Positions 1-45,632 of a stretch of DNA of 45,632 nucleotides are shown piece after piece. The translations under genes were made by a program, and so were the position numbers. How positions within the stretch are numbered: position 1 is the first letter of the stretch; every line of letters starts with the position of its first letter. Origin of the DNA: Rhodoglobus sp. GTDB taxonomy: Bacteria; Actinomycetota; Actinomycetes; Actinomycetales; Microbacteriaceae. The stretch lies in assembly GCA_025463515.1 (NCBI GenBank), contig JAODAQ010000036.1, positions 1 to 45,632 of the forward strand. Direction: 5' to 3'. Below the pieces are notes generated by a model, which was not told the origin of the DNA, made no database searches, and saw only the letters and a program-made list of their open reading frames with translations.

Positions 1-375
1 CCCGACGACGAGCGCGAGTCGCGCTCGCTCCACGGCCTGACCCGCACGCTCATCGCGAACCAGATCATCGGTGTCACCGATGGTTACACCAAGGGCCTCG
101 AGGTCGTCGGTACCGGTTACCGCGTTGCGGCCAAGGGCAACTCGGTCGAGTTCGCGCTCGGCTACTCGCACTCCATCACGGTTGACCCGCCCGCGGGTAT
201 CAGCTTCACGGTGGAGGGCAACAACAAGCTGACCGTCAGCGGCATCGACAAGCAGGCCGTCGGCGAGGTTGCGGCCAACATCCGCAAGCTGCGCAAGCCT
301 GAGCCGTACAAGGGCAAGGGCGTGCGTTACGCCGGCGAAGTAGTCCGCCGCAAGGCCGGAAAGAGTGGTAAGTGA
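1..375 (+). CDS. rplF: 50S ribosomal protein L6 (uL6), 5' truncated by window
   Basis: This is the C-terminal 124 residues of uL6, a large-subunit protein near the factor-binding region. The frame is open from base 1 and stops with TGA at 373-375. The visible part holds the second uL6 domain, including the run [20 protein letters not shown] and a closing [17 protein letters not shown], which match the conserved uL6 C-terminus. The next gene (rplR) starts 2 nt after the stop, as expected in the spc operon. The start lies outside the window. Confidence 0.97.
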
Positions 376-377
376 TC

Positions 378-749
378 ATGGCTCTCGGAACCAGAGGTAA
401 GAGCAAGTCGGCTGCAAAGAGCCGCAGGCACGCCCGCCTTCGCAAGAAGGTCATCGGCACCGAGGCGCGTCCGCGCCTCGTCGTCACCCGTTCGGCCCGC
501 CACGTCTTCGTGCAGGTCGTGGATGACTCGAAGGGCCACACCCTCGCGAGCGCATCGACCCTCGAGGCCGACCTGCGCACGTTCGACGGTGACAAGACCG
601 CCAAGGCCCGCAAGGTCGGCGAGCTCGTCGCCGAGCGCGCGAAGAAGGCCGGCATCGAGGCAGTCGTATTCGACCGCGGCGGCAGCCGCTACGCGGGTCG
701 CGTGGCAGCAATCGCCGACGGAGCGCGAGAGGGCGGACTGAGCCTGTGA
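378..749 (+). CDS. rplR: 50S ribosomal protein L18 (uL18)
   Basis: A 123-residue uL18, a 5S rRNA-binding protein of the large subunit central protuberance. The ATG at 378 gives [20 protein letters not shown], a typical basic N-terminus. An in-frame GTG at 372 overlaps the rplF stop and would add only two residues, so I prefer the ATG. The conserved core [20 protein letters not shown] and the ending [20 protein letters not shown] are clear. The stop overlaps a possible GTG start of rpsE (GTGA), so translation may be coupled. Confidence 0.97.
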
Positions 750-778
750 GCGACGCAACTACTAACAAGGAGCAGGAC

Positions 779-1453
779 GTGGCTGTAGAGCCCACAACCG
801 AAGCTGTGGCACCCACCGAGGCCGTCGTCGACGCCCCGGCGACCGACCTCAGCAACGAGCCCCGCGAAGCCCGCCGTGGCGGCCGCGAGCGCAACCCCAA
901 CCGTGACCGTGGCAACAGCCGCGACGCGGAGAAGAGCCAGTTCCTGGAGCGCGTCGTGACGATCAACCGCGTGTCGAAGGTCGTGAAGGGCGGTCGTCGC
1001 TTCAGCTTCACCGCGCTCGTGGTCGTCGGCGACGGCAACGGCCTGGTCGGCGTTGGCTACGGCAAGGCCCGCGAGGTCCCCACCGCGATCTCCAAGGGTG
1101 TCGAGGAGGCGAAGAAGAACTTCTTCCGCGTCCCCCGCGTCGCCCAGACGATCCCGCACCCCGTGCAGGGCGAGGCCGCTGCCGGCGTCGTGCTGCTGCG
1201 CCCGGCCTCGGCCGGTACCGGTGTTATCGCGGGCGGCCCGGTTCGCGCCGTACTCGAGTGCGCGGGCATCCATGACGTCCTGAGCAAGTCGCTCGGCTCG
1301 TCGAACACGATCAACATCGTGCACGCGACGGTTGCTGCCCTCAAGCAGCTCGAGGAGCCCCGTGCGGTCGCCGCACGCCGCGGCCTCTCGGTCGAGCACG
1401 TCGTCCCGGCACGCCTGCTGCGCGCCGAGGCTGAAGCTAAGGCAGGTGTCTGA
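779..1453 (+). CDS. rpsE: 30S ribosomal protein S5 (uS5) with N-terminal extension
   Basis: uS5 sits at the mRNA entry side of the small subunit and affects decoding accuracy. The conserved part starts near [20 protein letters not shown] and contains the double-stranded RNA-binding S5 domain followed by the C-terminal domain ([18 protein letters not shown]). I chose the GTG at 779 because a perfect AAGGAG lies at 767-772 with a 6-nt gap. An in-frame GTG at 746 overlaps the rplR stop and would add 11 residues, so coupled initiation there is the alternative. About 55 residues of Glu/Ala- then Arg-rich extension precede the conserved core. The stop overlaps the rpmD ATG. Confidence 0.95.
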
Positions 1454-1638
1454 TGGCTGCGCGCCTGAAGGTGACCCAGATCAAGTCCAAAATCAGTGAG
1501 AAGCAGAACATGCGCGACACCCTGCGGAGCCTCGGGCTCCACCGCATCGGTGACGTGACTGTTCGCGAGGACAACAAGCAGAACCGTGGCTACGTGCGCA
1601 CGGTCGCTCACCTCGTCAAGGTCGAGGAGATTGACTAA
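1453..1638 (+). CDS. rpmD: 50S ribosomal protein L30 (uL30)
   Basis: A 61-residue uL30, a small large-subunit protein, of the usual bacterial length. The sequence [20 protein letters not shown] followed by [18 protein letters not shown] is diagnostic. Its ATG overlaps the rpsE stop (TGATG) and its stop overlaps the rplO ATG (TAATG), which indicates tight translational coupling in the spc operon. Confidence 0.97.
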
Positions 1639-2342
1639 TGGCTGACGAAACAGCTCCCAAGAAGGCGCCGGCCAAGGCCGCTGCCGACAAGCCCGCCGCC
1701 AAGGCTCCCGCGAAGGCCGCAGCAGACAAGGCTCCGGCCAAGGCTGCTGCTCCCAAGGCTGCCGCCGCGGAGAAGGCCACCGCGAAGGCCGCTGCCCCCA
1801 AGGCTGCTGCTGCCGCGAAGTCCGACGACACCGCTGCTGCCAAGGCGCCCGCCGCCAAGGCCGCTCCGGCGAAGAAGGCCCCCAAGGACGACGCTCCGGG
1901 GCGCCCGCAGGTCCTCAAGGTCCACCACCTCCGCCCCGCGGCCGGTGCCAAGAAGGACAAGACCCGCGTCGGACGCGGTGAGGGCTCCAAGGGCAAGACC
2001 GCAGGCCGTGGTACCAAGGGCACCAAGGCCCGCTACTCGGTCCGCCCGGGCTTCGAGGGTGGAAACCTGAACTTCGTCATGCGCCAGCCGAAGCTGCGCG
2101 GGTTCAAGAACCCGTTCCGCGTCGAGTACCAGGTCGTGAACCTGGACAAGCTGGCCGAGCTCTACCCCAAGGGCGGCGACGTCACGACCCTCGATCTCGT
2201 CGCCAAGGGCGCCGTTCGCAAGAACGAGAAGGTCAAGGTTCTTGGGCAGGGTGATATTGCGGTTAAGCTGAACGTTGCAGTCGACAAGGTCTCTGGCTCC
2301 GCTGAGCAGAAGATCGTCGCGGCTGGCGGTTCGGTCAAGTAA
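1638..2342 (+). CDS. rplO: 50S ribosomal protein L15 (uL15) with long Ala/Lys/Pro extension
   Basis: uL15 is a large-subunit assembly protein. The conserved core runs from about residue 91 ([20 protein letters not shown]) to 234 and includes [21 protein letters not shown] and the ending [10 protein letters not shown]. In front of it are about 88 residues of low-complexity Ala-Lys-Pro sequence (repeats of the type APAKAAADK and AAAPKAAA) that resemble histone H1-like tails. The total of 234 residues compares with about 145-150 for most bacteria. The ATG at 1638 overlaps the rpmD stop and the frame is unbroken through the extension, so the extension is probably translated. Two hairpins follow the stop. 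Confidence 0.95.
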
Positions 2343-2344
2343 GT

Positions 2345-2375
2345 AACCCGCGAGTATCTAGTTACTCGGCGGGTT
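2345..2375 (+). other. Intergenic hairpin 1 between rplO and secY
   Basis: AACCCGC at 2345-2351 pairs with GCGGGTT at 2369-2375, and GAGTA (2352-2356) pairs with TACTC (2363-2367), leaving a 6-nt loop and one bulged base. It starts 2 nt after the rplO stop. No clear T-tract follows, so it may be an mRNA processing, stability or attenuation element rather than a full terminator. Confidence 0.6.
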
Positions 2376-2376
2376 T

Positions 2377-2405
2377 CGAGCGGGGCTGGTCACCAGCCCC
2401 GCTCG
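2377..2405 (+). terminator. Intergenic hairpin 2 before secY (terminator-like or attenuator)
   Basis: CGAGCGGGGCTGG (2377-2389) and CCAGCCCCGCTCG (2393-2405) form a perfect 13-bp stem with a 3-nt loop. It lies right after hairpin 1 and 31 nt before the secY start. The following sequence (ATTGCATTTACC) has only a weak T run. Partial termination would reduce secY-adk-map expression relative to the ribosomal genes. Confidence 0.6.
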
Positions 2406-2436
2406 ATTGCATTTACCAAAGACAATCGGAGGCCTT

Positions 2437-3762
2437 GTGTTTAGAGCTGTCGCGCGGATCTTCCGCACGCCTGACCTTCGCAGGAAGATCGGGTTCACAC
2501 TCGGCATCGTTGCGCTGTTCCGCCTGGGGTCGTTCATCCCCGCACCGTTCGTCGACTTCGGCAACGTGCAGGAGTGCCTCGCGAGCAACGCCGGCACCTC
2601 GGGCCTCTACGACCTCGTCAACCTGTTCAGCGGCGGTGCGCTGCTCCAGCTGTCGATCTTCGCGCTCGGCATCATGCCGTACATCACCGCGTCGATCATC
2701 GTGCAGCTGCTGCGCGTGGTCATCCCGCACTTCGAGACCCTCTACAAGGAGGGCCCGGCCGGCCAGTCCCGCCTGACGCAGTACACCCGCTACCTCACGA
2801 TCGCGCTCGGCGTCCTCCAGTCGACCACGCTCATCACGGTTGCCCGCAGCGGCGCGCTCTTCCCGTCCAACTCCGGCGCGGCAGCGTGCAGCCAGCTCAT
2901 CACGGACGACTCGTGGTACGCGATCATGCTCATGGTCATCACGATGACCGCCGGCACCGGCCTCATCATGTGGATGGGCGAGCTCATCACCGAGCGCGGC
3001 ATCGGCAACGGCATGTCGCTGCTCATCTTCACGTCGATCTCGGCGCGCTTCCCCGGCTCGCTCTGGAGCATCCAGGAGGCGAAGGGCATCGAGGTGTTCA
3101 TCGCGGTGATCCTGATCGGCGTGCTGATCGTCGGCGCCGTCGTCTTCGTCGAGCAATCGCAGCGGCGCATCCCTGTGCAGTACGCGAAACGGATGGTCGG
3201 CAGGCGCACCTACGGGGGCAACAACACGTACATCCCGATCAAGGTGAACATGGCCGGCGTCGTGCCCGTCATCTTCGCGTCGTCGCTGCTGTACCTGCCC
3301 GCGCTCATCGCGCAGTTCAACCAGCCCGCCACGGGCGAGGCTCCGGCAGGGTGGGTCACCTGGATCCAGACCTACCTGACCAAGGGCGACCACCCGCTGT
3401 ACATGCTCATGTACTTCCTGCTCATCGTCGGCTTCACCTACTTCTACGTCGCGATCACCTTCAACCCCGAAGAGGTCGCCGACAACATGAAGAAGTACGG
3501 CGGCTTCATCCCGGGCATCCGGGCCGGCCGCCCGACGGCGGAGTACTTGGACTACGTGCTGACCCGCGTGACCCTTCCGGGCTCGCTGTACCTCGGCCTG
3601 ATCGCGCTCATACCGCTTGTCGCCCTCGTGCTCGTGGGGGCGAACACGAACTTCCCGTTCGGCGGCGCGAGCATCCTGATCATCGTCGGCGTCGGCCTCG
3701 AGACCGTCAAGCAGATCGACTCCCAGCTGCAGCAGCGTCACTACGAGGGCCTGCTCCGTTGA
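2437..3762 (+). CDS. secY: Preprotein translocase subunit SecY
   Basis: SecY is the channel-forming subunit of the SecYEG translocon in the inner membrane. The protein is about 441 residues with ten hydrophobic segments. The N-terminus [20 protein letters not shown] and the plug-region sequence [20 protein letters not shown] are typical, as is the C-terminal [18 protein letters not shown] chose the GTG at 2437 because GGAGG lies at 2428-2432; the overlapping TTG at 2435 is out of frame. An upstream in-frame start at 2407 would lie just past the hairpin and lacks a ribosome site. The stop overlaps the adk TTG. Confidence 0.96.
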
Positions 3763-4358
3763 CCCGGCTGCTCATTGTCGGCCCGCCGGGGGCCGGCAAA
3801 GGGACGCAATCCGCCCGGATCACCGAGGACTACCGGATTCCCGCGATCGCGACGGGCGACATCTTCCGCGCGAACATCAAGAACCAGACGGAGCTCGGCA
3901 ACCAGGTCAAGGCCATCATCGACGCGGGCGACTTCGTGCCCGACTCGCTGACCAACGACCTGGTGGCAAGCCGCCTCAAGGAGGAGGACGCCCGCGGCGG
4001 ATTCCTCCTCGACGGGTACCCGCGCACGCTCGACCAGCTGCACTTCCTCGATGAGGTCCTCGCGGCCGAGGGGGCCAGCCTCGACGCTGTCATCCAGCTC
4101 GTCGTCGACCCTGACGAGGTTGTCTCCCGCCTTCTCAAGAGGGCGCACCAGGAGGGCCGTACGGATGACACGGAGGAGACGATCCGTCACCGCCAGTCGC
4201 TGTACCAGCGCGAGACCGCCCCGCTGATCGAGGTCTACGGCGCGCGCGGCCTCGTCCTCGAGATCGACGCGCTCGGCGAGGTCGACGACGTGAACGCCCG
4301 CATCGCCGAGGGCCTCGCATCGCGCGGCATCGTCACACCGGACGCCGCAACCCGCTGA
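3759..4358 (+). CDS. adk: Adenylate kinase
   Basis: Adk interconverts ATP + AMP and 2 ADP in the cytoplasm. The product is 199 residues. The P-loop [10 protein letters not shown] is at residues 8-17, the AMP-binding stretch [17 protein letters not shown] follows, and [11 protein letters not shown] is the core motif. The lid between [19 protein letters not shown] and IRHR is the short form without zinc-binding cysteines. The start is a TTG overlapping the secY stop (TTGA), with GAGGG about 9 nt upstream inside secY, so translation is probably coupled to secY. Confidence 0.95.
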
Positions 4359-4360
4359 TC

Positions 4361-5194
4361 GTGGCCCGCGGCAGAGCGAAGATCTACAAGACGCCCGCCG
4401 AACTGCGCCTCATGGTGCGGCCGGGGGTCGTCACGGCGGCCTCGCTGGCGGCCGTGCGCGCGGCCATCCGTGCGGGCATCACGACGCTCGAGCTCGACGC
4501 GATCGCCGAGCGCACCATCCGCGGGGCCGGGGGCGTGCCCAACTTCATGAAGGAGCCGGGCTACCGCCACACGCTGTGCGTGTCGGTGAACGACGAGATC
4601 GTCCACGGCGTGCCGGGTGCCCGCGTGCTGCAGCCGGGCGACATCGTCTCGGTCGACAGCGGCGCCGAGGTGGACGGCTGGAACGGCGACGCGGCGATCA
4701 CCGTCGTGGTCCCGGATCCCGCGCGGCCCGAGCTCGTCGCGGCGCGACAGGAGCTCGCCGACGCGACCGAGCACGCGCTGTGGGCGGGCATTGCCGAACT
4801 CGCCCGCGCCAAGCGCCTCAACCAGGTGGGCGGCGCCATCGAGGACGCGATCGACGCCCGCGGCACCTTCGGCATCATCGAGGACTACGTGGGCCACGGC
4901 ATCGGCCGCTCGATGCACGAGGAGCCGCCGGTGTTCAACTTCCACGTGCGCCCGGCGGGCCCGGACGTGCGGCCCGGCCTGGTCGTCGCGATCGAGCCGA
5001 TGGTCACGCGCGGCGGCGTCGACAGCCATGTGCTCGCCGACGACTGGACGGTCGCGACGGACGACGGCACGGATGCCGCGCACTGGGAGCACTCGGTGGC
5101 GGTGCACTCCGGCGGCCTCTGGGTGCTCACGTCCGACGACGGCGGCGCGGCGGGGCTCGCGCCGTTCGGAGTGGTGCCCGTCCCGATCGCCTGA
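4361..5194 (+). CDS. map: Methionine aminopeptidase, type I
   Basis: Removes the N-terminal methionine from nascent proteins in the cytoplasm. The 277-residue product has the pita-bread fold motifs: VSVDSGAEVDGWNGDAAIT with the two metal-ligand aspartates, GHGIGRSMHEEPPV with the metal-ligand histidine, IEPMVTRGG with a glutamate and HWEHSVAV with the last glutamate. The GTG start at 4361 lies 2 nt after the adk stop. The secY-adk-map order is widespread. The intergenic DNA downstream contains the infA promoter. Confidence 0.95.
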   Translation: MARGRAKIYKTPAELRLMVRPGVVTAASLAAVRAAIRAGITTLELDAIAERTIRGAGGVPNFMKEPGYRHTLCVSVNDEIVHGVPGARVLQPGDIVSVDSGAEVDGWNGDAAITVVVPDPARPELVAARQELADATEHALWAGIAELARAKRLNQVGGAIEDAIDARGTFGIIEDYVGHGIGRSMHEEPPVFNFHVRPAGPDVRPGLVVAIEPMVTRGGVDSHVLADDWTVATDDGTDAAHWEHSVAVHSGGLWVLTSDDGGAAGLAPFGVVPVPIA

Positions 5195-5229
5195 TCGCCG
5201 CTGGTTCGCCGGCGGCGTATACATCATGG

Positions 5230-5259
5230 TTGGCGAAACGCCCGGGAATGACCTAAGCT
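5230..5259 (+). promoter_or_regulatory. Putative infA operon promoter
   Basis: TTGGCG (5230-5235) and TAAGCT (5254-5259) are spaced by 18 nt. The -10 and the bases after it (CCTAAGCTTGATCTTTGGTG) closely match the rplM promoter region at 13582-13601. The start would be near 5266, giving a 5' leader of about 85 nt before infA. Confidence 0.55.
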
Positions 5260-5349
5260 TGATCTTTGGTGTTTCTGGCCGACTTTTGCCGTGCCCGAAC
5301 ATCTATCCCCGCAGATCAGCGAATCAATACTTTTAGCGACGAAGAGGCA

Positions 5350-5571
5350 ATGGCCAAAAAAGACGGTGTCATCGAGATCGAGGGAGCAGTAGTCGAAGCT
5401 CTGCCCAACGCAATGTTCCGCGTTGAGCTGACCAACGGCCACAGGGTGCTCGCTCACATCTCGGGCAAGATGCGACAGAACTACATCAGGATCCTCCCGG
5501 AGGACCGTGTGGTCGTCGAGTTGAGCCCTTACGACCTGACCCGTGGCCGTATCACCTATCGCTACAAGTAA
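5350..5571 (+). CDS. infA: Translation initiation factor IF-1
   Basis: IF-1 occupies the A site of the 30S subunit during initiation. The ATG at 5350 gives a 73-residue protein, the normal length, starting [20 protein letters not shown] and ending [13 protein letters not shown], a canonical S1-like OB fold. The open frame extends 28 codons upstream, but that part has no similarity to IF-1 and lies in the predicted 5' leader. AAGAGG just upstream is a modest ribosome site. Confidence 0.96.
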
Positions 5572-5639
5572 CGATCGCTGAGAAGTAACGTCCCGCGGCA
5601 TTCCGTGGCGACGAAGACAGCGAGTGCAAGGAAACAACA

Positions 5640-5756
5640 ATGAAGGTCAACCCGAGCGTCAAGCCCATCTGCGACCACTGCCGCGTCATCCGCCGCAATG
5701 GAAACGTCATGGTGATCTGCAAGAGCAACCCTCGCCACAAGCAGCGCCAGGGCTAA
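5640..5756 (+). CDS. rpmJ: 50S ribosomal protein L36 (bL36), zinc-ribbon form
   Basis: A 38-residue protein, [14 protein letters not shown] followed by [20 protein letters not shown] and QRQG. It contains C11-x2-C14, C27 and H32, the zinc-binding C+ form of bL36. AAGGAAACAACA precedes the ATG. It lies between infA and rpsM, its usual position. Confidence 0.95.
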
Positions 5757-5772
5757 TAACTGAACAACTAGA

Positions 5773-5854
5773 ACAGCACCAAGAACCACGGATCTCGACT
5801 TCGCTCGATCACCGTGGGGACACCGAGGGTTGGAGGCCTTCGCACCGGTGCTGT
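5773..5854 (+). repeat. Nested inverted repeat between rpmJ and rpsM containing a REP-like core
   Basis: ACAGCACC (5773-5780) pairs with GGTGCTGT (5847-5854). Inside, CCACGG (5786-5791) pairs with CCGTGG (5812-5817), with TCGA at 5795-5798 pairing with TCGA at 5805-5808. The core 5794-5817 aligns with the element inside tsaE (28725-28747): CTCGAC, a short spacer, GCTCGAYCACCGNGG. It could be a structured rpsM leader, but the match to a second site suggests a mobile or REP-like origin. Confidence 0.5.
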
Positions 5855-5889
5855 CCATTACCTCCACATGACTCCATAGGAGAGCCACA

Positions 5890-6270
5890 ATGGCACGTCT
5901 AGCCGGCGTCGACATCCCGCGCGACAAGCGCGTGGAGGTCGCACTGACCTACATCTACGGTGTTGGCCGTACGAGGGCACTCAAGACCCTCGCCGACACC
6001 GCGATCAGCGGTGAGATCCGCGTCAAGGATCTGACCGATGACCAGCTCATCGCACTGCGCGACTACATCGAGGTGAACTTCAAGGTAGAGGGTGACCTCC
6101 GCCGCGAGGTTGCCGCTGACATCCGCCGCAAGGTCGAGATCGGCAGCTACCAGGGTATTCGCCACCGTCGCGGCCTGCCCGTGCACGGGCAGCGCACCAA
6201 GACCAACGCTCGTACCCGCAAGGGCCCGAAGCGCACTGTTGCCGGTAAGAAGAAGGCGGGACGCAAGTAA
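5890..6270 (+). CDS. rpsM: 30S ribosomal protein S13 (uS13)
   Basis: uS13 is a small-subunit head protein contacting tRNA and forming bridges to the 50S. The 126-residue product begins [20 protein letters not shown], contains [10 protein letters not shown] and [20 protein letters not shown], and has the basic C-terminal tail that reaches the P site. AGGAG lies 9 nt before the ATG. The stop overlaps the rpsK ATG (TAATG). Confidence 0.97.
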
Positions 6271-6668
6271 TGGCTGCACCGAAGGCCGCTGCGCGCAAGC
6301 CGCGCCGCAAGGAGAAGAAGAACATCGCGCTGGGCCAGGCCCACATCAAGTCGACGTTCAACAACACGATCGTGTCGATCACCGACCCGAGCGGAGCCGT
6401 CATCAGCTGGGCCTCGTCCGGTGCCGTCGGCTTCAAGGGCTCGCGCAAGTCGACGCCCTTCGCCGCCCAGCTCGCAGCGGAGTCCGCTGCCCGCCAGGCG
6501 CAGGAGCACGGCATGAAGAAGGTCGACGTCTTCGTCAAGGGACCGGGCTCCGGCCGCGAGACCGCGATCCGCTCCCTCCAGGCCGCTGGCCTCGAGGTCG
6601 GCAGCATCAACGACGTGACGCCCCAGGCGCACAACGGATGCCGCCCGCCCAAGCGCAGAAGGGTCTAA
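6270..6668 (+). CDS. rpsK: 30S ribosomal protein S11 (uS11)
   Basis: uS11 lies in the platform of the small subunit. The 132-residue product contains [39 protein letters not shown] and [19 protein letters not shown], and ends [18 protein letters not shown], the conserved C-terminus. It is translationally coupled to rpsM. No rpsD follows; the next gene is rpoA, so rpsD is located elsewhere in this genome. Confidence 0.97.
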
Positions 6669-6688
6669 GGCGACGCAGTCGCAGACCC
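6661..6688 (+). other. Hairpin overlapping the rpsK stop codon
   Basis: GGGTCT (6661-6666) pairs with AGACCC (6683-6688), continued by GCGAC (6670-6674) with GTCGC (6678-6682) and a 3-nt bulge that holds part of the stop codon region. There is no T-tract after it. It may be a weak terminator or an mRNA stability element before rpoA. Confidence 0.4.
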
Positions 6689-6694
6689 CTCTGC

Positions 6695-6781
6695 GGGTCG
6701 AGTAGCGAGCGCCCGCGTGCGTATCGAGACACCTTGTTGCCAGAACGAAGGTTTCGATACGCCGCAGGCGGCTACTCAACC
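6695..6781. repeat. Dispersed palindromic repeat, family 1, copy 1
   Basis: Outer arms are GGGTCGAGTAG (6695-6705) and CTACTCAACC (6772-6781). Inner arms are CGTATCGAGAC (6720-6730) and GTTTCGATACG (6751-6761). The same two-arm plan is found at 12610-12682 and 29605-29676. It lies between rpsK and rpoA. Confidence 0.85.
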
Positions 6782-6880
6782 AGCACAGCTTTTCCCATTC
6801 ATAACTCAACAGACCGACGGGCCAGCCACTCGTCGCACTCAGGTGTCAAATAGCGGACACCTCGCCGAAAGGAAACACCA

Positions 6881-7876
6881 GTGCTCATCGCACAGCGCCC
6901 CACTCTTGCCGAAGAGAACATCTCCGAGTTCCGCTCGCGCTTCGTCATCGAGCCGCTCGAACCCGGTTTCGGTTACACCCTCGGAAACTCCCTCCGCCGC
7001 ACCCTGCTCTCCTCGATCCCCGGAGCTGCTGTCACGAGCATCCGTATCGACGGCGTGCTGCACGAGTTCAGCACCGTCCCCGGTGTCAAGGAGGACGTCA
7101 CCGAGGTCATCCTGAACATCAAGAACCTGGTTGTCTCGAGCGAGCACGACGAGCCCATCACCGCCTACCTGCGCAAGCAGGGCGCCGGCGAGGTCACGGC
7201 AGCCGACATCTCGGCTCCCGCGGGCGTGGAGATCCACAACCCGGAGCTCGTCATCGCGACGCTCAACGACAAGGCCAAGTTCGAGCTGGAGCTCACCATC
7301 GAGCGCGGCCGCGGCTACGTCTCGGCCACCCAGAACCGCAGCGAGTTCAGCGAGGCGGGCCAGATCCCGATCGACTCGATCTACTCGCCCGTGCTCAAGG
7401 TGACCTACCGCGTCGAGGCGACTCGTGCCGGTGAGCGCACCGACTTCGACCGCCTGGTCGTCGACGTCGAGACCAAGTCCGCGATCACCCCGCGCGACGC
7501 AGTCGCTTCCGCCGGTCGCACGCTGACCGAGCTGTTCGGCCTGGCGCGCGAGCTCAACAACGCCGCAGAGGGCATCGAGATCGGCCCCGCGCCGGTCGAC
7601 GCCGTGCTGTCCAGCGAGCTGAGCATGCCGATCGAGGACCTCGACCTGAGCGTGCGCAGCTACAACTGCCTCAAGCGCGAGGGCATCAACACGGTCAGCG
7701 AGCTTGTCGCGCTGAGCGAGACGCAGCTCATGAACATCCGCAACTTCGGACAGAAGTCGGTGGACGAGGTCAAGGACAAGCTCGTCGAGATGGGCCTCTC
7801 CCTCAAGGACAGCGTTCCCGGATTCGACGGCGCCCACTTCTACGGTGGCTACGACGACGACGAAGCCAACGCGTAA
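6881..7876 (+). CDS. rpoA: DNA-directed RNA polymerase subunit alpha
   Basis: The 331-residue alpha subunit nucleates RNA polymerase assembly and contacts activators and UP elements. The N-terminal domain has the signature [20 protein letters not shown] and [20 protein letters not shown]; the C-terminal domain includes [20 protein letters not shown] and the helix-hairpin-helix region [17 protein letters not shown]. It starts with GTG at 6881 preceded by GAAAGGA. The 212-bp gap after rpsK holds a palindromic repeat, so a separate promoter is possible, but none was clear to me. Confidence 0.97.
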
Positions 7877-7914
7877 GCGCCGCACCCACTTTTTGATACT
7901 GGAGATCTAGAACA

Positions 7915-8493
7915 ATGCCTACACCTACCAAGGGACCCCGCCTCGGCGGAGGGCCGGCCCACGAGCGCCTCATGCTCGCGAACCTGGCCGCAGCCCTGTT
8001 CACGCACAAGAGCATCAAGACGACCGAGACGAAGGCCAAGCGCCTGCGTCCCGTCGCCGAGCGCCTGATCACGTTCGCGAAGAAGGGCGACCTGCACAAC
8101 CGTCGTCGTGCACTCGCGATCATCGGCGACAAGAGCGTCATCCACGAGCTCTTCACCGAGATCGCGCCGCTCGTCGAACTGCGTGAGGGCGGCTACACCC
8201 GCATCACGAAGCTCGGCTTCCGCAAGGGCGACAACGCGTCGATGGTCCAGATCGAGCTCGTCCTCGAGCCCGTGAACCCGAAGCCGAAGTCGGCCAAGAA
8301 GACCGCTGCTGCCACTGCCAAGGACGAGAAGCCCGCCGCTGCCGCTCCGGTCGAGGAGGCGCCGGTCGAGGAGACCGCCGCCGAGGTCGAAGAGGCCGCC
8401 GCCGAGTCGACCGACGCTGTCGAGGCCGAGACCGTCGAGGGCGAAGCCGCCGACGCCGAGGTCGAGGCCGCCGACGAGGCCGAGTCCAAGTAG
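7915..8493 (+). CDS. rplQ: 50S ribosomal protein L17 (bL17) with acidic C-terminal tail
   Basis: bL17 is near the exit tunnel of the large subunit. Residues 1 to about 120 are the conserved core: [20 protein letters not shown] and [19 protein letters not shown], ending with [15 protein letters not shown]. The following 70 residues are low-complexity: first Lys/Ala-rich ([14 protein letters not shown]), then strongly acidic Ala/Glu/Val repeats ([19 protein letters not shown]). Total length is 192 residues against about 120-130 for the core family. The tail is followed by a strong terminator that closes the ribosomal block. Confidence 0.95.
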
Positions 8494-8504
8494 TCGTACC
8501 CGTC

Positions 8505-8536
8505 AGAAGGGCCCCGCTTTCGAGCGGGGCCCTTCT
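8505..8536 (+). terminator. Terminator after rplQ
   Basis: AGAAGGGCCCCGCT (8505-8518) and AGCGGGGCCCTTCT (8523-8536) form a perfect 14-bp stem closed by a TTCG tetraloop, followed by GCGTT. It ends the ribosomal protein transcription unit and could also serve the facing acyltransferase gene. Confidence 0.85.
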
Positions 8537-8569
8537 GCGTTAAGGCGGCCCGAGGATGCCACGCCCGCC

Positions 8570-8620
8570 GTCGAGACTGCAGAAAGTGCTCGCGGATGGC
8601 CGCTGGAGAGCACTTTTTGC
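8570..8620. repeat. Inverted repeat, family 3, copy 1
   Basis: GTCGAGACTGCAGAAAGTGC at 8570-8589 is repeated exactly at 39508-39527. Arms GCAGAAAGTGCT (8579-8590) and AGCACTTTTTGC (8609-8620) pair with one G-T wobble. Both copies lie just downstream of a strong terminator. Confidence 0.75.
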
Positions 8621-8631
8621 ACACTCGCCGC

Positions 8632-8658
8632 GGGGCGGGGGCGGGGGCGAGGCGGGGG
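8632..8658 (+). other. G-quadruplex-type G-run cluster
   Basis: Four runs of 4-5 G lie at 8632-8635, 8637-8641, 8643-8647 and 8654-8658 with loops of 1, 1 and 6 nt. They lie in the 193-bp gap between rplQ and the acyltransferase stop. The 11-nt unit GGCGGGGGCGA is partly repeated. Confidence 0.45.
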
Positions 8659-8686
8659 CGAGGCGACGGCGGGGCGGTACCCACCA

Positions 8687-10507
8687 CTACACGGGGCGGT
8701 TCGCCAGCCCGTAGTCGTTGTCGTCGAGCAGCGGCGGGATCTCCGAGAGCCGCTGCAGGGCATCCGCGAGAGCATCGCAGTAGATGCGCCCGCCCGTGGG
8801 TCCGGGATGCACCTGGTCGTCGGCGAGGACGTCGATCTGGGGCTGGATCGCGGAGTACCAGTTTGAGAGCTCGACGTCCCGCTTGCTCCGGGCGAAGTCG
8901 TCGAGGATCGAGTTCACGTCGGGCCCCCACTCCCTCGGCACCTGCACGTTGACGACGATCATCTGCGTGCCGCGCGGGAGCATCGCATGCACATCCTCGA
9001 GATTCTCCTCGTCGATCCAGCCGTTGGTGCCGAGCCCGAGCACCAGGATCGGCCGCATAGCGCCGGCGGCCACCGCGGCGCTCACGATGTCGTCCGCCTC
9101 GAACATCTGGCGCGAGACCACGGCGTCGATGGCGATCCCGGGGAAGGCCTCCTCGAGCTCGGGCGCGGCGGCGAGCATCACGGAGTCGCCGATCGCGTAG
9201 ATCTGGTCGCCCGTCGGCAGGGGCTGCGCGCGGCGCGGGGCGGCGGCGAACCCGGGCAGGGCGAGCAGCTCCTGCCCCGCCTGGATCGACGCCTGCGCCT
9301 CGCCGCGGTCCGGCGCGCTGGCGACGGCCACTCCCGTGAGCCCGACGGTGGCGAGCAGCGCGGCAACAGCAAGAGCAGAGACGGCCCGGATGACGACGCG
9401 CCCCCGAACCACGAGAGATACACTGCCGCGCACCCCCCGCCGCCGCAGCGGGGTCTCGACGAACCGGTAGGACAGGGCCGACGCCCCCACGGTCACCACG
9501 AGGGCCGCCGCGGGCGCTACCCACGACGCCGCGTCCTGCGGGATCGCCGCTACGAGCAGTACGAGCACGGGCCAGTGCCAGAGGTACAGGCCGTACGACC
9601 GCTCGCCGATCCAGCGCAGCGGCTGCACGTCGAGCGCGCGGCCGAGCCACGACCCGGCGGCGGTGGCCCCGGCGATCGCGAGGGCGCTCAAGACGGCGAC
9701 GAGGGCGAGGCCGCCGTGGGTGGCGAGCCGGTCCCCCTCAGGAAGAAGCACTGCGACGGCGACGACACCCGCGGTCGCGAGCGCGCCGGCGACCGGGAGT
9801 GCGACGCGCACGGGGCGGGGGAGGGGAGCCGCGGCATCCGTGAACCGCCCTTCGAGCAGGAAGGCGAGGGCGGCGCCGAGCGCGAGTCCGAAGCTGTGCG
9901 TGTCGGTGCCGTAGTAGACCCGGGTGGCGTCGGGGCCGGCGAGGAGCGCCATGGCGACCGCCGAGCCGATCGCGAGCACGAGCGCGATGCCCGAGCGGAC
10001 GAACCTGTTGCGCACGAGCAGCAGCAGGAGGAGGGCGAGCGGCCACAGCAGGTAGAACTGCTCCTCGACGGCCAGCGACCACAGGTTGCGGAACAGCTCG
10101 GGCGTCGTCGTGTCGAAGTAGCTCTGACCCTGCACGATCGCGAGCCAGTTGCTGCTGAAGGTCGCGGCGCCGAGCACCTGGGAGCCGAGCCCGACCAGGA
10201 CGTCACCGCCGACGAACAGGGCCGCACTCGAGCACATGGCCACGACGAGCACGAGGGCCGGCAGCAGCCGCCGCGCGCGCCGGGCCCAGAAGCCCCCGAG
10301 GGAGATGCGGCCGGCCGTGGCGCGCTCCCGGACGAGCAGGCCGGTGATGAGGAATCCGGAGATCACGAAGAAGACGTCGACGCCGACGTAACCGCCCTTG
10401 AGGGTGTCGGGCAGGAAGTGGAAGGCGATGACGGCGAGTACGGCGATGGCCCGGAGTCCATCGAGCCCGGGCAGTCTGGAAGAGGTGCGCAGCGGTGCAG
10501 AAGTCAT
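8687..10507 (-). CDS. Acyltransferase-3 membrane protein with C-terminal SGNH domain (OafA/YrhL-like)
   Basis: A 606-residue integral membrane protein predicted to O-acylate a surface glycan. The N-terminal part (about 1-360) has about ten hydrophobic segments and the acyltransferase-3 hallmarks LPGLDGLRAIAVLAVIAFHF, with the catalytic-type histidine, and GVDVFFVISGFLITGLLV. A long linker leads to an SGNH-hydrolase-like domain from about residue 435, with GDSVM, GLGTNG and DDQVHPG carrying the Ser, Asn, Asp and His blocks. The glycan substrate cannot be told from sequence. It faces rplQ tail to tail and is divergent from the LigD-type polymerase gene. It sits between rplQ and truA, which are neighbours in many actinobacteria. 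Confidence 0.88.
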   Translation of the reverse strand: MTSAPLRTSSRLPGLDGLRAIAVLAVIAFHFLPDTLKGGYVGVDVFFVISGFLITGLLVRERATAGRISLGGFWARRARRLLPALVLVVAMCSSAALFVGGDVLVGLGSQVLGAATFSSNWLAIVQGQSYFDTTTPELFRNLWSLAVEEQFYLLWPLALLLLLLVRNRFVRSGIALVLAIGSAVAMALLAGPDATRVYYGTDTHSFGLALGAALAFLLEGRFTDAAAPLPRPVRVALPVAGALATAGVVAVAVLLPEGDRLATHGGLALVAVLSALAIAGATAAGSWLGRALDVQPLRWIGERSYGLYLWHWPVLVLLVAAIPQDAASWVAPAAALVVTVGASALSYRFVETPLRRRGVRGSVSLVVRGRVVIRAVSALAVAALLATVGLTGVAVASAPDRGEAQASIQAGQELLALPGFAAAPRRAQPLPTGDQIYAIGDSVMLAAAPELEEAFPGIAIDAVVSRQMFEADDIVSAAVAAGAMRPILVLGLGTNGWIDEENLEDVHAMLPRGTQMIVVNVQVPREWGPDVNSILDDFARSKRDVELSNWYSAIQPQIDVLADDQVHPGPTGGRIYCDALADALQRLSEIPPLLDDNDYGLANRPV

Positions 10508-10538
10508 AGGTGGGTACCGCCAACCAGCCTACCCGCCG

Positions 10539-10544
10539 TAGTTT
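10539..10544 (+). promoter_or_regulatory. Putative leaderless -10 of the LigD-type polymerase gene
   Basis: TAGTTT ends 6 nt before the ATG at 10551, with no ribosome site between, so transcription would start at or next to the start codon. Confidence 0.5.
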
Positions 10545-10550
10545 GGGGTC

Positions 10551-11558
10551 ATGGCTAGTGAAGCGACGACGATCACGGTGGGTGCGCGCGAGGTGCGCAT
10601 CTCCAGCCCCTCACGTGTGCTGTGGCCCGAGCCCGGCATCACGAAGCTCCAGCTCGCCGAGTACATCGTGGCCGTGGGCGATGCCTTCGTGCGCGCGAAC
10701 GGCGACCGTCCGGTCTCCCTGCAGCGCTTCCCCGAGGGCATCGACGGCGAGCAGTTCTTCTCCAAGAACCCGCCGAAGGGCGCCCCCGACTACGTGCGCA
10801 GCGTGCCCGTGGTCTACCCGAGTGCCCGGTCGCACCCCCAACTCGTCATCGACGAGCCCGCGGTCGCGGTGTGGGCCGTGCAGATGAACACGATCACGTT
10901 CCACCCGTGGCCCTCGCGCGCCGAGAACAGCGACAACCCCGACCAGCTGCGCATCGACCTCGACCCCCAGCCCGGAACAGACATCACGGATGCCGTGGCC
11001 GCCGCCCTCGAACTGCGCACGGTGCTCACCGAGGCGGGGCTCACGTCGTTCGTCAAGACCTCGGGCAACCGGGGACTCCACGTCTTCGCGCCGATCGAGC
11101 CGACCCGCGAGTTCCTCGATGTGCGGCACGCCGTGATCGCCGCCGCGCGCGAGCTCGAGCGGCGCATGCCGGAGGCGGTCACGACCGCGTGGTGGAAGGA
11201 GGAGCGCGGCGAGAAGATCTTCGCCGACTTCAACCAGGCCAACCGCGACCGCACCATGGCGGGCGCCTACAGCCCCCGGCCGCTGCCGCACGCGCCGGTC
11301 TCCACGCCGGTCGAGTGGGACGAGCTGCCGGGGCTGGACCCGCGCGAGTTCACGATCCTCACCGTCCCGAAGCGCCTCGCGACGGTCGGAGACCCCTGGG
11401 AGCACTTCGGCGACAAGCCGGGAACGATCGACGCACTGCTCGGCTGGTGGGAGCGCGACCTGGCCAACGGCCTGGGCGAGCTGCCGTTCCCGCCCGACTA
11501 CCCGAAGATGCCTGGCGAGCCGCCGCGCGTTCAGCCGTCACGCGCGAAGAAGGACTGA
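10551..11558 (+). CDS. ligD: LigD-type primase-polymerase domain protein (stand-alone)
   Basis: A 335-residue protein equivalent to the polymerase module of LigD, an archaeo-eukaryotic primase family enzyme that adds ribonucleotides at DNA ends during non-homologous end joining. Catalytic residues are visible: RIDLDPQ with D136 and D138, SGNRGLHVFAP with the conserved histidine, and IFADFNQ with the third aspartate near 226. The ligase module is not fused; it is encoded by the convergent downstream gene, and the two coding regions overlap by 21 nt. No Ku gene or LigD nuclease module is in the window. The symbol applies to the polymerase module only. Confidence 0.9.
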   Translation: MASEATTITVGAREVRISSPSRVLWPEPGITKLQLAEYIVAVGDAFVRANGDRPVSLQRFPEGIDGEQFFSKNPPKGAPDYVRSVPVVYPSARSHPQLVIDEPAVAVWAVQMNTITFHPWPSRAENSDNPDQLRIDLDPQPGTDITDAVAAALELRTVLTEAGLTSFVKTSGNRGLHVFAPIEPTREFLDVRHAVIAAARELERRMPEAVTTAWWKEERGEKIFADFNQANRDRTMAGAYSPRPLPHAPVSTPVEWDELPGLDPREFTILTVPKRLATVGDPWEHFGDKPGTIDALLGWWERDLANGLGELPFPPDYPKMPGEPPRVQPSRAKKD

Positions 11559-12584
11559 CCCCAGGTCGTACTTCACGGGCACCTCGAGCTGCTCGAACGT
11601 GCACGACTCGGCCGAGCGGTCGGGCCGCCAGCGCTCGAACTGGACGGTGTGCCGGAATCGGGCGCCCTCCATCTGGTCGTAGCGGACCTCGACCACGCGC
11701 TCGGGCCGCAGGAGCACGAACGACGTGTCCCGGTTCGAGGAGAAGCGGTTGCGGTCGGTCGCACCGGTGACGGCTTCTCCACTTCCATCGCGGACCACGA
11801 GCGGCTCGAGCTCGTCGATGAGGCTGAGGCGGCGGGCATCCGAGAACGCGGAGATACCGCCCACGCTGCGCAGCTCGCCGTCGGCGTCGTACAGGCCGAC
11901 GAGCAAGGACCCGACGCCGTTGCCCGACTTGTGGATGCGGTAGCCGGTCACGACCACGTCGGCAGTGCGGGCGTGCTTGGACTTGAACATCGCGCGCTTG
12001 TTGGGCGCGTACGCGGCAGCCAGGGGCTTGGACACCACGCCGTCGAGGCCCGCGCCCTCGAACTCGGCGAGCCAGCGGCGGGCCACGGCGACGTCGCGGG
12101 TGGTCCTGGTGATGTGCAGCGGCGCCTCGAGCTCGCCCGCGAGCAGTTCGAGCGCCGCGCGTCGGGCCTCGAAGGGCTCGTCCAACAGCGAGCGGCCGTC
12201 GAGGTAGAGGAGGTCGAACGCGACGAAGCTCGCGGGCGTCTCCTCGGAGAGCTTCGCGATGCGGCTCGCGGCGGGGTGGATGCGCTGCGAGAGCGCCTCC
12301 CAGTCGAGCCGCTCGTCTCCCTCCGCGCCGCGACGGAGCACGATCTCGCCATCGAGCACGCAGCTCACCCCGAGCTGCCGCTGGAGCTCGGCGACGAGCT
12401 CCGGGAAGTAGCGCGTGAGGGGCTTCGAGCCGCGGCTGTCGAGCTCGACGTCGTCGCCGTCCACGTACGCGATCGCGCGGAAGCCGTCCCACTTGGGCTC
12501 GTAGCTGAGGCCCGCCGCATCCGGCACGTCGGGCACCGCCTTCGCGAGCATCGGGGCTACGGGGAATCCTGCGGGGAGGTCCAT
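11538..12584 (-). CDS. ATP-dependent DNA ligase, LigD ligase-domain or LigC-like
   Basis: A 348-residue ATP-dependent ligase. The nucleotidyltransferase motif YEPKWDGFRA has the adenylated lysine at about residue 31. LDGEIVL is motif III, DGVVSKPL is motif IV and FKSKHARTADVVVTGYR is motif V; an OB-fold domain follows. I chose the ATG at 12584 because the protein then begins DLPAGFPVAPMLAK, the normal ligase start; the open frame runs further upstream but crosses a palindromic repeat. CATGAT lies 6 nt before the ATG as a possible leaderless -10. It probably seals ends processed by the convergent polymerase, but may serve base-excision repair instead. Confidence 0.9.
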   Translation of the reverse strand: MDLPAGFPVAPMLAKAVPDVPDAAGLSYEPKWDGFRAIAYVDGDDVELDSRGSKPLTRYFPELVAELQRQLGVSCVLDGEIVLRRGAEGDERLDWEALSQRIHPAASRIAKLSEETPASFVAFDLLYLDGRSLLDEPFEARRAALELLAGELEAPLHITRTTRDVAVARRWLAEFEGAGLDGVVSKPLAAAYAPNKRAMFKSKHARTADVVVTGYRIHKSGNGVGSLLVGLYDADGELRSVGGISAFSDARRLSLIDELEPLVVRDGSGEAVTGATDRNRFSSNRDTSFVLLRPERVVEVRYDQMEGARFRHTVQFERWRPDRSAESCTFEQLEVPVKYDLGSVLLRA

Positions 12585-12609
12585 CACTCGATCATGCCCG
12601 CAAACCCGC

Positions 12610-12682
12610 GGGTTGAGTAGGGCGCTCTGGCGCACGTATCGAAACCAGGTTTCGACACGGCCGTGGGCGACCTGCTCAACCC
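12610..12682. repeat. Dispersed palindromic repeat, family 1, copy 2
   Basis: Outer arms are GGGTTGAGTAG (12610-12620) and CTGCTCAACCC (12672-12682). Inner arms are CGTATCGAAAC and GTTTCGACACG around 12635-12658. It occupies the divergent gap between the DNA ligase and truA. Confidence 0.85.
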
Positions 12683-12687
12683 GCCCG

Positions 12688-12693
12688 TAAACT
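12688..12693 (+). promoter_or_regulatory. Putative leaderless -10 of truA
   Basis: TAAACT ends 6 nt before the GTG at 12700, and no ribosome site is present. The palindromic repeat lies directly upstream and would contain the -35 region. Confidence 0.5.
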
Positions 12694-12699
12694 CTCAGG

Positions 12700-13563
12700 G
12701 TGTCGAACGAGCCGCTCACCCGTCTGCGCCTCGACATCGCCTACGACGGCACCGACTTCGCCGGCTGGGCCAAGCAGCCGACGCTGCGCACGGTGCAGGG
12801 CGAGCTCGAGGCCGCACTCGCCACAGTGCTGCGCAAGGACCCGCCCACCCTCACGGTCGCGGGCCGCACCGACGCGGGGGTGCACGCGACAGGGCAGGTG
12901 GCCCACGTCGACCTCACCGCGGCGCAGCTCGAGCTGCTCGCGAAGCCGCACGGCCGCGGCGCCAAGCCCATGGAGCCGACGCGCGCGCTCAAGAAGCGGC
13001 TCAACGGCATCGCCGGGCTGCGAAGCGACGTGCACGTGCACGACGTCACGATCGCCGAAGAGGGGTTCGACGCACGGTTCTCGCCCCTCTTCCGCCGCTA
13101 CGAGTACCGGGTCGCGGATGCCGCGGCCACCCGCAACCCGCTGCTGCGCCGTCACACGGTCTGGTACCCCGCAACGCTCGACGTCGACGCCATGACGGAG
13201 TCGGCGGACGAGCTGCTGGGGCTCCACGACTGGGCCGCGTACTGCCGTCCGCGCGAAGGGGCGACGACCATCCGCGAGCTGCAGGAGTTCGCGTGGCGCC
13301 GGGACGAGACCGGCGTCCTGATCGCGACGCTGAAGGCCGATGCGTTCTGCCACAGCATGGTGCGGGCGCTCGTCGGCGCGTCCGTCTCGGTCGGCGAGCA
13401 CAAGCTCGACGGGGAGCGGCTGCTGGGCATCCGGGCCGAGGCGCAGCGCACGAGCGAGTTCAAGGTCATGCCGGCGCACGGCCTCACGCTCGTCGAAGTC
13501 GGATACCCGGAGGATGTCGCCGCGCGGGCCGCCCAAACCCGTGCACGGCGCGACGCGAGCTAG
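12700..13563 (+). CDS. truA: tRNA pseudouridine(38-40) synthase TruA
   Basis: Forms pseudouridine at positions 38-40 of the tRNA anticodon stem-loop. The 287-residue product has RLDIAYDGTDFAGWAKQP at the N-terminus, the catalytic aspartate in VAGRTDAGVHATGQVAH, and RRYEYRVADAAATRNP plus FCHSMVRALVG in the C-terminal half. The GTG start appears leaderless. In many actinobacteria it follows rplQ directly; here about 4.2 kb of accessory DNA lies between them. Confidence 0.95.
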   Translation: MSNEPLTRLRLDIAYDGTDFAGWAKQPTLRTVQGELEAALATVLRKDPPTLTVAGRTDAGVHATGQVAHVDLTAAQLELLAKPHGRGAKPMEPTRALKKRLNGIAGLRSDVHVHDVTIAEEGFDARFSPLFRRYEYRVADAAATRNPLLRRHTVWYPATLDVDAMTESADELLGLHDWAAYCRPREGATTIRELQEFAWRRDETGVLIATLKADAFCHSMVRALVGASVSVGEHKLDGERLLGIRAEAQRTSEFKVMPAHGLTLVEVGYPEDVAARAAQTRARRDAS

Positions 13564-13589
13564 ACGGGACGCCGACAAACCCCTAAGCT
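13561..13589 (+). promoter_or_regulatory. Putative rplM-rpsI promoter
   Basis: TAGACG (13561-13566) and TAAGCT (13584-13589) are spaced by 17 nt, overlapping the truA stop. The -10 and following bases CCTAAGCTAGACCCTTGGTG match the infA promoter region (5252-5271), differing mainly at four pyrimidine or A/T positions. Confidence 0.5.
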
Positions 13590-13620
13590 AGACCCTTGGT
13601 GCCACGCACCCGATCATGAG

Positions 13621-13657
13621 CCCTCCATCGCAGGGTTCCGCGACATCGTCACGGAAC
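13621..13657 (+). promoter_or_regulatory. Structured 5' leader of rplM
   Basis: Two hairpins can form in the roughly 120-nt leader: CCCT (13621-13624) with AGGG (13632-13635), and GTTCCG (13635-13640) with CGGAAC (13652-13657), the latter extended by GAC and GTC. They share base 13635, so they compete at that point. An autoregulatory leader is possible but not shown. Confidence 0.3.
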
Positions 13658-13715
13658 GCTTCACCGGAGCGGGATTCACGAGCCACTCATCCGATCACAA
13701 GAAAGCAGTACTACT

Positions 13716-14162
13716 GTGACGCGTACATTTTCGCCCAAGCCCGATGACGTCCAGCGCGACTGGGTAATCATCGACGCGACCGACATCGTTCTCGGCCGCC
13801 TCGCCAGCCACGCAGCCACGCTGCTGCGCGGCAAGCACAAGCCCACCTTCGCCCCCCACATGGACATGGGCGACTTCGTCATCATCGTCAACGCGGAGAA
13901 GGTGGCCCTAACCGGCGCCAAGCTCGCGCAGAAGAAGGCGTACCGCCACTCCGGCTACCCGGGCGGCCTCTCGGCCACCACCTACGCCGAGATGCTCGAG
14001 AAGCACCCGACGCGCGCCGTCGAGAAGGCGATCCGCGGGATGCTGCCGAAGAACTCGATCGGCCGCGCCCAGCTCACCAAGCTCAAGGTCTACGCAGGCG
14101 CCGAGCACCCCCACGCTGCCCAGCAGCCCAAGCCGTACACCCTCTCCCAGGTCGCTCAGTAG
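13716..14162 (+). CDS. rplM: 50S ribosomal protein L13 (uL13)
   Basis: uL13 is an early-assembly large-subunit protein. The 148-residue product contains [50 protein letters not shown] and the conserved [21 protein letters not shown]. It starts with GTG at 13716; AAGAAAGCAG upstream is a modest ribosome site. It is followed by rpsI after 29 nt. Confidence 0.97.
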
Positions 14163-14191
14163 AGCCCCCCAGAACTAAGGACTGACTACTA

Positions 14192-14710
14192 ATGGCCAAG
14201 ATCGAAGACTCCGTCGAGACCGACGAGACCACGCCCGAGACCTACTCGACCGAGACCCCCACGAGCTACTCCACCGAGTCGACTCCTGAGGCGGCCCCGA
14301 AGACCCCCCGCGCCGTGCTGAACGTCCCCGGCGCTGCCGTGGGCCGTCGCAAGCAGGCCATCGCCCGCGTGCGCATCAAGCCCGGTGCCGGCACCATCAC
14401 GGTCAACGGCCGTGAGCTCGCCGACTACTTCCCCAACAAGCTGCACCAGCAGCTGATCAACGACCCGTTCAAGGTGCTCGACCTGGTCGGCAGCTACGAC
14501 GTCATCGCGAAGATCACGGGCGGTGGCCCCTCCGGCCAGGCCGGTGCGCTGCGCCTCGGCATCGCGCGCTCGCTCAACCAGATCGACGAGGAGAACAACC
14601 GCGCCGCCCTGAAGAAGGCGGGCTTCCTGAGCCGTGACGCTCGCGTCAAGGAGCGCAAGAAGGCCGGTCTCAAGAAGGCGCGCAAGGCTCCCCAGTTCTC
14701 GAAGCGCTGA
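14192..14710 (+). CDS. rpsI: 30S ribosomal protein S9 (uS9) with Thr/Ser/Glu-rich N-terminal extension
   Basis: uS9's C-terminal tail touches P-site tRNA. The core begins near residue 48 ([20 protein letters not shown]) and ends with [12 protein letters not shown], the conserved basic tail. The first 45 residues are low-complexity with short repeats ([20 protein letters not shown]), giving 172 residues against about 130 in other bacteria. The ATG at 14192 is preceded by ACTAAGGAC; no internal start makes a better fit, so the extension is probably real. Confidence 0.95.
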
Positions 14711-14736
14711 TCCGCGCCGAGTAAAGAGCAGCAGCA

Positions 14737-16098
14737 ATGCCACGGCTCTTCGGCACAGACGGCGTACGGGGGCTCGCCAATGGCGAGCTCACCGTCGACC
14801 TCGCACTCAGCCTTGCCCAGGCGGCAGCAGTCGTCCTGGGCAAGGGCCGGGTGGCCGACGGTCGTCGCGCCTCGGGCCGTCGCCCGATCGCTGTCATCGG
14901 CCGCGACCCGCGCATCTCCGGTGAGTTCCTCGGCGCCGCGGTCGCGGCGGGGCTGGCCAGCTCCGGCGTTGACGTGTACGACGCGGGCGTCATCCCGACC
15001 CCCGGCCTCGCGTTCCTCGTGGGCGATTTCAAAGCCGACCTCGGCGTGATGATCTCGGCCTCGCACAATCCGGCGCCCGACAACGGCATCAAGTTCTTCG
15101 CCTCCGGCGGCACGAAGCTCCCCGACGAGGTCGAGGACCGGATCGAAGCGGCCATCGCCGAGCCGAGCCTCGCCCCGAAGGGCGGCGACGTCGGCCGCAT
15201 CCGCCGGTTCTCGGACGCCGAGGACCGCTACATCGTGCACCTGCTCTCGACGCTGCCGAACCGCCTCGACGGCCTGCACGTCGTGCTCGACTGCGCGCAC
15301 GGTGCCGCCGCCGGGGTCTCGCCCCAGGTCTTCACGGATGCCGGCGCCAAAGTCACAGTCATCGGCGCCGACCCCGACGGCATCAACATCAACGACGGCG
15401 TGGGGTCCACCCACCTCGAGCCGCTCCAGGCCGCAGTCATCGCCCACGGAGCGGACATCGGCATCGCGCACGACGGCGACGCCGACCGCTGCCTCGCGGT
15501 CGACGCGCAGGGCAACGTCATCGACGGCGACCAGATCATGGCCATCCTCGCGGTCTCGATGGCGGAGCGCGGCGTCCTCGCCGACCGCACCCTCGTCGCG
15601 ACGGTCATGAGCAACCTCGGCCTCAAGCGCGCGATGGCCGCCCACGACATCTCCGTGATCGACACGGCGGTCGGCGACCGCTACGTGCTCGAGGCTCTCG
15701 GCGAGCACAGCCTGTCCCTCGGCGGCGAGCAGTCCGGCCACGTGATCATGACCAAGTTCGCGACCACCGGCGACGGCATCCTCACCGGCCTGCACCTCGT
15801 GGCGGAGATGGCCCGCACCGGCAGGACGATCGCCGACCTCGCCTCGGTGATGACCGTGTACCCGCAGGTGCTGGTCAACGTGCGCGGGGTCGACCACCAC
15901 TCGCTGCGCTCCGACGCCGTCATCGCCCAGGCCGTGACCGCGGCCGAGGAGGGCCTCGGCGACACCGGCCGGGTGCTCCTGCGCCCCTCGGGCACCGAGC
16001 CCATGGTCCGCGTGATGGTCGAGGCCGAGCACCAGGACGAGGCCGACCGCATCGCCCACTCGCTCGCCGACACCGTGCGCGAGCGACTCGGCGCCTGA
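14737..16098 (+). CDS. glmM: Phosphoglucosamine mutase
   Basis: Converts glucosamine-6-phosphate to glucosamine-1-phosphate for UDP-GlcNAc and peptidoglycan synthesis. The 453-residue product starts [14 protein letters not shown], has the phosphoserine loop [17 protein letters not shown] (S109), the metal-binding DGDADRC, the sugar-binding GGEQSGH and the C-terminal phosphate-binding [12 protein letters not shown]. It follows rpsI by 26 nt without a ribosome site. GlmS, the preceding enzyme of the pathway, is encoded about 9 kb downstream, beyond the accessory region. Confidence 0.96.
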
Positions 16099-16121
16099 CG
16101 CGCACCGCTACCCGCCGGAAC

Positions 16122-16138
16122 TGAGCAATGATTGCTCA
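16122..16138. promoter_or_regulatory. Perfect 17-bp palindrome upstream of the globin gene (putative operator)
   Basis: TGAGCAATGATTGCTCA is a perfect palindrome with one central base, extended by C and G to 19 bp at 16121-16139. It is 51 nt before the globin GTG. Related 17-mers precede both surface-protein genes (19252-19268 and 22773-22789). Confidence 0.6.
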
Positions 16139-16189
16139 GGTGACCACGACTGCCCGCTGCGATCCTGAAGGCGACGAAAGGGTGCGACA

Positions 16190-16543
16190 GTGACGATCTA
16201 CGACCAGATCGGCGGCCAGCCGGTGATCAAGACGGCGACGACCGTCTTCTACGGCCGTGTGACGGGCGACGACGCCCTGACCCAGTGGTTCGGCGGGGTC
16301 GACATCTCGCGCCTGCGCGCCCACCAGCGCGCCTTCCTCGCTGCGGCGCTCGACGGCCCCCAGCTCTTCACGGGGCTCGACCTCGGCGAGGCGCACTCCG
16401 CGATGGCCATCACCGACGACGCCTTCACGCGCGTCGTCGCGCACCTCGTCACGACGCTCCAAGACCTCGGGGTCGCGGACGCGATCCTCACCGAGGTGGA
16501 GCTGCGCCTCGAGATCCTGCGCGCCCAGATCGTGACGGCCTAG
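16190..16543 (+). CDS. Truncated haemoglobin, group 1 (GlbN-like)
   Basis: A 117-residue single-domain heme protein of the 2-over-2 globin family. Members bind oxygen and often detoxify nitric oxide. Visible hallmarks are the N-terminal TIYDQIGGQP, the B-helix VFYGRV with Tyr21 at the B10-like position, the AHQRAFLAAALDGP E-helix and the proximal histidine H69 in LGEAHSAMAITDDAF. It starts with GTG at 16190 preceded by GAAAGGG. Its stop overlaps the convergent LuxR-type gene by 4 nt. It is the first gene after glmM in the accessory region. Confidence 0.88.
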   Translation: MTIYDQIGGQPVIKTATTVFYGRVTGDDALTQWFGGVDISRLRAHQRAFLAAALDGPQLFTGLDLGEAHSAMAITDDAFTRVVAHLVTTLQDLGVADAILTEVELRLEILRAQIVTA

Positions 16544-19161
16544 CGCCCGCTCAGCTCGCTGCGGCCCCGGATGCCCAGCTTGGCGTAGCTCGACTGCAGG
16601 TGGTTGTCCACCGTGCGCGGCGAGAGGAACAGCTTCTCGGCGATCTCGATGCTGCTGAGGCCCTGCGCCGCCAGCCCGCTCACCTCGCGCTCGCGCTTGG
16701 TGAGCTGCTGCGCGGTGTCGAGGAACTGCAGGAGCGGGGTCGCCGCTCCTTCGCAGAGCGTCGCAAGGGCGTCTGCGCGATTCTGGAGGGCCGCGGCATC
16801 CCGGCCCCGCTCGGCCTTGCGGGCGACGCCGGCCGCCGACGCCATGGCCTCGGCGGCGAACAGCAGCTGCCCGAGCGCCTCCCAGCGCTCGGAGATCGTG
16901 ACGAGCGCCTCCACGGTCGGCTCGGCCTCGGCCCGCACGTGTGCGGACTGCAGGTCGATGAGCGGCGACTCGCCCTCGTTGCCGAGGACCACGAGTGCGG
17001 GCATCGCGAGGGCGGCTCCGCCGAGGCGCGCAGCGCCGTGCAGGAGGGATGACGCGAGCACGCGGTGACCGCGGCGCGCGACAGCCTCCGCCCGCTCGAT
17101 GATGATCGGGATCGCGGACTGGTCGCCCTGCACCGCGGCAACCCACTGCACGGCGAGTGTGGCCACAGAGCTGTTCTCCACGTAGCCGGGCGCCATGGCG
17201 CCTGTCACCTCGGTGGCCTCGGCCGTGCGGCCCTGCCAGGCGAGCGCGAGGGCCAGCCAGGCCATGCCCTGGTCGCGGTAGGAGATCGGTCCACGGGCCT
17301 GGGCGCCGCTGACCACGTCGCGGAACCAGCGCGCGGCAGTATCGAGCTTGCCGAGCGCGAGCGCGCAGCGGCCGAGCAGCAGCTCGTCGTAGCGCACGGC
17401 GAGCTCGTCGTCGTGCTCCATGCCGTCGTGCAGCGAGGCGAGCGCCAGGGTGCGGCACTCCTCGACGTAGCCCGACTGGATGAGCGTCGTGGAGAGCACC
17501 ATCTGCGCGCGCCGCACCGCGAACACCGGCAGCGGGTCGTTCGTGGCGTAGGCGACGGCCTCCCGCGCAGCAGCGATCGACGCCTCGGCGCGGCCGAGCG
17601 CGGCCAGTGGCAGGGCGGTCGACATCGCGAGGATGGCGGTGCGCGCGATCTCGGAGTCGTGCTGCGGCCGCGCGGTGAGCAGCTGCTCGGCCGCGAGCTC
17701 GGCCTCCTCGAGGTTCAGTAGGAGCACGGCGCGCGAGAGGGCGAGCGAGCTGGCGAGGGAGGGGTGCTCCGACTCCACCTGGTCGAGCAGGTCGATTCCC
17801 TTGCGGTTGCCGAGCAGCTCGCCCGCGTAGGTGCTCGCGCGGGCGGTGGCGATCAGGCCGGTGAGGCGCTCGGCGGTCGGATCCTGCACATCCGCCGCCG
17901 CGGCCCGCTCGAGCAGCTCGAGGGCTACCGAGTTGCGGCCCATGGTCCACTGCGCCTCGCCCTGGAGGAAGAGCATCTCTGCCGCGGGCGCCCCCGCGAG
18001 GAGGGCGGCGGCCGCGAGCCTGGCCACGGCCTGGTGGTCCTGTGCGAGGAGGGCGAGGTGGGCGGCGCGCGCGAGCAGGCCGGGGTCGCTGGGCTCGCCC
18101 GCGTCCAGGCGCCAGACCGCGACGCGCAGCTCGTCCTCCTGCGACATCGGCCGGGCGGCGAGGATGTCGGCCTGGTCGAGCAGGTTGTCGACGATCGTGA
18201 GGCGCGAGAGGGATGCGCGGACCGCCGCCACGTACTGCGGGTGGCCGAGCGACACGAGCAGCCTGTCGCCGACGACCTCGACGAGGCCGGACTTCTCGAG
18301 GGCAATGACGCGCTTGCGGGCATCCTCGAATCTCAGGTCCGACAGCGCGAGCGGCTGGCACACCGCGAGGCGCTCGACGATCGACCGGTCGACGGGGTCG
18401 AGGTGCTGCATGCGCGACCGGATGAGGTCGTGGAGCGCGGGGGTGCCGATCGGCTCGCCCACGAGCTGCCAGACGCCCTCCGCCTCGACGAGCTGGTTCT
18501 CCTCGAGGGCGCCCAGCACGAGCTCGCGCAGGAAGAGCGGGTTTCCGCCGGACATCGCGTGCAGGTCGGCGGCGGTCCGGTGGGCGATCCGGCCATGGAG
18601 TACCTGGCCGAGCACCGCCTCGTAGCCCGCGACATCGAGGGGCGGGACATCCACGCGCAGGGCGGTGCTGCTCGTCCACATGGAGAGGATCGCGTCGGGC
18701 AGCGGGTCGCCGTTGCGCACGGTCGCAATCAGCCGGGCAGCACCGGCGGCGAGCAACTGGGTGACGACCGCGAGCGAGAGCGAGTCGAGCAGCGAGAGGT
18801 CGTCGATCACGATCACGACGCGGCGGCCGGCGGCGCGGGTCTCGACAGCCCGGCGCACCTGCTCGAACAGCACGACGGAGTCGCGCGAGGCGGCCTGCAG
18901 GTCGATGGGCTCGCGCGCGAACGCCGGGGCGAGCGCGCCGAGCGGGATCGCCGACATGGTCTCGCTCGCAACGATCGGGATCGGCAGCCAGCCGTCAGCC
19001 TCGAGGATGGCGGCGGCCTCGGCGGCGAGCCGGGTCTTGCCGACACCGGAGGGGCCGCACAGGATCACGACGGATGCCGCGGGGGACCGCAGCGTCGCAG
19101 TGATGCGGTCGAGCTGCGCACCTCTGCCGACCAGCGGCCACGCGGACTGGAGCTCGCTCAT
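16540..19161 (-). CDS. Large LuxR-family ATPase transcriptional regulator (LAL/MalT-like)
   Basis: An 873-residue regulator. The N-terminal AAA-type ATPase domain has a Walker A motif GPSGVGKT at residues 36-43 and a Walker B-like VVIVIDDLSLLDSL near residue 115. A long Ala/Leu-rich helical region, probably TPR-like repeats, fills about 300-800. The C-terminal LuxR HTH is clear: LTKREREVSGLAAQGLSSIE then SPRTVDNHLQSSYAKLGI. Such proteins usually sense a ligand or partner through the ATPase/TPR part. It is divergent from the first surface-protein gene and convergent with the globin gene, so it is the natural candidate regulator of this block. GAGAGG precedes the ATG. Confidence 0.9.
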   Translation of the reverse strand: MSELQSAWPLVGRGAQLDRITATLRSPAASVVILCGPSGVGKTRLAAEAAAILEADGWLPIPIVASETMSAIPLGALAPAFAREPIDLQAASRDSVVLFEQVRRAVETRAAGRRVVIVIDDLSLLDSLSLAVVTQLLAAGAARLIATVRNGDPLPDAILSMWTSSTALRVDVPPLDVAGYEAVLGQVLHGRIAHRTAADLHAMSGGNPLFLRELVLGALEENQLVEAEGVWQLVGEPIGTPALHDLIRSRMQHLDPVDRSIVERLAVCQPLALSDLRFEDARKRVIALEKSGLVEVVGDRLLVSLGHPQYVAAVRASLSRLTIVDNLLDQADILAARPMSQEDELRVAVWRLDAGEPSDPGLLARAAHLALLAQDHQAVARLAAAALLAGAPAAEMLFLQGEAQWTMGRNSVALELLERAAAADVQDPTAERLTGLIATARASTYAGELLGNRKGIDLLDQVESEHPSLASSLALSRAVLLLNLEEAELAAEQLLTARPQHDSEIARTAILAMSTALPLAALGRAEASIAAAREAVAYATNDPLPVFAVRRAQMVLSTTLIQSGYVEECRTLALASLHDGMEHDDELAVRYDELLLGRCALALGKLDTAARWFRDVVSGAQARGPISYRDQGMAWLALALAWQGRTAEATEVTGAMAPGYVENSSVATLAVQWVAAVQGDQSAIPIIIERAEAVARRGHRVLASSLLHGAARLGGAALAMPALVVLGNEGESPLIDLQSAHVRAEAEPTVEALVTISERWEALGQLLFAAEAMASAAGVARKAERGRDAAALQNRADALATLCEGAATPLLQFLDTAQQLTKREREVSGLAAQGLSSIEIAEKLFLSPRTVDNHLQSSYAKLGIRGRSELSGR

Positions 19162-19229
19162 CGCCGCCTCTCGAAGACGCGGGGCGTCGGATGGCCCCGG
19201 ATGTGAGAAAGCTTACCGTTTTGCGGGAC

Positions 19230-19268
19230 TGAGTAATGGGCACTGAGTAGTTGAGTAGTCGCTGCCCA
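19230..19268. promoter_or_regulatory. Operator-like cluster upstream of the first surface-protein gene
   Basis: Half-sites of the form TGRGYA start at 19230, 19237, 19244 and 19252, about 7 bp apart (TGAGTAA, TGGGCAC, TGAGTAG, TGAGTAG). The last forms the 17-mer TGAGTAGTCGCTGCCCA (19252-19268), related to the sites at 16122 and 22773. TGGGCA (19237) and TGCCCA (19263) are also inverted arms. It lies in the gap shared with the divergent LuxR-type gene. Confidence 0.55.
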
Positions 19269-19304
19269 TCCGGGATGGCCCGTGCTCGCCGATTCTGTAA
19301 TCAC

Positions 19305-19317
19305 GCCGAAAAACGGC
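19305..19317 (+). other. Small 5'-UTR hairpin of the first surface-protein gene
   Basis: GCCG (19305-19308) and CGGC (19314-19317) enclose a loop of five A. The matching position before the second surface gene has GGCG and CGCC around AGAAA, so base pairs change but pairing is kept. It is 3 nt after CTGTAAT, which is conserved between the two upstream regions. Confidence 0.45.
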
Positions 19318-19344
19318 ACAACTTACTGACTCGAAGGACATCTC

Positions 19345-20805
19345 ATGAACAGCACGTGCAAGCTTGCCAGCGTCGGCGCAGTGGCCCTTGGGCTCACCGC
19401 ATTCGGACTCGTCGGAGCGACAGCGGCCAACGCCGCCGGAGTCGCACCGGTGGGCGCCGACGACTACTACTCGATCGCCCAGGGCGGCACCGTCACCGTG
19501 GCGGCCCCCGGCATCCTTGCGAACGACACCGACCCGGAGGGCGACGCGCTTCATGTCGGCAACTCGTTCGGGTACAACGGCGCCGACTTCGTCCAGGTGA
19601 ACTTGGACGGCTCTTTCCAGTTCACGCCGAGCCCCAACTTCTACGGGGAGGCGAGCTTCGCCTACTACCCCGCCGACGACCTGAGCCTCGGAGCGCAGGT
19701 CACCGTGCACATCACCGTGACCCCGACCGTCCCGAACGCCCCCGTCGTGCTCGTCGCCGCCGACGACCTCTACTCCACGATGCAGGACACCGCTCTCACG
19801 GTGCCGGCGTCCGCTGGGCTTCTCGCCAACGATTCGGGCCCCGGGTTCCTCTACGCCGCGAACGGGCCGGCGGTGCAGTCGGGCCAGATCGTCATCAACC
19901 AGGACGGCAGCTTCACGTACACGCCGCCGGCGGGCTTCAGCGGGTCGACGACGTTCGGCTACCGCACCACGGACGGCCTCACCTTCAGCAACGACGCCAT
20001 GGTGACGATCACCGTGACGTCCTCCGTGGTGGTTCCGCCCGCGCCGCTGGTAGCGGGCGACGACATGTACGCCGCAACGAAGGACACGGTGCTCACGGTT
20101 CCGGCGGCCTCCGGGCTGCTCGTCAACGACACGATGCCCGCCACCGTCTACGACGTCACCGGCGGGGGATCGACCCAGGTCGCGGCTGACGGCAGCTTCG
20201 TCTACACGCCGCCGGCCGGATTCGTGGGCACGAAGACCTTCCAGTACCGCACCACGGACGGCGCGCAATTCAGCAACTTCGCAACGATCACCATCGTCGT
20301 GAGCGGCGCCGCCGTGCCGCCGGTCGGCGTCCCGCCGACCGCGAACCCGGATCAGTACGCCACCGCTCAAGACACGGCGCTCATGATCGACGCGGCCAGC
20401 GGCCTGCTCGCGAACGACTCGTTCCCCGCGGGTGCCGTGATCGACATCGACGACGTCTCCGGCGAGATCGTCGCCCAGCTCGACGGCAGCTTCGTCTACA
20501 CCCCTGTCGCGGGGTTCTCGGGCTCCAAGGAGTTCAACTACCGCATGTCCGACGGCACGGCCCTGAGTGCGTGGGCGCACGTGACCATCACGGTCGCTCC
20601 CGCAGCGGGCCTCCCCGGTGGCGGGCTCGTTCCGACCGTCCCGACGATCCCGGGCGGCACCACGTCCACCACCGATCTCCCCACCCTCGCCTACACCGGC
20701 GGCACGGACGACGTCTCGACCTGGCTCTCGGCACCCGCGGCGGCCCTCATCGGCATCGGGGGCCTCGGCCTCTGGTACTCGCGCCGCCGCGCACAGCTCT
20801 CCTAA
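19345..20805 (+). CDS. LAYTG-anchored cell-surface protein with four bacterial Ig-like repeats
   Basis: A 486-residue secreted protein. Residues 1-30 are a signal peptide ending ANA-AG. Four Ig/cadherin-like repeats (about 36-126, 137-225, 237-319, 331-418) each show the pattern DxYxTxxDT, SGLLANDS, DGSFxYTPxAGF and a final VTITV strand, resembling the Big_9 family. A Pro/Gly/Thr linker leads to LAYTG at 448-452, a hydrophobic segment (459-478) and RRR, that is, a sortase anchoring signal of the LAxTG type used by class E sortases. No sortase gene is in the window. GAAGGA lies 6 nt before the ATG. The function is probably adhesion or surface structure; the ligand is unknown. Confidence 0.85.
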   Translation: MNSTCKLASVGAVALGLTAFGLVGATAANAAGVAPVGADDYYSIAQGGTVTVAAPGILANDTDPEGDALHVGNSFGYNGADFVQVNLDGSFQFTPSPNFYGEASFAYYPADDLSLGAQVTVHITVTPTVPNAPVVLVAADDLYSTMQDTALTVPASAGLLANDSGPGFLYAANGPAVQSGQIVINQDGSFTYTPPAGFSGSTTFGYRTTDGLTFSNDAMVTITVTSSVVVPPAPLVAGDDMYAATKDTVLTVPAASGLLVNDTMPATVYDVTGGGSTQVAADGSFVYTPPAGFVGTKTFQYRTTDGAQFSNFATITIVVSGAAVPPVGVPPTANPDQYATAQDTALMIDAASGLLANDSFPAGAVIDIDDVSGEIVAQLDGSFVYTPVAGFSGSKEFNYRMSDGTALSAWAHVTITVAPAAGLPGGGLVPTVPTIPGGTTSTTDLPTLAYTGGTDDVSTWLSAPAAALIGIGGLGLWYSRRRAQLS

Positions 20806-20844
20806 TCGCACCACCTACCCACACCCAACAGAAAGAAGCACGAA

Positions 20845-21213
20845 ATGAACCTCCTCAAGTCGATCAAAGACATGGGCGCCATGATGAACGCGGCACCCGA
20901 CCTCATCGAGTCCGCCAACCGCCTCGCAGAGAACGCGAAGGTGCAGCAGGCCCAGGCCATGGCACCCGCCGCGGTCGTCGAGCCCTCCGCCGAGGCGCTC
21001 GCACCGATCGCCGGCGTCGACCTCGCGGTCTACGCCCGGGTCTCCAAGGGCATCGCCGCCTACGGCTACGACGCCGCCAAGCTGCCGGTCGTGGCGTCCG
21101 CCTACGGCGTCTCCGCTGCCAACTGGGCCATCGCCCAGACCGGCTGGGCCGCGCGCATCCAGAACGACGCGGCTGTCGGCGCGAAGTTCAATCAGCTCTA
21201 CGCGGGCGCCTGA
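20845..21213 (+). CDS. Small helical protein of unknown function
   Basis: A 122-residue protein I do not recognise with confidence. The N-terminus (MNLLKSIKDMGAMMNAAPDL) is amphipathic, followed by an Ala/Gln/Pro linker (about 35-52) and a compact C-terminal helical domain from about 55: IAGVDLAVYARVSKGIAAYG, then ASAYGVSAANWAIAQTGWAA and FNQLYAGA. The C-terminal pattern recalls small uncharacterised actinobacterial domain proteins (DUF6620-like), but that is a weak impression. No signal peptide or membrane segment. It starts 39 nt after the surface protein with AGAAAGAAG upstream, and is followed 2 nt later by another small gene, so the three probably form one operon. Confidence 0.7.
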   Translation: MNLLKSIKDMGAMMNAAPDLIESANRLAENAKVQQAQAMAPAAVVEPSAEALAPIAGVDLAVYARVSKGIAAYGYDAAKLPVVASAYGVSAANWAIAQTGWAARIQNDAAVGAKFNQLYAGA

Positions 21214-21215
21214 TC

Positions 21216-21611
21216 ATGGGCTTCCTCGACAGCTACTTCAAGCTCACGTCGATGGCTGACGAGATGAGCGAGAAGTCCGACGTGGGCGCGAGCATGGCCA
21301 CCATGCAGTCCAAGCTCGACTCGCTCAACGCGACAATGGCACCGCCCGTCGTGGCCGACCCGGCCACGCGGCAGGATGCCACGGCCACCGTGACCGCCTC
21401 GCGCCCCAGCGGCGCGCAGGTGAACGGCGCGATGGTTACCGAGTTGGAGCTCCTCGTCATGCTGCAGGGCGGCATCCCGGTGCCGGTGAAGCAGACGACG
21501 CTGGTCCCGCCGGCAGATCTCGGCCGCATCCACGTCGGGGCCCGCCTCGCCGTGACGCTCGACCCGGCCGTGCCCGCCACGCTCGTCATCGACTGGACGC
21601 GCGCGGCCTGA
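21216..21611 (+). CDS. Small protein with C-terminal beta-rich domain
   Basis: A 131-residue protein without a recognised family. The N-terminus is helical (MGFLDSYFKLTSMADEMSEK); the C-terminal half (about 55-131) is a beta-rich domain with the pattern LVPPADLGRIHVGARLAVTL then DPAVPATLVIDWTRAA. The ending is nearly the same as in the 81-residue protein at 23809-24054 (LAVTLDP.RP.TLAIDWTRAA). The ATG at 21216 follows the upstream stop by 2 nt and has no ribosome site, so translation is probably coupled. A terminator follows directly. The domain resembles a module widespread in small actinobacterial proteins, with no known activity. Confidence 0.75.
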   Translation: MGFLDSYFKLTSMADEMSEKSDVGASMATMQSKLDSLNATMAPPVVADPATRQDATATVTASRPSGAQVNGAMVTELELLVMLQGGIPVPVKQTTLVPPADLGRIHVGARLAVTLDPAVPATLVIDWTRAA

Positions 21612-21618
21612 CAACCGC

Positions 21619-21654
21619 GAAGGCCGGCCACCCCGAGAGGGGTGACCGGCCTTC
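21619..21654 (+). terminator. Terminator after the first surface-protein operon
   Basis: GAAGGCCGG (21619-21627) pairs with CCGGCCTTC (21646-21654), continued by CACCCC and GGGGTG with one C/A mismatch and a GAGA loop at 21635-21638, then CGTTATT. The next gene's -10 (TATTCT, 21658) begins just after the stem. Confidence 0.8.
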
Positions 21655-21657
21655 CGT

Positions 21658-21663
21658 TATTCT
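21658..21663 (+). promoter_or_regulatory. Putative leaderless -10 of the 358-aa membrane protein gene
   Basis: TATTCT ends 6 nt before the GTG at 21670. Its -35 region would fall inside the right arm of the terminator. Confidence 0.45.
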
Positions 21664-21669
21664 GGGGCC

Positions 21670-22746
21670 GTGATCCTGAGAATCCTGACGAGAGTCGCGG
21701 CGGGGGTCGCCCTCGGCGGCGTCATCGGCAACATCGTGACCGGCGACTGGATCTACTCGATCGTCTGGAGCGTCGCCCTCTGCGCCGTCATCCTCCTCGG
21801 GCTCCTCTCCGGACTTCGCGGCGCGCGCACGCTGAATGTCGGCTACGCGCTGGCCAGGGTCGAGACCGTGCAGCGGGCGGGAGAGGGCACTGCAGCCGCT
21901 CAGCCGATCGTGGCGCGGCTGACCGTCGCTCCCGCGGCGACCGCCCCCTACGCCACGACCCTCCGCGCTGACCTCCCCGTCGACCAACTGCGCGCCCTCA
22001 CTCCCGGTGCGATCATCGTCGTGTCGCGCCCGTCGCCGGTGAAGCCGGATGTCGCGCTCGAACCGCACCCGCCGGCGGAGTGGGCCGCCCGCGCCGCCGC
22101 AGCCCGGCTCGACCCGTCGCTGATCCCGCCCGCGTCGCAGGTGGGTGATCGCATCAAGCCGATCAGCCGCGGGCCCGCCTTCCGCGCGGTCTCGATCGTG
22201 ATCATCGCGGTCGTCGCTGCGGCAACGCTCGTCCCCGCGTACGGCAGCATCGCGCGGAACGTCGAGAACGTCGCCGCGGGGGACTGGAACGGCAACAACC
22301 TCGTCACCGGCCGGTACCAGCAGCTCGCGGTCGACGAGCTCGTCGCGGTCGCGGGCACCACGATGTGCACCGACGTGAGCTTCTACGACAGCTACGTGAT
22401 CGCCGAGTGCCTCACCCGGCCCGGCGCCGACACCACCGACGAGTACCAGTGGCGGTACGGACGAGCGTTCCGGGAGGGGCCTGCGCTCATCCAGTCCACC
22501 GAGCTGGAGGACGAGCTCTTCGACGTCTCGGGGCTCGACTTCGCCCAGGTCGCGGTCTCCGTGAAGGCCGGGATCGCGGCATCCGGCCTCACCCTCACCT
22601 CCGGGCCCTACGCGTGGGTGGCCCGCGACTTCGATGGCGGCGGGCCGGTCATCCATGTCAGTTTCGGCGACGACTACCGGGACGCGAGCCTCGACTACTC
22701 GTTCGACGGCGAGGAGCTCTCCCGGAGCGGGAGCGCGTTCGAGTAG
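21670..22746 (+). CDS. Membrane protein with embedded beta-rich domain and exported C-terminal domain
   Basis: A 358-residue protein of unknown function. Predicted membrane segments lie at about 7-23, 27-48 and 172-190. Between the second and third is a beta-rich segment (about 77-131; PYATTLRADLPVDQLRALTP and GAIIVVSRPSPVKPDVALE) with the same plan as the small proteins at 21216 and 23809: a Pro-containing turn, then L..L.PG..I.V...P..P..V.L. The C-terminal 160 residues, probably outside the cell, are acidic and contain two cysteines (TTMCTDVSF and VIAECLTRP) that could pair. It starts with GTG at 21670 without a ribosome site. It lies between the two surface-protein genes. Confidence 0.75.
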   Translation: MILRILTRVAAGVALGGVIGNIVTGDWIYSIVWSVALCAVILLGLLSGLRGARTLNVGYALARVETVQRAGEGTAAAQPIVARLTVAPAATAPYATTLRADLPVDQLRALTPGAIIVVSRPSPVKPDVALEPHPPAEWAARAAAARLDPSLIPPASQVGDRIKPISRGPAFRAVSIVIIAVVAAATLVPAYGSIARNVENVAAGDWNGNNLVTGRYQQLAVDELVAVAGTTMCTDVSFYDSYVIAECLTRPGADTTDEYQWRYGRAFREGPALIQSTELEDELFDVSGLDFAQVAVSVKAGIAASGLTLTSGPYAWVARDFDGGGPVIHVSFGDDYRDASLDYSFDGEELSRSGSAFE

Positions 22747-22764
22747 GAACTAGGTAATGCCACC

Positions 22765-22789
22765 CGGGCAGTTGAGCAATCACTGCCCA
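22765..22789. promoter_or_regulatory. Operator-like palindrome upstream of the second surface-protein gene
   Basis: GGGCAGT (22766-22772) and ACTGCCC (22782-22788) are perfect inverted arms around TGAGCAATC. Read as a 17-mer (22773-22789) it is TGAGCAATCACTGCCCA, related to the globin and first surface-gene sites. Together with CCATCCG it forms a 24-nt block conserved with 19249-19272. Confidence 0.6.
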
Positions 22790-22823
22790 TCCGCTGTGCT
22801 GCGCGCCGCGGGAATCTGTAACC

Positions 22824-22836
22824 GGCGAGAAACGCC
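22824..22836 (+). other. Small 5'-UTR hairpin of the second surface-protein gene
   Basis: GGCG (22824-22827) and CGCC (22833-22836) enclose AGAAA. It occupies the same place as the GCCG/CGGC hairpin at 19305-19317, shortly after a conserved CTGTAAY. Confidence 0.45.
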
Positions 22837-22862
22837 GAACACTTCCCAGCAAAGGACACAGC

Positions 22863-23738
22863 ATGAACCTCATCAAGACCAGCATCGCCGGCCTCGCCAT
22901 CGCGGCCGCCGTCTCCCTGCCCCTCGTGGGCACGACCGCCGCCTTCGCGGGCGACGCCACCTTCCCGCCCACCGCCGTCACGGACAACTACTCGACGATG
23001 CAGGACACCCAGCTCGTCGTCGACGCGGCCTCCGGCCTGCTGGCCAATGACAGCAGCGGCGGCAACTCCGGCCTCGCGGTCAACGGCGTCACCGCCGGCG
23101 TCGGCGGAAACGCGGTCGCCTCGCTCGACGGAAGCTTCGTCTTCACGCCGGATGCCGGGTTCGTGGGCACCGTGCACCTCATCTACAGCGACGTCGCGGG
23201 CGGAATGTCCAGCAACTTCGCCGACATCTTCATCGTCGTGACCGCCGCCCCCACGCCGCTGCCGGTCGCCTACGCGGACAGCTACTCCACCCCGCAGGAC
23301 ACCCCGCTCGTCGTCGACATCGCGTCCGGCCTCCTCGCCAACGACACGGACGTCTGGCAGATGTTCACCCAGGACAACTCCGTGGGCCTAATGGCGATGA
23401 ACGCCGACGGCGACTTCACCTTCACGCCCCCGGCAGGCTTCGTGGGCACGGTCACCTTCAACTACAGCGCCAAGGACTTCAACTTCCACGTGAGCAACAG
23501 CGCCGTCGTGACCATCGAGGTCACGCCTGCCGTAATCTCCGTCATCCCGAGCAACCCGATCCCCGGCAACCCGGGCAACCCCGGCAGCTCCGACGACGGC
23601 ACTGACGGCCAGCTCGAGACCCTGGCGTACACGGGAACCGACGACGTCACCGTGTGGCTCGTCGCCCCGGCTCTCGCGCTGCTCGCCATCGGCGGCATCG
23701 GCATCTGGTTCGCGCGCCGCCGCGCGGTTCAGCAGTAG
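22863..23738 (+). CDS. LAYTG-anchored cell-surface protein with two bacterial Ig-like repeats
   Basis: A 291-residue paralogue of the protein at 19345. Signal peptide 1-29 (ending AFA-G), two Ig-like repeats (about 37-127 and 136-221) with YSTMQDT or YSTPQDT, SGLLAND and FTP.AGFVGTV, then a Pro/Gly/Asn linker (NPIPGNPGNPGSSDDGTDGQ) and LAYTG at 254-258, a hydrophobic segment (263-282) and ARRR. It has half the number of repeats of the first protein. AAAGGA lies 6 nt before the ATG, the same spacing as in the paralogue. Likely anchored by a class E sortase encoded elsewhere. Confidence 0.85.
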   Translation: MNLIKTSIAGLAIAAAVSLPLVGTTAAFAGDATFPPTAVTDNYSTMQDTQLVVDAASGLLANDSSGGNSGLAVNGVTAGVGGNAVASLDGSFVFTPDAGFVGTVHLIYSDVAGGMSSNFADIFIVVTAAPTPLPVAYADSYSTPQDTPLVVDIASGLLANDTDVWQMFTQDNSVGLMAMNADGDFTFTPPAGFVGTVTFNYSAKDFNFHVSNSAVVTIEVTPAVISVIPSNPIPGNPGNPGSSDDGTDGQLETLAYTGTDDVTVWLVAPALALLAIGGIGIWFARRRAVQQ

Positions 23739-23759
23739 TCCACCACCACCACCACCGCT

Positions 23760-23785
23760 GGGCCCCGTCCGACCGGACGGGGCCC
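23760..23785 (+). terminator. Terminator-like palindrome after the second surface-protein gene
   Basis: GGGCCCCGTCCG (23760-23771) and CGGACGGGGCCC (23774-23785) are perfectly complementary, followed by TTACC. A ribosome site and small gene follow 12 nt later, so it may act as a partial terminator that lowers expression of the downstream gene. A CCA trinucleotide run precedes it. Confidence 0.7.
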
Positions 23786-23808
23786 TTACCCCTGGGAAGG
23801 AGCGCCCC

Positions 23809-24054
23809 GTGAACCGCGTCGAAGCCCACTGCATCGTGCTGACGTCGCGCCTCGCGGCGCAGTTCGCCGGCGGCTCGGCGCTCGAGCTCGAGCTCGCGGT
23901 GACGCTGCCCCGGGGCTTCGGGATGCCCGTCGCCCACGCCTCGGTCGTGCCGCGCGCCGACCGCGCGCGGGTGCGGCCCGGGTCAGCCCTCGCCGTGACC
24001 CTCGACCCCGAGCGGCCGGACACCCTCGCGATCGACTGGACGCGCGCCGCCTGA
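23809..24054 (+). CDS. Small beta-rich domain protein (paralogue of 21216-21611)
   Basis: An 81-residue protein consisting almost only of the beta-rich domain seen in the C-terminal half of the 131-residue protein. Both end with LAVTLDP, a short variable stretch, then T-L-x-IDWTRAA, and share a preceding V-P-x-A-D block. The GTG at 23809 has a strong AAGGAG (23797-23802) 6 nt upstream, which supports expression. It has no signal peptide. It follows the second surface protein as its paralogue follows the first, so the pair surface protein plus beta-domain protein is duplicated. Function unknown. Confidence 0.75.
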   Translation: MNRVEAHCIVLTSRLAAQFAGGSALELELAVTLPRGFGMPVAHASVVPRADRARVRPGSALAVTLDPERPDTLAIDWTRAA

Positions 24055-24097
24055 GCCGCGCGCCGCCTGAGCCGCGCCCCGGTTGCGCGGCGCCCCG

Positions 24098-24146
24098 GTT
24101 GCGCTACAGCTTTCCCGCCGCGCGCCACGAATTCCTGTAGCGCAAC
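24098..24146. repeat. Inverted repeat between convergent genes, with small direct repeats
   Basis: GTTGCGCTACAG (24098-24109) and CTGTAGCGCAAC (24135-24146) are perfect 12-bp arms with a 25-nt loop. Nearby are short direct repeats: CCCCGGTTGCGC twice (24077 and 24094), the GCGCCGCCTGAGCCGCG unit around 24042-24076, and a GGGCGG.CTGACCCG unit twice (24182-24223). The 181-bp gap separates the small beta-domain gene from convergent coaA. Confidence 0.7.
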
Positions 24147-24235
24147 GCAAAACGTGTAGCGCGAGCGCCCCCCGACCGTGGGGGCGGGCTGACCCGCGCC
24201 GCGACCGCGGGGCGGACTGACCCGGATGCCGCGGC

Positions 24236-25183
24236 TCAGGTCTTGCGCAGCAGCACGCTCGAGACGGCGTGATCGGCGCCCTTGCGCAGCACGAGGTCGG
24301 CGCGGGGACGCGTCGGGACGATGTTCTGCACCAGGTTCGGCTCGTTGATCGCCTGCCAGATGCCGCGGGCGCGGGCACGGGCCTCGTCCTCGGTCAGGGA
24401 CGCGAACCGGTGGAAGTAGGACTGCGGGTTGGTGAACGCCCCGCGCTGCAGCCGCAGGAAGCGCTCCTCGTACCAGCGCGCGATGTCGGCGGTGCGGGCA
24501 TCCACGTAGATGGAGAAGTCGAACAGGTCGCTCACGGCGAGGCTGCGGCCCGGGGCCGCGGGCTGGAGGACGTTGAGCCCCTCCACGATGAGAACGTCGG
24601 GCGCGTTCACCACGATCTCGGCGTCGGGCACGATGTCGTACGCGAGGTGCGAGTAGAAGGGAGCGCGCACTTCGCGGGCGCCGCTCTTCACCTTGCTGAC
24701 GAAGCGCAGCAGCGCGCGGCGGTCGTACGACTCGGGGAAGCCCTTGCGCTCCATGAGCCCGCGGCGCTCGAGCTCCGCGTTCGGGAACAGGAACCCGTCC
24801 GTCGTCACCAGCTCGACCCGGGGGGTGCCCTCCCAGCGCCCGAGGAGCTCGCGCAGCAGCCGCGCGACCGTCGACTTGCCCACCGCTACCGAGCCCGCCA
24901 CACCGATCACGAACGGCGTGTGCGGCGAGCGCTCGCCGAGGAACGAGGATGTCGCGGCGTGCAGGTTCCGCGCGCCCTCCGCGTACAGCGACAGCAGCCG
25001 GCTGAGCGGGAGGTACACCGCAGCGACCTCGCCGAGGTCGAGCTCGTCGCCGAGGCCGCGCAGCTCGATGACCTCGGTAGCGGTCAGCGGAGCGGTGACG
25101 GTGGGGGCCAGCGCCGCCCAATCGGCCCGGTCCAACTCGATGAACGGGGACTCGTGACCGTGGGTCGAGGCGGGGTCGGACAT
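24236..25183 (-). CDS. coaA: Type I pantothenate kinase
   Basis: Phosphorylates pantothenate, the first step of CoA synthesis. The 315-residue product has the P-loop GSVAVGKS at about 97-104, [20 protein letters not shown], the pantothenate-binding region [29 protein letters not shown] and the ending [20 protein letters not shown]. The ATG at 25183 is chosen because it gives the normal N-terminus; an open frame continues far upstream antisense to glmS but is not credible. TAGGCT lies 7 nt before the ATG, so the mRNA is probably leaderless. The glmM-coaA-glmS neighbourhood is common in actinobacteria. Confidence 0.94.
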
Positions 25184-25190
25184 TCCCCCC

Positions 25191-25196
25191 AGCCTA
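25191..25196 (-). promoter_or_regulatory. Putative leaderless -10 of coaA
   Basis: On the minus strand TAGGCT ends 7 nt before the coaA ATG (25183). The whole divergent gap to glmS is 33 bp. Confidence 0.5.
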
Positions 25197-25203
25197 CTGG
25201 CAC

Positions 25204-25209
25204 TAAAAT
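25204..25209 (+). promoter_or_regulatory. Putative leaderless -10 of glmS
   Basis: TAAAAT ends 7 nt before the glmS ATG (25217). A GGGGG run touches the start but is too close to act as a normal ribosome site. It is back to back with the coaA -10. Confidence 0.55.
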
Positions 25210-25216
25210 CGGGGGC

Positions 25217-27064
25217 ATGTGTGGAATCGTGGGCTACGTCGGTGACAATAAGAGCCTCGAGGTGCTCCTCGGGGGCCTCAAGCGCCTCGAGTACCGGGGT
25301 TACGACTCCGCGGGAGTCGCCGTCATCGGCGAGGACGGGACGATGGACACCCGCAAGCGCGCGGGCAAGCTCCAGGTGCTCCTCGACGACCTCGAGACGC
25401 GCCCGATCGCCAATGGCGCCACGGGCATCGGCCACACCCGCTGGGCCACGCACGGCGGTCCGACCGACCGCAATGCGCACCCGCACCTCGGCGCGGACGG
25501 CAAGCTCGCCCTCATCCACAACGGGATCATCGAGAACTTCTCCGAGCTCAAGCAGGAGCTGCTCGACAGCGGCGCGACCTTCTCGAGCGAGACCGACACC
25601 GAGGTCGCCGCGATCCTGGTCGGCCGCGAGTACGAGCAGACCCACGACCTCACCGAGTCGCTCCGCCGCGTGGTAGCGCGCCTCGAGGGCGCCTTCACCC
25701 TCCTCGTGATGCACGCCGACCAGCCCGGCATCGTCGTCGGCGCCCGCCGCAACTCCCCGCTCGTGATCGGCCTGGGCGACGGCGAGAACTTCCTCGGCTC
25801 CGACGTCGCCGCGTTCGTCGAGTTCACCCGGCGCGCGGTCGCGATCGGCCAGGACCAGATCGTCACGATCCGGCCCGACTCGGTCGTCGTCACCGATTTC
25901 GAGGGCGCCCCGGTCGAGACCGAGGAGTTCGAGATCGCCTGGGATGCCTCGGCCTCCGAGAAGGGCGGCTGGTCGAGCTTCATGGCCAAGGAGATCAGCG
26001 AGGAGCCCGAAGCCGTCGCCAACACGATCCTCGGCCGCGTCCACGACGGGCTGGTAGACCTCAAGGAGCTCGAGCCGCTGGGCGATCTCAAGGACATCGA
26101 CCGCATCGTCATCATCGCGTGCGGCACCGCCGCCTACGCGGGAATGCTCGGCAAGTACGCGATCGAGCAGTGGTCGCGCATCCCCGTGGACGTCGAGCTC
26201 AGCCACGAGTTCCGCTACCGCAACCCGATCCTCACCGAGCGCACGCTCGTGATCTCGATCAGCCAGTCGGGCGAGACCATGGACACGCTCATGGCCGTCA
26301 AGTACGCGGTCGATCACAAGGCCAAGGTGCTCTCCGTCTGCAACACGCAGGGCGCCACGATTCCGCGCGAGTCGCACGCCGTCGTCTACACCCACGCGGG
26401 CCCGGAGGTCGCGGTCGCGTCGACCAAGGCGTTCCTCGCCCAGGTCACCGCCCTTTACCTGATCGGCCTCGAGCTCGGCAAGCTGCGCGGCACGCTCGCC
26501 GACGACGAGATCCGTGAGAACGTCCGCGAGCTGCAGGCCGTGCCGGAGAAGATCGCCGAGATCCTCTCCGTCTCGCAGGCCGAGATCGCCCAGCTCGCGC
26601 ACTGGATGACCGACACCCAGTCCGTGCTGTTCCTCGGCCGCAATGTCGGCTACCCGGTCGCCCTCGAGGGCGCGCTCAAGCTGAAGGAGCTCGCCTACAT
26701 CCACGCCGAGGGCTTCGCGGCCGGCGAGCTCAAGCACGGCCCGATTGCGCTCATCGAGCCCGGACAGGTCGTGTTCGTCGTCGTCCCGAGCCCGCGCGAC
26801 CCCAACTCGCTGCACCCCAAGGTCGTCTCGAACATCCAGGAGATCCGCGCGCGCGGCGCCCGGGTCATCGCGATCGCCGAGAAGGGGGATGCCGCGGTGC
26901 TCCCCTTCGCGGACGAGGTCATCCCGATCCCGCTCGCCGGCTCGCTCTTCGAGCCCTTCCTGGCGGTCGTGCCCCTGCACATCTTCGGCATGGAGCTCTC
27001 CTCCGCCAAGGGCCTCGACGTCGACCAGCCGCGCAACCTCGCCAAGTCCGTCACGGTGGAGTAG
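25217..27064 (+). CDS. glmS: Glutamine-fructose-6-phosphate aminotransferase (isomerizing)
   Basis: Makes glucosamine-6-phosphate from fructose-6-phosphate and glutamine, the entry to UDP-GlcNAc. The 615-residue protein starts [10 protein letters not shown], with Cys2 as the glutaminase nucleophile, and has [22 protein letters not shown] and HNGIIEN in the N-terminal domain. Two SIS sugar-isomerase domains follow ([26 protein letters not shown], then [19 protein letters not shown]), ending with NLAKSVTVE. No glmS ribozyme is expected or seen; the gap upstream is only 33 bp. Confidence 0.97.
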
Positions 27065-27083
27065 GGCTCGTGAGGAGCGCGCC

Positions 27084-27452
27084 GTGATCGTCGGCATCGG
27101 CGTCGACGTGGTCGATATCGCTCGGTTCGAGCGCGGCCTGATCCGTACGCCGGCGCTCAAGCAGAGGCTGTTCGCCGAGAGCGAACAGGTTCGGGACGGC
27201 GCACCCATGCCGCTGCGCTCGCTCGCCGGCAGGTTCGCGGCGAAGGAGGCGCTCATCAAGGCGCTCGGCGACTCGACCGGCGTCACCTGGCACGACATGC
27301 GCGTCGTCTCCGACGCGCTGGGCAACCCGGGCTTCGAGCTGTACGCGTCCACCAAGTCGATCGCCGACGCCAGGGGCATCACCGCAATCCACCTCTCCAT
27401 GAGCCACGACGCCGGGTTCGCGATCGCGTACGTCGTGGCGGAGGCGCCGTGA
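27084..27452 (+). CDS. acpS: Holo-[acyl-carrier-protein] synthase
   Basis: Transfers 4'-phosphopantetheine from CoA to acyl carrier protein. The 122-residue protein has the two signature blocks [17 protein letters not shown] (magnesium-binding aspartate) and [13 protein letters not shown], and the ending [18 protein letters not shown]. The GTG at 27084 follows the glmS stop by 19 nt with GAGGAG upstream. Its stop overlaps the alr GTG (GTGA). CoaA upstream supplies the CoA pathway. Confidence 0.95.
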
Positions 27453-28528
27453 GGGAGGCGTTCGTCGACCTCGGGGCCGTCGCCCGCAACGTCGCGGCGA
27501 TGCGCGCAGTCGTGGGCGATGTGACGACCATGGCCGTGGTGAAGGCGAACGCCTACGGCCACGGCGCCGTCCCGGTCGCGCGCGCGGCGCTCGAGGGCGG
27601 GGCAGACTGGCTGGGAGTGGTCGACCTCGACGAGGCGCTCGAGCTGAGGGCGGCGGGCATGTCCGCTCCCGTGTTCGCGTGGCTGCACGACCCCGCCGCC
27701 GACTTCGACGCGGCCGTCGAGCACGGGATCGACATCGGGGTGAGCTACCTCGACCAGCTCGACCGGGCTGCCGCGGCATCCGGGCGCCCTGCTGTGCATA
27801 TGAAGGTCGACACCGGGCTCGGCCGCAACGGCATCGCGCCCGGCGACTGGGCCGCGGTGTTCGACGCCGCGGCGGAGCACGAGCGAGCGGGGCGCGTGCT
27901 GATCCGCGGGCTGTGGACCCACCTTGCGGGCGCTGACGACTCCGCGCAGCTCGCGCAGTTCGGCGAGGCCCGCGCGGCGGCTGCTGCGGCGGGCCTCGAG
28001 CCAGAACTGTTCCACGTGGGGGCCACCGGGGCGGCCCTGCGCCAGCCCGAGTCGCGCTTCGACCTCGTTCGGCTCGGCATCGGCATCTACGGCGTCTCGC
28101 CGTTCGACGACACGGATGCCGCCGGCCTCTCCCTCACGCCGGCGATGACGCTCACCGCCACGGTCGTCTCCGCGAAGCGGGTCGCGGCGGGCACCGGAGT
28201 CTCGTACGCCCACGACTACGTGACCCCCCGCGAGACCACGCTCGCGCTCGTGCCCCTCGGCTATGCCGACGGGATCCCGCGCCACGCCTCGTCCCGCGGC
28301 CCGGTGTCGATCAACGGCACCACCTACCGCATCGCCGGCCGCGTCGCCATGGACCAGTTCGTCGTGGACGTGGGCGACGACCCCGTGGCGGTGGGCGACC
28401 GCGCCGTACTGTTCGGCGACCCGGCGACCGGTGTGCCCTCCGTCGACGACTGGGCCGCCGCCGCCGACACCATCAACTACGAGATCGTCACCCGGATCGG
28501 CAACCGCGTGAAGCGGGTCTACCTGTGA
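27449..28528 (+). CDS. alr: Alanine racemase
   Basis: PLP-dependent interconversion of L- and D-alanine for peptidoglycan. The 359-residue protein has the PLP lysine in [20 protein letters not shown], the substrate-side tyrosine in [12 protein letters not shown] and the closing [39 protein letters not shown]. The usual SYG is SYA here, a conservative change. The GTG start overlaps the acpS stop and the stop overlaps the tsaE GTG. Confidence 0.95.
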
Positions 28529-29004
28529 TCGTGGAGAGCCCTGAGGCCATGGCGGAGTTCGGAGCGGCACTCGCGCGCGAGCTGCGCGCCGGCGACCTCG
28601 TGCTGCTCAACGGCGAGCTGGGCGCGGGCAAGACCACGCTCACCCGCGGCATCGGCGAGGCCCTCGGCGTGCGCGGCGCGGTCACGAGCCCGACGTTCGT
28701 CCTCGCGCGCACGCACCCGCGGGCCTCGACAGGCTCGACCACCGGGGCGCCTCTAGTGCACGTGGACGCCTACCGCCTCGGCAGCGCGATGGAGCTCGAC
28801 GACCTCGACATCGACTACGCGGGCTCGATCGTGGTCGTGGAGTGGGGCAAGGGCCTCACCGACGGCATCACCGAGGACTGGCTCGAGATCGACATCGACC
28901 GCCCGCACGGCGGCGACCCGGACGCCGAGGTCGAGCCCCGCACCGTCACGCTCACGGCGCACGGAGCCCGGTGGAAGGAGTGGGTCGATGCTGCTCGCGA
29001 TTGA
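28525..29004 (+). CDS. tsaE: tRNA t6A synthesis ATPase TsaE, with in-frame repeat insertion
   Basis: TsaE is the ATPase partner of TsaB/TsaD in making N6-threonylcarbamoyladenosine on tRNA. The 159-residue protein has the P-loop [14 protein letters not shown] (about 30-43), [17 protein letters not shown] and VVEWGKGL. Residues about 66-74 (RASTGSTTG) are encoded by DNA matching a REP-like element (28724-28751) and are not expected in the family, so this loop looks like an in-frame insertion. GTG start overlaps alr; the 3' end overlaps tsaB by 17 nt. Confidence 0.93.
28724..28751. repeat. REP-like element (family 2) inside tsaE
   Basis: CCTCGACAGGCTCGACC followed by ACCGGGGCGCC. Its core (28725-28747) matches 5794-5817 between rpmJ and rpsM at most positions. 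Sequences of this type (CTCGACNNGCTCGACCACCGG) are, from memory, common intergenic repeats in Microbacteriaceae. Confidence 0.6.
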
Positions 29005-29602
29005 CACCTCGGCAGGCACGAGCGTCGCCGTCGTCGACCGTGAGGCGGGCATCCTCGCCGAGCACTCCTCCGACGACACCCGCCGTCACGCCGAGGTCAT
29101 CGGCGAGCTCATCGCGGCCTGCCTCGCCGACTCGGGCATCGAGATCGCCGACCTCTCGGGCGTCGTCTCGGGCATGGGCCCAGGGCCGTTCACCGGCCTG
29201 CGCGTGGGCATCGCGGCCGCCCGCGCCTTCGCGTTCGGCGCGGGCAAGCTCGTGGTCCCGATCGCCAGCCACGACGCGATCGCGTTCGGCGAGCCCGGGC
29301 TGTTCGTGGTCGCGACGGACGCGCGCCGCAGCGAGCTCTACTGGTCCGCCTACGGGCCTCCGGATGCCGCGGGCCTGCCCACCCGTACGGCCGGCCCCTC
29401 CCTGGTGAAGGCCGTGGACCTCGAGTCCGCCGTGCCCGCCGGCCACCGCGTCATCCGGGCCAGCACCGTCTCTGCCGCCTCCCTCGGGCTCCTCGCCGAG
29501 GCGCTCTACGCGAACGGACGGCCCTTCGCCGCCGACGAGCCGCTCTACCTCCGCTCGCCCGACGTGACGCTGTCGGCCGGCCCGAAGCGGGTGACCTCGT
29601 GA
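28988..29602 (+). CDS. tsaB: tRNA t6A synthesis protein TsaB
   Basis: TsaB is the non-catalytic scaffold that pairs with TsaD. The 204-residue product begins [20 protein letters not shown] and has the family hallmark VVSGMGPGPFTGLRVGIAAA, followed by VVATDARRSELYWSAYG. It lacks the metal-binding histidines of TsaD, as expected. The ATG at 28988 overlaps the end of tsaE. A family 1 palindromic repeat lies just after its stop. Confidence 0.94.
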   Translation: MLLAIDTSAGTSVAVVDREAGILAEHSSDDTRRHAEVIGELIAACLADSGIEIADLSGVVSGMGPGPFTGLRVGIAAARAFAFGAGKLVVPIASHDAIAFGEPGLFVVATDARRSELYWSAYGPPDAAGLPTRTAGPSLVKAVDLESAVPAGHRVIRASTVSAASLGLLAEALYANGRPFAADEPLYLRSPDVTLSAGPKRVTS

Positions 29603-29604
29603 GC

Positions 29605-29676
29605 GGGTCGAGTAGCGCCCTCTGGGGCGCGTATCGAGACGGGTTTCGATACGGCGCTGGCGCGCCTACTCAACCC
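29605..29676. repeat. Dispersed palindromic repeat, family 1, copy 3
   Basis: Outer arms GGGTCGAGTAG (29605-29615) and CTACTCAACCC (29666-29676); inner arms CGTATCGAGAC (29630-29640) and GTTTCGATACG (29643-29653). It starts 2 nt after the tsaB stop and ends 17 nt before rimI, inside an otherwise tightly packed operon. Confidence 0.85.
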
Positions 29677-29693
29677 ACCCGGGCGGTGACCAC

Positions 29694-30173
29694 GTGACCT
29701 GGCAACTGCGCGCCGCGACACCCGACGACCTTGACGCGATCATGGCGATCGAGACATCCGTCTTCCCGGAGGACGCGTGGTCGTCCGCCAGCATGCTCGC
29801 TGAGCTGCACGACCGCAACGGCTACTACCTCGTCGCGTTCCCGCCCGGAGACCCCGCCCGGATCGACGCCTACGCGGGCCTGCGTGCTCCCCGCCGCCAG
29901 CCGCAGGCCGACATCCAGACCATCGCGGTCGTCGAGGATGCCCGCCGCCAGGGCCTCGGCCGCGTGCTCATGCTGCGCCTCATCGACGAGGCGCGCGAGC
30001 GCGGCGCGACGGAGCTGTTCCTGGAGGTGCGCGCCGACAACCCCGGCGCGCAGACCCTGTACGCGTCCCTCGGGTTCGAGCAGATCGCAGTCCGGCCGAA
30101 GTACTACGGGGGAGTCGTCGACGCCGTGATCATGCGCCTGACCATCCCCGCGCCCCGGACGGGAATCGCATGA
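29694..30173 (+). CDS. rimI: Ribosomal-protein-alanine N-acetyltransferase RimI-like (GNAT)
   Basis: A 159-residue GNAT acetyltransferase. The N-terminus [20 protein letters not shown], the VFPEDAWS loop, the acetyl-CoA-binding motif [20 protein letters not shown] and [20 protein letters not shown], with the conserved tyrosine, fit RimI. The exact protein substrate is uncertain. It lies between tsaB and tsaD, its usual place; the stop overlaps the tsaD ATG. A palindromic repeat separates it from tsaB. Confidence 0.9.
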
Positions 30174-31240
30174 GCGAGCCGCTGGCCCTGCCCGCAGACG
30201 GGCCTCTGGTCCTGGGCATCGAGACGAGCTGCGACGAGACCGGCATCGGGATCGTGCGCGGCACCACCCTGCTCGCCAACGTGATCGCGTCGTCGATGGA
30301 GGAGCACGCCCGCTACGGCGGCGTCGTGCCCGAGGTCGCGGCGCGCGCCCACCTGGAGGCGCTCGTCCCGGCGCTCACGGAGGCGCTCGTCGAGGCCGGT
30401 GTCACGCTCGAGGAGCTCGACGCGATCGCGGTCACGAGCGGACCGGGCCTCTCGGGCGCGCTCATGGTCGGCGTGGGTGCGGCGAAGGCGCTCGCCCTCT
30501 CGCTGGGCAAGCCGCTCTACGCCGTGAACCACCTCGTCGGCCACGTCGGCGCCGACCTCATGGACCACGAGCCGCTCGACTACCCGACCATCGCCCTGCT
30601 CGTCTCCGGGGGGCACACGTCCCTCCTGCACGTGCGCGACCTCGTCTCCGATGTCGAGCTGCTGGGCGAGACCATCGACGACGCGGCGGGCGAGGCCTTC
30701 GACAAGGTCGCCCGACTCCTCGGCCTGCCCTACCCCGGAGGCCCCGAGATCGACCGCGCGGCGGTCGGGGGCGACCCGAGGGCCATCCGGTTCCCCCGCG
30801 GCCTGAGCCAGCAGAAGGACATGGAGAAGCACCGCTACGACTTCTCGTTCTCCGGGCTCAAGACCGCGGTCGCGCGCTGGGTGGAGCGGGAGCGCGACGA
30901 GGGCCGCGAGGTGGCGATCGCGGATGTCGCCGCGAGCTTCCGGGAGGCCGTGGTCGACGTGCTCCTGACCAAGGCCGTTGCCGCGTGCGTGGATCTGGGC
31001 GTGCCACGGCTGCTCCTCGGCGGAGGGGTCGTCGCCAACGCCCGGGTGCGCGAGCTCGCGGCCGAGCGCTGCGCGGCCGCGGGCATCCTGCTGCGCATCC
31101 CGCCGCTCTCGCTGTGCACCGACAACGGCGCGATGATCGCGGCGCTCGGCTCGCAGCTCATCATGGCCGGGCACGCCCCGTCGGGCCTCGACTTCGGGGC
31201 GGACTCCACGCTGCCCGTCACCGCCATACAGCAGTTCTGA
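30170..31240 (+). CDS. tsaD: tRNA threonylcarbamoyltransferase TsaD
   Basis: Transfers the threonylcarbamoyl group to A37 of tRNAs reading ANN codons. The 356-residue ASKHA-fold protein has [29 protein letters not shown], the metal-binding VNHLVGHVG (HxxxH), [26 protein letters not shown] and [16 protein letters not shown], and TDNGAMIA near the end. All expected catalytic residues are present. It is the last gene of the alr-tsaE-tsaB-rimI-tsaD unit. Confidence 0.96.
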
Positions 31241-31268
31241 CGCCGTTCGTAACCCCCGCGCGGTCCCG

Positions 31269-31297
31269 TTGACATCACGATGGGCTGCTGGAACGAT
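31269..31297 (+). promoter_or_regulatory. Putative promoter of the first DUF4190-like gene
   Basis: TTGACA (31269-31274) matches the -35 consensus and AACGAT (31292-31297), 17 nt later, is a partial -10. The gene also has a strong AAGGAG ribosome site, unlike its leaderless neighbours. Confidence 0.45.
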
Positions 31298-31337
31298 GAC
31301 AGGGCGCGACTAGCGCCAGTGAACTGAAGGAGTTCTC

Positions 31338-31697
31338 ATGACTGACCAGGTACCTCCCGTCCCCGCCCCCGAGGGCAACCCCGTGGCACCGGCTGCTCCT
31401 GCTGCCGCGCAGCCCGCCTACGCCGCCGCTGCTCCCGCAGCGGGCACGTGGAACGTGCTCGCCATCGTCTCGCTCGTGATCGCGATCGTCGGCTTCTCCT
31501 GGATCAGCCTCGGCGCCGTGATCACCGGTCACATCGCGCTCAGCCAGCTCAAGCAGAACCCGCAGCAGCAGGGCCGCGGCCTCGCTCTCGCGGGCACGAT
31601 CATCGGCTACGTCGGTATCGTGGCGACGGTCATCTGGGTCATCGCCATCATCGGCTTCGGCCTCCTCGCCGCGTCGACCGGCTACACCACGTACTAG
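31338..31697 (+). CDS. DUF4190-like membrane protein 1
   Basis: A 119-residue protein: a Pro/Ala-rich soluble N-terminus (about 1-36), then two membrane segments around WNVLAIVSLVIAIVGF and IIGYVGIVATVIWVIAIIGF, joined by the DUF4190 signature AVITGHIALSQLKQNPQQQG RGLALAGTIIGY. The function of the family is unknown; these proteins are often placed near septum or cell-envelope genes, but nothing specific can be said here. AAGGAG lies 6 nt before the ATG. It is the first of four tandem relatives and is followed by a strong terminator. Confidence 0.85.
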   Translation: MTDQVPPVPAPEGNPVAPAAPAAAQPAYAAAAPAAGTWNVLAIVSLVIAIVGFSWISLGAVITGHIALSQLKQNPQQQGRGLALAGTIIGYVGIVATVIWVIAIIGFGLLAASTGYTTY

Positions 31698-31707
31698 GCA
31701 CTGCCAG

Positions 31708-31744
31708 AAGAAGGGGCCCGCAGCGCTGCTGCGGGCCCCTTCTT
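31708..31744 (+). terminator. Terminator between DUF4190-like genes 1 and 2
   Basis: AAGAAGGGGCCCGCAGC (31708-31724) and GCTGCGGGCCCCTTCTT (31728-31744) form a perfect 17-bp stem with a GCT loop. The next gene's -10 (TAGGGT) begins 2 nt after it. Confidence 0.88.
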
Positions 31745-31746
31745 GC

Positions 31747-31752
31747 TAGGGT
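31747..31752 (+). promoter_or_regulatory. Putative leaderless -10 of DUF4190-like gene 2
   Basis: TAGGGT ends 6 nt before the ATG at 31759. The -35 region would lie in the terminator stem. Confidence 0.5.
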
Positions 31753-31758
31753 CGGACC

Positions 31759-32064
31759 ATGACTGCTGAACTCCCCGCTCCCGCGACGGCGCCCGCTCCC
31801 GGCGCCCCCTGGAACGTGCTCGCGATCGTCTCGCTCATCACCTCGCTCGTCGGCTTCAGCCTCGCCGGCATCATCACCGGCCACCTCAGCCTCGGCCAGC
31901 TCAAGACCTCGGGCGAGCAGGGCCACGGCCTGGCCCTGGCGGGCGTCATCATCGGCTATGCGAGCATCGCGCTCGCCGTCATCATCGGCGTGATCTTCGT
32001 CGCGGCCGCCGTGCTGTTCCCCCTGCTCTTCGTCGGCCTCAGCGGCCCGGACTTCCGGCGGTGA
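31759..32064 (+). CDS. DUF4190-like membrane protein 2
   Basis: A 101-residue paralogue of the previous protein with a shorter Pro/Ala N-terminus (APATAPAPGAPWNVLAIVSL), the linking motif GIITGHLSLGQLKTSGEQGH and GLALAGVIIGYASIALAVII. Two membrane segments. The start ATG has no ribosome site, but a -10-like hexamer lies 6 nt upstream. Its stop overlaps the GTG of the next gene, so the two are translationally coupled. Confidence 0.85.
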   Translation: MTAELPAPATAPAPGAPWNVLAIVSLITSLVGFSLAGIITGHLSLGQLKTSGEQGHGLALAGVIIGYASIALAVIIGVIFVAAAVLFPLLFVGLSGPDFRR

Positions 32065-32312
32065 CCACCGCGCCCGTCGTGAGGCGTACCAGCACCCTCT
32101 CGGTCGTCGCGCTCGTGGCGGCGTTCGTCGTCTCCGTCGCCGGTGTCGTGCTGGGCATCCTCGCCCTCGTGCAGATTCGGCGCACCGGGGAAGCGGGCCG
32201 GGGCCTCGCGATCGCGGCGATCGTGATCGGTGTTCTCGTCACGGCGTTCTTCATCTTCTCGTTCGCCCTGCCGTACCTCCTCAACGCGATGGCGGCTTTT
32301 CAGGAAGGCTAA
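32061..32312 (+). CDS. DUF4190-like membrane protein 3 (short)
   Basis: An 83-residue, two-segment membrane protein with the same plan reduced to its core: VVALVAAFVVSVAGVVLGIL, the polar link ALVQIRRTGEAGRGLAIAAI and a final hydrophobic segment VLVTAFFIFSFALPYLL. The GxITGH motif of the family has drifted to LGILALVQIRR. The GTG at 32061 overlaps the stop of gene 2. Confidence 0.75.
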   Translation: MTTAPVVRRTSTLSVVALVAAFVVSVAGVVLGILALVQIRRTGEAGRGLAIAAIVIGVLVTAFFIFSFALPYLLNAMAAFQEG

Positions 32313-32315
32313 AGT
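32310..32315 (+). promoter_or_regulatory. Putative leaderless -10 of DUF4190-like gene 4
   Basis: TAAAGT ends 6 nt before the ATG at 32322 and overlaps the stop codon of gene 3. Confidence 0.45.
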
Positions 32316-32321
32316 TTCCTC

Positions 32322-32879
32322 ATGGCTGAGAACAACGACATCCCCGCGATCCCGCTCCCGCCGTCCGCCGGCGGTGTGCCGCCCGTCGAGCCCACCCCGG
32401 CGACGCCGCCCGCCCCGCCAGCGCCGCCCGCCCAGCCGACACCGCCGTCCGTCCCCGGAGCACCCGAGCCGCTCCCGCCCGTGACCGCACCCCGCCCGGA
32501 CCCCTACGCCGCGCCCGGCGCCGCCCCGGACCCCTACGCCCAGCCGCAGGCGGGCTACTCCGCGCCGCCCGCCTACGCTCCCGGCCAGGCCTACGCCTAT
32601 GCCCCCGTTGCTGCGGGCCCGGCCCAGGGCCTGAGCATCACCTCGATGATCCTGGGCATCGCCTCCTTGGTGCTGGCCCTCGCCTCGCTCGGCTTCCTGC
32701 CGGCGGTCGGGGCGGTCATCACGGGCCACCTCGCCCAGCGCCGCCAGCCGTACGCGCGGCCGTTCTGGCTCGCCGGTCTCATCACCGGCTACATCGGGCT
32801 CGGCATCTCGGTCATCTGGGGATTGATCCTGATCGGCGCGTTCATCGTCGGTATCGCGACCAGCCCGTACGGCTACTAG
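32322..32879 (+). CDS. DUF4190-like membrane protein 4 with long Pro-rich N-terminus
   Basis: A 185-residue protein. Residues 1 to about 100 are Pro/Ala/Tyr-rich and probably disordered in the cytoplasm, with repeats such as RPDPYAAPGAAPDPYAQPQA and AYAPGQAYAYAP. The C-terminal part is the two-segment DUF4190-like module (SITSMILGIASLVLALASLG, VGAVITGHLAQRRQPYARPF, then a hydrophobic end). Its stop overlaps the convergent methyltransferase gene by 4 nt. Confidence 0.85.
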   Translation: MAENNDIPAIPLPPSAGGVPPVEPTPATPPAPPAPPAQPTPPSVPGAPEPLPPVTAPRPDPYAAPGAAPDPYAQPQAGYSAPPAYAPGQAYAYAPVAAGPAQGLSITSMILGIASLVLALASLGFLPAVGAVITGHLAQRRQPYARPFWLAGLITGYIGLGISVIWGLILIGAFIVGIATSPYGY

Positions 32880-34060
32880 GCCCCGGCCACCCGCTCCACC
32901 AGAAGGGCCCTGCGACGGTCGCCGATCCTCGTGAGGATCAGCGTCCCGCTCTCGGGGCCCTTCGGCGCGAGTGCGGTGCGGAACACCGCGGGGTCGATGT
33001 CGACGCCGCGCTTCTTGATCTCGACGGTGCCGATCTGCCGCGCCGCGAGGGCCCGCTTGATCGCCTTCTTGTCGAGCGGCAGCTCTTCCACCACGCGGAA
33101 GCACGCCGCGAACGGCGTCGTGACCGCGGCGTCCGCCGTGACGTAGGCGATGCTCGGCTCGAGCATGCGGCCGCCGAGCGTCCGAGCGAGGTCGCCGATC
33201 AGGCGGGCCCGGATGACCGCGCCGTCGGGCTCGTAGACGTACTCCCCGAGGGTGCCGGAAGGGGCGTCCTCGCTGTCTTCCGCGGCGACCATCTCGGCCG
33301 AGCCATGCTCTCCGACGACGAGCGCCGCCCTGCGCACCCCGGGCCGCGCGAGTGCGCCGAACCAGACCCCCAGCTCGACGACCTCCCGGTCGACCGACAC
33401 CCACTGGGCCTCGGCGGCGTCGGGGATGAGGTCGCGGTCGATGCCCGGCCCGAGCTTCACGCCGGTCGGCAGGCGCGCCGCGAGGCCGAAGGCGAAATCG
33501 AGCGAGGGCGACCAGTCGGCCGGGTTCTTGAGGCGCTTGGCGCCGTCGCGGCGGGCGGGGTCGAGGTAGACGCCGTCGACCCCGGAGAGGTCGAAGGCCT
33601 CGGCATCCGCGTGCTCGACGCGGGCGTTCGACCACGACGCGAGGTTGTACGCGGCGACTGCGGCGGTCACCTCGTCGCGCTCCACCGCCGTGACCTCGAG
33701 GTCGAGCGCGGCGATGGCGAGGGCATCCGCGCCGATCCCGCACCCCAGATCGGCGATCCAGCCCAGGCCCGCGCGCTGGAACCGGCCCGCGTGCTGCGCG
33801 GCCACGCTCAGCCGGGTCGCCTGTTCGAGGCCCGCCTCGGTGAAGAGCATGGATGCCGCGAACGGCCCGAACTTCGCGACGGCCTTCGCCCGCAGCCGGG
33901 CCTGGCTCATGACAGCGGCCACGAGCGCAGGGGAGTGGCCGGCCTTGCGCAAGTCGGCGACGCTGCGCACGACGTCGGCCGACGACTCCCACGCGGGCAG
34001 CGAGTCGAGCAGGGTCAGCCCGCCGGGCGAGAGCAGCTCTCGGAGTTCGGCCTGGTCCAT
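32876..34060 (-). CDS. SAM-dependent methyltransferase with C-terminal THUMP-like domain
   Basis: A 394-residue predicted class I methyltransferase. The SAM-binding motif IADLGCGIGADALAIAAL is at about 132-149, the acidic motif II-like VTAVERDE follows, and VDGVYLDPARRDG resembles the DPPY-type catalytic loop. The C-terminal RQIGTVEIKKRGVDIDPAVF fits the THUMP-like domain found in such proteins; the substrate, perhaps RNA, is not known. I chose the ATG at 34060 because the 31 upstream codons overlap the CIRCE region, and TACGGT lies 6 nt upstream as a leaderless -10. Confidence 0.87.
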   Translation of the reverse strand: MDQAELRELLSPGGLTLLDSLPAWESSADVVRSVADLRKAGHSPALVAAVMSQARLRAKAVAKFGPFAASMLFTEAGLEQATRLSVAAQHAGRFQRAGLGWIADLGCGIGADALAIAALDLEVTAVERDEVTAAVAAYNLASWSNARVEHADAEAFDLSGVDGVYLDPARRDGAKRLKNPADWSPSLDFAFGLAARLPTGVKLGPGIDRDLIPDAAEAQWVSVDREVVELGVWFGALARPGVRRAALVVGEHGSAEMVAAEDSEDAPSGTLGEYVYEPDGAVIRARLIGDLARTLGGRMLEPSIAYVTADAAVTTPFAACFRVVEELPLDKKAIKRALAARQIGTVEIKKRGVDIDPAVFRTALAPKGPESGTLILTRIGDRRRALLVERVAGA

Positions 34061-34066
34061 GGGACA

Positions 34067-34072
34067 ACCGTA
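34067..34072 (-). promoter_or_regulatory. Putative leaderless -10 of the methyltransferase gene
   Basis: On the minus strand TACGGT ends 6 nt before the ATG at 34060. Its -35 region would overlap the first CIRCE element. Confidence 0.4.
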
Positions 34073-34076
34073 ATCG

Positions 34077-34103
34077 TTGGCACTCACATTGAACGAGTGC
34101 CAG
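34077..34103. promoter_or_regulatory. CIRCE element 1 (HrcA operator) upstream of groES
   Basis: TTGGCACTC (34077-34085), 9 nt, GAGTGCCAG (34095-34103): close to the CIRCE consensus TTAGCACTC-N9-GAGTGCTAA. It overlaps the groES -35. HrcA binding would repress groES outside heat shock. Confidence 0.88.
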
Positions 34104-34117
34104 CGAGGCTCTATAGT
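34089..34117 (+). promoter_or_regulatory. groES promoter
   Basis: TTGAAC (34089-34094) and TATAGT (34112-34117) with a 17-nt spacer, lying between and partly inside the two CIRCE elements. Start is expected near 34124. Confidence 0.75.
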
Positions 34118-34121
34118 TGAT

Positions 34122-34148
34122 CTGGCACTCTCACAAGGAGTGTGCCAA
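34122..34148. promoter_or_regulatory. CIRCE-like element 2 at the groES transcription start
   Basis: CTGGCACTC (34122-34130), 9 nt, GTGTGCCAA (34140-34148): two mismatches from perfect symmetry. It would lie at the start of the transcript. Confidence 0.7.
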
Positions 34149-34180
34149 CCCATAGATTTAGCTTTAGAAAGAGGTCAACC

Positions 34181-34477
34181 GTGTCGGTGTCCATCAAGCC
34201 GCTCGAGGATCGAATTGTCATCAAGCAGGTCGAGGCCGAGACGACCACTGCGTCGGGTCTCGTCATCCCCGACACTGCCAAGGAGAAGCCCCAGGAGGGC
34301 GAGGTCGTGGCTGTAGGCCCCGGTCGCATCGACGACAACGGCAACCGCATCCCGCTCGACATCGCTGTCGGTGACAAGGTCATCTACTCCAAGTACGGCG
34401 GCACCGAGGTGAAGTACGGCGGCGAGGACCTTCTGGTGCTCTCCGCCCGCGACGTCCTCGCGGTGGTCGTGCGCTAA
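34181..34477 (+). CDS. groES: Co-chaperonin GroES
   Basis: The 10-kDa lid of the GroEL folding chamber. The GTG at 34181 gives 98 residues, the normal length: [20 protein letters not shown], the mobile loop [20 protein letters not shown] and the closing [28 protein letters not shown] is the ribosome site. The open frame extends 13 codons upstream into the CIRCE region and is not used. groEL is not adjacent; a RarD gene follows. Confidence 0.96.
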
Positions 34478-34488
34478 CTACTTACTGC

Positions 34489-34524
34489 CAAAGGCCCCGG
34501 TGATTTCGGTCACCGGGGCTTTTG
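34489..34524 (+). terminator. Rho-independent terminator after groES
   Basis: GCCCCGGTGA (34494-34503) and TCACCGGGGC (34510-34519) with a 6-nt loop, followed by TTTT, and flanked by CAAAG and CTTTTG. Confidence 0.88.
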
Positions 34525-34540
34525 CCGTTAAGCGCGCCCC

Positions 34541-34546
34541 TAGGCT
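34541..34546 (+). promoter_or_regulatory. Putative leaderless -10 of rarD
   Basis: TAGGCT ends 7 nt before the GTG at 34554, 17 nt after the groES terminator. Confidence 0.5.
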
Positions 34547-34553
34547 GACTGAA

Positions 34554-35492
34554 GTGACTACGCCAGCCCACGACAGGCCCTCGGGCTCCGGCATCGCCTT
34601 CGCTGCGGTCGCGTACGTGCTCTGGGGCTTCCTCCCGGTGCTGTTCTTCGCGCTGCGGGAGTCGAGCGCGGTCGAGATCGTCGCCTGGCGCATCGTGCTG
34701 TCGCTCGTGTTCTGCGCGCTGCTCATCACGGTCACGCGCAGCTGGCCCAAGCTCGTGGCCATCCTCCGCGATCGCAGGACGATGCTCGCCCTCTCCCTCG
34801 CGGCCGTGTTCATCCTCGTCAACTGGTCGGTGTACGTCTTCGCGAGCGTGAGCGGGCACGTCGTCGAGGCGTCACTGGGATACTTCACCAACCCGATCGT
34901 CACGGTGCTGCTCGGCGTGATCGTGCTGCGGGAGCGCCTGCGGCCCCTGCAGTGGACCGCCCTCGCCGTGAGCGCTATCGCGGTGCTGGTCATCGCGATC
35001 GGGTACGGCTCCTTCCCGTGGATCGCCCTCACCCTCGCCTTCAGCTTCGGCTTCTACGGTCTCGTGAAGAAGCGAGTGGGCCCCACCGCCGACGCGGTGA
35101 GCGGGCTCACCATCGAGACCGCTGTCCTCGTGCCGGCGGCGGCGGTCGTGCTCGTCGTCATCGCGGCGACCTCCGGGCTCTCCTTCGGCCAGCTCGGCAC
35201 CGGCCACGCGCTGCTCACCCTCTCGCTCGGGGTCGCGACCGCGGTGCCGCTCATCCTGTTCGCGGCCGCCGCTCGCCGCCTCCCGCTCATCTACATCGGG
35301 CTCGCCCAGTACATCGCCCCGATCCTGCAGCTCATCGTCGGAGTCGTCGTGCTGCACGAGGCGATGCCCCCGGAGCGCTGGGTGGGGTTCGGCGTGGTCT
35401 GGCTCGCGCTGATCATCCTCACTGTCGACATGCTCCGGCACGCGAACCGGCAGCGGGGCGCCGCGCTGCCGGAGGCGACGGGCGCGCCATAG
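34554..35492 (+). CDS. rarD: EamA-family permease, RarD-like
   Basis: A 312-residue membrane protein with about ten hydrophobic segments in two EamA halves. The N-terminal GIAFAAVAYVLWGFLPVLFF, EIVAWRIVLSL, NWSVYVFASVSGHVVEASLG and GYFTNPIVTVLLGV are RarD features. The substrate is not known; RarD was named for a chloramphenicol-sensitive phenotype in other bacteria. The GTG start at 34554 is preferred over the longer frame from 34500, which would begin in the terminator. Confidence 0.88.
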   Translation: MTTPAHDRPSGSGIAFAAVAYVLWGFLPVLFFALRESSAVEIVAWRIVLSLVFCALLITVTRSWPKLVAILRDRRTMLALSLAAVFILVNWSVYVFASVSGHVVEASLGYFTNPIVTVLLGVIVLRERLRPLQWTALAVSAIAVLVIAIGYGSFPWIALTLAFSFGFYGLVKKRVGPTADAVSGLTIETAVLVPAAAVVLVVIAATSGLSFGQLGTGHALLTLSLGVATAVPLILFAAAARRLPLIYIGLAQYIAPILQLIVGVVVLHEAMPPERWVGFGVVWLALIILTVDMLRHANRQRGAALPEATGAP

Positions 35493-35515
35493 TCCCGCGT
35501 CCAGCGGCCCGCGGG

Positions 35516-35521
35516 TAGCCT
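35516..35521 (+). promoter_or_regulatory. Putative leaderless -10 of the first binding-protein gene
   Basis: TAGCCT ends 7 nt before the GTG at 35529. Confidence 0.45.
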
Positions 35522-35528
35522 GTGCTGC

Positions 35529-36773
35529 GTGCGTCTGCCCGTCCTTGCTGCCCTCGCGACGGTGGCCCTCCTCGCCGGATGCACGACCGCGACTCCCGCG
35601 CCGCACCCGAGCACCCCGGTGTCGGCGGCCCCGAAGCCCGGTGACGGCGTCCTGCGGGTCGGCACCCTGTTCCCGACGAGCGGAGCGGCCTCGTACCTCG
35701 GCCCCGCCCTCGCCGCGGGCGCGGCCCTCGCGGTCGCCGACCTCAACGCGGCGGGCGGCGTCGGCGGCCACCCCGTCGAGCTCGTCGCGCGCGACTCGGG
35801 GGATGCCGCGACGACGACGCTCGAGACGTCCTTCGCCGACCTCGTCGCGCAGGGTGTGGATGTCGTGATCGGCCCGGCCTCCTCGCTGCTGGCCGCGCGG
35901 CTGATCCCGCTGGCCGCTGAGGCGGGCATCCCGGTCATCTCGCCTGCCGCCACCTTCCCCGACCTCACGACCGCCGACGACGACGGGTACTTCTTCCGCA
36001 CGATCGCCGCGTACGGCCACCAGGGCCTCGCGCTCGGGCAGGTGCTCTCGGAGAAGGGGCCCGCGAAGGTCGCGCTCCTCTATATCGACGACGAGTTCGG
36101 CCGCTCGCTCGCCCCGACGCTCACGGACGGGCTCGACGAGCACGGCAGCACCCTCGTGCTCTCGCAGGCCATCCCGCCCGGGACCACCGACCTGTCGATC
36201 ACCATCGACCAGCTCAAGCAGGCGGCGCCGGATGCCGTCGTCCTCGGCTCCACGTACGCCTCCGTCGACGAGACCAAGGCGCTCATCACCGCGGTGATCG
36301 GCGCGGGCTACGGCGGGGCGAAGCTGTGGCTGACCACGCAGAACACCGGGGACTACTCGCAGGCGCTGCCGATCGGCACGCTCGCGGGAGTGAACGGCGT
36401 CATCGAGGGCTACCCGGCCGACGACGGGCTCATCGCCCGGCTCAAGACCGTCGACGCGTCGCTCGGGGCCTTCCACTACGCACCCGAGTCCTACGACGCG
36501 GTGGTCCTCGCGGGGCTCGCGGCCGAGCAGTCGGGCGACGACGGCGCCGCGATCGCGGGGTCCCTCACGGACGTCTCGGTCGGCGGCCTCAAGTGCGGGA
36601 GCTTCGCCGAATGCCTCCCGGCGCTCCAGGCAGGGGACAACGTGGATTACGATGGAGTGTCCGGACCGCTGAATTTCACCCCTGAGGGTGACGTCTCGCC
36701 CGCGTACTACGGCCTCTACGCCTACGACGGCGAGAACAGGTTCGTGTTCGGACGAGGAGTGCTCGCCGGCTGA
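35529..36773 (+). CDS. ABC transporter substrate-binding lipoprotein 1 (HAAT family)
   Basis: A 414-residue lipoprotein with lipobox LLAGC (Cys18) and a Leu/Ile/Val-type periplasmic-binding fold: LRVGTLFPTSGAASYLGPAL, AGAALAVADLNAAGGVGGHP, a VIGPASSLLAARLIP loop and a PVISPAATF strand. It contains the two-cysteine segment LKCGSFAECLPALQAG near the C-terminus, seen in some family members. It is the most diverged of the three tandem binding proteins. The substrate could be branched-chain amino acids, urea or an amide; sequence alone does not decide. It faces livFGMH, which probably provides the channel. Confidence 0.88.
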   Translation: MRLPVLAALATVALLAGCTTATPAPHPSTPVSAAPKPGDGVLRVGTLFPTSGAASYLGPALAAGAALAVADLNAAGGVGGHPVELVARDSGDAATTTLETSFADLVAQGVDVVIGPASSLLAARLIPLAAEAGIPVISPAATFPDLTTADDDGYFFRTIAAYGHQGLALGQVLSEKGPAKVALLYIDDEFGRSLAPTLTDGLDEHGSTLVLSQAIPPGTTDLSITIDQLKQAAPDAVVLGSTYASVDETKALITAVIGAGYGGAKLWLTTQNTGDYSQALPIGTLAGVNGVIEGYPADDGLIARLKTVDASLGAFHYAPESYDAVVLAGLAAEQSGDDGAAIAGSLTDVSVGGLKCGSFAECLPALQAGDNVDYDGVSGPLNFTPEGDVSPAYYGLYAYDGENRFVFGRGVLAG

Positions 36774-36802
36774 TCCGGGTGCCTCGAACTCAGGAGGAGA
36801 CC

Positions 36803-38032
36803 ATGACGTCCCGAACCGTCTTCCCGGGTGCCGCTGCCGCGGTCGCCCTACTGCTCGTACTCACGGGCTGCACGCCCGAGGCACCGGAGCCCACAGTCGC
36901 CCCGGTCGATCGCGCGCCGCTGGACCTCTCGGTCGGCACCCTGCTGCCCGCGACCGGCACCCTGGCCGCCTTCGGTCCCTCGGCCGTGGCCGCTGCCGAG
37001 CTCGCGGCAGGCGACATCAACAACGCCGACGCGGGCATCACCGTCACGATCACGAGCGCGGACTCCGGTGACGCCACGACCGACACCTCGATCGCCTCGA
37101 CCACCACGCTGCTCGACGGCGGCGCCTCCGTCATCGTCGGGGCGCTCTCCGACAACGTCTCGCGCAAGGTGCTCGACCAGATCGTCTCGGCCGGCGCCGT
37201 CGAGATCTCCCCGGGCAACACCTCCACCGACTTCACGCGCGCCGCCGACCACGACCTCTACTGGCGCACGGCGCCCTCGTGCGTGCTCGAGGGCGACGCG
37301 ATGGGCAAGCAGATCGCCGCGGACGGCGTGACGACGCTCGGTGTCGTCTACGAGTCCGGATTCTGCGAGCCGGGGCTGCCCGAGGCACTCTCCGCCGCGT
37401 TCGAGCGGGCCGGCGGAACAATCACGGCCTCGGTTCCCTACACGGCGGGAGCCGCCGACCTGAGCGCGCAGGTCACCACCGCCATCGCGGACAAGCCCGA
37501 GGCAGTCGTCGTGGTCGGGAGCAAGGGCGCACAGGCATCCGTGCCCTCGCTCGCCGCCGCCAAGTACGACGGCTCGCACCTCTACTTCGTGGGCCTCGGG
37601 ATCGGCAACCACAGCGCGGACATCCCGGCGGGCACGATCACGGGCTCGATCGCGAGCATGCCGGGCCTCGACATCTCCAAGCTCGGCGACTTCACGGACC
37701 GCCTGCTCGACATCAACCCCGCCCTCACCGACTTCAGCTACGCGGCCGAGTCGTACGACGCCGTCGTGCTCGCGGCGCTCGCGGCGCTCGCCGCCAACTC
37801 GACGAAGGGCGCCGACATCGCCTCGAGCCTGCGAGAGGTCTCCGGGGGCGAGGGCAAGGGCACGAAGGCCACCGATTTCGCGTCGGCGGCCAAGGTGATC
37901 CTCGCCGGCGGCGTGGTGGACTACGACGGGATCTCGGGCGAGATCACCTTCGACGCGAAGGGCGACCCGCAGGGGGCCGTGATCGGGATGTACCGCTACG
38001 GCAAGGACAATGCTTTCGAGCGCATCAATTGA
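36803..38032 (+). CDS. ABC transporter substrate-binding lipoprotein 2 (HAAT family)
   Basis: A 409-residue lipoprotein with lipobox VLTGC (Cys23). The fold motifs LSVGTLLPATGTLAAFGPSA, AAELAAGDINNADAGI, VIVGALSDNVSRKVLDQIV and DLYWRTAPSCVLEGDAMGK are clear. It is closely related to the next gene (both have TDFTDRLL-type, INP.LTD.SYAAESYDAV and KATDFASAA segments). The ATG at 36803 has AGGAGG (36792-36797) upstream; an ATG-like start at 36779 lacks a ribosome site. Unique cysteines (CVLEG and FCEPG) may form a disulfide. Confidence 0.88.
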   Translation: MTSRTVFPGAAAAVALLLVLTGCTPEAPEPTVAPVDRAPLDLSVGTLLPATGTLAAFGPSAVAAAELAAGDINNADAGITVTITSADSGDATTDTSIASTTTLLDGGASVIVGALSDNVSRKVLDQIVSAGAVEISPGNTSTDFTRAADHDLYWRTAPSCVLEGDAMGKQIAADGVTTLGVVYESGFCEPGLPEALSAAFERAGGTITASVPYTAGAADLSAQVTTAIADKPEAVVVVGSKGAQASVPSLAAAKYDGSHLYFVGLGIGNHSADIPAGTITGSIASMPGLDISKLGDFTDRLLDINPALTDFSYAAESYDAVVLAALAALAANSTKGADIASSLREVSGGEGKGTKATDFASAAKVILAGGVVDYDGISGEITFDAKGDPQGAVIGMYRYGKDNAFERIN

Positions 38033-38080
38033 TGCAAGGTAACGATCTCGCCCATGTTACGTGGCTGTAACACGTACGTA

Positions 38081-38109
38081 TTGTGAAAGACGCGGGCTCC
38101 CCGTAACTT
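38081..38109 (+). promoter_or_regulatory. Putative promoter of the third binding-protein gene
   Basis: TTGTGA (38081-38086) and TAACTT (38104-38109) with a 17-nt gap. A perfect TTGACA at 38108-38113 overlaps the -10, followed 17 nt later by ACTGCT, and is an alternative -35. Just upstream TACGTG (38058-38063) and CACGTA (38071-38076) form a 6-bp inverted repeat that could bind a regulator. Confidence 0.45.
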
Positions 38110-38169
38110 GACAGGACAGCTTTGCGTCGCACTGCTGAATCCTCTACACATTCAATTGCAAGGAGCAAC

Positions 38170-39429
38170 ATGAGCGTATTCGTGAAGGCCACAGCCTCGC
38201 GCTCGCGGTCTCTCAAGTCGATCCTCGGTGGCATTGCCATCGTGGGCGCGAGCGCACTCGTCCTGAGTGGCTGCGCAGCACCGGCCGAGCCCGAGACCAG
38301 CGCGGGCCCCCGCGAACCCCTGACCCTCAAGATCGGCACGATCCTCCCGCAGTCGGGAACCCTGGCGTTCCTCGGCCCGCCCGAGGAGGCCGGTGTTGCG
38401 CTCGCAGTCAAGGACGTCAACGACGCCGACCTGGGTATCACCATCGATGTCGAGTACCGCGACTCCGGTGACACCACGACTGACACCGCCACCGTCTCCG
38501 TGACCGACCTCCTGTCGCTCGGTGTCTCGGCGATCGTCGGAGCTGCATCCTCGGGTGTCTCCAAGACGGTCATCGACCAGATCACCGGCGCTGGCGTCGT
38601 GGAGTTCTCCCCGGCGAACACCTCGATCGACTTCACCGACTACGCGGATGACGGCCTCTACTGGCGCACCGCCCCGTCGGACGTCCTCCAGGGCGAGGTC
38701 CTCGGCAACCTGGTTGCTGACGACGGCGTCGAGGCGCTCGGCATCATCGAGCTCAACGACTCCTACGGCACCGGCCTCTCGGCCAAGCTGAAGGAGACGT
38801 ACGAGGCCGCCGGTGGCAAGGTTGTCGCCGAGTCGCTGTTCAACACGGGTGACACCGTCTTCACCACGCAGATCTCGGAGGTGCTGGCGGCGAACCCCGA
38901 CGCCATCGCTCTCGTGACCTTCGACGAGGCGAAGATCATCGTCCCCGCGCTCCGTGGCGCCGGCTACGCCGGCCCGCTGTACTTCGTCGACGGAAACCTC
39001 GCTGACTACAGCGCGGACTTCGCCGCCGGTGCGCTCACGGACAGCAAGGGCACCCTCCCGGGCCTCGACGTCGGCACCCTCGGTGACTTCACCGACCGCC
39101 TGCTCGAGATCAACCCCGACCTGACCGACTACAGCTACGCCGCCGAGTCGTACGACGCAGTGATCCTCCTCGCCCTCGCGGCGCTGGCGGCCAACTCCGT
39201 CGACGGCAAGGACATCGCGTCCAAGCTGCAGGAAGTCTCCGGCGGTTCCGGCGATGGCAAGAAGGCGACCGACTTCGCGTCGGCCGCTCAGATCATCCTC
39301 GATGGTGGAGTCGTCGACTACGACGGCTACTCCGGCCCGGTCACGTTCGACGAGAACGGCGACCCGACCGAGGCCACGATCGGCATCTACCAGTACGGTG
39401 CAGACAACAAGTACACCCGCATCAACTAG
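38170..39429 (+). CDS. ABC transporter substrate-binding lipoprotein 3 (HAAT family), likely highly expressed
   Basis: A 419-residue lipoprotein with lipobox LSGC (Cys35) and the HAAT binding fold: LKIGTILPQSGTLAFLGPPE, EEAGVALAVKDVNDADLGIT, VGAASSGVSKTVIDQITGAG and FSPANTSIDFTDYADDGLYW. It is the nearest paralogue of binding protein 2. The ATG at 38170 follows AAGGAG (38160-38165); an upstream in-frame start at 38122 lacks a ribosome site. Its codon choice (many GGT, GTT, ATC, AAG) is like the ribosomal genes of this window rather than its neighbours, and a strong terminator follows, both suggesting high expression. Likely the main binding partner of LivFGMH. Confidence 0.9.
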   Translation: MSVFVKATASRSRSLKSILGGIAIVGASALVLSGCAAPAEPETSAGPREPLTLKIGTILPQSGTLAFLGPPEEAGVALAVKDVNDADLGITIDVEYRDSGDTTTDTATVSVTDLLSLGVSAIVGAASSGVSKTVIDQITGAGVVEFSPANTSIDFTDYADDGLYWRTAPSDVLQGEVLGNLVADDGVEALGIIELNDSYGTGLSAKLKETYEAAGGKVVAESLFNTGDTVFTTQISEVLAANPDAIALVTFDEAKIIVPALRGAGYAGPLYFVDGNLADYSADFAAGALTDSKGTLPGLDVGTLGDFTDRLLEINPDLTDYSYAAESYDAVILLALAALAANSVDGKDIASKLQEVSGGSGDGKKATDFASAAQIILDGGVVDYDGYSGPVTFDENGDPTEATIGIYQYGADNKYTRIN

Positions 39430-39447
39430 TCACTAGCTGACGCGACG

Positions 39448-39477
39448 AAGGGCCCCGGCTTCGGCCGGGGCCCTTTT
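39448..39477 (+). terminator. Terminator after the third binding-protein gene
   Basis: AAGGGCCCCGGC (39448-39459) and GCCGGGGCCCTT (39464-39475) enclose the very stable C(TTCG)G tetraloop and run into TTTT (39474-39477). Confidence 0.9.
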
Positions 39478-39507
39478 GCGTGCGCGGCCACTCTGCCTTG
39501 CCACCGG

Positions 39508-39558
39508 GTCGAGACTGCAGAAAGTGCGCGTCCCGCCCCCCTAGGCAGCACCTTTTGC
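39508..39558. repeat. Inverted repeat, family 3, copy 2
   Basis: GTCGAGACTGCAGAAAGTGC (39508-39527) is identical to 8570-8589. The opposite arm GCACCTTTTGC (39548-39558) pairs with GCAGAAAGTGC with two mismatches. The 340-bp gap from 39430 to 39769 holds this repeat, two terminators and a GC-rich stretch with the 10-bp unit AGCGGGCGGC repeated around 39641-39660; no gene is seen in it. Confidence 0.75.
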
Positions 39559-39724
39559 GCCCTGGATCGATTCAACCGGTCGGCGGATGCGCACGCCGCA
39601 CGGGGTGCGCACCTCGGTCGCGACACCTCGACGCAGCGGCAGCGGGCGGCAGCGGGCGGCAGCGCGGCTGGTGGGCGCGACGGGAGCGCTCCCAGAGGCC
39701 GCAGGACGGCCCGGGACACGCGAA

Positions 39725-39751
39725 GGGCCCCGGATGCAGCATCCGGGGCCC
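39725..39751 (-). terminator. Terminator of the livHMGF operon
   Basis: GGGCCCCGGATGC (39725-39737) and GCATCCGGGGCCC (39739-39751) form a perfect 13-bp palindrome around one base, 18 nt past the livF stop. Confidence 0.8.
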
Positions 39752-39769
39752 AGGGCGTTACAGCGGCTC

Positions 39770-40537
39770 TCAGTCCTCGCCGAGAGTGCCCAAGTACAGC
39801 GAGATGACCTTGGGGTCGTTCAACAGCTCGCGCCCTGTGCCCGTGTAGGCGTCGTGGCCCTGGTCGAGCACGTAGCCGCGGTCGCAGATCTGCAGGCAGC
39901 GGCGGGCGTTCTGCTCGACCATGATCGTCGTGACGCCGGCCTTGTTGATCTCCTTGACCCGCAGGAACGCCTCGTCCTGGCGGACCGGGGAGAGCCCCGC
40001 GGAGGGCTCGTCGAGCAGCAGGACGTGCGGGCCCATCATGAGCGCGCGGCTCATGGCGACCATCTGGCGCTCACCGCCGGAGAGCGAGCCGGCCCGCTGG
40101 CCGTACCGCTTCTGCAGCTCGGGGAAGATCTCGCTCACGAACTCGAGGCGCTCCTTGATGCCCTTCGGCTTCTGGAACAGCCCCATCTCGAGGTTCTCGC
40201 GGATCGTGAGGGTCGGGAACACGTTGTTCGTCTGCGGCACGAAGCCGACGCCCTTGGAGACGAGCTTGTTCGCCTTGAGGCCCGTGATGTCCTCGCCCTG
40301 CAGCATCACCGAGCCCTCGCGCACCTTGACGAGGCCGAAGATCGCCTTGAGCAGCGTCGACTTGCCGGCGCCGTTCGGGCCGATGATGCCGATGAGCTCG
40401 CCCTGGTTGGCGACGAGCGAGCAGTCGTTGAGGATGTTGACACCGGGCAGGTACCCGGCGGTGATCCCCTTGACGTGGACGACCGGGGTGGCGGCACTCG
40501 AGGGGGCCGCCGCGGTCTCAGGACTTGTCGTCGGCAT
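39770..40537 (-). CDS. livF: Branched-chain amino acid-type ABC transporter ATPase LivF
   Basis: A 255-residue ABC ATPase. Walker A GPNGAGKST is at about 53-61, the signature SLSGGERQMVAMSRAL and Walker B LLLDEPSAGLSP follow, then IMVEQNARRCL with the switch-region sequence typical of LivF. It energises uptake together with LivG. The ATG at 40537 overlaps the end of livG by 20 nt, with AAGGAG 7 nt upstream inside livG. It has a 20-residue Ala/Ser-rich N-terminal lead. Confidence 0.93.
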   Translation of the reverse strand: MPTTSPETAAAPSSAATPVVHVKGITAGYLPGVNILNDCSLVANQGELIGIIGPNGAGKSTLLKAIFGLVKVREGSVMLQGEDITGLKANKLVSKGVGFVPQTNNVFPTLTIRENLEMGLFQKPKGIKERLEFVSEIFPELQKRYGQRAGSLSGGERQMVAMSRALMMGPHVLLLDEPSAGLSPVRQDEAFLRVKEINKAGVTTIMVEQNARRCLQICDRGYVLDQGHDAYTGTGRELLNDPKVISLYLGTLGED

Positions 40538-41439
40538 CGAGCAGCTCCTTGATCGCGTTCACGTTTTCCTTCTCCTGGTCCGGGTCCTCACCGAGGTCCT
40601 GGTCGTGGTGGCTGCCCAGGTAGGCGTCGATCACGGCCGGATTCGACATGACGGCGTCGGGCGGACCCTCGGCGACGATCTTGCCCTCCGCCATGACGAT
40701 CACCCAGTCCGCGATGTGGCGGACCATCTGCATGTCGTGCTCGACGAAGAGCACGGTCATCCCCTGGGTCTTCAGATCGAGGATGTGGTCGAGCAGCGAC
40801 TGGGTCAGGGCCGGGTTGACACCGGCCATGGGCTCGTCGAGCATCACCAGGGTCGGGTCGCTCATGAGCGCGCGGGCCATTTCGAGGAGCTTCCGCTGCC
40901 CGCCGGAGAGGCTGGCGGCGTAGTCCTCGGCCTTGGTGTCGAGTTTGAAGCGCGCGAGGAGCTCCATGGCCTTCGCCTCGATCTCCTCCTCCTGCTTGCG
41001 CCACAGCCAGGGCAGCAGGGCGACGAACATGTTCTCGCCCTTCTGGCCCTTGGCGCCGAGCTTCATGTTGTCGAGCACCGTCAGCAGCGACAGCGCCTTG
41101 GTGAGTTGGAAGGTGCGCACCTGGCCGAGACGGGCGACGCGGAACGAGGGGATGCCCGCGAGCGACTTGCCCATGAACGTCCACTTGCCCGTGTCCGGCT
41201 TGTCGAAGCCGGTGAGCAGGTTGAAGAACGTGGTCTTGCCGGCCCCGTTCGGCCCGATGAGCGCCGTGATGGCATTGCGCGGGATCTCCACGTGGTCGAC
41301 GTCGACCGCCGTGAGGCCGCCGAACGTGCGCGTCACGTGGTCCGCGACGATGATCGGATCCTTCTTCGGCACCCCCGGGACGATCTCGCCGACGTGCATG
41401 TCGACGCTCTTGACCGGGGAGCCCTTCGTGGGTTTGACG

Positions 41440-41450
<11 letters not shown>
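40518..41450 (-). CDS. livG: Branched-chain amino acid-type ABC transporter ATPase LivG
   Basis: A 310-residue ABC ATPase, longer than usual (about 255) because of a 25-residue N-terminal lead and a charged C-terminal tail (DLGEDPDQEKENVNAIKELL). Walker A GPNGAGKTT, the LivG-type insert LLPWLWRKQEEEIEAKAMEL, the signature SLSGGQRKLLEMARAL and Walker B LVMLDEPMAGVNP are visible, then LFVEHDMQMVRHIAD. The start is a TTG at 41450, supported by AAGGAG 7 nt upstream, and overlaps the livM stop by 11 nt. Confidence 0.92.
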
Positions 41451-42429
<979 letters not shown>

Positions 42430-42438
42430 TGGAGGCCC

Positions 42439-43752
42439 CTAGCCAATTCTCTCTTTGCGGCCCAGGATGCCCTGTGGCCTGACCAACAGCACGAGGATGA
42501 GGATCACGAGCGCCCCGACGTACTTCATGTCGGAGGGGATCCAGAGTGTCGAGATCTCGATGAACAGGCCCACCACGATGGAGCCGACCACGGCGCCGAA
42601 CGCCGTACCGAGACCGCCGAGCGTGACGGCTGCGAAGATCAGCAGCAGGATCTGGAAGCCCATGTCCCACGAGACGCCAGGGCGGTAGAAGGCGAACAGG
42701 ATGCCGCTGAGCCCGGCCAGTGCGCCGCCGATGACCCAGACGATCCGGATGACCCGGTCGACGTCGATGCCGCTCGCTGCCGCGAGGCTCACGTTGTCGC
42801 TCACCGCGCGGGTGGCCTTGCCGAGACGGGTCCGCAGCAGGAAGAACGCGACGCCGATGACCGCGAGGATCGAGATCCCCATGCTCAGCAGGTCGAGCGG
42901 GGAGAGGGAGATCGGGCCGAACTTGAGGTCCGCGCCATCCGCGCCAGGGAGCTGTCTCGTCGAGCCGCCGTACAGGTACTGGTACAGGTAGCGGAGGGCG
43001 AGCGAGAGGCCGATGCTCACGATCATCATCGGGATGAGGCCGACGCCCTTGCGGCGCAACGGCCGCCAGAGGCCGGCGTCGAGCACGAAGCCGAACGCCC
43101 CGCTCAGGACAATCGCGACGATGAGCGCGGCCCACAGCGGCCACGCGAAGTCGACGGCGAAGGTCAGGGTCGCTAGCGCGCCGAAGGTCACCATCTCGGC
43201 GTGCGCGAAGTTGTTGAGGCCCGTCGTTCCGAAGATCAGGGAGAGGCCGACAGCCGCGAGCGCCAGAAGCAGGCCGAAACTCAGGCCGGTGAAGATGCGC
43301 TGGATGAACTGGTCGAAGAAGCTCGTCGTCTCACGCACGCCGACGCCCAGGAAGTAGTTGCTCAGCGCGGTCTTCGTCGCCCCGAACTCCACCTCGCGGG
43401 TGGGCGGGATGACGACGCCGTCCTTGTCCGTGACGATGACGCCCTTGGGGAGGGTGGACTCGTCGAGGGTGATCGTGTACTTGCCGCCCTCGGGCACGCC
43501 GACGCTCCACTTGCCGTCGTCGCCCGTCTTCACCTCGCCGGTGAATCCGTTGCCGGAGACCGAGATCAGGACGCCGCCGAGGGGCTCGCCGTCGTTCTTG
43601 ACGTTGCCCTTGATCTGCCAGTCGGAGTCGTCGTTGATCGAGTCGGCCGAGGCAGACAGACCACCGCCGAGGGTGAGCGCGACGATCAATATCGCGAACA
43701 GGGCGACCAGAGGGCGCGTCCAGCGCCTGTCGATCAAACCAGTGACTTCCAC
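42439..43752 (-). CDS. livH: ABC transporter permease LivH with N-terminal extracellular beta-sandwich domain
   Basis: A 437-residue protein. Residues 146-437 are the LivH permease: FFDQFIQRIFTGLSFGLLLA, GLSLIFGTTGLNNFAHAEMV and the coupling loop LGKATRAVSDNVSLAAASGI. Before it is a signal-like hydrophobic segment (14-33) and an extra domain (about 46-126; WQIKGNVKNDGEPLGGVLIS, GNGFTGEVKTGDDGKWSVGV) that fits a carboxypeptidase-regulatory-like or CnaB-like beta-sandwich, expected outside the cell. Typical LivH has about 290-310 residues. GGAGG lies 4 nt before the GTG start at 43752. The extra domain may dock the lipoprotein binding proteins. Confidence 0.9.
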   Translation of the reverse strand: MEVTGLIDRRWTRPLVALFAILIVALTLGGGLSASADSINDDSDWQIKGNVKNDGEPLGGVLISVSGNGFTGEVKTGDDGKWSVGVPEGGKYTITLDESTLPKGVIVTDKDGVVIPPTREVEFGATKTALSNYFLGVGVRETTSFFDQFIQRIFTGLSFGLLLALAAVGLSLIFGTTGLNNFAHAEMVTFGALATLTFAVDFAWPLWAALIVAIVLSGAFGFVLDAGLWRPLRRKGVGLIPMMIVSIGLSLALRYLYQYLYGGSTRQLPGADGADLKFGPISLSPLDLLSMGISILAVIGVAFFLLRTRLGKATRAVSDNVSLAAASGIDVDRVIRIVWVIGGALAGLSGILFAFYRPGVSWDMGFQILLLIFAAVTLGGLGTAFGAVVGSIVVGLFIEISTLWIPSDMKYVGALVILILVLLVRPQGILGRKERIG

Positions 43753-43904
43753 GGAACCTCCAAGACGGACCAGCCGGAATCATGCATCCCGCGGGCTCTG
43801 GCGCATCGTCGTCGTTGACGATACTGCCGGATTGTGTCCCCCGTGTTTCGAGTGGGACACGATTCCGGTCTGGCTATTATGCGCGTGGAATAGCGCGGGG
43901 TCTA

Positions 43905-43927
43905 ACCGGTTAATATTGGGTACCGGT
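43905..43927. promoter_or_regulatory. ACCGGT inverted/direct repeat in the livH-guaB divergent gap
   Basis: ACCGGT at 43905-43910 and 43922-43927 flank an AT-rich TAATATTGGGT; a candidate operator. TATTAT at 43875-43880 is a possible -10 nearby. The gap (43753-43975, 223 bp) serves both genes; no clear -35/-10 pair was found for either. Confidence 0.35.
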
Positions 43928-43960
43928 TTCAGCGCGGCATCCGGGCCACTTTCGCTCTAG

Positions 43961-45478
<1,518 letters not shown>

Positions 45479-45492
45479 CAGAAAGGGGCGGC

Positions 45493-45632
45493 GTGCAGAC
45501 GCTGGATGATGTGAGCCGCATCGCCGCGGATCTGCCCGGCAGCGAGGAAAAGCCCTCTGGCGGTGGGCTCGCGTGGTTCGTCCGCAGGAAGCCCTACGCC
45601 TGGGAGTCGATGCCGTGGCCGAGCGAACCGGC
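45493..45632 (+). CDS. MmcQ/YjbR-like protein, 3' truncated by window
   Basis: The first 46 codons of a gene starting with GTG at 45493, with GAAAGGGG upstream. QTLDDVSRIAADLPGSEE, then GGLAWFVRRKPYAWESMPWP, fits the N-terminus of the MmcQ/YjbR (DUF419) family: an initial helix, the LPG.EE turn and the aromatic strand. The family function is poorly known. It lies 14 nt after guaB and is probably co-transcribed. Confidence 0.65.
   Translation, partial: MQTLDDVSRIAADLPGSEEKPSGGGLAWFVRRKPYAWESMPWPSEP

Follow-up and report, generated by a model that had tools for sequence, protein, structure and literature searches.

A putative regulon of a LuxR-family large ATPase regulator, with a truncated haemoglobin gene and surface-protein genes set between glmM and coaA

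Large LuxR-family ATPases are common in actinobacteria, and few of them, to our knowledge, have a defined operator or signal. LuxR-type activators sit centred near −42; at the lux box, activation takes place from a partial palindrome centred there. Globin genes are controlled by NO-responsive regulators such as NsrR and DevSR. SCO6993, a large ATPase regulator of the LuxR family (LAL) from Streptomyces, acts as a repressor and binds palindromes as well as its own promoter and, in the portions of the paper covered, its authors could not predict a consensus (PMC9628970). Among the literature matches listed, with many subscription papers outside the coverage, there is no LAL–globin or LAL–globin–surface regulon; searched by term, the portions of PMC3466318 covered contain no occurrence of globin, sortase or surface protein, and those of PMC9628970 no occurrence of globin.

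The locus described here lies in a window of 45,632 nucleotides (the whole stretch of DNA that was analysed) from a Rhodoglobus genome, and combines known parts in a new way (Table 1). Its regulator, LAL, shares with AbsR2 (NF050132), MalT (NF003420) and SCO6993 an N-terminal P-loop ATPase and a C-terminal GerE HTH. The putative operator resembles the lux box in being a partial palindrome centred near −42 of the proposed start, but its regulator is an ATPase, its sequence is another one, and a second half-site lies 22 bp upstream. As with NsrR and DevSR, a globin gene appears to be the target; unlike them, the regulator is of another class and surface genes would belong to the same regulon. 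Whereas the SCO6993 sites have no consensus in common, in the part of the paper covered, and its targets are antibiotic genes (PMC9628970), a clear operator stands at the putative targets of the LAL, which are proposed to be a globin and surface proteins. The locus is best read, with a probability of about 0.7, as belonging to a LAL-activated regulon that would couple haem-globin chemistry to surface remodelling.

Table 1. Features of the block, in window coordinates
Feature	Position	Strand	Basis
Operator O1, perfect palindrome CTGAGCAATGATTGCTCAG, ahead of globin	16121..16139	.	similar sites before trHb in L041, L042, L044, L045, L090
−10-like hexamer GATCCT, 21 nt past O1	16161..16166	+	promoter spacing count
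trHb, group I truncated haemoglobin, 117 aa	16190..16543	+	PF01152 1.2e-17; HbN 1idr 3.5e-19
LAL, LuxR-family large ATPase regulator, 873 aa	16540..19161	-	AAA_16 6.5e-15, GerE 6.7e-15
Auxiliary half-site TGAGTAATG, 22 bp upstream of O2 core	19230..19238	+	sequence; pattern count
Operator O2 TTGAGTAGTCGCTGCCCAT, LAL–SurfA gap, ahead of SurfA	19251..19269	+	pattern search
−10-like hexamer GATTCT, 21 nt past O2	19291..19296	+	promoter spacing count
SurfA, 4 Big_9/cadherin-like domains, LAYTG sorting signal	19345..20805	+	Big_9 6.3e-50
sm122, small largely helical protein, first of conserved pair	20845..21213	+	no Pfam family above cut-off
sm131, N-terminal helix and C-terminal beta domain, second of pair	21216..21611	+	no Pfam family
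Terminator-like hairpin behind SurfA–sm122–sm131 unit	21620..21653	+	sequence; terminator scan lists part, 21637-21654
mem358, 358-aa ORF with hydrophobic stretches	21670..22746	+	unmatched in Pfam and NCBIfam
Auxiliary half-site TAGGTAATG, 22 bp upstream of O3 core	22751..22759	+	sequence; pattern count
Operator O3 TTGAGCAATCACTGCCCAT, ahead of SurfB	22772..22790	+	pattern search
−10-like hexamer GAATCT, 21 nt past O3	22812..22817	+	promoter spacing count
SurfB, 2 Big_9/cadherin-like domains, LAYTG sorting signal	22863..23738	+	Big_9 3.2e-17
sm81, stand-alone beta domain, homologous to sm131 C-terminal half	23809..24054	+	49% identity

An earlier note on this DNA held that glmM and coaA are close in many actinobacteria and are split here, and this is borne out: coaA is present in all 27 Salinibacterium genomes, and in 20 of them the two genes are tail-to-tail neighbours with match ends 6–243 nt apart, against 8.1 kb in the window. 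In the remaining seven, the interval is occupied by the block or its relative (G000, G014, G019 and G003) or measures about 1.26 kb (G024) or 1.0 kb (G006); in G021 there is no glmM within 1.5 kb in the coaA neighbourhood. The LAL–trHb pair sits between glmM and coaA in six genomes (G000, G014, G019, G003, G088 and G159), and at other addresses in G024, G021 and others; in the relative S. metalliresistens the block is arranged in a different order. All the genes that the note had named—trHb, LAL, SurfA, SurfB, the small ORFs and the 358-aa ORF—are there.

The ATPase domain of the LAL (residues 9–139) carries the Walker A motif GPSGVGKT, and its GerE/LuxR HTH (residues 819–870) matches the solved GerE, DevR and NarL domains. 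Both domains that mark LuxR-family large ATP-binding regulators are present, and the protein is, judged by its sequence, an ATPase of the STAND type that carries a LuxR/GerE domain for DNA binding. Membership of the AbsR2 equivalog (158.9 bits, cut-off 850) and of MalT (31.3 bits, cut-off 537) was rejected. The end of the LAL gene is overlapped for 4 nt by the end of the trHb gene, whose product scores 64.7 bits with PF01152 (Bac_globin; cut-off 21) and matches the solved structures 1dlw, 5ab8 (group 1 GlbN) and 1idr (Mycobacterium tuberculosis HbN), the last over 103 residues. His69, Tyr21 and Gln46 align to HbN pocket positions; we take the first to be the proximal His and the other two to be the distal pair. 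In that match and these positions trHb is like the described group I truncated haemoglobins, to which it is assigned, with haem binding and NO dioxygenase activity predicted at most; it is unlike them in the linkage of its gene to a LAL and an operator. Among 18 LAL-linked trHbs the pocket Gln and His occur in all and the Tyr in 17, Ala replacing it in L097.

Comparison of genomes shows, at the level of gene content, that globin and regulator are linked and co-occur. The LAL belongs to a clade (SH-aLRT 100) that spans Microbacteriaceae, Nocardioides and one further family, and trHb lies within 3 kb of 21 of the 23 clade LALs, whereas none of 13 control LALs, drawn from the same genus or family, has one so close (Fisher 4.5e-8). 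Distances between LALs correlate with those between the adjacent trHbs (r 0.765, n 18, 0/5000 permutations). The six of 27 Salinibacterium genomes with a LAL ortholog at E≤1e-60 are also the six with a globin that is at least 54% identical (p 3.4e-6, a value that ignores kinship); the 54% line was set after the list was seen, and at E≤1e-12 some trHb is present in nine of the 27. Exceptions exist: in L091 and L092, which belong to a single genus, the LAL stands between glmM and coaA with neither trHb nor operator, and an operator scoring at least 13 is absent near five of the 23 clade LALs and present near two of the 13 controls (L046 and L055).

The block gene classes, together with an unlinked lipoprotein, share a putative 19-bp operator about 21 nt ahead of an xANNNT −10 box. 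Shared operator-like sites in the block had been noticed before; two lie at 19251 and 22772, and the palindrome at 16121 joins them as a third. The two former account for two pattern matches in the window, versus none in 100 shuffles; because the window patterns for O1–O3 were derived from the sites themselves, the independent tests are the genus scan, the matrix test and the spacing test at distant loci. Across the 27 Salinibacterium genomes there are 12 exact matches, palindromes being tallied twice, in nine places, and two for the reversed control; all 12 fall in four of the six LAL-bearing genomes, 11 of them at the LAL locus. With one mismatch allowed, the window's own genome gave six matches and the reversed control also six. 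A first matrix, built from six sites, scored at least 13 ahead of eight of 12 further LAL-linked trHbs versus none of eight unlinked ones, and missed four of 13 surface upstream regions. The Surf sites of L044 and L045 and the trHb site of L043 were recovered only post hoc, once the −10 rule was added to a broader matrix, and even this found no operator at L043 SurfB or L098 Surf.

Spacing follows the same comparison. The xANNNT box lies exactly 21 nt after the operator in 29 of 35 promoters and at 20 or 22 nt in the other six, and for any offset outside 20–22 it occurs at three or fewer of the 35. The 21-nt rule was spotted by eye before that count was made, and the fairer test is a second set of 31 sites, mostly at distant loci, in which the box stands 21–22 nt away on one side in 24 (either side counted, regardless of gene direction; two sites are also among the 35). 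The auxiliary half-site, 22 bp upstream of the operator core, accompanies 17 of 20 non-globin promoters versus none of 15 globin promoters. No −35 element was recognised in the promoter scan, an absence that carries little weight because the scan expects just 0.1 hits by chance.

SurfA and SurfB end in LAYTG, a hydrophobic stretch and an RRR tail (by eye and pattern), as LAXTG-type sortase substrates do; their N-terminal signal peptides are judged by eye only, and SurfB reaches 27.5 bits with the strep_LAETG domain, just below the cut-off of 30. They have the repeats and sorting signal of sortase-anchored Big_9/cadherin-like proteins (tandem-95, CshA-like repeats, LAXTG), but are short (2–4 repeats), lie beside a LAL and are paired with beta proteins of the sm131/sm81 type. 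The duplication of a surface protein plus beta-domain unit, claimed earlier, is real: sm81 and the C-terminal half of sm131 share 49% identity. The system varies in its surface genes and is nearly constant in its globin: a Big_9 protein occurs near 13 of the 23 clade LALs, and sm122 near seven. The sm131 model, of mean pLDDT 71.7, has a helix and a beta domain, and its best solved match stands at E 0.15; the sm122 model is helical in its C-terminal part (block means 93–96 for residues 51–120), which matches no solved structure at E≤10; assigning them a function from fold was dropped.

Some apparent targets lie away from the regulator. An unlinked Septum_form lipoprotein gene (G000:C60) has the operator, at two mismatches or fewer, in four of four block-bearing genomes versus none of 26 paralogue loci examined, and the boundary first drawn around the block was too narrow for this member. 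Independent occurrence of the genes in related genomes had been named as evidence against a single system, and this check, partly run, is divided. Within the family, nine of 11 genomes with sm122 also have the LAL (G386 has operator and sm122 and no LAL at E≤1e-50, and G266 has sm122 without LAL), and sm122–sm131 pairs on contigs other than the LAL's (L163, L165, L167, L168 and L170) mostly keep the operator. In the phylum sample, only one of eight sm122 loci outside the window's genome, L179, has LAL and good operator within the scanned stretch; the pair therefore does exist without the system. That the block is one functional system, not random cargo, stands for its LAL–trHb core: because this pair recurs in different genera and at different addresses, and targets not linked to it still have the operator, random cargo or a mobile island was rejected for it. 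The claim does not extend evenly to the surface genes, which vary, or to mem358, which was dropped as a member for want of a tblastn match in the relatives' loci scanned and is probably not part of the system. Anti-phage defence was rejected: the PADLOC matches were confined to the HTH, in two CARF3 models, and to a weak one at the P-loop.

If we read the promoters correctly, the block makes up the chromosomal core of a regulon that its own LAL controls. On receiving a signal, the LAL would bind the 19-bp partial palindromes, centred about 42 bp ahead of a proposed start some 7 nt past the xANNNT box, and would activate promoters that have a −10 box and no recognisable −35. The globin would be reached through the most perfect palindrome, and SurfA–sm122–sm131 and SurfB(–sm81) through imperfect ones aided by the half-site 22 bp upstream; the unlinked lipoprotein would be the fourth target. 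The globin might then remove or handle NO/O2 or related reactive species—its chemistry in the regulon probably concerns NO/O2—while the sortase-anchored cadherin-like proteins would alter the cell surface, perhaps in adhesion, with sm122, sm131 and sm81 as intracellular helpers. Perfect and half-site-assisted operators may differ in timing, so that the globin responds early and the surface later.

The signal need not be a gas. The LAL might sense a polyamine, a sugar or a cell-wall fragment, the globin being one target among several, and the surroundings offer candidates: an arginase-family (agmatinase-like) gene beside the pair in L044 and L045 (Arginase 4.5e-85 and 3.4e-84), methyltransferase-like genes near it in L044, L045, L093, L094, L097 and L099 and beside the G000 lipoprotein site, and the cell-wall precursors made by GlmM and GlmS; MalT-type LALs, moreover, bind sugars. 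Yet the arginase and methyltransferase-like neighbours do not follow the pair to glmM–coaA, whereas the globin is its constant partner, and we think a non-gas signal rather unlikely. Its estimated probability was lowered slightly because the label of spermidine synthase is unsupported: only one of six methyltransferase-like genes scanned matches Spermine_synth, at 0.0013, below the cut-off. That the LAL is a repressor, its operators blocking RNA polymerase, seems improbable. The operator centre near −42 is the position of a LuxR-type activator, a further half-site two turns upstream is in keeping with recruitment, and no −35 was recognised, though that scan is weak; on the other side, the operator occupies the expected −35 position, and SCO6993 is itself a repressor in the covered part of its description (PMC9628970).

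It is also doubtful that the LAL–globin pair is the whole unit, and the surface genes mere neighbours that gained similar sites or hitchhikers in a variable locus. The ten clade LALs of 23 with no Big_9 protein within 4 kb, and the cargo-like look of mem358, are what such an account would predict; but the operator precedes surface genes at the 21–22-nt spacing in Salinibacterium, L095, L096 and Nocardioides L108, and the unlinked lipoprotein and sm122 pairs retain it. A broader role for the globin can be entertained, if only as an unlikely one: across Actinomycetes it may be a gas-sensing or signal-cancelling partner of LuxR-ATPases that controls the output of a common promoter code by reporting NO/O2 or removing it, surface remodelling being one output. 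The idea arises because full-length globins adjoin five of 34 LALs outside the trHb clade (L109, L244, L247, L253 and L259), and because the L259 gene row reads operator, sm122, sm131, LAL, operator, full-length globin. At the full-length-globin promoters of L244 and L247 the palindrome is present and the 21-nt spacing towards the globin is absent. The partner would be truncated in one clade and full-length in neighbouring lineages such as Micromonospora.

For the LAL-activated regulon that we favour, one clade of these regulators now comes with a concrete operator, a rule for its spacing, a list of targets and a globin partner that is nearly constant; experiments can therefore address its binding site, targets and signal directly, in an environmental genus. 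Should the gas link prove true, a single regulator would tie the chemistry of haem globins to the cell surface, and the role of a group of truncated globins from actinobacteria could be put to the test.

The interval between glmM and coaA contains genes for a group I truncated haemoglobin (trHb), a LuxR-family large ATPase regulator (LAL), two cadherin-like sortase-signal proteins—SurfA, with four Big_9 domains, and SurfB, with two—the small proteins sm122, sm131 and sm81, and a 358-aa ORF, mem358. Modelled, sm122 and sm131 found no useful-level match among solved folds. A GC-rich hairpin (window 23760-23785) lies between SurfB and sm81, and sm81 may therefore be reached by read-through or else from a start of its own. 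The best matches of trHb are group I globins, and it has the distal Tyr and Gln and the proximal His at the positions of HbN, the Mycobacterium tuberculosis group I protein.

Flanks of the block in the window
Feature	Position	Note
glmM	14737-16098	glmM flank of block
coaA	24236-25183	coaA flank of block

LAL and trHb form the core of the block. Six of the 27 genus genomes have LAL (E ≤ 1e-60), and the same six have a globin at 54% identity or more; nine have some trHb at E ≤ 1e-12. Family-wide, LAL (E ≤ 1e-50) is present in 14 of 398 genomes and 8 of 85 genera. In a quick IQ-TREE tree of 70 LALs, with SH-aLRT support only, 23 form one clade (support 100), and trHb lies within 3 kb of 21 of these. 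LAL distances correlate with those of the adjacent trHbs. By predicted ends, the two genes stand tail to tail at most loci, separated by no more than about 40 nt or overlapping slightly; in L043 they are apart, and in L240 and L241 they run in the same direction. At L095:6651-12480, one trHb is flanked by, and shared between, two LAL genes of the clade. Around the 13 control LALs, from the same genus or family but outside the clade, no globin, Big_9 or sm122/sm131 gene is present; six of the other 34 have a globin close by, five full-length and one truncated. In Micromonospora echinofusca (L109:7472-10518), LAL is followed directly by a full-length globin gene (144 aa; PF00042, 3e-13); there is a 4-nt overlap between the GTG start of the globin gene and the predicted stop of LAL. 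L259:6137-10213 (G659, same phylum) reads operator, sm122, sm131, LAL, operator, full-length globin.

The operator is a 19-bp partial palindrome; the copy before trHb, O1, is perfect. Exact matches to TGAGYARTNRYTRCYCA number 12, at nine places, in the 27 genus genomes (reversed control, two); they are confined to G000 (the window's own genome), G014, G019 and G024, and 11 of the 12 are at the LAL locus. A matrix trained on six globin sites was scanned across the 200 bp before each of 281 predicted genes at 19 loci, five of the training loci among them. All but three of the 40 best scores (the exceptions are in L089, L091 and L092) belong to trHb, LAL, surface or sm122 genes, or to genes on the same intergenic stretch. 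Of 12 further LAL-linked trHbs in the test sets, eight scored at least 13, versus none of eight unlinked ones. All 200 shuffles were outscored by the upstream regions of 8 of 11 sm122 genes and of 6 of the 13 surface genes; another three surface genes were at 1–2 of 200, and four failed. Sites scoring 13 lie near 18 of 23 clade LALs, and because they also lie near 19 of the 34 others and 2 of 13 controls, the operator is probably a property of a LAL group broader than the trHb clade. L046 and L055, control LALs without a globin, each have one operator-like site nearby scoring 20.3. In L240 and L241, from two genomes of another family, one pair of palindromes, 41–42 nt apart, falls within the upstream part of the trHb frame, and a second pair, spaced by 69 nt, lies downstream of LAL.

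In 29 of 35 promoters (15 trHb, 7 surface, 3 lipoprotein, 10 sm122), a -10-like hexamer, xANNNT, starts 21 nt past the operator; the remaining six have it at 20 or 22. The operator would thus be centred near -42. A further 31 sites, most of them in distant loci, were read in both directions. Of these 62 readings, 18 have the hexamer at offset 21 and six at 22, with 0–4 at any other offset; 24 of the 31 sites have xANNNT at 21–22 on one side. In L244 and L247, this spacing is not directed at the globin. An extra half-site 18–20 nt upstream of the operator is present in 17 of 20 non-globin promoters versus 0 of 15 globin promoters.

What the site looks like without the block is known, since glmM and coaA matches end 6–243 nt apart in 20 of 27 genus genomes. 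G014, G019 and G003 likewise carry the block between glmM and coaA, all three without mem358; G014 has one surface gene only, and in G003 LAL has shifted to the coaA end, the order altered and core membership kept. G088 (L089) and G159 (L090) have trHb and LAL there, and G307 and G344 (L091, L092) LAL alone. G024 and G021 house trHb, LAL and a surface protein outside this gap; in G024 and G006, about 1.0–1.3 kb of other sequence, not the block, fills it, and the site may take up inserts repeatedly. A second address of the trHb–LAL pair recurs in L044, L045, L093, L094, L097 and L099, beside weakly assigned methyltransferase-like genes; arginase-family genes adjoin in L044 and L045 and, by eye, rpoB in L045, L093, L094 and L097. 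The analysis compared sequences throughout. The genome samples are subsets, with wide stretches fetched for chosen matches; p-values ignore kinship, and gene losses in MAGs may be assembly gaps.

Neighbouring surface genes vary. In Nocardioides (L108), LAL's divergent neighbour has six Big_9 stretches and trHb's neighbour 17 RTX-type stretches; in L095, L096, L098 and L100, a small protein that belongs to no known family is encoded after the surface gene. All 11 family loci have sm122 and sm131 as a pair. Pairs off the LAL contig have the operator in L163, L165, L167, L168 and L170, and so does L166, from a genome without LAL at E ≤ 1e-50; it lies 76–104 nt before the start at these six loci, and is weak in L169. 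In the phylum sample, 9 of 396 genomes have sm122; outside the window's genome, one of eight loci (L179) has both LAL and a good operator in the stretch scanned, and seven have neither. A lipoprotein at G000:C60 (Septum_form, 4.6e-9) has matches at 66–73% only in G014, G019 and G003. The operator, at two mismatches, precedes it in all four genomes, and precedes its paralogues at none of the 26 loci examined, a subset of all paralogues.

Among the entries listed from one open-access library, none names a LAL–globin or LAL–globin–surface regulon. The simplest account of these sequences is that LAL would activate a regulon in which the globin is the near-constant target and the surface genes the variable output. 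That LAL activates its targets we infer from the position of the operator. As its signal we favour NO or O2, because its partner is a globin.
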